IMG/VR virus record: IMGVR_UViG_3300021963_000328
Coordinates: 1-37,303 of that record
DNA: 37,303 nt
Source of the DNA: a virus
Reading direction: 5' to 3' (one strand)
Shown here: positions 1-37,303 of the stretch, one piece after another
Layout of the letters: the number at the start of each line of letters is the position of its first letter
Position numbering within the stretch: position 1 is the stretch's first letter
The notes under the pieces: generated by a model
Databases searched by the model: none
What the model saw: only the letters and a program-made list of their open reading frames with translations
Told to the model about the DNA's origin: nothing
Made by a program: the position numbers and the translations under genes

Positions 1-127
1 AATCCATACCTAAACCGCCCAAAAAACAGCCTAACTGTGTTGCATGGCTAACACACCATCAAATGCCGCAACAAATCTTGCTGCAAAAATAGTCAAAGTT
101 AGGCTATTTGGCCAAAATGGATGACTA
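1..127. repeat. 127-bp direct end repeat, left copy
   Basis: These 127 bases are identical to 36762-36888; the two sequences part at 128 versus 36889. The repeat carries inverted iteron pieces (CCTAAACCGCC at 9-19, TTAGGCTAT at 99-107). The exact length matches a common de Bruijn assembly k-mer size (127), so this is probably the overlap that closes a circular genome of about 36,761 bp rather than a packaged terminal repeat. Confidence 0.95.
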
Positions 128-134
128 TTTTTAT

Positions 135-210
135 TTTACCCTCAAACTGGCTTTATATTTACCCTCAAACTGGACGCGATTTCATTAACGTATTACCCTC
201 AAAATATGAT
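135..210 (+). promoter_or_regulatory. Early promoter/operator region with three CCCTCAAA repeats
   Basis: TTTACCCTCAAACTGG occurs at 135-150 and again at 158-173, and TTACCCTCAAA at 193-203. The third copy lies in the spacer of a possible sigma70 promoter (CATTAA at 183-188, 16 bp, TATGAT at 205-210). The same motif lies in the spacers of the promoters at 4134 and 36913. This suggests operator sites for one regulator controlling the rightward early genes. The motif repeats are seen directly; the promoter and operator roles are inferred. Confidence 0.5.
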
Positions 211-240
211 ACCGGGGCGACAGTTAAACAAAAGGAGCAA

Positions 241-522
241 ATGACCATGACTAATATTCGGCAATATGCGGACGTTCGCCAGACCCCACCCGCGACGATC
301 AATTATGAAATGCAGCCCTATGGCGCGCTCGTTTTAGGCCAGCTTACATGGGGTCAGTATAATGGGTTCCCTACGCTCTCGGGTGTTGTGGTGGAAGGCG
401 CTGAGACGGCGCGTCTATTCCAGCACGCAACGTCGCGCAGCGTGATAGGTGAACGACGCACGATCTACGCTATAGAGCAGCATGAAATCGACAGCGGCAA
501 AGCAATACGCATCGCAATGTAA
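241..522 (+). CDS. Early hypothetical protein (93 aa)
   Basis: First gene of the rightward early region in this version of the genome. I start it at ATG 241, directly after AAAGGAGCAA, because the longer open frame from 121 would run through the promoter repeats. No motif is recognised. The protein is small and soluble with no membrane segment. In the alternative module at 36889-37303 this position is taken by an unrelated 58-aa gene, so the locus is exchangeable and the product is probably an accessory early protein, perhaps a host-takeover factor. That role is inference from position only. Confidence 0.75.
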   Translation: MTMTNIRQYADVRQTPPATINYEMQPYGALVLGQLTWGQYNGFPTLSGVVVEGAETARLFQHATSRSVIGERRTIYAIEQHEIDSGKAIRIAM

Positions 523-541
523 CCCATATCAGTCGGAGCAA

Positions 542-886
542 ATGACCATGTCAAACGATCTATCCTACTACGCAACCAAGGGTGAAGCCACAGTCGCGCG
601 TCGCCTAGTCCGCGCCATGCTGGCGCGTGAATTGTCTGTCAGTGTCAATGACGGGGAAGCGTGGACAGTCAAGAAATCACGCGACTATCGCACGATCGTG
701 GACGCGCTTTGCAGCACAGGCGAAGACTATCTGCGCGTCTACGCACCGACCGCCGATTGCCTAGGGGCGTTCTATCTCGTTTGGGGCAATGACCCGACCG
801 GGGAAGAATTGCTGTCCGATTGGACCGACAATGATTTCTGCGACCGCCTCGCGCGCATCGCCTACAAAGAGGCACAAGACGCATGA
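542..886 (+). CDS. Early hypothetical protein (114 aa), conserved in the variant module
   Basis: Starts at ATG 542 after CGGAGCAA; a second in-frame ATG lies two codons later. No known domain is recognised; the C-terminal half is acidic (DPTGEELLSDWTDNDF). A diverged copy begins at 37159. Over the 48 codons visible there most nucleotide differences are silent, and the protein changes are few (SYY/SAF, R/K, A/E), which indicates a protein under purifying selection. The last codons overlap the next gene by ATGA, so translation is probably coupled. Confidence 0.85.
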   Translation: MTMSNDLSYYATKGEATVARRLVRAMLARELSVSVNDGEAWTVKKSRDYRTIVDALCSTGEDYLRVYAPTADCLGAFYLVWGNDPTGEELLSDWTDNDFCDRLARIAYKEAQDA

Positions 887-972
887 CCTACTGCCTATTC
901 TACGCACTGCTGGCCTTCGGGCTGGCAGTCGCCACCTACGCAGTTGCTGACGCAATCAAGAACGCAAAATAA
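883..972 (+). CDS. 29-aa single-span membrane micro-protein
   Basis: ATG at 883 overlaps the stop of the preceding gene (ATGA). The frame encodes a short hydrophobic helix of about 20 residues (LFYALLAFGLAVATYAVA) followed by a small basic tail ending NAK. It ends just before the ribosome binding site of the next gene. The size and layout fit a single-span inner-membrane peptide, as seen among phage early micro-proteins. Function is unknown. Support is the coupled start, the tight fit between genes and the membrane-like composition. Confidence 0.55.
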   Translation: MTYCLFYALLAFGLAVATYAVADAIKNAK

Positions 973-979
973 GGAGCAA

Positions 980-1378
980 ATGACAATGACACCTATCAAG
1001 CAAACCATCACAGTCGAATTGAACGCATATGCCCGCAACGAAACGCGACCCTTTGACATAGACGCGACCGTCATTGGTGACATCGCGGTCCACAAGCCCG
1101 TCCATTGGTTTACCAAGGATGGCGACCCCTCGCAGGGCAAGGGATGGACAGTCTCGCACCTGCCTAGCGGAAAGATTGTCGCATCGGCTGTGCCGCAACG
1201 TCTACAGTCGCGCGGCACGATCAAGGCCAGCCAAAAGGATTTAATCGCATTTGCGACCGCATGGCAGAAACAATGCCCGGCTTTCTTTGACGCCCTACGC
1301 AATGCCGGCAAGGATGGCTTGGCGAACATCCCCAAGGACATGACACGGGCCGCTCTAGACGTTGCCCGCGCCCTCTAA
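980..1378 (+). CDS. Early hypothetical protein (132 aa)
   Basis: Start at ATG 980 after AAGGAGCAA, the same start signal used by neighbouring early genes (ATGACNATG form). The protein has a beta-rich N-terminal half and a helical, Lys/Ala-rich C-terminal half. No catalytic motif or family is recognised. The stop codon at 1376-1378 is only four bases from the predicted hammerhead ribozyme, so if the ribozyme works, the mRNA would be cut 25 bases after this gene, separating its message from the following genes. Confidence 0.8.
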   Translation: MTMTPIKQTITVELNAYARNETRPFDIDATVIGDIAVHKPVHWFTKDGDPSQGKGWTVSHLPSGKIVASAVPQRLQSRGTIKASQKDLIAFATAWQKQCPAFFDALRNAGKDGLANIPKDMTRAALDVARAL

Positions 1379-1380
1379 CA

Positions 1381-1440
1381 ATCGAAACGGGCGCAAGCCC
1401 GTCCGATAGCATGGCCAACTATCGCTGATGAGATAGGCCA
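1381..1440 (+). ncRNA. Type II hammerhead ribozyme
   Basis: All conserved core positions are present in the permuted type II order. They are C1383, GAA 1384-1386, A1387 paired with U1402, stem III CGGGC/GCCCG (1388-1392/1397-1401) with a GCAA loop, cleavage-site C1403, stem I CGATAG/CTATCG (1404-1409/1419-1424) with a 9-nt loop, then CUGAUGA at 1425-1431. Stem II is short: GAU 1432-1434 with AUC 1381-1383. GGCC in loop I (1413-1416) could pair with GGCC at 1436-1439, a possible tertiary contact. Predicted cleavage lies between 1403 and 1404, about 40 nt before a ribosome binding site. An alternative hairpin (CTATC 1419-1423 with GATAG 1432-1436, TGGC 1412-1415 with GCCA 1437-1440) would exclude the active fold. 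Core match is seen; activity is inferred. Confidence 0.85.
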
Positions 1441-1454
1441 AAGGAGCAAATGAA

Positions 1455-1742
1455 ATGGCACGCATGGATAAATTGAGCACGTACCGCACGACAATCGCAC
1501 AGGCAGGCGATTTAATCGCAGTCACCTATCATTCTACCCAAATCGTCGCATTTGATCGGCACAATGTAAGCTTGCGCACTGGCGGCTGGGATAGCGTTAC
1601 AACACGACGCAAGATGAACCAAGCGGCCAATCAATTTGGGCTTGGGTATAGCGTATACCGCGACAAAGGCGCGTCATATGTCCGCACACCCGCCGGGGCG
1701 GTTTTACCGCTTGAAGATAATATGACGTTTTCACGCATTTAA
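1455..1742 (+). CDS. Conserved phage early protein (95 aa)
   Basis: The ATG at 1455 follows AAAGGAGCAAATGAA; the ATG at 1450 is out of frame. The protein has the pattern LSTYRTTIAQAG...VTYHSTQIV...RRKMNQAA..FGLGYSVY, which I recognise as a recurring small phage protein of unknown function in which the HSTQIV and RKMNQAA segments are most conserved. No enzyme motif is visible. Its leader carries the predicted hammerhead ribozyme, so its expression may depend on RNA cleavage or refolding just before the ribosome binding site. Confidence 0.88.
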   Translation: MARMDKLSTYRTTIAQAGDLIAVTYHSTQIVAFDRHNVSLRTGGWDSVTTRRKMNQAANQFGLGYSVYRDKGASYVRTPAGAVLPLEDNMTFSRI

Positions 1743-1766
1743 CCAAAGCAAAAGGAGCATAACGAC

Positions 1767-1997
1767 ATGATTGACGACCGCACATATTACCGCGCGTGCT
1801 CGACACGCCTATTGATCGAAACAGCACGCGATAGCGGCCATGAATTGGCAATCGCGCTCGGCGAACGTCTGGAAGAGTATGACACGGACGAAGAAACTAT
1901 CGCCGATCTGTTAAAAGAGAACCGCGAACTAGACGCCCGTGTGGACGATCTGCGCCGTGAAGTTGAGAGCCTGAACCGCGCGTTAGGCGTTGAATAA
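1767..1997 (+). CDS. Coiled-coil early protein (76 aa)
   Basis: Starts after AAAGGAGCATAACGAC. The N-terminal half (residues 1-35) is a mixed helical region. Residues about 40-72 form an acidic heptad-like stretch (LLKENRELDARVDDLRREV), typical of a coiled coil, so the protein probably oligomerises. No family is recognised. Its TAA stop overlaps the ATG of a 19-codon hydrophobic frame that leads into the next gene. Confidence 0.82.
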   Translation: MIDDRTYYRACSTRLLIETARDSGHELAIALGERLEEYDTDEETIADLLKENRELDARVDDLRREVESLNRALGVE

Positions 1998-2056
1998 TGA
2001 CGGCGGCAATCGCCGCCCTCGCATTGGCCCTATTGGCCCTATTGATGGAGGATTAA
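1997..2056 (+). CDS. Possible 19-aa hydrophobic leader peptide
   Basis: A short frame starts in the TAATG overlap with the preceding stop. It encodes almost only Ala and Leu (LALALLALLM), and ends TAA two bases before the next ATG. It includes a 9-base tandem duplication (TTGGCCCTA twice, 2024-2041). It could be a coupling leader, a tiny membrane peptide, or chance. No protein evidence is available; the call rests on coupling at both ends and on composition. Confidence 0.3.
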   Translation: MTAAIAALALALLALLMED

Positions 2057-2058
2057 CC

Positions 2059-2253
2059 ATGTCTTTAGAAATTGCTGCAATCGTCATGCTGACCGCCGCT
2101 GTTGTGGCGCTGCTATTCGCCTTGGGTGACGCCCAACGCACAGCCGCGCGATGGAAACGAGAACACGACCTGCTGGACGCATACTTTACGCAATATCGCC
2201 AGAATAGCATCCGCCGCGACCGACGCACAGGCCGCTATATCAAAGAGGATTGA
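2059..2253 (+). CDS. Small membrane-anchored protein (64 aa)
   Basis: ATG 2059 lies seven bases after GGAGG, a better start than the in-frame ATG at 1990, which falls inside the previous gene. Residues 3-24 form one transmembrane segment (IAAIVMLTAAVVALLFAL). A basic, Arg-rich cytoplasmic tail follows (RRDRRTGRYIKED). The layout fits a type I/III single-span inner-membrane protein with the charged part inside the cell. Function is unknown. It sits in the early operon, so a role in altering the host envelope or excluding other phages is possible but unsupported. Confidence 0.78.
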   Translation: MSLEIAAIVMLTAAVVALLFALGDAQRTAARWKREHDLLDAYFTQYRQNSIRRDRRTGRYIKED

Positions 2254-2256
2254 ACC

Positions 2257-2481
2257 ATGACTGTATCACTGATCAAACGCCCGGCTGAGAGGCCGAATGA
2301 ACTGGCCGTGCTTAAAGAGGCCGCCAAGGCCCTCAAGGCCTATGACAAGGCCCGACAGACGTATAAGGCCCAAGAGGCCGCAGTAAAGGCGCTGTGCCGC
2401 GAATATGACCTCGCAGCGGGTGTCTGGGGCTTCCAGCCGCACCACCTGCGCAATGCGTGCGAAGCGCGGGGGCTGCTATGA
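2257..2481 (+). CDS. Early hypothetical helical protein (74 aa)
   Basis: Starts three bases after the previous stop, with GAGGATTGAACC as the translation signal. The protein is Ala/Lys-rich and helical (residues 15-50), with a C-terminal WGFQPHHLRNAC segment. No family is recognised. Its stop overlaps the start of the next gene by ATGA. It belongs to the closely packed early operon that runs to 4104. Confidence 0.78.
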   Translation: MTVSLIKRPAERPNELAVLKEAAKALKAYDKARQTYKAQEAAVKALCREYDLAAGVWGFQPHHLRNACEARGLL

Positions 2482-2723
2482 CACCCGTCGAGCACAACCC
2501 CAACTGCGCCGTCGTGCGCAGCGGTGATATTCGCGCATGGTGTGACTGCGGCGCTGAGATACCTGTCCTGAATGAGATTAGGGCGAACGTGTCCGAAACC
2601 ATCGGCGCGGGGAAAGAGCGCGCGGCAATCGTGCGCTGGCTGCGGGGCCATCCAGACCCAATCATTCAAAACGTCTTGTCAGACGCCATAGAAGCAGGAG
2701 CGCACAATGAAACCGACGATTAA
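2478..2723 (+). CDS. Early hypothetical protein with possible zinc site (81 aa)
   Basis: Starts in an ATGA overlap at 2478. The N-terminal part has a His and three Cys in a short span (H6, C10, then CDC around residues 22-24), which could bind a metal, but a full zinc-ribbon pattern is not present. The C-terminal half is helical and acidic. The product is unrecognised. Its 3' end overlaps the next gene by 17 bases. Confidence 0.75.
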   Translation: MTPVEHNPNCAVVRSGDIRAWCDCGAEIPVLNEIRANVSETIGAGKERAAIVRWLRGHPDPIIQNVLSDAIEAGAHNETDD

Positions 2724-2844
2724 GAAACCAGCATGGCACGGCGGGAATAAAATCCCTGACAGCTATCTAAAGCGGTTTTGGAAATCCGTAGAGGATGAAG
2801 GCATCCCTCACGCCCTGCGCATGTTCATGGACAACCTGAAATGA
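2707..2844 (+). CDS. Early micro-protein (45 aa)
   Basis: ATG 2707 follows AGCAGGAGCGCACA, a clear ribosome binding site inside the end of the previous gene. The 45-aa product is basic at its N-terminus (KPTIKKPAWHGGNKIP) and has an amphipathic C-terminal helix. Its TGA overlaps the ATG of the DnaA-like gene (ATGA at 2841), so it is likely translated together with that gene. Function is unknown. Confidence 0.65.
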   Translation: MKPTIKKPAWHGGNKIPDSYLKRFWKSVEDEGIPHALRMFMDNLK

Positions 2845-3086
2845 CACCAGACCCACAGGCAGAGGCAACCATGCTACGCATCGCACAGAGGCACTATGTC
2901 ACTGTTGAGCGTATGCGCGGGGCCGAGCGCAACAAATACATCCAAGCGGCCCGCAGGGCTGCTGCCGACGCCCTACAGAAGCAGGGCTACAACACAACGC
3001 AGATCGGGCGCATCATGGGACGCGACCCGACGACTGTCCTAGCCATGCTGGGACGCATAGGCGCAAGGAGCCAAGCAAATGACTAA
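2841..3086 (+). CDS. DnaA domain IV-like DNA-binding protein
   Basis: The 81-aa protein resembles the C-terminal DNA-binding domain of the replication initiator DnaA. It has AQRHYVTVERMRG (DnaA: ..yy.vs.edlrg..R), then AARRAAADALQKQGYN, then the signature-like IGRIMGRDPTTVLAML, where DnaA has IGR.FG.RDHTTV. The His of RDHTTV is Pro here. There is no AAA+ ATPase part, so it cannot unwind DNA itself. It may bind DnaA-box-like sites on phage or host DNA, as a replication co-factor, a competitor of host DnaA, or a repressor. Family resemblance is strong; role is inferred. The 3' end overlaps the next gene by eight bases. Confidence 0.8.
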   Translation: MTPDPQAEATMLRIAQRHYVTVERMRGAERNKYIQAARRAAADALQKQGYNTTQIGRIMGRDPTTVLAMLGRIGARSQAND

Positions 3087-3429
3087 AAAAGAAATCATCC
3101 ACTGGTGGGAGACATCTGTCCTGCCGCCGGGCGGAACCGATGACTTAAACAAGTTTTCTGACGATACCGCCATCCTATACGATGCGTTGCACGTTATGCC
3201 GGATGGGTCGCCTGTTGGGCTTGTGTATAAAAATTTGAGTAAGGCTTTGAAGGCATTCGAACGATATGGCTTCACCACTGACGAAATTTTAAGGATGCAC
3301 CCACGGCATGACGAAATCGTAGACAACAACCTGAAAATCAAAAGCGTCGATGACGACTATACGTTCACAGGGTGGCGAAACGCTGTTCCGGGGCGTGATA
3401 CTTTAGTGATTATGGGGGATGGGAAATGA
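3079..3429 (+). CDS. Early hypothetical protein (116 aa)
   Basis: ATG 3079 follows AAGGAGCCAAGCAA and overlaps the end of the DnaA-like gene. The protein has no recognised domain. It is mixed alpha/beta, with WW near the N-terminus and a C-terminal GRDTLVIMGDGK. The base composition of its central part is more AT-rich than its neighbours, which may mark separate acquisition. It ends in an ATGA overlap with the next gene. Confidence 0.78.
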   Translation: MTKKEIIHWWETSVLPPGGTDDLNKFSDDTAILYDALHVMPDGSPVGLVYKNLSKALKAFERYGFTTDEILRMHPRHDEIVDNNLKIKSVDDDYTFTGWRNAVPGRDTLVIMGDGK

Positions 3430-3743
3430 CTGACACACCACCAGACTGGGTGCTGATCGAAGCTGCGAAGCGGAGCAACGACCTTAATGAAAATGACGAC
3501 CTAGAAATAACAATAGAATACTACGGAAAATCCAGCATTTTCCGCGCCCTGTGCGACATGATCCAGAAATACGAGCAGCCGCCCGTGGATCGCAAGCTGC
3601 TGTGTGCGCGTGAGGCTATAGCGAGAGCGGCTGATAGCGAAATTGCTCAGAGGCAGTGGCGCAATGGAATAAACGATCACTTGGCGAGTATCGAATGGAC
3701 TGTCCGCGCCATCGAACTTTGGGAAGAGGGGTTTGGGAAATGA
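3426..3743 (+). CDS. Early hypothetical protein (105 aa)
   Basis: Starts in an ATGA overlap at 3426. The segment GKSSIFRALCDMIQKYEQPP looks like a P-loop at first sight but lacks the preceding Gly-rich loop, so an ATPase role is not supported. Residues 55-100 are strongly helical (AREAIARAADSE...IEWTVRAIELWEEG). No family is assigned. It is joined by ATGA to the following Ead-like gene. Confidence 0.76.
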   Translation: MTDTPPDWVLIEAAKRSNDLNENDDLEITIEYYGKSSIFRALCDMIQKYEQPPVDRKLLCAREAIARAADSEIAQRQWRNGINDHLASIEWTVRAIELWEEGFGK

Positions 3744-3910
3744 CTGACAATCTGGTGAAGCGGCTGCGCGACCTAGCGGAAGAATGGTTTGAGATGTGCG
3801 ACGACATCCATGAACCGCTTACCGAAGCCGCCAACCGCATCGAAGCCCAAGCGGCAGAGATTGAGCGGCTGCGTGAAGCGTTGGAACAAGCATTAAAGGA
3901 AACGACATGA
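3740..3910 (+). CDS. Ead/Ea22-like small protein (56 aa)
   Basis: Starts at ATG 3740 in an ATGA overlap. The sequence MTDNLVKRLRDLAEEWFE...EAANRIEAQAAEIERLREAL follows the pattern of short Ead/Ea22-like phage proteins, with an N-terminal DNLVKRLR helix, an EAA.RIE.L motif and a C-terminal heptad coiled coil. These are accessory proteins of unknown role, common in early regions. Oligomerisation through the coiled coil is likely. It couples to the next gene by ATGA. Confidence 0.8.
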   Translation: MTDNLVKRLRDLAEEWFEMCDDIHEPLTEAANRIEAQAAEIERLREALEQALKETT

Positions 3911-4104
3911 CATTCGGCAGACCATCCACATATAAGCTGCTCGAATTGGAAGTCGGCGAGGCGCGAGACTTTGAAGCCCCGACAGCCGCTGACGTGAACC
4001 GCATCGCCCGTAACGTCAGCCAGACAGGCATCCGGCACGACCGATACTTTCGGTGCAAGACAAACAAGCAGACCCGCATCACGACAGTAACGCGCATTCG
4101 GTAA
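3907..4104 (+). CDS. Early hypothetical protein (65 aa)
   Basis: Last gene of the ATGA-linked early chain. It contains ELEVGEARDFEAPT near the N-terminus and a basic C-terminal third (HDRYFRCKTNKQTRITTVTRIR). This pattern recurs in small phage proteins that have a short helix followed by a positively charged beta segment, and nucleic-acid binding is possible. I do not recognise a named family. A new promoter follows, so this gene marks the end of the first early unit. Confidence 0.75.
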   Translation: MTFGRPSTYKLLELEVGEARDFEAPTAADVNRIARNVSQTGIRHDRYFRCKTNKQTRITTVTRIR

Positions 4105-4133
4105 GTCATTGAAAACAAACGAAAAAATAGTTC

Positions 4134-4161
4134 TTGATCTAACCTCAAAGTCTGCTATAAT
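4134..4161 (+). promoter_or_regulatory. Sigma70-type early promoter with CCTCAAA operator in its spacer
   Basis: TTGATC at 4134-4139 and a consensus TATAAT at 4156-4161 are separated by 16 bp. The spacer contains TAACCTCAAAGTCTG, which is shared with the promoter at 36913 and related to the repeats at 135-203. Expected transcription start is near 4168, just before a hairpin. It would drive the gene at 4228. The match to sigma70 is direct; repression through the spacer motif is inferred. Confidence 0.75.
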
Positions 4162-4172
4162 GGTGTCACCAA

Positions 4173-4190
4173 CCGGGGGAGTGTCCCCGG
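4173..4190 (+). other. 5' leader hairpin
   Basis: CCGGGG and CCCCGG pair perfectly around a 6-nt loop, within a few bases of the expected transcript start. A hairpin at the very 5' end can protect an mRNA from decay. The segment AACCGGGGGAG (4171-4181) recurs at 36525-36535, also just downstream of a CCTCAAAGTC motif. Confidence 0.55.
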
Positions 4191-4227
4191 TCGGTTCTTT
4201 GACAATCTGAAGAAAGGTAGTGGAGCA

Positions 4228-4476
4228 ATGACCACCTATAACTGGGCGACGTATCCCGAAGAGCAAGCGTATCGCAGCGGCTGCAAGGTTCGCTGGAAAT
4301 ACTACGACAAGCGGGAGGACGCCGAAGCCGCATCGAAAGCTGCGCAACACGACGCCGAGATACAGCTTCGACGCGGCTATGACTTCGGCTATTGCTGGCC
4401 GGGTGATATTAGCTGGGTAGAGCCGGGCACTAAGTTCGGCGGCGAGAATGGCCGCTGGGAAGTCTGTCTGCCATAA
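4228..4476 (+). CDS. Hypothetical protein under its own promoter (82 aa)
   Basis: ATG 4228 follows GTAGTGGAGCA. The gene stands alone between a strong promoter and a strong terminator. The protein is aromatic-rich (NWATYPEEQAY, KVRWKYYDKRED, WPGDISWVEPG) with an alanine-rich middle helix. No domain is recognised. Its dedicated promoter, leader hairpin and terminator suggest high early expression, as for host-directed or replication-supporting small proteins. The role is unknown. Confidence 0.82.
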   Translation: MTTYNWATYPEEQAYRSGCKVRWKYYDKREDAEAASKAAQHDAEIQLRRGYDFGYCWPGDISWVEPGTKFGGENGRWEVCLP

Positions 4477-4483
4477 AAACAAA

Positions 4484-4519
4484 AAACCCCCTGACAGTAG
4501 TGAGCCTGTCAGGGGGTTT
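4484..4519. terminator. Bidirectional Rho-independent terminator
   Basis: A perfect 14-bp stem (AAACCCCCTGACAG with CTGTCAGGGGGTTT) encloses an 8-nt loop. A-rich sequence lies on the left and T-rich sequence on the right, so it can act in both directions. It separates the rightward early unit (ending 4476) from the leftward replication unit (ending 4540). Confidence 0.92.
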
Positions 4520-4539
4520 AAGGCAGTCGGAGCAAACGA

Positions 4540-6882
4540 CTAGCGGATGCTTACCACCTTTTGGCCGACCGATGCAACATTTTCTATCATGCGGCGCAAT
4601 TCGGACTTCGAGTATTTCTTCGCCATCTCAGGATCGGCGTAGATGTGCCGCTTAGTCGGGAAGTCAGCCGACCCAACACGCCCACAATCAACCCAACCGC
4701 CTTCCTTAAACGCATGGAGCAACGCAGCTTGCGGAACCTTCACGCCCGGCGGGACATGGTTTGTGACGATCTGATCGCACAGACGATGGAAAGGACCGCC
4801 AACAACGCCCGCGCTAAACGGCCCGACCCGGTTGCGCATAAGATCGACAAGGAAACTCTCAGCAACGCTCAAGCCATGCTCGACCATGTTCAGTTTCCAT
4901 TCGGTCACGGGCGGAGCCACCGCAGGGTTGAACGCAGACACGTCACGCTGCCAGAGCCAAGCGGCGATCTTGGCGAAGCCGCCGTCCTTATACCAATCCC
5001 ACAGCGCGTCCGCCGTGTCGGCGTCCATCTTGGGCGCATGGCTCCAGACGCAGAACCAGCGGCGGTCCTGTGTCGGGATCGAGATGGGCATAGGGTCGTT
5101 CGTGAACGCGATCACTTGCAAGCGGTTCAGCATCTCATACGGATGCAAGCCCTTGCGGTTAATCGTGAGCGTCTCAGGGGGTGCCGCGATGATGGGCTTG
5201 AGCCTGTTCGACAGCGCCCGGCGTTCCTTAGCCTCTGGCTCCTTCAATTCATTCAGAATGACGACTTCAGCTTCGAGGCCATAGCCCCACTGACTGTCCA
5301 GCCCTTTATTCTCGATGATTGAGCGGTTGTGCTGGTGCGGACCGCCGATGGCCCACAGGAACGGCGCCCACATGCTGTCCTTGCCCGACCCTTCATCGCC
5401 GCCATGCAGGACAGCGTGATTGATCTTGATGTTCGGGTTTTGCACCTTGAAAGCCATCACGTTCCAGATATGGTCAAGTTCGACCGGCTCTGGCACCAAC
5501 GAGCGGCAGTGATCGACCCAGACCGAGATGTCCTGATCGGCGATCTTGTCGCTGCCGGACATGTCAGGGCGCATGTCAACCCAGCGGTTACCGTAGACCA
5601 GCCCGTCACGCGCAACAAGAACATCCTCGCCCGGCGCGTAAGTCATGCCGATCACGGCAGGCGCGCCGCTCTCTTGTCTGCGCTCGTCAAAGTAGACGGA
5701 CGCCTGCACACGCTTGGAGCGCAGGTGAACCGACCGACAGTCAACGTGACGAAACAACGCGTTAAAGACGTTGCGCGGCGTCTCACGGCGCGTCACCATG
5801 TCGAAATAGCTATCGTCCGACTGGACGTAAGCATAGCGCCCGAACCATTCGTTCTTTTCCAGCCGACCAGCTTCCTTGCGCTCGACTTCCTTGATGATGG
5901 CGGCTGCCTCGTCAGGATAGGCTTCGTTCGGTGAAATCTTCTCGGCCATCTGGCGCATACGCTCGGCGATCAGTTCGTCACGCAAGCCCGGCAGCACCTT
6001 CGGGCCTTCGTTCTCAGCCACCCAATTCAGGAACATGCGGCTGTCGATGTGCTGGCAGTGGCCGTGATAGCAGCAGAACGAGCGGTCGAGCGGCTTATAG
6101 CGCGCCTCGATGTCGCCTGTCGTGTGTTCCTCATGGTTAGGGCAGACAACACCGCACCAGCCCTCATGATTGACCTGCGTCAGCACAAGGTTGCGCTCAG
6201 ACAGCCACTTCAGGACCGTATCGCCGCCCGTGTCGCGGATGTTAACCGCCTTGAAGCTGGCGCTGTCAGGCTCGGCTGGCGTTACCTCAAGCGCGGTGCA
6301 GATGTCAGCCAACGTGTATTCACGCTCTGGGTTGAACGACACAAGCCGCGCGGGGAAGTTATCACGCCCCTGCTTGAGATTGATGCTGCCGGGGATGCGG
6401 CAGTTGCGCACAGCGTTGGTCGCGCCCGGATCAGTATAGCCCGCGTCCGCGATGGCCTTGATCGCAGCGGTAAACTCATGCTTGGTCGGCTGCACGCTGA
6501 ACGCATAACCCCACTGAAACGATTTCTCGGACGTTTCGAGCACCCATGTCGGGTCAATCGGCGGGACTTTCGACTTCGTGCCGATGTCGTCCAGCATCAT
6601 GAATAGGACGTATTCGCAGTTAGCGGACTTGGCCGATGGCTTGCCGTCTGTGAACCGATCCACGATGAAAGACCCGGTGTTGATATACCAAGCCTCGTCA
6701 TCCTTGATGCGAGCCTTATCAGGCAGAAATGAAGGCCATGTCGCCTTCGGTGCGCCATCGCCGTGATAGACGATCTCGCCATCCGATAGCGTCGGCTTCT
6801 GGCGCAGCAGCAACGCTGTCTCGCCATCGGCGTCCACAAGCCCTGTCACGAACTCAATAAAATTAAGGCGATCCTCACTCAT
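4540..6882 (-). CDS. Bifunctional primase / SF3-type helicase
   Basis: The 780-aa protein likely starts replication of the phage genome. The N-terminal 210 residues look like an archaeo-eukaryotic-type primase (FMMLDDIGTK with the metal-binding acidic residues; RNCRIPGSIN). A Cys/His cluster follows near residues 244-285 (CPNHEEH... CCYHGHC), probably a zinc element. The C-terminal part is a helicase like those of P4-type and VapE/DUF5906 proteins: Walker A HGGDEGSGKDSM near residue 490, EVVILNELKEPE as Walker B, and IAFTNDPMPI then RRWFCVW as sensor and arginine finger. It is last in the leftward replication unit, overlapping the upstream gene by eight bases. Confidence 0.9.
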   Translation of the reverse strand: MSEDRLNFIEFVTGLVDADGETALLLRQKPTLSDGEIVYHGDGAPKATWPSFLPDKARIKDDEAWYINTGSFIVDRFTDGKPSAKSANCEYVLFMMLDDIGTKSKVPPIDPTWVLETSEKSFQWGYAFSVQPTKHEFTAAIKAIADAGYTDPGATNAVRNCRIPGSINLKQGRDNFPARLVSFNPEREYTLADICTALEVTPAEPDSASFKAVNIRDTGGDTVLKWLSERNLVLTQVNHEGWCGVVCPNHEEHTTGDIEARYKPLDRSFCCYHGHCQHIDSRMFLNWVAENEGPKVLPGLRDELIAERMRQMAEKISPNEAYPDEAAAIIKEVERKEAGRLEKNEWFGRYAYVQSDDSYFDMVTRRETPRNVFNALFRHVDCRSVHLRSKRVQASVYFDERRQESGAPAVIGMTYAPGEDVLVARDGLVYGNRWVDMRPDMSGSDKIADQDISVWVDHCRSLVPEPVELDHIWNVMAFKVQNPNIKINHAVLHGGDEGSGKDSMWAPFLWAIGGPHQHNRSIIENKGLDSQWGYGLEAEVVILNELKEPEAKERRALSNRLKPIIAAPPETLTINRKGLHPYEMLNRLQVIAFTNDPMPISIPTQDRRWFCVWSHAPKMDADTADALWDWYKDGGFAKIAAWLWQRDVSAFNPAVAPPVTEWKLNMVEHGLSVAESFLVDLMRNRVGPFSAGVVGGPFHRLCDQIVTNHVPPGVKVPQAALLHAFKEGGWVDCGRVGSADFPTKRHIYADPEMAKKYSKSELRRMIENVASVGQKVVSIR

Positions 6883-7219
6883 CGCTTGTTGCTCCTATGT
6901 TAAACTTAAACCATGAACCGTCGCTAAGTTGGGCCCAACCTTTCCGACCTGTGTAAACATTCCACGGGTCGTCCATCGTAAATGTGAACTCGACACCTAT
7001 CAGACCGTTTTGGATGTTATCTGATAGCGGACAACCCGCTCCGTGCAGTTGACGTTCCAGCGCCCATTTTAACTCTTTGCTGCACCTATTTCGTATTTGA
7101 TGCACACGTGACGTTGAAACGTCGTATCGTTCGCCAATGACCTTTTCTGTGCATCCTGCATGATATTCACGCCAAATGGCCCAGTTACGGTCGTTTTTGC
7201 TTTTTGGTCCGCAGCCCAT
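6875..7219 (-). CDS. Sigma-region-4-like helix-turn-helix protein (114 aa)
   Basis: I start at 7219 (MGCGPKSKNDRN), three bases from the polymerase stop; the longer frame would overlap the polymerase. Residues 25-55 (EKVIGERYDVSTSRVHQIRNR) have the form of sigma70 region 4 or related HTH domains (V..RFGVS..RV.QI...). The C-terminal 50 residues have no recognised domain. It lies between polymerase and primase and may regulate phage transcription or help origin recognition. DNA binding is well supported by pattern, target unknown. Confidence 0.78.
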   Translation of the reverse strand: MGCGPKSKNDRNWAIWREYHAGCTEKVIGERYDVSTSRVHQIRNRCSKELKWALERQLHGAGCPLSDNIQNGLIGVEFTFTMDDPWNVYTGRKGWAQLSDGSWFKFNIGATSDE

Positions 7220-7221
7220 AG

Positions 7222-9186
7222 TCAGCCTTTCCCATAACGGGTCATTATCTCGACTTCGGCGTTCAGGGGTAAACCCTGCGCCCATGCAGGCGCTGTCGTC
7301 ATCACACGCAGCAATGCAGCGGCAGCGGCGTCAGGGTCGGCAGTCTCCAAGACAATCTCGTCATGCACATGGAGAACCACATCCAACCCCTCTTCCTCAA
7401 GCCGCGCCAGCGAATGGCGCAACAGATCGTTGGCTATCGCTTGCGTAATGTTTTCACAGGCCAGACCCTTCCAAAGACGGGCGCGCGGCCATTCCTTTGC
7501 ATCGGCGGCAGGCTTCCAAGACGCCTTTGCATAGGTGACGTTGCCCTCCTCATCGAAGCGGGCGAAAGGGTAACATAGCACACGACCGCTCGGCAGTGCA
7601 TACCAAAGATGCAGTTTATCAAATAAATATGTGACGCGACCGGCGGTGAACTCCATGCCGGGATGGCGCATCGCGCCTAGATAGCACTGCTCCAGCCGTG
7701 ACCAGTAAGGCACAGACCAGCTATTGGCCCTGCGCCATGCGTCAACCATCTTGCGGCTTTCGCTTTCGGTCAGGATGACGTTATAGATGCGGCCCATGGC
7801 TGCGAACGCGCCGACGCCGCCTGCAAAGCCGCAAGCCAACTCCTGCACCTTGCCGATCTGGCGCTGGTCCTTATCAACTTCGGCGTAGGGAACGCGGAAG
7901 GTAGCAGCGGCGTTGTGCTTGTAGACATCCTCACCCTTGGCAAAGATGTCTAGCTTCTCCGCACCGCTGTTGCTCTTCGACGCCCACGGCGTCACCCGCG
8001 CCTCAATCGCAGCCCAGTCGGCGACGACCAGATGCTTGCCGGGCGCTGCCATCAGCGATGGCCGCAGCATTCCCTTCAATACGTCTGTGACGCGCTTGCC
8101 ATGCTTGGGCACGATCTTATGACCGCGCACCATAGCCTCGCGGGTCAGTGCAGGGTCGGCGGCGCAGCGACGGGGGAAGTTGTGGACCTGAAGTCCGAAT
8201 GACGAAGCGCGGCCAGTAGCACTGCCTCCAGAAAATACGAACGCGCCTCTAACTCGGCTATCTTCCTCGTCAGCAAGGTCAGCCGCTCTTGCGAACTTAG
8301 CGACGGACGATGCCCACAGATCGTCCGCGCACTGGATAACCTCTGCCACTTCATGCGGGACTTCATCGGCGTTCTCCTCGGCCAGTGCCAATAGGTTGGC
8401 GCGGACGTTCTTGTCGATGGACAGCTTCTCAACACCGTCCTTATGGACTGTTGCTAAACGGATCGCTTCGGGGCCGACCCGCGAGAGAACCCATTCGCGC
8501 ATCTTCGGGCTGCGGACGGACGTAATTTCACCGTTAGTAACTTCACGAACGATCTCTTGTATCTCGACAGCTTCCGCGTCAGCATAACGGATCGCCGCCA
8601 GAGCCACAGGTTTATCAAGCAAGACACCACGGTCGTTGATACGCTCATTAACGTGATAGTCTCGCAGTTCATCTGACGACAACTCCCGCTGGGCTTCGCT
8701 GATCGCCCGCATAGCACGAACATCCTGTTCGCAATAGGCAATCATCTCAGCCATCAGCGCGGCGTCTTCACGGAACGTGCCGTCGTTCTGCGGAACCGAC
8801 AGCGCACGGATCAGTTGTGCTCCGCGATGGTCTTTCTTCATGGTCGCGCCAGCAAACCGCCCGACATCCTCAAGGCTGCCCGGCGCGCAGTTGGCGCGGG
8901 CTTGCGCTGCGGTGCAGTAGAACTGCTCCAATGCGAACGGGACTTGCAGGACATACCAGAAGACCAGCCGCTCGAAGGCTGCGTTGTGCGCCCTGATCTG
9001 GCCTGTGTGGTTGCGGACGGCGTCAGGGAAAGGCTCAGCGGGGAGCCACGTCCGAACGTCGTCATCGTCGAATGCGTAGGACATGCACAGCACATCGGTG
9101 CTCATGTCTTGGGCGTAATTGTAAACGCCTTTGCTGCGCAGATCGCAGCGTGATCTTGTCTCAAAATCTAGCCAAAGAATAGTCAC
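7222..9186 (-). CDS. Family A DNA polymerase with 3'-5' exonuclease
   Basis: The 654-aa replicative polymerase carries the proofreading motifs: Exo I WLDFETRS near residue 5, Exo II AHNAAFERLVF near residue 70, and Exo III YCEQDVRAM near residue 150. The polymerase motifs are A (VVADWAAIEARV, residues about 393-404), B region (RQIGKVQELACGFAGG) and C (LHVHDEIVLE, near residue 615). No 5'-3' exonuclease domain is present. The length is close to other phage A-type polymerases. It acts with the neighbouring primase-helicase and the candidate ssDNA-binding protein. Confidence 0.95.
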   Translation of the reverse strand: MTILWLDFETRSRCDLRSKGVYNYAQDMSTDVLCMSYAFDDDDVRTWLPAEPFPDAVRNHTGQIRAHNAAFERLVFWYVLQVPFALEQFYCTAAQARANCAPGSLEDVGRFAGATMKKDHRGAQLIRALSVPQNDGTFREDAALMAEMIAYCEQDVRAMRAISEAQRELSSDELRDYHVNERINDRGVLLDKPVALAAIRYADAEAVEIQEIVREVTNGEITSVRSPKMREWVLSRVGPEAIRLATVHKDGVEKLSIDKNVRANLLALAEENADEVPHEVAEVIQCADDLWASSVAKFARAADLADEEDSRVRGAFVFSGGSATGRASSFGLQVHNFPRRCAADPALTREAMVRGHKIVPKHGKRVTDVLKGMLRPSLMAAPGKHLVVADWAAIEARVTPWASKSNSGAEKLDIFAKGEDVYKHNAAATFRVPYAEVDKDQRQIGKVQELACGFAGGVGAFAAMGRIYNVILTESESRKMVDAWRRANSWSVPYWSRLEQCYLGAMRHPGMEFTAGRVTYLFDKLHLWYALPSGRVLCYPFARFDEEGNVTYAKASWKPAADAKEWPRARLWKGLACENITQAIANDLLRHSLARLEEEGLDVVLHVHDEIVLETADPDAAAAALLRVMTTAPAWAQGLPLNAEVEIMTRYGKG

Positions 9187-9212
9187 GGACGCCTCACTTC
9201 ATCCGCTACTCA

Positions 9213-9260
9213 CCGGGGCACGGCCTGTAACCTACTGCCGGTAAACCAGCAGCGCCCCGG
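9213..9260 (-). other. Nested RNA hairpin in the polymerase leader
   Basis: Reading the minus strand, CCGGGGC and GCCCCGG form an outer 7-bp stem. Inside it is a second hairpin, CTGCTGG/CCGGCAG, with a TTTA loop. The structure lies in the 86-nt gap between the ssDNA-binding candidate and the polymerase start. No T-tract follows, so it is not a simple terminator. It may be an RNA processing site, a partial attenuator, or a structured leader. Pairing is seen; function is unknown. Confidence 0.5.
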
Positions 9261-9272
9261 CTTTCGCACCCC

Positions 9273-9935
9273 CTACGCTACTGCGCGACGACGACGAACG
9301 GGCGCTGCCTGTTCCGCCTCCTCGTCATGCTCGTCAGCATCAACAGCAGCGTCGGAACTGACGCCATCAAGCGACTTCCACGACACGATGTCGAACACGG
9401 GCGTGTAGATGCGCCCATACGACTTGTGCTGGTAGTGCTCTTTCTTAAGGCTGACCAGCGGCACTGGGCTGTCTGGGTTCTTGTCTGCCTGATCGGCAAT
9501 GGCAAGAGCCAGACCCTGCACCGCACGCTTACCGCCAACGGATGTCACCGTGTAGCGTGCCTGCATTCCTTCGTCTTCGCCGTTGGTGCAGGCCAGCGAC
9601 ATGCCGATCTGCATTTCCCAGCCGCGCTTTGCACCATCTGGTGCAGGGCCGACTTCAGGCAACGGTTCCGACACCGAAACCATCTTTTCGGCCAACACCG
9701 TGCCGTCACCCCAAGCAATAAAGCCGTGGACGAACGAGAACGGATTGACGGCCCACAAGCTATCGTCTTCGATCTCGGTCTGGTCAGCGCCGAACACCCA
9801 GTGGCCGGTCTTGTCCATCTTGAGGATGACAGTGCCCGACGGGGCAACATCAGCGACGATCTTACGTAGAGAAGCGGCAAACGACTGCACGGAAGGCAGA
9901 CCAGCGTTACCGAACTTGCTTACTTCATTAGACAT
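9273..9935 (-). CDS. Candidate phage ssDNA-binding protein (220 aa)
   Basis: I start at ATG 9935 (MSNEVSKFGNAG), which lies 17 bases from the upstream stop; the longer frame would overlap the nuclease gene. The central part is beta-rich (VILKMDKTGHWVFGAD, FIAWGDG, VFDIVSWKSL), compatible with an OB-like fold. The C-terminal end has a long acidic stretch (DADEHDEEAEQ) followed by VRRRRAVA. Acidic tails are typical of ssDNA-binding proteins. Its place between a nuclease and the polymerase fits. The assignment is by pattern and context, without a named family. Confidence 0.55.
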   Translation of the reverse strand: MSNEVSKFGNAGLPSVQSFAASLRKIVADVAPSGTVILKMDKTGHWVFGADQTEIEDDSLWAVNPFSFVHGFIAWGDGTVLAEKMVSVSEPLPEVGPAPDGAKRGWEMQIGMSLACTNGEDEGMQARYTVTSVGGKRAVQGLALAIADQADKNPDSPVPLVSLKKEHYQHKSYGRIYTPVFDIVSWKSLDGVSSDAAVDADEHDEEAEQAAPVRRRRAVA

Positions 9936-9951
9936 TACTTTATTCCTTACT

Positions 9952-11070
9952 TTACTGGATTTTAGCCATAGCTTTTTTAAGCGTCTGGCCGATGGAGACA
10001 ACACTTGGACGCGGATCACTTTCCGGAGCCAATGTGCTGCCGCTTGACACGGCGACCACAAGATCGTCGGGCAAGTTCTGTTTGATCTTTTTCAAGACCT
10101 TCTCCGCCGCAGCGGGCGTAATCAATTTCTCTTCAAAGGGTTCTATGCCCATCTGCGTCATGAACGCAACAACCTTATCCTCGTCGATCCACTGGCGCGT
10201 CGCACGCTTGTTGACCAGTTTCCAGCCGGGGATGGCTTTGCCTTCCTCAAGCAGACCATGCGCCAACTGTTGCAGGTCTTTCAGGAAGCCCTCGATCATT
10301 GGCAGTTGATCCAGATAGTGCGCGATCTGATCGACCGGCAGCAGTTCGATTTTGGCCTTGATGGCGCGGTCTACAGCCCCTGTCATCACAGGGCAGATCG
10401 GCTTGGCGGCACACCAGCGGCAATGGTCGCCAGCCGCCAACGGCGCGTCGGGTTTCATCGCTGTCTTGACCGCTTGGATCAACTCATGCTCAAACGCTCT
10501 AACGCGCTCCAGCGTCGTCAACCACCGCTTAACGCTTGGGGGCTGGACGATGATGAGTTCGACTTCGGTTGCATCCTTAAACGCCCATGCCGTCTTCGGC
10601 GTGCGTGCAGCAGCCGCAGCATAGAAGAGAAGCTGCGCGTTTTCTTCCGCCTCGACGGGGACGCCATCACCAAACTTCCAATCCAGCACAATAGCACGAT
10701 CACCAATGCGGCCCAGAAGGTCAGTAGAACCGAACACGTCAGGTAAAAGATCGCCAAAGCCCACTTGACTTTCGACTGCATAATCCATGTTTCCTTCCGG
10801 GTCGATCTCATCCAGCGCGGCCAACGCCACGCCTAACTTGCGGTCGATCAAATCCTGCGTCAGTTCGATCTCGGCGTATTTACGACCCAGATAAGCTGCA
10901 GGGTGCATATCCTTCGTCAGGATGTCCGCAATGGTGTCGTGCAGCAGCGTGCCTTCATCTGCGTATTTGCTGCTGGGCTTGGGCGGCATCTTGTCCACCA
11001 GCGCCACACTGCCGGGGCAGTTGATGACGCGCTTGGCGGTCGATCCGCCAACGATCCTCGAATGTTGCAT
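9952..11070 (-). CDS. DUF2800 / Cas4-like PD-(D/E)XK nuclease
   Basis: The 372-aa protein has the features of phage DUF2800 nucleases. ADEGTLLHDTIADIL gives the N-terminal His, VLDWKFGDG the D..xK active-site strand followed by NAQLLFYAAAA, and there is a C-terminal cysteine set (CRWCAAKPICP, residues about 216-226) that in Cas4/AddB-like enzymes ligates an iron-sulphur cluster. It likely resects DNA ends in phage recombination-dependent replication. First gene of the leftward replication unit; start at 11070 after GAGGTGA. Confidence 0.85.
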   Translation of the reverse strand: MQHSRIVGGSTAKRVINCPGSVALVDKMPPKPSSKYADEGTLLHDTIADILTKDMHPAAYLGRKYAEIELTQDLIDRKLGVALAALDEIDPEGNMDYAVESQVGFGDLLPDVFGSTDLLGRIGDRAIVLDWKFGDGVPVEAEENAQLLFYAAAAARTPKTAWAFKDATEVELIIVQPPSVKRWLTTLERVRAFEHELIQAVKTAMKPDAPLAAGDHCRWCAAKPICPVMTGAVDRAIKAKIELLPVDQIAHYLDQLPMIEGFLKDLQQLAHGLLEEGKAIPGWKLVNKRATRQWIDEDKVVAFMTQMGIEPFEEKLITPAAAEKVLKKIKQNLPDDLVVAVSSGSTLAPESDPRPSVVSIGQTLKKAMAKIQ

Positions 11071-11101
11071 ACTTCACCTCACTGAACTGTTTGGAACGCC
11101 C

Positions 11102-11129
11102 ACAATACACGCAGCAAAATTTGATGCAA
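11102..11129 (-). promoter_or_regulatory. Candidate promoter for the leftward replication unit
   Basis: On the minus strand TTGCAT and TATTGT are separated by 16 bp, 32 bases before the start of the nuclease gene. The 97-bp divergent gap also holds a repeated TTGATGCAA / TTGAAATGCAA pair at 11121-11139 that could bind a regulator of both directions. Match is moderate. Confidence 0.45.
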
Positions 11130-11167
11130 GGGTTGAAATGCAAAAAATTTTTTCGTAAGGGTTGGTC

Positions 11168-11443
11168 ATGACTGAGAAAGAAATCGAGGCATACTTCGTC
11201 CGGCGCGTCAAGCAGATCGGCGGCTATGCGTATAAGTTCCGCAGCGTCACGCAGCGCGGCGTTGCCGACCGCATCGCCTGTATGCCGAACGGTCAGGCTT
11301 GGTTCGTGGAGCTGAAGAAGCCCGGCGGGCGGCTGTCGGCGTTGCAGGAAATCTTCGCCGAAGAGATGACGCATACCAAGCAGCACTACGCGTGCCTTTG
11401 GTCTAAGCAGGACGTGGACCTGTGGTGCAGCCGCTTCAGCTAA
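11168..11443 (+). CDS. VRR-NUC domain nuclease (91 aa)
   Basis: A small stand-alone VRR-NUC protein. The core is VADRIACMP..QAWFVELKKPGG: the Asp, then the E-x-K active site, then LSALQ with the conserved Gln. In phages these single-domain enzymes are found next to SNF2 helicases and probably cut branched DNA in recombination or packaging. I start at ATG 11168; a TTG two codons earlier is possible. It overlaps the helicase gene by 22 bases, so the two are translated together. Confidence 0.92.
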   Translation: MTEKEIEAYFVRRVKQIGGYAYKFRSVTQRGVADRIACMPNGQAWFVELKKPGGRLSALQEIFAEEMTHTKQHYACLWSKQDVDLWCSRFS

Positions 11444-12738
11444 GGCCATATCAAGAAGACGCCGCAGACTTTCTGTATGAGCGTGATCGTGCGATGATCC
11501 TTGCGCCTGTCGGCGCGGGCAAAACCGCGATCACGCTCACGGCTATGCATGCAATGTTGGAGGATGGTCATGTCAAACGATGGCTCGTGCTTGCACCAAA
11601 GCGCGTGTGTACAGACGTCTGGCCTGTTGAACAACCGAAGTGGGCTGAGGGAGTTAATCTCGGAGTTGCTGTCGGAACCGCAGCCCAGCGAAACGCTGTC
11701 TGGAAGAGCGATTGCGATATTATCGTCACCAACTACGACAACCTTCAGTCAGTGCCAGACTTGTCCTCTATCGACGGTATCGTCTTCGACGAACTGACAC
11801 GGCTGAAGAACCCATCCGGCAAACGCTTCAAGGCGCTGGAGAAGGTCATCACCAAGATCGGCATTCGCTGGGGCTTGACCGGATCGTTCACGTCGAACGG
11901 CCTTGAGGATGTGTTCGGCCAGTGCAAGATCATCGACCAAGGTCTGCTTGGCCGGTCCAAGGGTGCGTTCCTGCAACAGTATTTCATCTGCATCAACCGC
12001 GACTTCGGTCAATGGACGCCTGCGCCGCTGGCGCTGGAACAGGTCATGCAGCGCATCCGCCCTGCGACCTACGTCCTTGAGCCGGGCGAGTATAAGGACA
12101 AGCTGCCGCCGTGTCATGTAAACGAAGTGCGCGTTTCTTTTACAGATCGCCTTCCATATGCAAAGATGAAGGCTGAATACGTTGTACGTTTCGGTGACGA
12201 GCGCGTCATTGCGCAGAACGCAGCGGCGGTCACGACCAAGCTGCAACAGATGGCGTCAGGGTTCGTCTACAACCGCGAGAGCGCCGAGCCGTCGATCTGG
12301 TTCAGCCCGCACAAGTTTGATCGGCTGGAAGAGTTGCTGGCTGAGAACCAGCGGGCGAACACAATTGTGGTATACTCATACCAAGAAGAACTGTCCGAGT
12401 TGAAGCGCCGCTTCCCGCACGCCCAGACGATTGACGACGCCAACGTCATCGAACGCTGGAACAAGGGCGAAGTCGAGTTGCTGCTCGTCCACCCCAAGTC
12501 GGCTGGGCACGGGCTTAATCTCCAACACGGCGGCTGCCACATGGTGTTCCTGTCGCTGCCGTGGTCGCTGGAGTTATACGAACAAACCGTTGGGCGCCTG
12601 CACCGCAGTGGTCAGGCGAACGACGTTTGGGTTTACGTCATGCTGACGGAAAAGACCATCGACGAACGCATCTGGGCGGCGCTACACGACAAGCGCGCGG
12701 TGTCCGATACGGCTATTGAGGAATTGAAGAATGGCTAA
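11422..12738 (+). CDS. SNF2/DEAD-like superfamily 2 helicase
   Basis: The 438-aa protein has the SF2 order. It has LRPYQEDAADFL (Q-like motif), motif I APVGAGKTAITL near residue 30, motif Ia VLAPKRVC, DIIVTNYDNL, motif II VFDELTRLKN (DE.. box), motif III LTGSF, then in the second RecA-like half IVVYSYQEEL, LLVHPKSAGHGLNLQ and motif VI QTVGRLHRSGQ. This arrangement matches short phage SNF2 helicases that move along DNA during recombination or replication. Start is GTG at 11422 (or GTG 11425), inside the VRR-NUC gene. It works with the adjacent nuclease. Confidence 0.93.
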   Translation: MVQPLQLRPYQEDAADFLYERDRAMILAPVGAGKTAITLTAMHAMLEDGHVKRWLVLAPKRVCTDVWPVEQPKWAEGVNLGVAVGTAAQRNAVWKSDCDIIVTNYDNLQSVPDLSSIDGIVFDELTRLKNPSGKRFKALEKVITKIGIRWGLTGSFTSNGLEDVFGQCKIIDQGLLGRSKGAFLQQYFICINRDFGQWTPAPLALEQVMQRIRPATYVLEPGEYKDKLPPCHVNEVRVSFTDRLPYAKMKAEYVVRFGDERVIAQNAAAVTTKLQQMASGFVYNRESAEPSIWFSPHKFDRLEELLAENQRANTIVVYSYQEELSELKRRFPHAQTIDDANVIERWNKGEVELLLVHPKSAGHGLNLQHGGCHMVFLSLPWSLELYEQTVGRLHRSGQANDVWVYVMLTEKTIDERIWAALHDKRAVSDTAIEELKNG

Positions 12739-12922
12739 ATTAACATGGCATAAGGTCTGCAAGATGCTGACCGAGATGGACGAGGCGCAGATTACTAGCC
12801 TCTTAGAAGAAGAGATTAGGGTGCATAAGCGTCCGGCTATCGTCCGGCGTCTGCATCAACGGTTCTCAACCCTGCGTGCTGCTAGAGAGCGCGCCGCAAT
12901 CATGGAGCAGATCAAGCAATGA
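12731..12922 (+). CDS. Small helical protein (63 aa)
   Basis: Overlaps the helicase by eight bases and the following DUF3310 gene by ATGA. It is basic and helical: WHKVCKMLTEMDEAQITSLLEEEI, then RPAIVRRLHQRFSTLRAARER. Small proteins of this kind recur downstream of phage SNF2 helicases. A role as helicase partner or DNA-binding factor is guessed from position; no domain is recognised. Confidence 0.82.
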   Translation: MAKLTWHKVCKMLTEMDEAQITSLLEEEIRVHKRPAIVRRLHQRFSTLRAARERAAIMEQIKQ

Positions 12923-13131
12923 CCGACATGGTAAATCATCCGCCGCACTATAAGACGGGCGGCATTGAGGCCATCGACTATATTCAGGCCAAGCTAACGC
13001 CGGAAGAGTTTGCGGGTTTTTGTAAGGGCAACGCCCTAAAGTATATCAGCCGCGCAGGCCATAAAGGCAGCGCGGCTGAAGATACGTTGAAAGCCATCTG
13101 GTATTTGCAGAGGCTGATTAGCGCCCGATAG
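12919..13131 (+). CDS. DUF3310 domain protein (70 aa)
   Basis: Matches the DUF3310 pattern: NHPPHYKTGGIEAIDYI, then FCKGNALKYISRAGHKG and LKAIWYLQRL. The domain also occurs in T7 gp1.7, which has been described as a nucleotide kinase, so a role in nucleotide metabolism is possible; this short form may be only a regulatory or structural part. Last gene of the rightward helicase unit, and its end overlaps a convergent membrane-protein gene by 14 bases. Confidence 0.92.
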   Translation: MTDMVNHPPHYKTGGIEAIDYIQAKLTPEEFAGFCKGNALKYISRAGHKGSAAEDTLKAIWYLQRLISAR

Positions 13132-13273
13132 CGGAACGCACTGCGCCGAAGCCAGCCGCACCGAGTAGGATAAACACATACTCAGGGATGACGTAGCCGA
13201 GCGCCTGCGCAACTGCGCCTGCGCCAGCCAGAGCGGCTACGATATAGGTCTTTTTGCCTGCGAGAAACTTCAT
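13118..13273 (-). CDS. Small two-segment membrane protein, holin candidate (51 aa)
   Basis: The minus-strand ATG at 13273 follows AAAGGAAAATAAT. The protein has a basic N-terminus (MKFLAGKKTY), a hydrophobic segment at residues 11-25 (IVAALAGAGAVAQAL), a turn GYVIPEY, and a second segment at residues 33-45 ending RSAIGR. This matches short class II-like holins or phage membrane proteins with two spans. It lies next to the lysis genes and is separated from the endolysin by the HNH gene. A holin role is inferred from size, topology and neighbourhood. Confidence 0.7.
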   Translation of the reverse strand: MKFLAGKKTYIVAALAGAGAVAQALGYVIPEYVFILLGAAGFGAVRSAIGR

Positions 13274-13326
13274 ATTATTTTCCTTTCGGACCTTGTATTA
13301 AAGTGCGGAACATATAGGATAACAAA

Positions 13327-13887
13327 ATGACGCACCGCACTTGCTTTCGCTGTGATCGTTCGCTTGCAGCAACACCAGAAAACTTTCACCGCGAAAAATC
13401 ACGCCCGTTAGGCTTATCATATGAATGTAAGGAATGCCATAGATCACGAAAAAAAGGCCGCGACCGACGCAAAGAGCGTTGGGGCACGCTAACACCAGCG
13501 CAAAAAGAATTGCGAAAAGCCCGCATGGCTCGATGGAATAGATCGCAGTCAGGGCGGGCTACGCAGTTGCGTAAAGCCTATCAACGAGTAGATGCGTGCG
13601 ATCTTACGTCCGAAGAAGTGCTAAGATATATTCTTCAACCCTGCGTCTATTGCGGGACCGTCACGGAAAATCGCGGGTTAGACCGCATAGATAATGCCTT
13701 ACCGCATATACGCGGGAATGTTCAGACAGCTTGTACAGACTGTAATCGTATGCGCGGAAATCGCTTTACTGTATCAGAGATGATGTTGATCGGTAAAACG
13801 GTCGCGCAAATAAAATTGGCTAGGGATATTTCGCGCGCGGAAGTTCAAAATGAGGCCCATCAGGAAACGACCGACTTAAAACTTTAG
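13327..13887 (+). CDS. HNH endonuclease with zinc fingers (186 aa)
   Basis: The N-terminal half has CFRCDRSL...CKECHR, a four-Cys zinc element. Residues 60-95 are basic. The C-terminal half has the HNH core CVYCGTV..RGLDRIDNALPHIRGNVQTACTDCNRMRG, with the second metal-binding Cys pairs around it. It resembles free-standing homing-type HNH enzymes of phages. It is read on the opposite strand from the lysis genes, is more AT-rich than its neighbours, and its last 68 bases overlap the end of the endolysin gene. This suggests insertion as a mobile gene. Confidence 0.93.
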   Translation: MTHRTCFRCDRSLAATPENFHREKSRPLGLSYECKECHRSRKKGRDRRKERWGTLTPAQKELRKARMARWNRSQSGRATQLRKAYQRVDACDLTSEEVLRYILQPCVYCGTVTENRGLDRIDNALPHIRGNVQTACTDCNRMRGNRFTVSEMMLIGKTVAQIKLARDISRAEVQNEAHQETTDLKL

Positions 13888-14251
13888 ATGTGATTGGTCC
13901 TTGGATTGCGGTAAGCAGTTTCCATGTTCCGCCCCAGCGAATTGGCACATTTTCATGTATAGACGCCATTCTTACAAATTCAGCTAGCCGGTTGTAGAGC
14001 GGCCAATCCCAAGATATTTTACCGCCGATCATGGGCGCCAGATCGACGGCGTGTCCTGTCAGGTGACGCGAGTTCATGGTCTTGGTCGCGCCATTCTTCA
14101 TCAATTCTTTCTGACGCTCTATCGTGCGCAGACCTTCCAGCACGGTAAAGTCCAGATCGGACATGGCAGCGGCTTTCTTGACGACGCGCACCAGATCAGG
14201 GTGCACGCCTTCAAGCCGCGCCAGCGACCGCTGGCCAAGAATGATGCTCAT
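13820..14251 (-). CDS. M15-family endolysin (peptidoglycan peptidase)
   Basis: The 143-aa enzyme likely cuts peptide cross-links of the cell wall at lysis. Zinc-site motifs of the VanY/L-Ala-D-Glu peptidase group are visible: SRHLTGHAVDLAP near residue 58 (SxHxxGxAxD) and GPHFELP near the C-terminus (HxE). The N-terminal LAR LEGVHPDLVRVVKKA and LEGLRT are also typical. There is no signal peptide, so it needs a holin. I start at 14251 (MSIILGQ) in an ATGA overlap with the membrane-protein gene; the upstream extension belongs to that gene in another frame. Confidence 0.93.
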   Translation of the reverse strand: MSIILGQRSLARLEGVHPDLVRVVKKAAAMSDLDFTVLEGLRTIERQKELMKNGATKTMNSRHLTGHAVDLAPMIGGKISWDWPLYNRLAEFVRMASIHENVPIRWGGTWKLLTAIQGPITSKVLSRSFPDGPHFELPRAKYP

Positions 14252-14424
14252 TTCAGCCCCAGTAGGGCCAGAAGAATACCGATCAACAGCAGGATGATGG
14301 TGCCTGCTACAGACACGCCCATATTTTCGAGGCGCTTTAGTCGAGCGCAAATGCTTTCATAACGCAACGCGCAGATTTCCTCATGTGTGTTCAGCCGGGC
14401 TTCGGTATGGTCGATGGTGCTCAT
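14248..14424 (-). CDS. 58-aa holin candidate, XhlA-like layout
   Basis: ATG 14424 encodes a soluble helical N-terminal part (MSTIDHTEARLNTHEEICALRY region, residues 1-33) and one C-terminal transmembrane helix (VAGTIILLLIGILLALLGL, residues 39-57). This layout is that of XhlA-like lysis proteins: a coiled-coil-like N-terminus and a terminal membrane span. The gene overlaps the endolysin start by ATGA, which is typical for a holin-endolysin pair. A stand-alone holin or a holin partner are both possible. Confidence 0.8.
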   Translation of the reverse strand: MSTIDHTEARLNTHEEICALRYESICARLKRLENMGVSVAGTIILLLIGILLALLGLK

Positions 14425-14426
14425 TG

Positions 14427-16661
14427 TTATTTTCCGTAGCTAGGCTGCGCGCCGTAAAGTGATCCGGTTAGAATAGCGCGGGCAAACGCATTGCGCGCAG
14501 GTGCTGGAAGTCCTTGGATATAGTTGGACAGGACTTCAGATGTCGGCGCCACACCTATGTTGGTCATAGCGTTCTGAGGCGACGCAAGCATCGGCGCCAA
14601 CTCACTCAAGATTTTATTCTGCATATAGTCGCCATAACGACCTTCAAGCACAGCGCCAGCACGGCCACCGCCGGGTAGCTTTGCTTCCATAAGACGGCTT
14701 GTGGCACGGACACCAAAGGGAAGCCCTGCCTGCATGATGTCAGCGGCTTCAGCGGCAACGCCTCGCCGATAATCCGCCGCCATCGGAAGTTCGTCAGGAA
14801 TATAGAACTTACCGCGCTGAACAATCGCTTCAGTCGGCGCCGCCAGCTTTTGAATATCGGGCAGGCGGGCGCCCAGTGCCTCTGTAACGTCGCCCGTGCC
14901 GCCTTGCGTAAGAAGGCGAACAGCGCCCGGTTCCTCGCCGCGCATGATACGGGCAAAACTGTCAGGGTTACGCTGTTGAAGCCGCGTCAAAGCATTAGCA
15001 ACAGTCTGCTGCTCAAGGTCGGTAAGACCTTTAGCGACGGTTTCAATAGACTGAAGCAACTCGTCGCCGCCAGCAGCTTTAATAGCTTTATCAATTTCAG
15101 GGCGCACAGACGTTAAAATAGATGCGGTGGCTTTTTTACGTGTTGCGGGATCACGCCCTTGAAGTAGACGGTCAACAGTATTGCCAAGGTCTTTGCGGGC
15201 TTCATAAAAACCCGCCGCGTCAATAATACCGCCAAATTTACGGGCGCGCGCCTCCAAACGATCTGCAAGATCGGACAAAACATTATACCGGTCGGGGTTT
15301 ACGAATTGAACCTCATCGGCACTGCCGCGCAGGCTTTGTACTATCGGGTTGATGTCGATAGGCTGGTACCCTTGCTCACGCAGATCATCAGCAATCTTAG
15401 TGGCCGCACGCGCTTCTTCCAGCGCCTGTTCGGCACCATAAGCAGCCACGTCTGCGCCGCGCGTAAACATAGGCGCGCCTTCAAAAAACGAAGCTGCGCC
15501 GGTAAGACGCCGGGCTTCGTTTTGTAACTCTTCCGCAGTTTTTGTGGCCGCTGCCGCTTTTTGTTCAGCCGGAACAATTTGCGTCCGGCCAATATCCATA
15601 GCTTCAGTACCGGCTTCGCGTTGCGCTTGCGTACTTTCCATCAGTTCCTTGCGGCGCTGCTTGACAAGGTTTTCAGCTTCTGTGGCCGTCGCGCCGCCGC
15701 GCCGCGCTTGTGTACGCAGCGCGTTAAGTTCGGCTTCCATGCCCTGCGCCGCCTCGCGCATTGGCTGGCTGGCCGCGCTTTGACGGACATTCTTTTCAAC
15801 TGCGGCCAACACAGGGATTTTAATCCCTTTGCTTTCCAGAAATTCAGTGAGCGCGGCACGTTCGTCGGCAGATGCTGTGGCAAGCGCGGCCTTTACATCA
15901 TCAATGCGGTCGCCGACTGCCTTACGCAGCATTTGCGCAGCTTTAACTTTACCGACGCGGTTAGCCAGAATGTCATATCCAGCCCCAAAAGTCTTACCGA
16001 GAATACCACCGATGACGGGAATGGCCGCGCCATAACCTGCGCCTTCCGTGATGTCGGTGCCTGTAAGTGCTGCGGTTGTTGCGCCCGCACCGCCGCCCGC
16101 AGCAACTCGCGCGATCTTCGACTTGGCGCCGAACCCGCCAGACGGGATAACACGGCCTGTCTCTTGGATAACTTTACCAACGCGCGGTGCAACTCTCGAC
16201 ACGCCTTGGCCTAAAAGACCAACACTCCCGGCCAACACGTTAAGCGCCGGTGCTGTCGATACGACTTGACCGCCGATGCGGCTGCCGCCGTAAAGAAGCG
16301 GGCGCTGCTTTTCAATTTCTTTGGCGCGCACGTCCAGCCCGCGCCGCCCACGCTCAATAACAGCCAACTTTTCAGGGCTGGTTGTCAGTTCGTTAAAATA
16401 ATTCAACGGGCTTGGAATGCGATCCATTACATCCTTGAGACCCGTACGGAAGCCCGATCCCAGCGTCTCAAAAAAACCAGCGTCTTTTGGTTTTGGTTTT
16501 GGTGCAGACGCTTTTGACAGATGCGCGACTATTTCCGCGTCAGTATAGCCATTCTTACGCGCGGCTTCGATATTAAATTTGCGTTGTTTCGCGAGGTGCG
16601 CCGCGATTTCCGCGTCGGTGTACCCAGCAGCCTTGGCTTTTTTAACATCAAAACCAGCCAT
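14427..16661 (-). CDS. Large ejection/internal virion protein (744 aa)
   Basis: Likely injected with the DNA or part of the internal core. The N-terminus has two tandem copies of a 25-27 residue unit with the core GYTDAEIAAHL (residues about 12 and 38). A Gly/Ala-rich, partly hydrophobic region follows at residues 130-230 (VAAGGGAGATTAALTG, GAAIPVIGGILG), which could insert in membranes. From residue 300 on it is long Ala/Glu/Arg-rich helices. This composition and the position at the end of the late operon match the ejection proteins of P22-like phages; no lytic transglycosylase motif was seen. Confidence 0.75.
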   Translation of the reverse strand: MAGFDVKKAKAAGYTDAEIAAHLAKQRKFNIEAARKNGYTDAEIVAHLSKASAPKPKPKDAGFFETLGSGFRTGLKDVMDRIPSPLNYFNELTTSPEKLAVIERGRRGLDVRAKEIEKQRPLLYGGSRIGGQVVSTAPALNVLAGSVGLLGQGVSRVAPRVGKVIQETGRVIPSGGFGAKSKIARVAAGGGAGATTAALTGTDITEGAGYGAAIPVIGGILGKTFGAGYDILANRVGKVKAAQMLRKAVGDRIDDVKAALATASADERAALTEFLESKGIKIPVLAAVEKNVRQSAASQPMREAAQGMEAELNALRTQARRGGATATEAENLVKQRRKELMESTQAQREAGTEAMDIGRTQIVPAEQKAAAATKTAEELQNEARRLTGAASFFEGAPMFTRGADVAAYGAEQALEEARAATKIADDLREQGYQPIDINPIVQSLRGSADEVQFVNPDRYNVLSDLADRLEARARKFGGIIDAAGFYEARKDLGNTVDRLLQGRDPATRKKATASILTSVRPEIDKAIKAAGGDELLQSIETVAKGLTDLEQQTVANALTRLQQRNPDSFARIMRGEEPGAVRLLTQGGTGDVTEALGARLPDIQKLAAPTEAIVQRGKFYIPDELPMAADYRRGVAAEAADIMQAGLPFGVRATSRLMEAKLPGGGRAGAVLEGRYGDYMQNKILSELAPMLASPQNAMTNIGVAPTSEVLSNYIQGLPAPARNAFARAILTGSLYGAQPSYGK

Positions 16662-16663
16662 AG

Positions 16664-18211
16664 TTAGCGACCTTCAAAAGATGACAGCGGCGGACGATTT
16701 TTGCCGCCAGCGGATTTGTTGACCGGCGTCCTTGTAGGCGCCGACGTGCCGCCACGCAAACGTGCTGCGCGGGCGTCGGCACGTTGAACGGCGCTGCGCA
16801 CAACACCTTCAAATTCGCGCGCGGCCTTAATAAACCCAGCCTCCGACTGCGACCGCTTCATACGGCTCAAAGCAGTCGTTGCCTTTTCACCTTCTTTTTC
16901 TGTGATCTGACCGGTGCCGCGCAAAGCGTTGTACGCTTTTAAGAACGCGCCGCCCTGTACCTGTTCCATAAACGCATCAAAGTCAGCAGACTGCGTACCG
17001 GGGATAAACCGAAGACCGGGGATGCCTGCGCCGATAACGCTTTCAAAGCCGGGGTGCGGCGGGCGTTTACCCTGAACAATCTTGCCATCTTTAACATTAA
17101 GGTCGCCGATCATTTGGTCAATGACCGACAATATATTCTGTGCGTCCGACTTTGAACTTTCGTATGCGTCAAGGAACGCAACATCAGATTTTGCCTGCTC
17201 CTCAGACCGTTTAGTGGAGTACGTTTCAGTCGGTGTCGCGCGTTCAGCCGCTGCTTTACGTCGGATATCTTCCGTGGGAGGGATAGTCGGCGTTGGAGAT
17301 AGCATTGGGTCTTTAAGACGGAATGGCGTCGGTGCTTCCACGTAGCCTTCGTCAGGGCCGCCCACACCGCCTCGGTCGCCAGCGACAAGGCTTTGTGGCG
17401 CGACGGGCGATCCCAGTGGAATGTTGCCCAGCGCACCTTCGTTAATGCGCGCGCGGATAGCAGCTTGTGCTTCGCTTGGGAACGACTGAATAAAGCGTTC
17501 TGCATCTTCGGCGCTGACAGGACCACCAACGCCGCCGTCCACAAACGTCGCTTCGCTAACTTCAACTTCGCCTGTGCGCGGCGTGGTCGGCGTTTGTGGG
17601 CCGGGGATCAAAGATTGCGGCTCCATAATTGTCGGCGCTTTAAAGCCGCCGCGAGTAACAACCAAAGGCTGACCGCCTACGCCGGTTGCCAACTCAGTTG
17701 TTACTTGATCGCGAAAATACTTCATTCGGTCGGCGGACTTTAGGGCCGAAAAATTAGTGTTTTCGCGCCAAGACGGAAATTTCGCCGGATCGACAGGCAT
17801 TGTTTTTAGCGTCTCATCGACGTTGGTCGCAAACTCCGGAAACGCTTGTTTAAGTTGCGCGCCTATGACCACCGCTTCTTCGGGAGTGTTTGCGCGGCTC
17901 AATTCTTCACGCGACACACCAAGAAAATTAATAGCCATCTCGGCTTGCTTTGCTTTGGCTTCTAACGCGCTCTTACGCAGCGTCGCAGCACCTTCAGGAT
18001 CAAGACCCGAAAGCTGGTTAAAACCTTCCGGCGTTGTGGTGTCTATGCCGCTTTCGGCCAGACGACGAAACTCATTGGCGCGCTGGACGGCGTTCTGCTT
18101 TTCACGCGCAACAGCCGTGTTAGCCATTACATTGGCAAAGCGCGCGCTAATGGCGCCGACATCGGGAAGCTGCGGCCCCTTAACACCAAGTGCGATCATC
18201 TGGTTAGCCAT
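16664..18211 (-). CDS. Ejection/internal virion protein (515 aa)
   Basis: The N-terminal 150 residues are helical and Ala-rich (FANVMANTAVAREKQNAVQRANEF). The middle (170-310) is Pro/Gly-rich and probably disordered (PQTPTTPRTGEV, LSPTPTIPPTED). The C-terminal part (350-490) has a helical domain with FDAFMEQVQGGAFLKAYNALRG and QITEKEGEKATTALSRM, found in internal proteins of several podophages. It overlaps the upstream gene by TAATG and lies between two other ejection-type genes. Function is assigned by composition and gene order. Confidence 0.75.
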   Translation of the reverse strand: MANQMIALGVKGPQLPDVGAISARFANVMANTAVAREKQNAVQRANEFRRLAESGIDTTTPEGFNQLSGLDPEGAATLRKSALEAKAKQAEMAINFLGVSREELSRANTPEEAVVIGAQLKQAFPEFATNVDETLKTMPVDPAKFPSWRENTNFSALKSADRMKYFRDQVTTELATGVGGQPLVVTRGGFKAPTIMEPQSLIPGPQTPTTPRTGEVEVSEATFVDGGVGGPVSAEDAERFIQSFPSEAQAAIRARINEGALGNIPLGSPVAPQSLVAGDRGGVGGPDEGYVEAPTPFRLKDPMLSPTPTIPPTEDIRRKAAAERATPTETYSTKRSEEQAKSDVAFLDAYESSKSDAQNILSVIDQMIGDLNVKDGKIVQGKRPPHPGFESVIGAGIPGLRFIPGTQSADFDAFMEQVQGGAFLKAYNALRGTGQITEKEGEKATTALSRMKRSQSEAGFIKAAREFEGVVRSAVQRADARAARLRGGTSAPTRTPVNKSAGGKNRPPLSSFEGR

Positions 18212-19014
18212 TAGTTACCACCCCCAAAACCACCAAGACCATAGTTAGATGATTTGTATGGAGACCCAGAAAGCACGCTATTTACGCCCGCCATAGGATC
18301 ATAGCTGCCGCCGGGGGCGCCCATGTTGTAATAGTTCGTCATCGCGTTCATCAACGGCTTTTGCGCGTAATAGTTCGTGACGCCGCTCAACGCTTGATTG
18401 ATGGCATTAGCGCCGCCAACATATCCTGATGCGCGGGCCTGACCAGACGCCAATTCAGCACCAGATAGTCCTTGGCCAAGATTACCTGCCGCGCTCGTCA
18501 GAGTGTTGGCCGCCGACTGACCTGAACCCATCAGCGATTGCAGAGGGTTCAGCCGCGCAGCGCGTTCGACCTGATAGCGGTTGAATGCGTTCTGGTACTC
18601 TTGGCTGGCCAAGTCCTGACCGAAACGCTGAATGCCTTTCAGCGTACCGCCCGACAACAAACCGCCGCGCGCCGCTGCCGAACGCTCAAGCGCCTTCATG
18701 CCCTCCGATTGACGGAAGGCGTAGCCGGGGTCTTGCTGGAATTGATCCGTGCCGAACGACTTGGCGAGACTGCCGTAGCCCGGCGCGTTGGCATCACCGC
18801 CGATGCCGAGCAACTGCATGATCTGGTTCTGGGCCGTAAGGCCGCCTTGACGAAACGGCTCTTGAAGCGCAGCCTGCTTATCAAACATCTCGCGTTGGAT
18901 AGCGGCAGAACTTTCGGCGGCTTTTCGTTGCGCTTTAGCGGCTTTACTAGACGCGATTGCGCTGGAGCCAGCCCCCAGAACAGCACTACCGATGATTGCG
19001 GCTTCAATGCCCAT
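18211..19014 (-). CDS. DNA transfer/ejection protein, P22 gp7-like (267 aa)
   Basis: The N-terminus is hydrophobic and small-residue rich (AAIIGSAVLGAGSSAIASSKAAKAQ), followed by a coiled-coil region and then conserved Gly/Gln-rich patches (PGYGSLAKSFG, DPGYAFRQSEGMKALERSAAARGGLLSGGTLK). This pattern is common in podophage DNA-transfer proteins. The Gly-rich C-terminus ends NYGLGGFGGGN. It is the first of three ejection-type genes. These proteins are expected to leave the virion and form a channel through the host envelope. Confidence 0.75.
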   Translation of the reverse strand: MGIEAAIIGSAVLGAGSSAIASSKAAKAQRKAAESSAAIQREMFDKQAALQEPFRQGGLTAQNQIMQLLGIGGDANAPGYGSLAKSFGTDQFQQDPGYAFRQSEGMKALERSAAARGGLLSGGTLKGIQRFGQDLASQEYQNAFNRYQVERAARLNPLQSLMGSGQSAANTLTSAAGNLGQGLSGAELASGQARASGYVGGANAINQALSGVTNYYAQKPLMNAMTNYYNMGAPGGSYDPMAGVNSVLSGSPYKSSNYGLGGFGGGN

Positions 19015-19015
19015 G

Positions 19016-19375
19016 CTATGCTTCCTTCACCATCAGCCCGTCCGGCTGTTGCTTAAACCCTAACCGTTCCATTACGCCGATCATGTATTCATGTCCCGGA
19101 GTTATCCGTGTTACGAACCGACGACCATCGAAAAGGTTACGTAGAAATTCTTTAGTCGCCCACCTTTTACGCCATTTGGGGAGAATTGAAAAGTGCAGTT
19201 CTTCATCTCGTAGAAACATAGCACCGCAAGGTTCATCATTCTTCATGACAAGGGCAACGCCCCAATCAGCCATAGCGTTTTCGTAGTCCTCATAATCGAC
19301 CGGAGAAGTCCAATCAGTCGCGTCATACCCGACGCGTAGACCGGCTTCCCTGTCGTTTACAAGGTATGTCGGCAT
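19016..19375 (-). CDS. GNAT-like acyltransferase-fold protein (119 aa)
   Basis: The fold pattern is that of a short GNAT enzyme: WGVALVMKNDEPCGAMFL (beta strands), ELHFSILPKWRKRW (the HFxVLPxxRGRW-like segment), VTRITPGHEYMIGVMERLGFKQQPDGLMV (end strands). The usual acetyl-CoA loop Q/RxxGxG/A is poorly conserved, so catalysis is uncertain. Similar small proteins occur among podophage tail genes, and may have a structural or modifying role. It overlaps the upstream gene by TAATG. Confidence 0.6.
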   Translation of the reverse strand: MPTYLVNDREAGLRVGYDATDWTSPVDYEDYENAMADWGVALVMKNDEPCGAMFLRDEELHFSILPKWRKRWATKEFLRNLFDGRRFVTRITPGHEYMIGVMERLGFKQQPDGLMVKEA

Positions 19376-19710
19376 TAGCTAACCAGACGGCCTGACGCAC
19401 GAATGTTGATAGCCGTTGCTGTACCCGCGACTGTCGAGATAAATCCGCCGACCGGCAGGACGTGCCCGACCAATTCAGGGAACGTATATGTCTCAGTCGG
19501 CAGCAGCGTTTTGGTCTTGACAATCAAGTTATTGTTGCCCGCCGCGTCGGCAGGCGAGACAAGGTTGACGCTGATCGTCGCGGCAGCGGTGTTGTAATTC
19601 GTCGCCGTGAACTTGTCGATGATCGTCTGCACGCCAGCCGACGTGTACTGCGTCGTCTGCGTCGCCTCGGCGATCTTCGCGGGAATGATATTGCTGATAG
19701 ATACGGCCAT
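19375..19710 (-). CDS. Small structural protein (111 aa)
   Basis: Start taken at 19710 (MAVSISNIIPAKIAEATQ) following AAGGGAC. The protein is Thr/Ala/Val-rich with beta-strand character: TTQYTSAGVQTIIDKFTATN, AAATISVNLVSPADAAGNNN, TETYTFPELVGHVLPVGGFIS, ending INIRASGRLVS. This resembles beta-sandwich decoration or tail-associated proteins of phages. It lies between tailspike and ejection genes. No enzyme motif. Structural role is likely from composition and position. Confidence 0.75.
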   Translation of the reverse strand: MAVSISNIIPAKIAEATQTTQYTSAGVQTIIDKFTATNYNTAAATISVNLVSPADAAGNNNLIVKTKTLLPTETYTFPELVGHVLPVGGFISTVAGTATAINIRASGRLVS

Positions 19711-19835
19711 TACAGTGTCCCTTCGACAGACGACAGCCACTCAGCAAAGTCAGCATCCTTCAGATGCTCTTGCCATTGCCGTTCGCTAACTTGTCCTGAT
19801 TTGTAGCACATCAACAGAAGTTCAAACTTGCTCAT
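19710..19835 (-). CDS. Micro-protein downstream of the tailspike (41 aa)
   Basis: Joined to both neighbours by TAATG overlaps. The sequence MSKFELLLMCYKSGQVSERQWQEHLKD is followed by DFAEWL. It has the recurring pattern of short phage proteins coded near tail genes (E..L.CY.SGQ...QWQ.HL.D..F..W). The role is unknown; it could be an assembly factor for the tail fibre. The conserved pattern and coupling make it a likely real gene despite its length. Confidence 0.8.
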   Translation of the reverse strand: MSKFELLLMCYKSGQVSERQWQEHLKDADFAEWLSSVEGTL

Positions 19836-21448
19836 TATCCAATCCTCCAGTTGGTGCCGTCATAATACGCAGGAACAAAGTTGACACCGCCTCCAGTAAT
19901 CGCCGCGCCGAAGTTGCCAGACGCTGTTACCGTGCTGTCAGTGATAGACCCGCGTGTTCCTATGGGCAAGCCTGAAGGCATTTGTGCTAGAGGAGCAGAG
20001 TAGCCACCAAAATCAACTTGAGTTTTTGCACGGTTGATTGACATTTCGGCCAGCGTGATCCCGGCAACTGCCGTGATCGTGTTGCCAACCAGAACCGATC
20101 CCGTCTCGTAGATAGAGGGTGAGTTGGATGTCGTGATGACGCTTTCGTAAAGGTTATAGTTACACGCGTCAGCGTAGATGTCGTAAACAGCGTTGACGTT
20201 GGCCACGATGTTGCAGTTGTAGATCATGTTGCGGCCAGACAGCATGACGATGGACGCGGCGCCAGCATTGCTTTCCAGCCACGTATTCGTGATGATGATG
20301 CCGAACGGATTTGCGCCGCTGTCTTCGCTGTCGATGTCAGGACCGACGCGGATACCGCCGGTGGTCGTATCGGCGGTGGTTCCGTTTCCTTCAACATCGC
20401 AATCAAGAACGCGAAGCATCCGACCGTTGTCGAAATAGACGCCCCACAGCGTATTATCAGAGATGATGCAACGCTGAAGAATATGATAGTTTGGCCACGC
20501 AGCGCCCGCCGCCGAAGCAAAACTGTCAGCGGTAAAGCCTTGACGGTTGCTAACCACAACGCAGTCAACAAGCCAAGATGCGATGCCGCCTTGGAAATAG
20601 ACGCCAAAGTCGCAGTTCTTGACGATGCAGTTGACGATGCGTGAGCGCACAAAGTTATAGCAAATGACGCCCCATGTGGTTGTGCTGCTGTTCAAGCCGT
20701 CAAAAGTGATGCCTTCGATAGTGACGTTCGCCATGAAGTTGGTCGCGGCAAAAGAGCCAATCGTCAAAAGAGCGCCGACAGTCGAACCAGCTTTCTTCTT
20801 GATAATGGTCTGGTTACGTCCGCTGCCGTAAATGGACGGCATCAAAGCGTAAGACGTGGAGTTATAGGTTAGCTGATTAACGATATACGTACCGTCAGGG
20901 ATGAACAAATCGCGGCCATTGGCGACAGCATAGTTAATCGCCGCCTGAAGTGCTGCGGTGTCGTCTGTGGTTCCGTCGCCGGTTGCGCCGAAATCCTTTG
21001 CCGACACAACATCGCGCAGGCGCGCCTGAACCGTGCGGGCAACAGCCGTAACGCCGGGCTGCGTATAACCAACCAGCGAGGAACCAGATGACGCTGCCAG
21101 CGATGCTTCAAAGGCGTTCAGCGCAGCCGTTGCGGCTGACGTTGCCGCCGACACGTCGTTGACGCCCTCGATGTTGTCTTTCGTCCAGAGTTCAACGCCC
21201 GCTGACGTTTTCAGCGTAAACTTGCAGGCCGTGCCTTCTGTGATCCAGATTTCAGACGCGACACGCCCGGCGCTGTCCAGCACAATCGGGTTAGCGTGCG
21301 GCGTGGCTCCGCTGCTGCTGGTGTACGTCGTCGCAAGCGTGGTAGTCCCCGCCTGATAGATATATAGCAGGCCACCCGAAAGGATGACGCCATTGTTATC
21401 CAAAAACTGCCACCCAGCGCCACCCAGCGCGGAAAGATGCACAGTCAT
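19835..21448 (-). CDS. Tailspike with pectate-lyase-like beta-helix (537 aa)
   Basis: The N-terminal 100 residues form a particle-binding head (MTVHLSALGGAGWQFLDNNG, then LSGGLLYIYQAGT and IVLDSAGRVASEIWI). Residues 140-190 hold VQARLRDVVSAKDFGATGDG and ALQAAINYA, the start of a right-handed parallel beta-helix of the pectate-lyase-3 type. Repeated strands follow (IVNCIVKNCDFGVYFQGG, LVDCVVVSNRQGF, LQRCIISDNTLWGVYFD). It probably binds or cleaves surface polysaccharide. The short C-terminus is likely for trimer formation. Catalytic residues cannot be assigned by eye. Confidence 0.9.
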   Translation of the reverse strand: MTVHLSALGGAGWQFLDNNGVILSGGLLYIYQAGTTTLATTYTSSSGATPHANPIVLDSAGRVASEIWITEGTACKFTLKTSAGVELWTKDNIEGVNDVSAATSAATAALNAFEASLAASSGSSLVGYTQPGVTAVARTVQARLRDVVSAKDFGATGDGTTDDTAALQAAINYAVANGRDLFIPDGTYIVNQLTYNSTSYALMPSIYGSGRNQTIIKKKAGSTVGALLTIGSFAATNFMANVTIEGITFDGLNSSTTTWGVICYNFVRSRIVNCIVKNCDFGVYFQGGIASWLVDCVVVSNRQGFTADSFASAAGAAWPNYHILQRCIISDNTLWGVYFDNGRMLRVLDCDVEGNGTTADTTTGGIRVGPDIDSEDSGANPFGIIITNTWLESNAGAASIVMLSGRNMIYNCNIVANVNAVYDIYADACNYNLYESVITTSNSPSIYETGSVLVGNTITAVAGITLAEMSINRAKTQVDFGGYSAPLAQMPSGLPIGTRGSITDSTVTASGNFGAAITGGGVNFVPAYYDGTNWRIG

Positions 21449-21484
21449 AATTTTATCTCCTTTTTCGCGCTAGATGCACGCGCA

Positions 21485-23842
21485 TTATAGCACTCGGTAC
21501 GTAAAAGTGTAGTAGTATGTTAGATTGGCGGCAGACGACGCCGTGAACTGAAACGTGGCACGATCATTTGTTGCATCGCCGTACACGCCACCGCCGTCTG
21601 CGTCTGGGCAGTTAAACACGCCCGAAAGCTGAACGGCGGATGTTATCGCGCTGGCAATCGGCAGTGACAGCCCAAGCAATGCAAAGCCGGTCGCTGTCGG
21701 GTCAATGTCGATCTGGCCAGAGACTGTCACCGTATTGCCGACGCGGAGATATTGAGCGGACTGTGGCGTGCTAGCAGCGATGTTCGTCGTGTTGAATGAT
21801 GTTGGCGTGTATGTCCCAGAGAACACGTTTCCGTCCGCAGCGGCTGGCGACGTGACAGTGGTCCGAGCAATCGAGAAGCCAATGCCCGATCCGATGCTGA
21901 CCGTTGATCCGTTATCAGAAACGTTCGATGCTGACACGGCGCTGGTCGTGTTTCCTTTAAGCAGCGCATTTGCCGTGAATGTGGTCGCGCCTGTTCCGCC
22001 GTTGCCAACAGGAAGTGTGCCCGTGACGTTTGTGGTCAGGTTACAGTATGTAGTAGATGTTGACCCTGTCCCGCCGTTGGCGATGGGGAGCGTGCCAGTA
22101 ACTTGGCTTGTGAGGCTGACATTCGACAGCGTACCGCCAAGCGTCAAAGAGCCGCTGGATGTGACAGTCCCAGTTAGCGTGATGCCATTAACGGAGCCAG
22201 TTCCAGAAACGCTGGTAACAGTGCCGACATATTGGTCATTCGATGTAATCGTGAAACTCGGATAGGTTCCGGTGACAACAGTCGTTCCGGCCCCAGTCAA
22301 AGATACGATTTGATCTGGTGCAGTGTTGGTGATTGTGAAACTTGGGTATGACCCACTAATTGAAATGCCGGTACCGCCAGTCAGCGAAACTGTCTGGTCA
22401 GGCGCTGAGTTAGACAAAGAGCCGCCAGATAACGATAGGCCAGTGCCGACCGTGATTTCTTCGACAGCGCCCGTGCTTGCCGTTGTGCGCCCCAGCAAAC
22501 GTGCCGTGGCCATTGTGAGGCCGCTGGTGGTGATTGCTCCGGGTGCAACATAATCTGTTCCAGCGATGGCCGCTGACAGCGCAGTGCCGTTGCCCTTTAC
22601 AACCCCTGTGACTGTGGTCGAGAGCGTGATTGCAGGCGTGGTAGTCGCGGTGGCAACGGTGCCCGCCAGACCGTTTGCAGAGACCACAGAAACACTGGTG
22701 ACAGTGCCTAGCGGGTTAGCAGACCATTGAAATGCAGAACCGCTCCATTCCAGATAGGTGTTTGCAATCGTCGGCGCGACAATAAAGCCAGTTGTGTTTA
22801 CGCCCGTCTGGTACGCAATCCGGTTAGCCGCGCCGCCCGCAAGGTTTGTCGCGGTGCCAATGGTGATTGTTGAAGGGGCGACGTTCTTCCAGTATTGCAG
22901 CGTGCTGTCGTACTGGATCAGGTCGCCGTTCGTCAGCGCACCAAACTGCACGTTGCTGTCCGTACCCCCCAGCACAGAACCCGGGACGATACGCACGTGC
23001 ATGGAACCAGAACCGCCGGACCCTGCGTTAGTGACTTCGCCAATGTACGACTTTTGGTTGGGTGCTGACGGTTTGGTTTTCGTCATGCTGCCGACGTAAG
23101 CCGGGTTGTAGTACAGCGGATCACCATCGGCCCACGTCTCGCCGACGCTGCTGCCGGTGGTGTTAAAGCCGCGCAAGTCGCCGCTGATCTGGATCAGGCC
23201 GAAGCCGTTTAGAGCAATCGTTTCTGCCGCTACACCAACGATCTGGTTAGGGTCTGCTAAGTTAAGAGGCGTTGGGGCCGCAGTAATGACGCCCGACGCG
23301 CCAACGGCGCCCGTGTGATAGCAAAGCTGCCCCTTGGTAATGGCCGATGACGCTTTGGCGTAGACGTACTCAGCCTCACCGACACGGATCAAAACGCTGG
23401 CCGTTGCTTGAACACCAAGTGTTGTTCCACCATCCCAATAGACGCTGCCTACGGCTGTAGGGACCGGCGACGGTGAGTTGTTGAACGTCACCCAAGGGAG
23501 ATCGGCTTGCTGCAATGCCGACATCGTGCCGAGTTCAGCGCGGGGCTGCGTCAGCACTGTCTGTTCCAGCGCGTTTACATCGGCCTCCAAAGACGCGATG
23601 GCCGAACCGTCGTCTGGTGCGCTTTCGACTAAGTTAGACAACTCGGCCAACATGGCGTCGTAAGTGGCCAATAGCGAATTGGCATCCGGCGCCAGCACAG
23701 TCTCTTGCTGGTTGCTCTGCGTCGCTGTTAGCAGCGACAGAAAGAACCGATACCATTCACGACTGATCGCGCCGGATCGTTCATCAATAAACGCAACGCG
23801 GGGCGGTGTAAGCTGGGTAGGATTTGGCGGGACCGACGCCAT
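21485..23842 (-). CDS. Tail fibre / receptor-binding protein (785 aa)
   Basis: The N-terminus has the segment ERSGAISREWYRFFLSLL, common at the anchor end of phage fibres. A coiled coil follows (residues 55-95), then a domain with TAVGSVYWDGGTT, and repetitive beta-structure. The repeats SLTGGTGISISGSYPSFTIT and TGTLPIANGGTGSTST occur in two or more copies around residues 440-620. The C-terminus (YLRVGNTVTVSGQIDIDPT to YYYTFTYRVL) looks like a trimer tip domain. It gives a second possible receptor-binding protein next to the tailspike. Confidence 0.85.
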   Translation of the reverse strand: MASVPPNPTQLTPPRVAFIDERSGAISREWYRFFLSLLTATQSNQQETVLAPDANSLLATYDAMLAELSNLVESAPDDGSAIASLEADVNALEQTVLTQPRAELGTMSALQQADLPWVTFNNSPSPVPTAVGSVYWDGGTTLGVQATASVLIRVGEAEYVYAKASSAITKGQLCYHTGAVGASGVITAAPTPLNLADPNQIVGVAAETIALNGFGLIQISGDLRGFNTTGSSVGETWADGDPLYYNPAYVGSMTKTKPSAPNQKSYIGEVTNAGSGGSGSMHVRIVPGSVLGGTDSNVQFGALTNGDLIQYDSTLQYWKNVAPSTITIGTATNLAGGAANRIAYQTGVNTTGFIVAPTIANTYLEWSGSAFQWSANPLGTVTSVSVVSANGLAGTVATATTTPAITLSTTVTGVVKGNGTALSAAIAGTDYVAPGAITTSGLTMATARLLGRTTASTGAVEEITVGTGLSLSGGSLSNSAPDQTVSLTGGTGISISGSYPSFTITNTAPDQIVSLTGAGTTVVTGTYPSFTITSNDQYVGTVTSVSGTGSVNGITLTGTVTSSGSLTLGGTLSNVSLTSQVTGTLPIANGGTGSTSTTYCNLTTNVTGTLPVGNGGTGATTFTANALLKGNTTSAVSASNVSDNGSTVSIGSGIGFSIARTTVTSPAAADGNVFSGTYTPTSFNTTNIAASTPQSAQYLRVGNTVTVSGQIDIDPTATGFALLGLSLPIASAITSAVQLSGVFNCPDADGGGVYGDATNDRATFQFTASSAANLTYYYTFTYRVL

Positions 23843-25272
23843 TAAGCCCGCGTCCCTGACAGAAGCAGTTCAGCGCCCATGATGTAGATGCGCACAGGAT
23901 CAGTGCCGGACAACTCATAGACGCGGTCACGAATTTTCATCGTTGCGCCAAGGCGGCGCCAGATCGTGCGGTAGCCCGACCGGCCAATCTTGCCCATCGA
24001 CTTCCAGTGTTCATTCGACCATGTGTGACCACCGTCATCAGACCAGCGCAGCATGGCTTGCGGGTCAGAACCTTGGCCCGTGATAAGACCGACACCCGTC
24101 TCGCAATCTAGCTGCATGGAGTGCTGGATTGTACGGGCGAGATTGTTAGCACCGGTCGGCAGCGCCCGCCACGACCGTAGCCATTTCTGCGGTGCGCCAT
24201 CGTCGGCGTACACGTTCAGGTCAAACGCATAGATTTTGCCGTTCTGGTAATCGCCGACCACATTTGTGGCATTGTAGAACATCTGGCAGTTGCTGCGATG
24301 ACGGTTAAATTCGCCGTTCTGAAATGACGCCCGCTCGTGCCATGCGCCGGTCGCCACGTCGAACACCCATGTGGTGTTGGCAGTCGGGAAGTTTAGGACG
24401 TAGAAGCTGTGGCCGTCTTGCTGGTATGTGTAGCCGACAGCGTCTTCAAGGTTGGCGTATTCCTGCATCTGCCATTCGATGGCGTGCGTTGAGATGCGCT
24501 GGCCGATATAGCCTGCGGCCCGATAGACCATACCCTGACCGCGCGCGTCTTTACCAAGCCAATAGATTTGGTTGTCCATCTTGGCGATGCTGTACGGGGC
24601 TGCGCAACCAAGTTCGTTGAACGCGCCTTGGATGCGGGTCAGCGGGAAGTCCGTAAGCCCAGCGTTATACCAGACTTCGGTCGAGTTGGTGCCGTAAACC
24701 CAAACTTCACGGTGATCGACAAAGATGGCAACCACATTGTCTGGGTTGCCTTCGGCGCTGGCAAATTCTAGCGGATCAACCTGCGTACCGTCGAGCAGAG
24801 ACGTAACCCAAAGTTTCTGGCTATTCGGCTCGTTAAACACAAAATAGCCATCAAGGTACCCGACTGTTACCGCGCCGGGGAAGTCGGGGTCGGTAATCTG
24901 CTGAAACACGTCGGTGCTTGAGTTGTAGATGTAGCCGTTGGGATTGGCCGCAATGAATAGCTGCGTACCGTTGTCGGCCATGCTGACAGACCCGGTGCCC
25001 GCCACAGTCCCCTTAGCGACCGCGCTCCAGTTGCTGTCGATCTGGTACAGCGTGTTGCCTGAGACAGCGTAACCATAGCTGCCAAACTGCCACATGCCAC
25101 GGATCGGCCCTACGCCTAGCGTCGCAAGCAAAGTTAGCCCCGGTGCCCGCTGAAGAAATGCAGGCTCCTTGCCGCCTTCGGGTACGACTTCGGGGAACAG
25201 ATTTACCATGCGGTTGTCTGCGGCGTTGACGCTGCGCGCGACATACGCCGACCCAAGGATCGGCGTCTTCAT
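23842..25272 (-). CDS. P22 gp10-like tail hub / packaged-DNA stabilisation protein
   Basis: The 476-aa protein starts MKTPILGSAYVARSVNAADN and continues MVNLFPEVV, as in the P22 gp10 family, which closes the portal channel after packaging. Repeated beta-propeller-like strands follow (GMWQFGSYGYAVSGNTLYQID, GYLDGYFVFNEPNSQKLWVTS, VAIFVDHREVWVYGTNSTEVWY). Its length is close to P22 gp10 (about 470 aa). It follows the gp4-like gene with a TAATG overlap, the order seen in P22. Confidence 0.9.
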   Translation of the reverse strand: MKTPILGSAYVARSVNAADNRMVNLFPEVVPEGGKEPAFLQRAPGLTLLATLGVGPIRGMWQFGSYGYAVSGNTLYQIDSNWSAVAKGTVAGTGSVSMADNGTQLFIAANPNGYIYNSSTDVFQQITDPDFPGAVTVGYLDGYFVFNEPNSQKLWVTSLLDGTQVDPLEFASAEGNPDNVVAIFVDHREVWVYGTNSTEVWYNAGLTDFPLTRIQGAFNELGCAAPYSIAKMDNQIYWLGKDARGQGMVYRAAGYIGQRISTHAIEWQMQEYANLEDAVGYTYQQDGHSFYVLNFPTANTTWVFDVATGAWHERASFQNGEFNRHRSNCQMFYNATNVVGDYQNGKIYAFDLNVYADDGAPQKWLRSWRALPTGANNLARTIQHSMQLDCETGVGLITGQGSDPQAMLRWSDDGGHTWSNEHWKSMGKIGRSGYRTIWRRLGATMKIRDRVYELSGTDPVRIYIMGAELLLSGTRA

Positions 25273-25982
25273 TAGTAATTACCCGCGTAGACGTTGAACC
25301 GCTGACGTGTCGCCACAAGGCTGTACGGCATTGACATGATGTCGTCAGGGTTGTTGATGCGCTTGAGGTCACGCTTGGAAGTCATCGCAATGCGCGACAC
25401 CTGTGGGCTTGGCTCAGTGCCAAACTCCGGTGCCATCTCGCACGCAAGATTATAGCGGAATGCCCGCAGATAACCGGGCGGGAAATGCAGCACGGTTGCC
25501 AGCGTTGCAGGCGTCGTCAACTCTTCGACCGAAATAAAGTGCCATTCCAAGTCGCGTGTCGGGCGCGGGTAGACATACATATCTACGTCTGGGAACGTGT
25601 TGTTGACGAAGATAACCTGCGGGTATGTGGACGTAACGGTTTTGACCGCGATGCCGTCATACTGCTGTTGGTTGATAAATTTGATGCCGTAGCTGACGCC
25701 GGTGCCGGGGTCTTTGAAATAGGTCGCGTCGTCGAGCAGCACGGGGCGGTTGCCGACGAAGTCGCCAGACGGTCCGAGTGTGCGGTTCAGCAGGCCAGCG
25801 GGCCATGTGAACACCTGATCTTGTGTGGAGAAGACCGACAGCCGTTCCGTGTTCCAGCTATCAATCATCTGGTTCATGGCATTCAGCGCGTCTTGCGACG
25901 TTTCAGCCGAAGGAACTTCGCCTTCAGCCAAAACGCCTAGCAGTCGCAGCGAGCCATTAATGATGTCACCGGCTGTCGCCAT
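25272..25982 (-). CDS. P22 gp4-like head-completion protein (236 aa)
   Basis: MATAGDIINGSLRLLGVLAEGE, QDALNAMNQMIDSWNTERL and FTWPAG are typical of the P22 gp4 family, the first tail factor, which binds the portal ring. The P22 protein is shorter (about 166 aa); this one matches longer family members. Some gp4 proteins have wall-hydrolase activity, but nothing here shows it. Its place before the gp10-like gene supports the call. Confidence 0.88.
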   Translation of the reverse strand: MATAGDIINGSLRLLGVLAEGEVPSAETSQDALNAMNQMIDSWNTERLSVFSTQDQVFTWPAGLLNRTLGPSGDFVGNRPVLLDDATYFKDPGTGVSYGIKFINQQQYDGIAVKTVTSTYPQVIFVNNTFPDVDMYVYPRPTRDLEWHFISVEELTTPATLATVLHFPPGYLRAFRYNLACEMAPEFGTEPSPQVSRIAMTSKRDLKRINNPDDIMSMPYSLVATRQRFNVYAGNY

Positions 25983-25985
25983 CGG

Positions 25986-26174
25986 TTAACCTTCCTGCGT
26001 TGCGCGTCGGCGTCCGCTGGTTGGCGGCGCCAATACGTTGACAGCTTCTTCTTCATAAGCTGGTTCGTCAGGATCATAGCGCATCCAGCCGTACATTTCA
26101 TCAGAAATCGCTTCGTCTTCAGAGATAGCAACTTTGGCGCCGTGCTTTGGATGGACCATGTAAATGACAGACAT
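25986..26174 (-). CDS. Hypothetical acidic protein (62 aa)
   Basis: MSVIYMVHPKHGAKVAISEDE gives a short N-terminal beta segment, and the rest is acidic (YDPDEPAYEEE), with a basic end GRRRATQEG. The ribosome binding site lies in the terminator T-tract region (AAGGATTTTTT). Similar small proteins sit between capsid and tail genes in podophages. Function unknown. It follows a strong terminator hairpin, so it may be expressed only from read-through. Confidence 0.75.
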   Translation of the reverse strand: MSVIYMVHPKHGAKVAISEDEAISDEMYGWMRYDPDEPAYEEEAVNVLAPPTSGRRRATQEG

Positions 26175-26183
26175 AAAAAATCC

Positions 26184-26210
26184 TTAAAATGGACGGCCCG
26201 AAGGCCGTCC
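26184..26210 (-). terminator. Terminator hairpin with TTCG loop
   Basis: Minus strand: GGACGGCC, TTCG, GGCCGTCC, then ATTTTAAGGATTTTTT. The perfect 8-bp stem with a stable UUCG tetraloop and T-rich tail make this a good intrinsic terminator. Third of a series after the coat gene. Confidence 0.85.
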
Positions 26211-26216
26211 ACCGTA

Positions 26217-26513
26217 TTAGCTGATCGCCATAAACTGCCACTTCGTGCCGTCTGCGTAGAACAGCTTGCCGCGGCCAGTTGCATTGGTCGTGATGCCAAG
26301 CGAACCAACAGGGGCCGAAGTGAGAGTGGAGTTGGCAGTGATCGCCGTGCCGAGAATGTAAACGCCTGCGTTAAGATTGGCGGCTACTTCGTCACCTGTT
26401 GTTTCGATTGTCGAAGCAACCACACCACCATTGGCGACGATAGCGCCGCTAACCGTGACGCTTTCAAACTCAGGGTCAGCGTAAGCAACGCCTACTGCTT
26501 TAGTGTTAGGCAT
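26217..26513 (-). CDS. Small structural protein (98 aa)
   Basis: Start at 26513 (MPNTKAVGVAYADPEF), seven bases after a near-perfect AGGAGGT signal; the longer frame would run through the terminator. Beta-rich and Gly/Thr/Val-rich (VTVSGAIVANGGVVASTIETTG, ending GRGKLFYADGTKWQFMAIS). The last segment is of the type seen at the end of small capsid-associated proteins. Its strong start and place after the coat gene suggest a decoration or accessory head protein. The role is inferred. Confidence 0.78.
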   Translation of the reverse strand: MPNTKAVGVAYADPEFESVTVSGAIVANGGVVASTIETTGDEVAANLNAGVYILGTAITANSTLTSAPVGSLGITTNATGRGKLFYADGTKWQFMAIS

Positions 26514-26526
26514 AATAACCTCCTGA

Positions 26527-26554
26527 AAAGGTTGCCCCGGCATTAAGCCGGGGC
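26527..26554 (-). terminator. Terminator hairpin
   Basis: Minus strand: GCCCCGGC, TTAAT, GCCGGGGC, AACCTTTTC. The 8-bp GC stem is followed by a short T-run. It lies between the 134-aa and 98-aa structural genes. The T-run is short, so partial termination is likely. Confidence 0.75.
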
Positions 26555-26561
26555 AGACCCA

Positions 26562-26966
26562 TTAACCAGCGATGCGGTACAGCGAGTACGTGCCGTCGCC
26601 GGTTTTCACGGCGCGGAACAACACGGACTTGCTTGCAACGCCAGCACCGGAACCGACCAGCGTCCAGCCTGTGCCAGCCGTGAGCGTCGGAACGCCCGTG
26701 CTGGTTGCGACCAACGAGATGTCGAAGCTGGAGTTGACTTTTGCGCTGCTGATTTCAGCGTCAACGCCAGAAGTACCTGTGACGGCTGGCAGAGCCAGAT
26801 CGGCGGTGCTGCCGGACGTGTAGACGATGATGCCCTGCTCAAGATCGAGCACGGTCAGAGTTGCAGCCGCTGTGTAAGCGGTCGGAATGGCCTGAACACC
26901 AAGCGTAGCTTCGTTCAGGTTGCCATCACCAAGCTGGTAGCCACCAGCACCATTAGGAAGAGCCAT
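26562..26966 (-). CDS. Head decoration-type protein (134 aa)
   Basis: MALPNGAGGYQLGDGNLNEA then strands TAAATLTVLDLEQGIIVYT, ADLALPAVTGTSG, SFDISLVATSTG, ending DGTYSLYRIAG. The beta-sandwich-like pattern with Ala/Thr/Gly repeats is common in capsid-associated proteins coded directly after the coat gene. I do not recognise a named family. It follows the coat gene and a terminator. Confidence 0.78.
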   Translation of the reverse strand: MALPNGAGGYQLGDGNLNEATLGVQAIPTAYTAAATLTVLDLEQGIIVYTSGSTADLALPAVTGTSGVDAEISSAKVNSSFDISLVATSTGVPTLTAGTGWTLVGSGAGVASKSVLFRAVKTGDGTYSLYRIAG

Positions 26967-26983
26967 GATAGTAATCCTTGTAA

Positions 26984-27010
26984 AAGTTGGCCCCGACCAA
27001 AGCCGGGGCC
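26984..27010 (-). terminator. Terminator hairpin after the coat gene
   Basis: Minus strand: GGCCCCGG, a short loop, CGGGGCC, then AACTTTTAC. The stem has seven GC pairs. It comes nine bases after the coat stop and is the first of three hairpins in 0.8 kb. Its position would lower transcription of genes after the coat. Confidence 0.8.
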
Positions 27011-27019
27011 GTTATTAGA

Positions 27020-28228
27020 TTAACCCCAGATACGGCAAGCCATCTGCGGACGGATCGTGCTGTAGCCGTACAGAACGTCAATACGGCAAGGCAGGCGGTC
27101 GTTGTTGATGTCGTACTGACGAACAACGCGCAAGCTGATGCCGTTATGCACCTGACGCGACGCCATATCGACACCCTGCGGAAGCAGAAGGTCGGCAGTG
27201 GCGAAGGTGATGGCGTCCTTGTGGTAGACGAGGTTCTGAGCGTACTGACCGCCCGAAGCACCGACGAACACAACAGCCTTGCTGTTGCCCGGCAGAGCGT
27301 TGACAGTGGCAAGCGCATGGTTGGCTGAATAGATCGGAGCAACCGTGATGTTGCCTGCGCCAGAGCCGTTCAGCGTAACGTCGGCAAGAGCGACGAACTG
27401 GAACAGCGAACCAGTGCTTTCACGGGTCTGCGGATTGACAGCATAGCAGTCAGCAACCGTGAACACGTCGCCAGCCTTGACGGTGTCGTTGTTGCCAGCG
27501 CCAGTGATGGCGATGGTGGACGCACCTTCAGACGTGACAGCAGCCGAGGTTGAACCGCCGGTTGCATCGCGCGTGCCGCAGGTGAACTGCTTGATCGACT
27601 GCGACATGTTGACTTCGTCGAAGCCAAGCACGCCCGTGCCCATCAGGCCGTTCTTGAACTGCTTGCTGATCGTGTCGGTCGGATTGAACAGACCCTTCAT
27701 GCCTTCGACCAAACCAGCGTTAGCGGCTGGGTTGACCGTCGCGTAGCGCGGCGACATGACAGCGGCGTTCTCGTTCAGCTTCTGTTGGGCAGCAAGCAGA
27801 ACAGCCGACGTACCCGGCGTGGTGCCCGGCGTGCCAACAGAGTTACCGATGGTGGCGTATGCGTTAGCAACGTCAGCGTCGATGCTGGACGCAAGCTGCG
27901 AAATACGCGGCTTGAGAACGCGCTCGGCGAAGTCGTCCAACTGCATCGACAGTTCAGCGGTCGTGAAGTTCACGCCGATGTGCTTCTGGTTGGCAACAGT
28001 CAGCGTTGTGAACTGTTCGTTGTCATCCTGCACCTGAAGCGCGGCGCCGTCAGTGACGAGCGCACGGTCAGGCAGACGGATGCGGAGAGTGGAGCCGATC
28101 TTGGCACCTTCGACGGCAAAGCTGTCGTCGTACTGGCGGTTGACGTTACGTGTGAGCACGAGGTTGTTCTCGAGGATTTCGAGAGCCTTCCGCGTGATCA
28201 TGTCAATAGTAAGAATTGAGTTAGACAT
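27020..28228 (-). CDS. Major capsid (coat) protein, P22 gp5 family
   Basis: 402 aa. The N-terminal ITRKALEILENNLVLTRNVN and IGSTLRIRLPDR, then VNFTTAELSMQLDDFAERVLKP, are signatures of the P22 coat family (HK97 fold). Length is a little shorter than P22 gp5 (430 aa). The central part (200-300) is a beta-rich insertion with TSEGASTIAITGAG, likely the surface domain. The gene follows the scaffold gene, as in P22. The ribosome binding site lies in GGGATTTTAACC before ATG 28228, which is weak for a highly expressed gene. Confidence 0.93.
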   Translation of the reverse strand: MSNSILTIDMITRKALEILENNLVLTRNVNRQYDDSFAVEGAKIGSTLRIRLPDRALVTDGAALQVQDDNEQFTTLTVANQKHIGVNFTTAELSMQLDDFAERVLKPRISQLASSIDADVANAYATIGNSVGTPGTTPGTSAVLLAAQQKLNENAAVMSPRYATVNPAANAGLVEGMKGLFNPTDTISKQFKNGLMGTGVLGFDEVNMSQSIKQFTCGTRDATGGSTSAAVTSEGASTIAITGAGNNDTVKAGDVFTVADCYAVNPQTRESTGSLFQFVALADVTLNGSGAGNITVAPIYSANHALATVNALPGNSKAVVFVGASGGQYAQNLVYHKDAITFATADLLLPQGVDMASRQVHNGISLRVVRQYDINNDRLPCRIDVLYGYSTIRPQMACRIWG

Positions 28229-28243
28229 GGTTAAAATCCCAAA

Positions 28244-29038
28244 TTAGCGGTTACGTTGTGCCTCGTACTTCTTGATCTGCCGCATCCGTTCCGCTTCGAT
28301 CCATTCCGACGTGCTCATTGACTTAGTCGAACGAGGGTCGGTCGTATCATACGCGGGCGTCCCGTTGGCACGGGGTGTGACAGGAGCAATCGGTGCCGGG
28401 GCGGTTGAAGTTTTTCTAACCGGCGGATTTGCAGCCATAGAGGCTTCGATCTTTCCGATTTCTTTAGCTTGCAAGATCGGCGACAGACGGGCAATGCGAT
28501 CCGCTTCCTTCGGGTTTGAGCCAAGATAGTATAAAACGTCTGGGCCAATGTCCGAGGCTTGGATGCTTTGGGCCATGTATTCCGTGACAGGAAGGTTGGG
28601 GTTGTACGCGACTTGGTCGAAGTCATCGTATTTATCCCGCGCTGTCTCTTCACGTTCATGGTATTGCTCAAGCAACGCCTGCTGCTGTATCTTGGTTTCC
28701 CGCTGATGTAGCAACTCTTCCGCTTTACGCTCTGCCAAGGCTTCGGCGTAATCTTCGTAAGTATCAAACTGCTCTGGAATGATGTCTGCAACCGGCGCTG
28801 CCGCTTGACGAGACTTCATTTCTTCGAGCCGTTGGGCTTGCTCACGCTCCCATTTGCGCTGTTCTCTTGCGAGACGCTTGCCAACAATCGCATCAAGTTC
28901 TTCTTGTGTGAAGGACTTCGGTGCTTCCTGTTCGACAGGCTGCTCTTCCGGCGTCGTGTTTTCTTCAGGCTGGATTGCTGCCGTGGCTTCCAGTTCTGGC
29001 GCGGGCACTTCCGCTTGGTTAGGGACTGTTTCGTCCAT
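28244..29038 (-). CDS. Scaffold protein (264 aa)
   Basis: The N-terminal 60 residues are acidic and Pro/Gln/Glu-rich (PEENTTPEEQPVEQEAPKSF). Helices follow (ELDAIVGKRLAREQRKWEREQAQRLEEM and AEALAERKAEELLHQRETKI). The C-terminal 60 residues are Pro-rich and end with a basic helix (EWIEAERMRQIKKYEAQRNR). A basic terminal helix is the coat-binding site in P22 scaffold. Location directly before the coat gene agrees. A predicted promoter lies upstream. Confidence 0.88.
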   Translation of the reverse strand: MDETVPNQAEVPAPELEATAAIQPEENTTPEEQPVEQEAPKSFTQEELDAIVGKRLAREQRKWEREQAQRLEEMKSRQAAAPVADIIPEQFDTYEDYAEALAERKAEELLHQRETKIQQQALLEQYHEREETARDKYDDFDQVAYNPNLPVTEYMAQSIQASDIGPDVLYYLGSNPKEADRIARLSPILQAKEIGKIEASMAANPPVRKTSTAPAPIAPVTPRANGTPAYDTTDPRSTKSMSTSEWIEAERMRQIKKYEAQRNR

Positions 29039-29088
29039 GTTTAACTCCTTAGAGTTCCCGGTGAGCCTCGCCGGTACGGTTGTATTTC

Positions 29089-29117
29089 AAATTACATTAA
29101 AAAATGTAGTCTGACAA
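29089..29117 (-). promoter_or_regulatory. Candidate internal late promoter before scaffold/coat
   Basis: TTGTCA and TAATTT on the minus strand with a 17-bp spacer, 51 bases before the scaffold ATG. Nearby CCGGCGAGGCTCACCGG (29058-29074 region) is nearly palindromic. An internal promoter would raise scaffold and coat synthesis compared with portal and terminase. Sequence match is fair. Confidence 0.5.
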
Positions 29118-29123
29118 TAATTC

Positions 29124-29363
29124 TTATGCCCAGACCCTGTAAGGGGTCGCGGGAGGTGTGATGCCGCCTAATGCCGCAAGCTGTTCTTCTGTTGGTTCAA
29201 ACATCAAGCGCACGTTCATGTGGTAGCCCGTTGCGCCTTCGATCTCGCCAATGTCGTCCAGCAGAACGTCTTGAAGCGGTAAATTATCAGCCATCAAGCC
29301 TGCCGCGACAAGTTTTTTGTCCAAGGCAGCGCGTGTGGCAGCTTTCAGATAGATGTCGATCAT
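29124..29363 (-). CDS. Hypothetical protein (79 aa)
   Basis: Overlaps the preceding gene by ATGA. MIDIYLKAATRAALDKKLVAAG, then HMNVRLMFEPTEEQLAALGG. A small alpha/beta protein similar in layout to accessory proteins coded next to phage lectin-like structural genes. No named family. A terminator-like weak hairpin (ACATT..AATGT) follows near 29095. Confidence 0.75.
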   Translation of the reverse strand: MIDIYLKAATRAALDKKLVAAGLMADNLPLQDVLLDDIGEIEGATGYHMNVRLMFEPTEEQLAALGGITPPATPYRVWA

Positions 29364-30403
29364 GCCGTGAGAGCCTGTAGTGTCGCGTTGGGTAGACGTT
29401 GCCGGTAGTAGGCGATGGCGCGGATATGGCCGTTGAGATACTGAATGCCAGCTACACTAGCGCCCAAGTTCATTTGGCTTAGGGTTGGTATTGTCGCAGA
29501 CGTATCTGCCCCCACAGCAGAGCCATTTACGCTTTCAGCTAAATCGTTTACTGCATACGCAAAGGCATATTTGTAAGCCCCGCCACCAACAACCGCACTT
29601 CCAGCGGATACATCTCCCTGAGTTACACCACCTGAACTAACCGCCGTAGCCACAGAACCCGACGAATTGCGCCGAGTAAAAATGGTATTGCTGGCCGTCC
29701 CATCTGATAGATATAGAGCCTGTTGTGCAATAGTGTTGACAGGTGCGCTCAAAATGCTGGCAAAAATTGTTCCGGCGCTCTGGTTATACCAAGACGAGAA
29801 GTTCGTGCCGCTCATGGTGGCAACGTCAGCAGAACGTGTGACTGTAGCTGCCGCTGTCGGAATAAAGCTGCTGGCAAACGTGCCTATTTCAAGCTGTGCG
29901 TATTGAACGGAACCCGTAACAGTGCAGGTCAAAGTTCCCGCAGACGGTGTAAATGTCAATGTTCTTCTGTTAGGATAGACACCCGTTCCTACCACTGTTG
30001 CCGTAGATGCGCCAGTCAAAGTGATTGTGCCTGATCCGTAAAAACTAATAGTGTGTGCAACTGCCGTTACGGTGACGTTTTGCGTTGAAAGAACTGTTCC
30101 GTTCAAAAGGCTATTTAATAGTAAGTTCGTCCGCTGATCCTCAATGAGAAGCCCCTTGGACACCAGCGTTACGGGATCATAGTCAAAGCGTGGCGTGTTA
30201 ATTGCCGCGCTCTGGATCAGGCCGTTGCTGCCAGTAAACGTTGCTGTGGAACCGCGAGTAAACGTCACACGGCTGTCGAGTGCAGTTGTACCGACAAAGT
30301 TTAAGAACAAAGCAGGCCGTCCGCCCACTCTCAAAGTTGAAAGAGCAGTCGATGGGCGAAGACCAAGGCCGACGCCGTTGCGGACGGGGATGCCAAAACT
30401 CAT
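29360..30403 (-). CDS. Lectin-like structural protein (347 aa)
   Basis: The N-terminal region has FTRGSTATFTGSNGLIQSAA and PRFDYDPVTLVSKGLLIEDQ with RTNLLLNS, a pattern shared by many phage structural proteins with carbohydrate-binding-like parts. The C-terminal 150 residues (NQSAGTIFASILS, ALYLSDGTASN, YKYAFAYAVND, NGHIRAIAYYRQRLPNATLQAL) look like a concanavalin/LamG-type beta-sandwich. It lies between portal and scaffold genes, not with the tail genes, so it may be a head fibre or a surface decoration. Binding target is unknown. Confidence 0.8.
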   Translation of the reverse strand: MSFGIPVRNGVGLGLRPSTALSTLRVGGRPALFLNFVGTTALDSRVTFTRGSTATFTGSNGLIQSAAINTPRFDYDPVTLVSKGLLIEDQRTNLLLNSLLNGTVLSTQNVTVTAVAHTISFYGSGTITLTGASTATVVGTGVYPNRRTLTFTPSAGTLTCTVTGSVQYAQLEIGTFASSFIPTAAATVTRSADVATMSGTNFSSWYNQSAGTIFASILSAPVNTIAQQALYLSDGTASNTIFTRRNSSGSVATAVSSGGVTQGDVSAGSAVVGGGAYKYAFAYAVNDLAESVNGSAVGADTSATIPTLSQMNLGASVAGIQYLNGHIRAIAYYRQRLPNATLQALTA

Positions 30404-30717
30404 CGGATGTTGATCGGCTTTGCGTAGAGCGTGCCGCCAGCACTGATCTGAATGGCGCTAACACGCCACGGAGCGCCTGTACCACCACCACCGCCGGGCT
30501 GCGGGACGTAGATCGGCACCGGGGTTCCGGCAGGCAGCGGAATGTCCGCCGTTGTGGCGGTAGCACTTTCGCCGACGCGCACGTAGGCGTCAGTCGTGCA
30601 CCACACCAGCACGCCTTGTGGGCCAGCGTTCCATCCGGTTACAGAACCAGCGGTTCCAGTGTAAGAGACGCTTTGTGTGGCAAAACCAGCGTCATTGCAG
30701 GGGCGGAGGAGTTCCAT
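30400..30717 (-). CDS. Small structural protein (105 aa)
   Basis: Beta-rich: VSYTGTAGSVTGWNAGPQGV, VLVWCTTDAYVRVGESATA, DIPLPAGTPVPIYVPQPGGG, ending TLYAKPINIR. The pattern VRVG.....A...D.PL.A..P resembles small beta-barrel accessory head or tail proteins in podophages. ATGA overlap joins it to the lectin-like gene, suggesting that the two products work together. Confidence 0.75.
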   Translation of the reverse strand: MELLRPCNDAGFATQSVSYTGTAGSVTGWNAGPQGVLVWCTTDAYVRVGESATATTADIPLPAGTPVPIYVPQPGGGGGTGAPWRVSAIQISAGGTLYAKPINIR

Positions 30718-30726
30718 ATTCGATCC

Positions 30727-31089
30727 TTATGCCAAAAATTTCAACTTATACAACGTCGAGTAGTACTGCCCCACAATCTCGTCGATTATGTTTTGCAGTG
30801 GTGTGCAATCCTTATCGACCACATCATAGCGTACTTTTTCGATTTCGTCAGCCTGATCCTGCAAAAACTCGACAACATTGCTGGTTTTTTTGGCGGACAT
30901 GAGCGCAATTGGGCCGATAAGGCCGTATTTGCCTTGGTAGGCTTCGGCAAATTTGTCGGCCAAATCGACGATAGCGTCGTAAAATTCGTTGAGCGCGACG
31001 TGCTTTGCATAGCTGCGTGTGTTCAGATGCACCGAATGCGTGACATCCCGCGCCAGAAAGAACATTCCTACAAACTCAGCGCATTTCAT
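30727..31089 (-). CDS. DUF5856-like helical protein (120 aa)
   Basis: Start at ATG 31089 in a TGATG overlap with the portal stop. The protein is all-helical: MKCAEFVGMFFLARDVTHSVHLNTRSYAKHVALNEFYD, then DLADKFAEAYQGKYG and VVEFLQDQADEIEKV. This matches small phage proteins annotated as DUF5856, which resemble Dps/ferritin-like bundles. His, Glu and Asp residues are placed in a way that could hold metal, but catalysis is not shown. It lies directly after the portal. Confidence 0.8.
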   Translation of the reverse strand: MKCAEFVGMFFLARDVTHSVHLNTRSYAKHVALNEFYDAIVDLADKFAEAYQGKYGLIGPIALMSAKKTSNVVEFLQDQADEIEKVRYDVVDKDCTPLQNIIDEIVGQYYSTLYKLKFLA

Positions 31090-33320
31090 CACATCATTCC
31101 TTCGGGAGTTTCGATGGTTTCGGGGGCCATTTCAGGTTGTTCAGGTACTTCAGGTGCCTCTGGAACTTCCATTTCAGGCATTTCGCGCATCTCAGGCGCG
31201 CCGCCAATCAGATCGCCTGTGTCGAGGGCAGCCGCAATAGTGCCCATCACAATATCCTGAATTTGCTCTGGCGTCATGCTGTTCTGAACAGCCGTGATGC
31301 GCTTTGTTTCAGCGTCGTACGCTTTGACCTGCGCTTCAAACTCATCAATGGCCAATTTCTGCTGTTCGGCGCTGTCTTGGATATTCTGCATGATGTCGGT
31401 GACGCGGTTCAGTTCTTGCGTCATCGCTTCGATCTGCTGTTGTGCTGCCATCAGTTCAGGCGATTGATCGCCTTCCGACAGCACCTTGGGATCAAGGATT
31501 TTCTTGAACCGTTGCGCCATTTCCTGCGCGCCGGGCCAATCCATGTTCTTAATGAACAGATCGCCTGCAACTGTCCAAAGCTGCGGGTTGGTCTGCAAAA
31601 TCTGGCTCATGGCGTCGAGGGCTTCCTGACGCTTGGTCATGTAGCCCGGACCCGTTGTGACCATTACGTCGTACGTACCGACGCCGGGGTTGTAGACCTT
31701 TTCGATCAGCGCGCCGGTCTGCACGTCACGGATTTCCTTGACGGGTTCCGGCTGCATCGGGTTGAACTTGACCATATCGACTTCGCCATCAACACCGATG
31801 ATGCGTGCAATGCGCTGTGTGTCGTAAATCTTCGGGATCAGATCGACGATCTGGCGGGTAATGTGACGGATCGCACGGGCCAGATTGTCAACGTAATGAT
31901 ACGTACCGACATCGCCCTGCTTTTCACGGGCCAGAATGGCCTTTCCAGACCGCTCATTGCCCTGCATACCGAGCGAGGCGTCATATTGCCCTGTGGTGCC
32001 CTTAATATCGTCAGCAGCCCCCATTTTGGCCTGTATGAGGCCCGTTTGAGGCAACGGTGGGGGCGCGCGCTGCGGGAGGGGCAAGACACTGCCAGCGCCG
32101 TCCGTTACGTCGGGATTGACTTCCAAATACGGCCAGTTGGTCGTATTGGCAGTCTTCCACTGCATCTCATAGCCTTCAAACTGCCCACCATAGCCGATAA
32201 ACGGCGCCTTGGGGGCCAAAGCCAACATCTCGGCCTCTTGGCTCGTCCAGTAGTTGTACATGCGCTGTGCGTCTTTAGCATTGCGCACAAGGCCAGAGAT
32301 GAACAGACGGCCTTCAACTTCCCATTCGTTACCGATAACGCGGACGACGGGTATCCATTTGCCCGGCCATTCGCGCTCATCGAGCACGTCAAAGCCGTTG
32401 GTCTTCATCCACATGACCTTCTTGCGGTCTACCTCACGGCTGCGGATAGGACGGCCAAACATGGCCATAAGCTGCTTGTCTTGCGCCGTGTTGGCAAATG
32501 CAGTCTGATTGTCGGGGTACAGGTGCAGCGTCGCGCGCTCATAGACATAGTAGAAATACTCCGCGATGCGGATCGTATCCTCTTGTATCCATGACGACAG
32601 CCCCTGATCGCCCACACCTTGGCTGTACAGCGTCGAGATGGGCGACGCATCCGGGAACATGCGTTCATACTCGTCTCTAAGGATGTCCTCAGTGATGAAG
32701 CACCACTCAGCGTCAGCACCGCATGGGTCTTGGATCGTCGGGTCCATGTAGACGCTGAACGCATTGCGGATGCGCCCGATGCGGATGTCCTGATCGAAAC
32801 TCTCTTCGTTGCAGTACTCAGTCAGCAGCCGGATGTAGCCTTCGCCGTACGTGACCTGATTGTCGCAAGCCGTATCGTAAGCCACGTCGGCATCCGACAT
32901 GTACTCAATGTGCCGCACGACGCCGTTGAAAATCTCAGCGACCTGCACGTCAGCGTTGTCGTCCGCGGGGATGACCTTACCGCTGGGCCGGTTCTGACGT
33001 TGCTCGTTCGTTACCTGACGGACGTGCTGCGGCAGCTTGTTGATTGTCAGGCAAGGACGTGCGTTGATCGTTTGGCCCTGCACCGCACCGCGCGTTGCCA
33101 GCACGTCTGCTGGCCACTGCCACTGATTGTCGGGGCTGCCCGCCATGAAGCGGAGATCGTCCAGTTCGTCTTCACGGCTGTCCGAGTACGCTGCCTGCGC
33201 CATTTGCAGGCGGGAGCGCATGGTCGCCATTTTGTCGTCATCGCGCGACGTGGACTTTGCAGGGTTAGACCCTACGTTTGCGACCTTGCCAGCCGTGTTG
33301 ATACCTGTCGGATCGGCCAT
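31089..33320 (-). CDS. Portal protein, P22 gp1 family (743 aa)
   Basis: The N-terminal part has EDELDDLRFMAGSPDNQWQWP, RPCLTINKLPQHVRQVTNEQRQNRPSGKV and DVQVAEIFNGVVRHIEY, as in P22-type portals. The middle holds TYGEGYIRLLTEY and the C-terminal third a long coiled coil (AAQQQIEAMTQELNRVTDIM, EQQKLAIDEFEAQVKAYDAE). The length is near P22 gp1 (725 aa). The end is Glu/Met/Pro-rich (PEMREMPEMEVPEAPEVPEQ). It forms the ring through which DNA enters and leaves the head. Confidence 0.94.
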   Translation of the reverse strand: MADPTGINTAGKVANVGSNPAKSTSRDDDKMATMRSRLQMAQAAYSDSREDELDDLRFMAGSPDNQWQWPADVLATRGAVQGQTINARPCLTINKLPQHVRQVTNEQRQNRPSGKVIPADDNADVQVAEIFNGVVRHIEYMSDADVAYDTACDNQVTYGEGYIRLLTEYCNEESFDQDIRIGRIRNAFSVYMDPTIQDPCGADAEWCFITEDILRDEYERMFPDASPISTLYSQGVGDQGLSSWIQEDTIRIAEYFYYVYERATLHLYPDNQTAFANTAQDKQLMAMFGRPIRSREVDRKKVMWMKTNGFDVLDEREWPGKWIPVVRVIGNEWEVEGRLFISGLVRNAKDAQRMYNYWTSQEAEMLALAPKAPFIGYGGQFEGYEMQWKTANTTNWPYLEVNPDVTDGAGSVLPLPQRAPPPLPQTGLIQAKMGAADDIKGTTGQYDASLGMQGNERSGKAILAREKQGDVGTYHYVDNLARAIRHITRQIVDLIPKIYDTQRIARIIGVDGEVDMVKFNPMQPEPVKEIRDVQTGALIEKVYNPGVGTYDVMVTTGPGYMTKRQEALDAMSQILQTNPQLWTVAGDLFIKNMDWPGAQEMAQRFKKILDPKVLSEGDQSPELMAAQQQIEAMTQELNRVTDIMQNIQDSAEQQKLAIDEFEAQVKAYDAETKRITAVQNSMTPEQIQDIVMGTIAAALDTGDLIGGAPEMREMPEMEVPEAPEVPEQPEMAPETIETPEGMM

Positions 33321-33321
33321 A

Positions 33322-33462
33322 TTACTTCTTTTTGCCCTTTGCGGCTTCGCGCTTCACGCTGTACGCGATTGCTACAGCTTGTTTTTGCGGCTTACCAGCG
33401 CTTATTTCAGCCTTGATGTTCTTGCGGAACGCCGACTTGCTGGTCGATTTTACCAACGGCAT
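33322..33462 (-). CDS. Basic micro-protein before portal (46 aa)
   Basis: MPLVKSTSKSAFRKNIKAEI then SAGKPQKQAVAIAYSVKREA and a KGKKK end; about 13 of 46 residues are Lys or Arg. The motif K..KQAVAIA.S..R is recurrent in small podophage proteins coded between terminase and portal. The gene is one base from its neighbour at 33464. Possible DNA-binding or packaging helper; function unknown. Confidence 0.85.
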   Translation of the reverse strand: MPLVKSTSKSAFRKNIKAEISAGKPQKQAVAIAYSVKREAAKGKKK

Positions 33463-33463
33463 C

Positions 33464-33739
33464 TTACTTCGCCTTTTTGGACGGCGTTGGGCGCTCACGC
33501 ACGGTCGTACGGATGATGTTAGAGCCGCGGCGTGCCATCAACACATCGTCCGCTTCAGGCGCACGGGCTAGTTTGCCGGGCGTGACGGGGGGTGCAATGC
33601 CGTAAGAAGGCTTTTTAGGTGCCGATGCTGCTGGCTTAGGCGCAGGCTTACCCAGCTTAGGCATTGGCTTGGCCGGTTGCAGCTTAATCGTGACGCTTTT
33701 GCCCGTTACTGGCTTAAATCCGGTCGGTTTCGTAGCCAT
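33464..33739 (-). CDS. Basic Pro/Lys-rich protein (91 aa)
   Basis: The N-terminal 50 residues are low in complexity and rich in Pro, Lys and Ala (PAKPMPKLGKPAPKPAASAP), and the C-terminal part has DDVLMARRGSNIIRTTVRER. The ATG directly follows the TAA of the previous gene (TAAATG), so translation is coupled. Probably disordered and DNA-binding in part; no known family. Confidence 0.75.
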   Translation of the reverse strand: MATKPTGFKPVTGKSVTIKLQPAKPMPKLGKPAPKPAASAPKKPSYGIAPPVTPGKLARAPEADDVLMARRGSNIIRTTVRERPTPSKKAK

Positions 33740-33889
33740 TTATTTGCCTTTCTTAGCTGTTTTGGCGCTCTCACGGAACGCTTTAGCGGTTGGTGCACCC
33801 TTGGTGCCCGGTTTGCGCATTTTTTCGCCTGATCCAGCCTTTATGCGGGCCTTTTTAGCGTGAATGTTGGCGTATAGACCCGGTTTCAT
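33740..33889 (-). CDS. Basic small protein with PGLYANI motif (49 aa)
   Basis: I choose ATG 33889 (MKPGLYANIHAKKARIKAGS), in an ATGA overlap and well spaced from AAGGTGG; an ATG at 33895 is also possible. GLYANI.AK..RI..GSGEKMRKPG is a well-recurring motif of tiny podophage proteins near the terminase. The C-terminus is Lys/Ala-rich. Role unknown; its repeated company with terminase suggests packaging or head function. Confidence 0.85.
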   Translation of the reverse strand: MKPGLYANIHAKKARIKAGSGEKMRKPGTKGAPTAKAFRESAKTAKKGK

Positions 33890-34152
33890 GAGCATTTCCA
33901 CCTTTTCAGACTAGCTTTGGCACGTTCGCCGTTCTTAGCTTTGGCCGCAACGGCGCCCATGCGTGCGCAGAACGACTTTTTGCGCCCTGCATCAGCCTTT
34001 GTCTTCGGGTTGGGCGCTGGCGCCTTCAGTTTGGAGCCTGTAGCGGCATTATACTTGGCGCGGCCCTTAGCAGTCAGCCCTGCGCCCTTGGACACGGGCA
34101 GCTTTTCACCGCGTCCAACAGCCAGCGATACGGACTTCTTCTTATCGGGCAT
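33886..34152 (-). CDS. DUF6321-like basic protein (88 aa)
   Basis: Start taken at 34152 (MPDKKKSVSLAVGRGEKLPV), overlapping the terminase stop by TAATG. KGAGLTAKGRAKYNAATGS, then KTKADAGRKKSFCARM and ERAKASLKRWKC match the DUF6321 pattern seen beside terminase genes. Strongly basic. The conserved KSFCARM with Cys may make a DNA- or protein-contact site. Function is unknown. Confidence 0.85.
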   Translation of the reverse strand: MPDKKKSVSLAVGRGEKLPVSKGAGLTAKGRAKYNAATGSKLKAPAPNPKTKADAGRKKSFCARMGAVAAKAKNGERAKASLKRWKCS

Positions 34153-35678
34153 TACGACCCCATCCAAGATGTAGCAATTCCACTCGAAGAATACGCCCCT
34201 ACGCGCTTCTTGTCAACGCGCGCTTCTCTGCTTGCCAGTGGGAACGCGAACGTCACCGCGATGGCGTCTGCGGCGTCTGGTGAGGCCAGCCCGCGGGCCT
34301 TCATGTCCTTCTTGCTTTCGAGAAAAATTGTCCCCTTGCTGTCGGGCTTGATGCGCGGCCCGATCAAGTCCGACTTCAGGAACCTATCGTTGGGCAGGTG
34401 GGCGTCCTTGAGCCATTCTCGCATCGCACCCCACATCTCAGCACGCTTGTTGCCGTACATGAGTTGCTTCATGGCCTTATTGCCGAAGTTGACGCCCCTG
34501 ATCTTGTACCGCTGTTCCTTGAGCCGATCTACGACGCCTGCTCCTAGCCCGCCTTCGTCGATCACGGTGATGGCCGGGTTGAACTCTTCGATAGCCTCAA
34601 TGACGTGCCCGACGACTTCCATCGTGTCTGCACCGCGCAGGCGGCGTATCTCGACGATGTCACGCCCCTGCCGGATGGCGATGACGGTCGCGTCGCTGCC
34701 GAAGCGTGCTGGATCGACGCCGATTGCGATGGGTGCGGTGTTGTCCTTGTGCTTGGGGCGCCGCATGGCGTCATCGACCAAGCTGACACCGATGAACTGG
34801 TCGTCGCCTTCGCTTGGGAACTGTCCATAAACCTCGACATTGGCTTGGTAGCTGTCAGCCCCATACTCGTCGATGATGCGCTGATAGACGTTCTTGTCGG
34901 TTCCTTCGACCGTGCGCGCGTCGATGTTGCGTGTGCGCCAGAACGCCCGCTTGGAGTTGAACGTCTCGTAGAAGTACCCCGTATTGCGACGCGGGTTGGA
35001 GAACGACAAGTGGAAGCGATGCGGCGTATTCTCCGTGAAAAAGCCATCACTGACCGACCAGATGCTGTCTGGAATACCGCTTGCTTCGTCAAATATGAGA
35101 CACACGCCGTCGAAGTTGTGGACGCCCGCGTACGCGTCAGGGTTCTCTTCCGACCACAGCCGCCCTTCGACGGACCAGTAGCGCGTGCCCTTGCGCAGGT
35201 CGCGCTCGACGATCTCGGTCAGCCACTTGGCTGGCATGATGCGTGTGGCGGCGATCTCGAACCAGTGGCTGTTGAGCGACATCGCCAGCCACTTGGTAAT
35301 CTCGGCCCATGTGACCGAGCGTAGCTGCGCTTCGGAGTTAGCCGACACGATGGTTGTCGATCCGATGCGTGTGGATAGCATCCAGATCACGACCCACGAG
35401 ACAAGGGCTGACTTGCCGATACCGCGACCCGACGCCACCGCCATGCGGAATGTATCGAAGTCCATCTTGCCTTGGTTGGCTTTGATGTGATCGCGCAGGT
35501 CCGCCAAGATGTCGCGCTGCCATTTGCGCGGCCCGTTGAAGTGTTCCAGCGGTGTGCCCGGTTCGCTCCACGGAAACGTCAGCAGCACGAACGCGAGTGG
35601 GTCATCCTTGATGCTTGGCGACCACAGCCTCGACATCAGTTCCATCTCGTCCTGCGCTGAGTAGATGGGCGTCTGCAT
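34152..35678 (-). CDS. terL: Terminase large subunit
   Basis: 508 aa. ATPase part: adenine-binding segment FNGPRKWQRDILADLRDH, Walker A VASGRGIGKSALVSW near residue 85, Walker B VCLIFDEASG near residue 195. Nuclease part of the RNase H fold: IGVDPARFGSDATV (first Asp), VIDEGGLGAGVVDRL and SPDAADAIAVTFAF (last Asp pair). It powers DNA packaging and cuts the concatemer. The start lies 77 bases inside the small-subunit gene. Confidence 0.95.
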   Translation of the reverse strand: MQTPIYSAQDEMELMSRLWSPSIKDDPLAFVLLTFPWSEPGTPLEHFNGPRKWQRDILADLRDHIKANQGKMDFDTFRMAVASGRGIGKSALVSWVVIWMLSTRIGSTTIVSANSEAQLRSVTWAEITKWLAMSLNSHWFEIAATRIMPAKWLTEIVERDLRKGTRYWSVEGRLWSEENPDAYAGVHNFDGVCLIFDEASGIPDSIWSVSDGFFTENTPHRFHLSFSNPRRNTGYFYETFNSKRAFWRTRNIDARTVEGTDKNVYQRIIDEYGADSYQANVEVYGQFPSEGDDQFIGVSLVDDAMRRPKHKDNTAPIAIGVDPARFGSDATVIAIRQGRDIVEIRRLRGADTMEVVGHVIEAIEEFNPAITVIDEGGLGAGVVDRLKEQRYKIRGVNFGNKAMKQLMYGNKRAEMWGAMREWLKDAHLPNDRFLKSDLIGPRIKPDSKGTIFLESKKDMKARGLASPDAADAIAVTFAFPLASREARVDKKRVGAYSSSGIATSWMGS

Positions 35679-36111
35679 GTTGGGTGTTATCCTCTAATTT
35701 GCTTATGTCCGTGTACAGCCCTTCGATCACGCGGGTCTGCGCGCGTTCCAAGGCGCCGATCACGCTGATCTGCTGGTCTACATTCACGTCGATCTGCTGC
35801 TTGGCGACCCAGCCATGCTGGTGCTTGAGTATCTCAAGGGCTGCCTTGCTGTCGCCGTCAGCGGCTGCCGCGTGCAGGGTCTTAGCCGCGACGTACTCGC
35901 CCTCGGCACGGCCCTTCTGCTCGGCCATCTCCACCAGCGGGTCGAACTCCGCCAGACGGCGGTACTGCGCTGGGGTCAAGCCAGAGGCTAGTGCAAGGCT
36001 GTCGCCCTTCAGGCCGAACTTCGCGGCTTCGTAAATCATCTCCAACCGCGCCTCAGTCGCCTGTGGGCGCTCCGGTGTGAACGGCAGGGAATAGAATGTC
36101 ATGTGCAGCAT
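35602..36111 (-). CDS. terS: Terminase small subunit candidate
   Basis: 169 aa from ATG 36111 (alternatives: ATG 36102, GTG 36153); no good ribosome binding site decides between them. EARLEMIYEAAKFGLKGDSLALASGLTPAQYRRL has the form of the DNA-binding helix-turn-helix of small terminases. AEQKGRAEGEYVAAKTLHAAAADGDSKAALEILKHQHGW is the usual helical core of this group. The C-terminus is acidic. It lies directly before terL, as expected. It should recognise the packaging site, which in P22-like phages lies in or near terS. Confidence 0.83.
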   Translation of the reverse strand: MLHMTFYSLPFTPERPQATEARLEMIYEAAKFGLKGDSLALASGLTPAQYRRLAEFDPLVEMAEQKGRAEGEYVAAKTLHAAAADGDSKAALEILKHQHGWVAKQQIDVNVDQQISVIGALERAQTRVIEGLYTDISKLEDNTQHADAHLLSAGRDGTDVEAVVAKHQG

Positions 36112-36459
36112 AATAGTTGCATTCGGTCTGGGATGCAAGTGGCGCGACGACACACCCCGAATATGCCGCCGCGCCTCCCCCGACCTTGACTATATACTGA
36201 AAAGCCAATTGCGTTGTCGGGATGGGACAGCGGTTTTTTAAAAAATAAAAAATAAAAAAAATAATTATTGTTCGCGTACCCAGCCCGTGACAGTCACCCC
36301 GCGCTCGGCCCCCACCCCCCGGCCTAAAAACTGCCAGCAAAAAGCATTAACATTTCTGCGCAGGATTTGGGCGCGGTCATTTGGCTTGGGCGGTTTAGGC
36401 TATGCGAAACCATTTTATGGGCGCGGCGATTGCGCATCATTTTATTTGGGCAGGCTAGG

Positions 36460-36475
36460 TTTACGTTAACGTAAA
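36460..36475. promoter_or_regulatory. Perfect 16-bp palindrome
   Basis: TTTACGTTAACGTAAA is a perfect inverted repeat with no spacer, so it is a better dimer-binding DNA site than an RNA hairpin. It lies between two iterons. A second perfect palindrome, CCTAAATTTAGG, is at 36725-36736 and is made of two facing TTTAGG iteron halves. Confidence 0.6.
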
Positions 36476-36555
36476 GCTTGGGCGGTTTAGGCTATCCTCA
36501 AACAACAACCCTCAAAGTCATGACAACCGGGGGAGAGAAAGCACCGGCCAAAGAG

Positions 36556-36573
36556 AGGGGGCTTTCCCCTTTT
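36556..36573 (+). terminator. Terminator-like hairpin in the control region
   Basis: AGGGG and CCCCT pair around a GCTTT loop, followed by TTTT. It stands directly before an iteron. It could stop leader transcription started near 36500, or act as a DNA structural element. The stem is short, so confidence is limited. Confidence 0.4.
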
Positions 36574-36761
36574 GGGCGGTTTAGGCTATTTAGGCTATCA
36601 ACTTACAGTCGCCAGAATTTATGCGCTATTGCGTCTCATTCTTAACTAACACTTTTTTTTAAATTTAAGACATATCCAATAGCCTAAACCGCCTAACCGG
36701 TCGTCAAGCCCGCGCAAAACGGCCCCTAAATTTAGGCTATCCTCAAATGTTTCATAACCTA

Positions 36762-36888
36762 AATCCATACCTAAACCGCCCAAAAAACAGCCTAACTGTG
36801 TTGCATGGCTAACACACCATCAAATGCCGCAACAAATCTTGCTGCAAAAATAGTCAAAGTTAGGCTATTTGGCCAAAATGGATGACTA
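36762..36888. repeat. 127-bp direct end repeat, right copy
   Basis: Identical to 1-127. Sequence to the left of it continues the control region, and sequence to its right differs from that at 128 onward. This makes it the join of the circular genome and also the branch point to an alternative early module. Confidence 0.95.
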
Positions 36889-36912
36889 CAATAATTTTGT
36901 TGCAAAAAGGGC

Positions 36913-36940
36913 TTGACGCTAACCTCAAAGTCTGTAGATT
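36913..36940 (+). promoter_or_regulatory. Early promoter of the variant module
   Basis: TTGACG (36913-36918), 16-bp spacer, TAGATT (36935-36940). The spacer holds CTAACCTCAAAGTCTG, the same as in the promoter at 4134. It leads to the 58-aa gene at 36970. The shared spacer suggests control by the same factor as the other early promoters. Confidence 0.65.
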
Positions 36941-36969
36941 GAGGATAGTTTCAACGGGAGCAAAACGAC

Positions 36970-37146
36970 ATGACTAACGCATACATCATTCATTATATGG
37001 GCAAGCTAGGCCCGTGCTATTCAGTAGAGTATGGCAAGGATGTATTCCAAGCCGTGCAATCTTTTATGGCCCTGCGCAAACTATCCCAAATCTATTTGGT
37101 GCGCCGCATGACAAATGCGCACAACACCGGCCCGGTCTATCTTTAA
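36970..37146 (+). CDS. Variant first early gene (58 aa)
   Basis: ATG 36970 follows CGGGAGCAAAACGAC. The product MTNAYIIHYMGKLGPCYSVE continues VFQAVQSFMALRKLSQIYLVRR and ends NTGPVYL. It is unrelated by eye to the 93-aa product at the equivalent left-arm position (241-522). Small, basic, mixed alpha/beta; no family recognised. As the first gene under an early promoter it may act on the host. It is followed by AAGGAGCAAACGAA and the next gene. Confidence 0.75.
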   Translation: MTNAYIIHYMGKLGPCYSVEYGKDVFQAVQSFMALRKLSQIYLVRRMTNAHNTGPVYL

Positions 37147-37158
37147 GGAGCAAACGAA

Positions 37159-37303
37159 ATGACAATGAAAAACGATCTATCTGCATTCGCAACCAAGGGT
37201 GAAGCAACAGTGGCGCGGCGTCTCGTCAAGGCCATGCTGGCCCGCGAACTGTCCGTCAGTGTCAATGACGGGGAAGAGTGGACAGTCAAGAAATCACGCG
37301 ACT
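37159..37303 (+). CDS. Partial gene, diverged copy of the 114-aa early gene
   Basis: Starts at ATG 37159 and runs off the end after 48 codons. The sequence is a diverged copy of 542-686. It keeps NDLS, ATKGEATVARRLV.AMLARELSVSVNDGE.WTVKKSRD, and most base changes are silent third-position changes. The last 26 bases are identical to the left copy. It is a related allele from another genome or a diverged duplicate; the window ends before its middle. Confidence 0.85.
   Translation, partial: MTMKNDLSAFATKGEATVARRLVKAMLARELSVSVNDGEEWTVKKSRD

Follow-up and report, generated by a model that had tools for sequence, protein, structure and literature searches.

The stretch of viral DNA analysed here (IMG/VR record IMGVR_UViG_3300021963_000328, positions 1 to 37,303; hereafter the window) carries at positions 1381-1440 of the + strand what its sequence identifies as a type II hammerhead ribozyme, stabilised by a pseudoknot and predicted to cleave itself. 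We hold with moderate confidence that the ribozyme cuts a polycistronic phage transcript into units that are independently stable and replaceable. This reading builds on the structure, covariation, placement and retention described below, and presumes co-transcription of the adjacent genes, cleavage in the cell and altered stability of the products. The single copy in the window is ordinary by itself, and the interest lies in its population context.

Architecture and class identity

On the + strand of window 1376-1457, the stop codon TAA (1376-1378) of a 132-aa ORF (980-1378) is followed by CA, the ribozyme (1381-1440), a Shine-Dalgarno (SD) sequence AAGGAG (1441-1446) and the ATG at 1455 of a 95-aa gene (1455-1742). 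Stem II is formed by AUC (1381-1383) and GAU (1432-1434), which covary in relatives. The core elements GAA (1384-1386) and CUGAUGA (1425-1431, the CUGANGA of the consensus) were read directly and recovered in the alignment to RF02276 (Rfam Hammerhead_II), and the core columns are invariant across the aligned relatives. Stem III (1387-1402) comprises six pairs (1387-1392/1397-1402), including A1387-U1402 at the A15.1-U16.1 place, closed by a GCAA loop (1393-1396); this hairpin alone is predicted to fold with -11.5 kcal/mol. By the hammerhead consensus C1403 occupies the H17 position (C17) and the predicted cut lies between 1403 and 1404; among the matches listed, 202 of the 203 relatives also have a C here. 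The stem I hairpin (1404-1424) follows with six pairs between CGAUAG (1404-1409) and CUAUCG (1419-1424) and the loop CAUGGCCAA. Stems I and III are thus closed by loops while stem II is open, the permuted order of type II, and the motif scanner returned type II only.

The first-pass annotation had every core nucleotide in its right position, as direct reading confirmed, but overlooked a pseudoknot of five Watson-Crick pairs between UGGCC in loop I (1412-1416) and GGCCA in the 3' tail (1436-1440), a feature present in the majority of type II hammerheads and supported by covariation in relatives. The pseudoknot ends at 1440 and the SD sequence starts at 1441, with no base in between. The predicted cut falls 25 nt past the stop codon, 51 nt ahead of the ATG and 37 nt ahead of the SD sequence, the last a little short of the approximately 40 nt given earlier.

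The search with RF02276 that the first-pass annotation had proposed yielded an end-to-end match at 1380-1442 with 36.6 bits (E = 1.3e-7 when the genome record was searched, 1.2e-6 for an 86-base segment). The match stands, but it lies 0.4 bit below the gathering cut-off of 37 bits, which is a curation threshold and not a biochemical property. Many members of the arrays described below also score 29-37 bits with full cores. RF02276 was listed by the 86-base scan but neither by a whole-window cmscan nor by a 401-base cmscan at E<=10, probably an effect of search filters. Chance origin of the motif is excluded, because it appeared in none of 300 dinucleotide shuffles of the window, even when looser stems were allowed; CTGATGA alone occurred about four times per shuffle. 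Neither the RF02276 search nor the motif scanner found a second hammerhead of any type in the window.

A degenerate pattern search recovered at least 119 stretches in viral contigs and 23 in genomes representing 84,980 species of bacteria and archaea, and nearly all pattern matches, among those listed, form full type II hammerheads. Counting others in the same stretches, there are at least 203 distinct type II hammerheads in at least 109 loci. In 42 aligned sequences of one length class, 97.6% of the pair cells were paired, against 72.0% after shuffling, and two-sided changes were seen in 17 of the 20 pairs, including all five of the pseudoknot. Among the matches listed, a pseudoknot of at least 4 bp was present in 180 of 203 relatives, and loop I paired with the tail over a mean of 4.84 positions, compared with 3.19 when partners were shuffled; where the search pattern left the tail free, the values were 4.58 and 2.65. 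The same loci held 221 type II hammerheads against two of type I and three of type III among the matches listed, albeit the search pattern itself accounts for 131 of the 221, so that the other 90 make the fairer comparison. The type II identity, the cleavage site at C1403 and the placement between genes claimed at first pass are well supported by the model match, the shuffles and this covariation, which across the class, with the nearest copies in contigs L169 and L168/L170, indicates a fold maintained by selection.

Speaking against activity, energy minimisation of the window copy gives another nested structure, which lies 10 kcal/mol lower than the hammerhead computed without its pseudoknot, a gap exceeded in only 6.5% of relatives among the matches listed. 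The five G+C-rich pseudoknot pairs, uncounted in this energy, should offset part of the gap. A conserved fold switch was dropped as an explanation, because the copy in contig L002 folds as a hammerhead without the alternative structure. The competing stable fold, together with the score just below the cut-off and the plain hairpins found at the same place in other neighbourhoods of the 95-aa gene, could point to an inactive relic, or to a hairpin that acts only as a terminator or an RNA-stabilising stem. We regard this as very unlikely, as all core nucleotides are intact and their columns invariant in relatives, neither hairpin is backed by a T run or called as a terminator, and in L169 stem III has been replaced by another fully paired stem.

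A fixed slot between genes, and arrays

The relatives occupy nearly the same slot as the window copy. Among the matches listed, the upstream stop codon lies -5 to +4 nt from the 5' edge of the ribozyme in 153 of 189 cases (6.6% in the control), and in 81 of 200 stem II begins on the final base of a TAG. Within the next 80 nt, 132 of the 186 listed cases have an SD sequence plus start codon, against 12 of 186 (6%) on the opposite strand and 154 of 829 (19%) at shifted places; gene calls in this analysis followed simple open-frame plus SD rules. The median distances from stop to cut and from cut to start, again among the matches listed, are 24 nt and 57 nt (25 and 51 nt in the window).

So tight a placement could also serve translation, in that initiation at the downstream gene would be toggled by folding or cleavage of the RNA, or by a ribosome sitting at the stop codon upstream. 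The SD sequence adjoins the pseudoknot in the window and follows it at a median of 6 nt in the listed relatives, a ribosome terminating at a stop codon that overlaps or touches the 5' edge would cover the core, and the window copy has an alternative fold to switch to. Nevertheless, the gap between pseudoknot and SD sequence varies from 0 to 21 nt (5th to 95th percentile) among the listed relatives, the alternative fold is not common to all of them, as the L002 copy demonstrates, and a plain pseudoknot would not need a core conserved for catalysis. Translation control is thus an unlikely principal role.

Several loci carry more than one ribozyme. In all 38 multi-copy loci among the matches listed the copies are co-oriented, with up to 12 type II copies in one operon. 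In locus L108 (4198-9068, - strand) twelve diverged type II hammerheads alternate with small genes, filling nearly every junction of one operon, and L028 holds eight type II copies. Copies in one array are on average only 61-67% alike with the fold kept, so the arrays are not fresh duplications.

The array in bacterial contig L144 (Marinithermofilum abyssi NZ_BMHQ01000020.1, 7053-7911) is of another kind. Here seven type II hammerheads, each scoring above the Rfam cut-off, stand in tandem every 122-146 nt directly after a 113-aa ORF, separated by G/T-rich, apparently non-coding spacers. Unlike the phage joints, it has no evident genes between hammerheads, and cutting would release RNAs of ~130 nt. 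Hammerhead cleavage leaves a 5'-hydroxyl and a cyclic phosphate, and such ends are substrates of RtcB-type ligases; with these tandem non-coding units, this gives some ground for a role in forming RNA circles or spliced products. For the window we consider such a role highly improbable, since with one hammerhead only there is no unit to excise, and Perreault et al. found none when they searched for circles and spliced products (PMC3088659).

Neighbouring genes, sister phages and shared cassettes

The gene set of the window is that of a P22-like podovirus, with portal, coat, head closure, terminase and tail spike along with a primase, DNA polymerase A and a SNF2-type helicase. By terminase, the closest named records are ctNMl277 (75%) and DSL-LC05 (68%), and scanning both revealed no type II hammerheads. 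That these records lack the element implies that phages of this type can do without it. When named phages were searched with the junction and with the 95-aa gene, at the nucleotide and the protein level, nothing matched. The 132-aa gene has no relatives in the viral contigs; the 95-aa gene, which matches PF23790 (Kyano_Gp96) and phrog_554, has relatives in 15 viral contigs and was rightly called conserved at first pass. The early-operon setting given to the junction at first pass is a presumption.

The ribozyme is not tied to this gene, close relatives of which lack it. The first-pass annotation had raised the case of related phages that retain the flanking genes and lack the core; for the 95-aa gene such cases occur, since in 13 of its 15 relatives no type II hammerhead was matched at E<=0.1. 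In L002, whose protein is 85% identical to the 95-aa protein, the type II hammerhead sits one gene earlier. A gene-specific riboregulator of the 95-aa gene was dropped as a candidate because most relatives of the gene lack the ribozyme.

Other structures occupy some of these junctions. In L002 two gene junctions in a row (2941-2980 and 3287-3325) are taken up by one and the same GC-rich hairpin (CAACTATCGCCGCGCGGCAATCCCGCCGCGCGGCAC), which occupies the slot of the window's ribozyme. L007 and L009 share a conserved, structured-looking leader, CCACCGGA-hairpin-CGAGGATGGCGCTAGTGCCAATTAGAGGG, ~70 nt before the homologue of the 95-aa gene, with no Rfam match at the gathering threshold.

The most informative relative is a sister phage, L169 (IMGVR_UViG_3300033521_000046), which is syntenic with the window. 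L167/L169 share 95% of terminase residues with the window, are 87-92% identical to it in nucleotide sequence across the terminase-portal region, and carry unrelated 201-aa and 113-aa genes in place of the 132-aa and 95-aa genes. In L169 the ribozyme stays between the replaced genes: stem I, core, pseudoknot and SD linker are 93% identical over window 1397-1453, whereas stem III differs from that of the window yet is fully paired, and stem II has two pairs. Its retention after the neighbours were swapped suggests that the ribozyme may act as a cut mark splitting one long message. L168/L170 are 95% identical to the window over 1382-1460, the ribozyme together with the ribosome binding site (RBS), and show no other similarity to it in the stretches compared; no terminase was found in these contigs (15 and 59 kb).

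These two cases raise the alternative that the ribozyme persists chiefly because it serves as a recombination joint for the exchange of early genes between phages. The boundary from stop codon through ribozyme to RBS would be self-sufficient, and cleavage would either make any gene combination expressible or be incidental. Besides L169, in which both adjacent genes are unrelated, and the isolated identity in L168/L170, ribozyme pairs at least 94% alike on different contigs bear on this possibility. Homology was lost in one or both flanks in 17 of 26 such pairs among the matches listed (nucleotide and protein comparison; the pairs are not independent), against 2 of 66 gene-internal control pieces compared at a looser threshold (>=85%) and at the nucleotide level only. 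Similarity of 94% between independent hammerheads did not arise by chance in any of 79,800 simulated pairs. Nevertheless, when whole intergenic stretches at least 85% alike were compared, the flanks switched in 2 of 15 pairs of ribozyme junctions and in 1 of 16 for junctions without a ribozyme. This junction control weakens the candidacy of the ribozymes as special recombination sites; since it gave no clear excess over ordinary gene-boundary mosaicism and the pairs are not independent, a special recombination role, and the gene-joint reading with it, is put forward here as a hypothesis. A joint made of DNA, moreover, needs no compensatory restoration of RNA base pairs. As the main reason for which the ribozyme is kept, recombination is therefore unlikely, if somewhat less so than translation control.

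A further observation concerns the ribozymes internally. At L168:7098-7164 stands a second hammerhead that agrees letter for letter with the window's over its left half (TAACAATCGAAACGGGCGCAAGCCCGTC, stop codon through stem III), and the right half of the window's hammerhead matches the other L168 copy. This arrangement suggests exchange inside ribozymes.

Probable splitting of the message and relation to known hammerheads

In the message-splitting reading, one transcript would span two phage genes of the same direction with the ribozyme as their joint, in which the stem III and stem I hairpins and the 3-bp stem II would form and the loop I/tail pseudoknot would lock the fold. After self-cleavage behind C1403, the upstream message would end with hairpin III and a 2',3'-cyclic phosphate, 25 nt past its stop codon, and the downstream message would begin with a 5'-hydroxyl and the stem I/pseudoknot structure, 51 nt ahead of its start codon. 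As the type II order is the only one of the three permutations with a hairpin directly at both sides of the cut, one 55-nt element could supply a decay-resistant 3' end as well as a decay-resistant 5' end. RNA with a 5'-hydroxyl is a poor substrate for the RNase E route that depends on a 5'-monophosphate end (PMC4191395), so that this end, together with the terminal hairpins, would yield individually stable messages with no need for a promoter or terminator. In E. coli, 5'-hydroxyl ends made by hammerheads seem to escape phosphorylation, a statement resting partly on unpublished data of the cited authors (PMC4191395). Applying E. coli decay rules to the host of the window phage is an assumption. 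A sequence scan found neither promoter-like nor terminator-like sites on the + strand around the junction (1378-1455). An intrinsic terminator was rejected there, no G+C-rich hairpin with a U run being found, and a local promoter failed the same scan.

What hammerheads do in bacteria and phages has been called an open question (PMC6155905). Type II hammerheads with a pseudoknot flanking phage genes were described by Perreault et al. in 2011, and transcript processing was already proposed as their role (PMC3088659). According to the same report, breaking the type II pseudoknot drastically cuts activity and restored pairs restore it, tandem phage hammerheads cut their native polycistronic RNA in vitro, and the triple hammerhead of Agrobacterium tumefaciens also cuts in E. 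coli (PMC3088659). With the class of RF02276 as presented there, the window copy shares the core, the permuted order, the short stem II, the loop I-tail pseudoknot, the placement between phage genes and the proposed transcript processing. It differs in being the one copy in its genome record, in its 3-bp stem II, in scoring 0.4 bit under the cut-off and, from most relatives, in its stronger competing fold. The A. tumefaciens prophage triple likewise lies between co-directional phage genes, but its three copies surround ardA, whereas the single window copy separates genes of unknown function (PMC3088659). New in the present analysis are the fixed stop/SD slot with its co-oriented arrays, the retention of the ribozyme during a gene swap and the shared cassette; in the text of Perreault et al. 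available to us we found neither the slot nor such persistence across gene swaps described (PMC3088659).

It is attractive to speculate, albeit only tentatively, that type II hammerheads are portable phage gene joints, each a 55-nt cassette reaching from a stop codon to the next RBS and itself moving between otherwise unrelated phages. If so, each gene would form an RNA unit whose own ends are protected, and phages could trade genes at the joint with no need to rewire expression. With the fixed slot, arrays that reach 12 copies and the pair of sister phages, the message-splitting idea becomes directly testable, and a second testable idea is added, namely that ribozymes mark the joints of gene exchange. 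An SD linker, GGAGCAAATGA, recurs nearly identically before most genes of the cluster (window 227-264, 528-565, 966-1003, 1441-1453 and 1747-1784), and is possibly a second shared joint sequence.

Follow-up and report, generated by a model that had tools for sequence, protein, structure and literature searches.

The stretch of DNA analysed here (37,303 nucleotides, referred to as the window) is a virus record of IMG/VR. It is a contig from a podovirus-like phage and encodes a P22-like portal protein, a DNA polymerase of family A and a DUF5906 protein that gives a weak RepB-primase match. The contig starts within the last part of the control region that precedes the early genes and, near its other end, runs through the control region into a second set of early genes (Table 1). 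In a self-comparison of the window, positions 1-127 and 36762-36888 match exactly over 127 bases; divergence sets in directly afterwards, with T at position 128 and C at position 36889. The length of this match is far beyond chance, and the whole window holds no other exact repeat of at least 30 bases. In total, 542 bases (36762-37303) extend beyond the putative point of closure, and the 415 bases that follow the 127-mer are referred to as branch B. The longest exact match between the end of branch B and the A side, i.e. the sequence following the first copy, is 26 bases, and the two branches do not rejoin within the contig.

Table 1. Features at the two ends of the window. Labels beginning with G or L denote other contigs.
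Feature	Position	Strand	Description	Basis
127-mer, first copy	1..127	.	Contig start, within the 3' portion of the control region that precedes the early genes	Exact self-match
Variant A leader	128..240	+	Three CCTCAAA words	Word count, promoter search
Gene A (first early gene, variant A)	241..522	+	93 aa from ATG241 or 91 aa from ATG247	ORF list
Gene 2	542..886	+	114 aa, phrog_22565-like	Homologues among the early genes of G007, L029, L040 and L056
Large terminase subunit	34152..35678	-	Query for collecting relatives	Homology
Control region	36113..36888	.	Flanked by the small terminase gene and the early genes; 7 TAGGCTAT words, both strands	85% identical to close relative L004
127-mer, second copy	36762..36888	.	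Putative branch k-mer of the assembly graph and circular closure point	As long as the largest k used by JGI with metaSPAdes
Variant B leader	36889..36969	+	Sigma-70-like promoter TTGACG-16 nt-TAGATT at 36913-36940	Aligned to the L004 leader
Gene B (first early gene, variant B)	36970..37146	+	58 aa	Same-locus proteins in L085 (95%) and L086 (91%)
Gene 2' (variant B copy of gene 2)	37159..37303	+	First 48 codons, truncated by the contig end	86% nucleotide identity

The first genes of the two modules are unrelated, and the second genes are diverged copies of each other. An earlier note on this DNA had described both, giving 93 aa for gene A and 58 aa for gene B; the former value is valid with ATG241, though the spacing of ATG247 to the GGAG is more usual. 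The only relative of gene A that was found is 54% identical and lies in L087, a contig without this terminase, while the gene B homologues in L085 and L086 directly follow the control region. Positions 37157-37303 (gene 2') and 540-686 (gene 2) are 86% identical across 147 nt, with approximately 12 synonymous and 9 non-synonymous changes. The resulting dN/dS of about 0.18 is, as judged from the sequences, a sign of purifying selection, and gene 2 and gene 2' therefore both look like working genes. A Pfam search gave no family for gene A, gene 2 or gene B; in PHROGs, gene A matched no family, and genes 2 and B matched only families of unknown function. With gene B at the same locus in two relatives and the gene 2 family in the early regions of four others, both modules are genuine.

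The leaders of the two modules also differ. A sigma-70-like promoter is present on the B side and no match to such a promoter was found in the variant A leader, in agreement with the claim in the earlier note that a different promoter follows the repeat. In L004, a B-like promoter precedes yet another first gene. Upstream, the word TAGGCTAT occurs in 7 copies in the control region (8 with the repeated end), at positions within 36396-36868 plus 100-107, as compared to 0.5 copies expected in the whole window. The top word beat all 100 simulations in 45 of 69 control regions. In relatives, the corresponding control regions are dense in other words, e.g. TTGGGTCA, GTGGGTCA, GTGAGTCA, GGACGTCA and TGTCCACA, in up to 13 copies. 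Such dense words may represent iterons or operators in which the recognition word has been switched. A near-identical ribosome-binding leader, AAGGAGCAAATGACNATG, lies before several early genes (227-264, 528-565, 966-1003, 1442-1453 and 37146-37157), and these repeats could aid cassette exchange.

Among the relatives collected with the terminase, L004 is the closest (94% identical); the closest database phages are DSL-LC05 (OR003940) and Caudoviricetes sp. ctNMl277 (MW202483), the terminases of which are 68-75% identical to that of the window. Two relatives from different samples, L014 (G006) and L020 (G007), with terminases 88% and 86% identical to that of the window, both have a size of 30076 bases, which is probably a coincidence. 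In the relatives, the terminase, control region and early genes form one continuous stretch with a single cassette, and this includes 39 complete early regions, one of which is that of the circular MW202483. To describe how this cassette varies, we compared 29 early regions (28 relatives and the A path of the window), all of which hold a conserved gene like that at 1767-1997 in the window. Mean gene sharing (Jaccard) was 0.05 before the conserved gene and 0.28 from this gene onward. Among pairs with terminases 95-99% identical, the first gene was common to 1 of 95, and 59 of the 95 had no cassette gene in common. These figures are indicative, as gene calls were automatic and crude and the pairs are non-independent; they suggest that the first early genes turn over far faster than the terminase in this phage group. 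The earlier note had proposed comparing related genomes for exchange at this locus, and the comparison indeed reveals different first genes in close relatives. Its suggestion that variants share the control region and differ in their first early genes likewise agrees with the arrangement of the relatives, in which one control region is followed by one cassette and the first genes differ.

Based on these data, we consider it very probable that the tail of the contig is an assembly overrun past circular closure into the early cassette of a second strain. JGI metagenomes are assembled with metaSPAdes using -k 33,55,77,99,127, i.e. with a largest k of 127 (PMC7311315, PMC11584781), and the window, given its collection, was presumably made by this pipeline. 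In the model that we suggest, a circular-mapping podovirus genome was assembled with k=127, and the graph would split where the control region ends because at least two strains, presumably coexisting in the sample, have this region in common but differ in their first early genes. The contig would then start at the split, go one full circle, reach the 127-mer again and exit by the other branch for 415 bases. Backward extension of branch B into the 36.7-kb edge would be unambiguous because both branches have the same upstream sequence. We infer this assembly step from the sequence pattern and its recurrence in other contigs, both of which were observed directly. The modules themselves were probably exchanged by phage-phage recombination, with the control region and the downstream genes, both of them conserved, as the sites of crossover.

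As a control, the records of the longer relatives were retrieved and both ends of each were compared. In G002 and G004, which are long IMG/VR contigs from this phage group, the first 127 bases are repeated exactly and then diverge. The repeat site of G002 matches the portal gene of the window, and the divergence after the 127 bases consists of scattered differences. In G004, the repeat is followed by 2186 bases of other early genes, one of which is a diverged version of a neighbouring gene; this tail is a different early cassette and gives the same picture as the window at another branch. The ends of G014 close via an exact 127-base overlap, and the overlaps in all three contigs lie at genome positions other than that of the window. 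Contig-end overlaps were also found in G015 (123 bases, exact) and G005 (82 bases, 90% identical). The recurrence of an exact 127-base repeat at unrelated sites is a signature of the assembly graph rather than of terminal duplication, and a biological origin of the repeat is not credible because exactly 127 bases recur at three different sites. The reading of the repeat in the earlier note as the overlap expected with k=127 accords with the published command lines and with the same length in G002, G004 and G014.

The earlier note had offered as an alternative that one genome carries both early cassettes through a non-identical terminal duplication; a tandem duplication of part of the control region, with later divergence of the copies, would have the same outcome. 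Both modules are present in the contig as written, and the homology of gene 2 to gene 2' (86%) is what paralogues would show. However, this alternative requires that the repeat be real and exactly 127 bases long, and that this length recur by chance at unrelated places in G002 and G004. Moreover, self-comparison of 19 other records revealed no duplicated control region or cassette except for the contig-end overlaps of G002, G004, G005, G014 and G015, and in a P22-like headful phage the terminal redundancy would be identical. We therefore reject this alternative as very unlikely. Even less probable is a chimeric misassembly in which branch B derives from an unrelated phage joined via a k-mer shared by chance. 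The two parts are linked by 127 exact bases only, but a match of this length does not arise by chance. Moreover, the B leader is similar to the leader of the close relative L004, and other members of the group have gene B directly behind the control region; a chance chimera was rejected on these grounds. A single phage genome in which duplicated control sequences precede two alternative early cassettes, with switching from one cassette to the other, is just as improbable.

With regard to the continuation of the second strain, branch B likely stops at 37303 due to a third branch or low coverage. A separate contig continuing branch B was not found in IMG/VR, although near-identical records may have been absent from the set searched. 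A degenerate gene 2 pattern retrieved four contigs from IMG/VR, and the two that were checked (L125 and L128) were without a matching terminase or primase; when 30 contiguous conserved bases of the branch 127-mer were used as the query, the contig of L004 was the only match. If the tail is an overrun, as we suggest, then the genome is a circle of about 36,761 bases, and 36762-37303 does not belong to that molecule as an additional segment. By the same reasoning, overrun contig ends would record strain-level gene swaps.

The overrun resembles the k-mer-length overlaps and strain branches of de Bruijn graphs as generated by metaSPAdes in that the repeat is as long as the largest k, divergence begins at the next base and several contigs of one collection are affected. 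However, the contig of the window does not stop at closure and continues for 415 bases. OR003940 and MW202483 are circular records with the same order of terminase, intergenic region, small early genes and replication genes; in contrast to the window, they have other early genes and other repeat words in the control region. Finally, the two modules of the window are a case of an already known kind, the hypervariable early-gene cassettes of tailed phages, in which short genes of unknown function right after the early control region are swapped among close relatives while the terminase and core genes remain similar, as in the group of the window. The difference is that the genes of the window and its phage group are uncharacterised.
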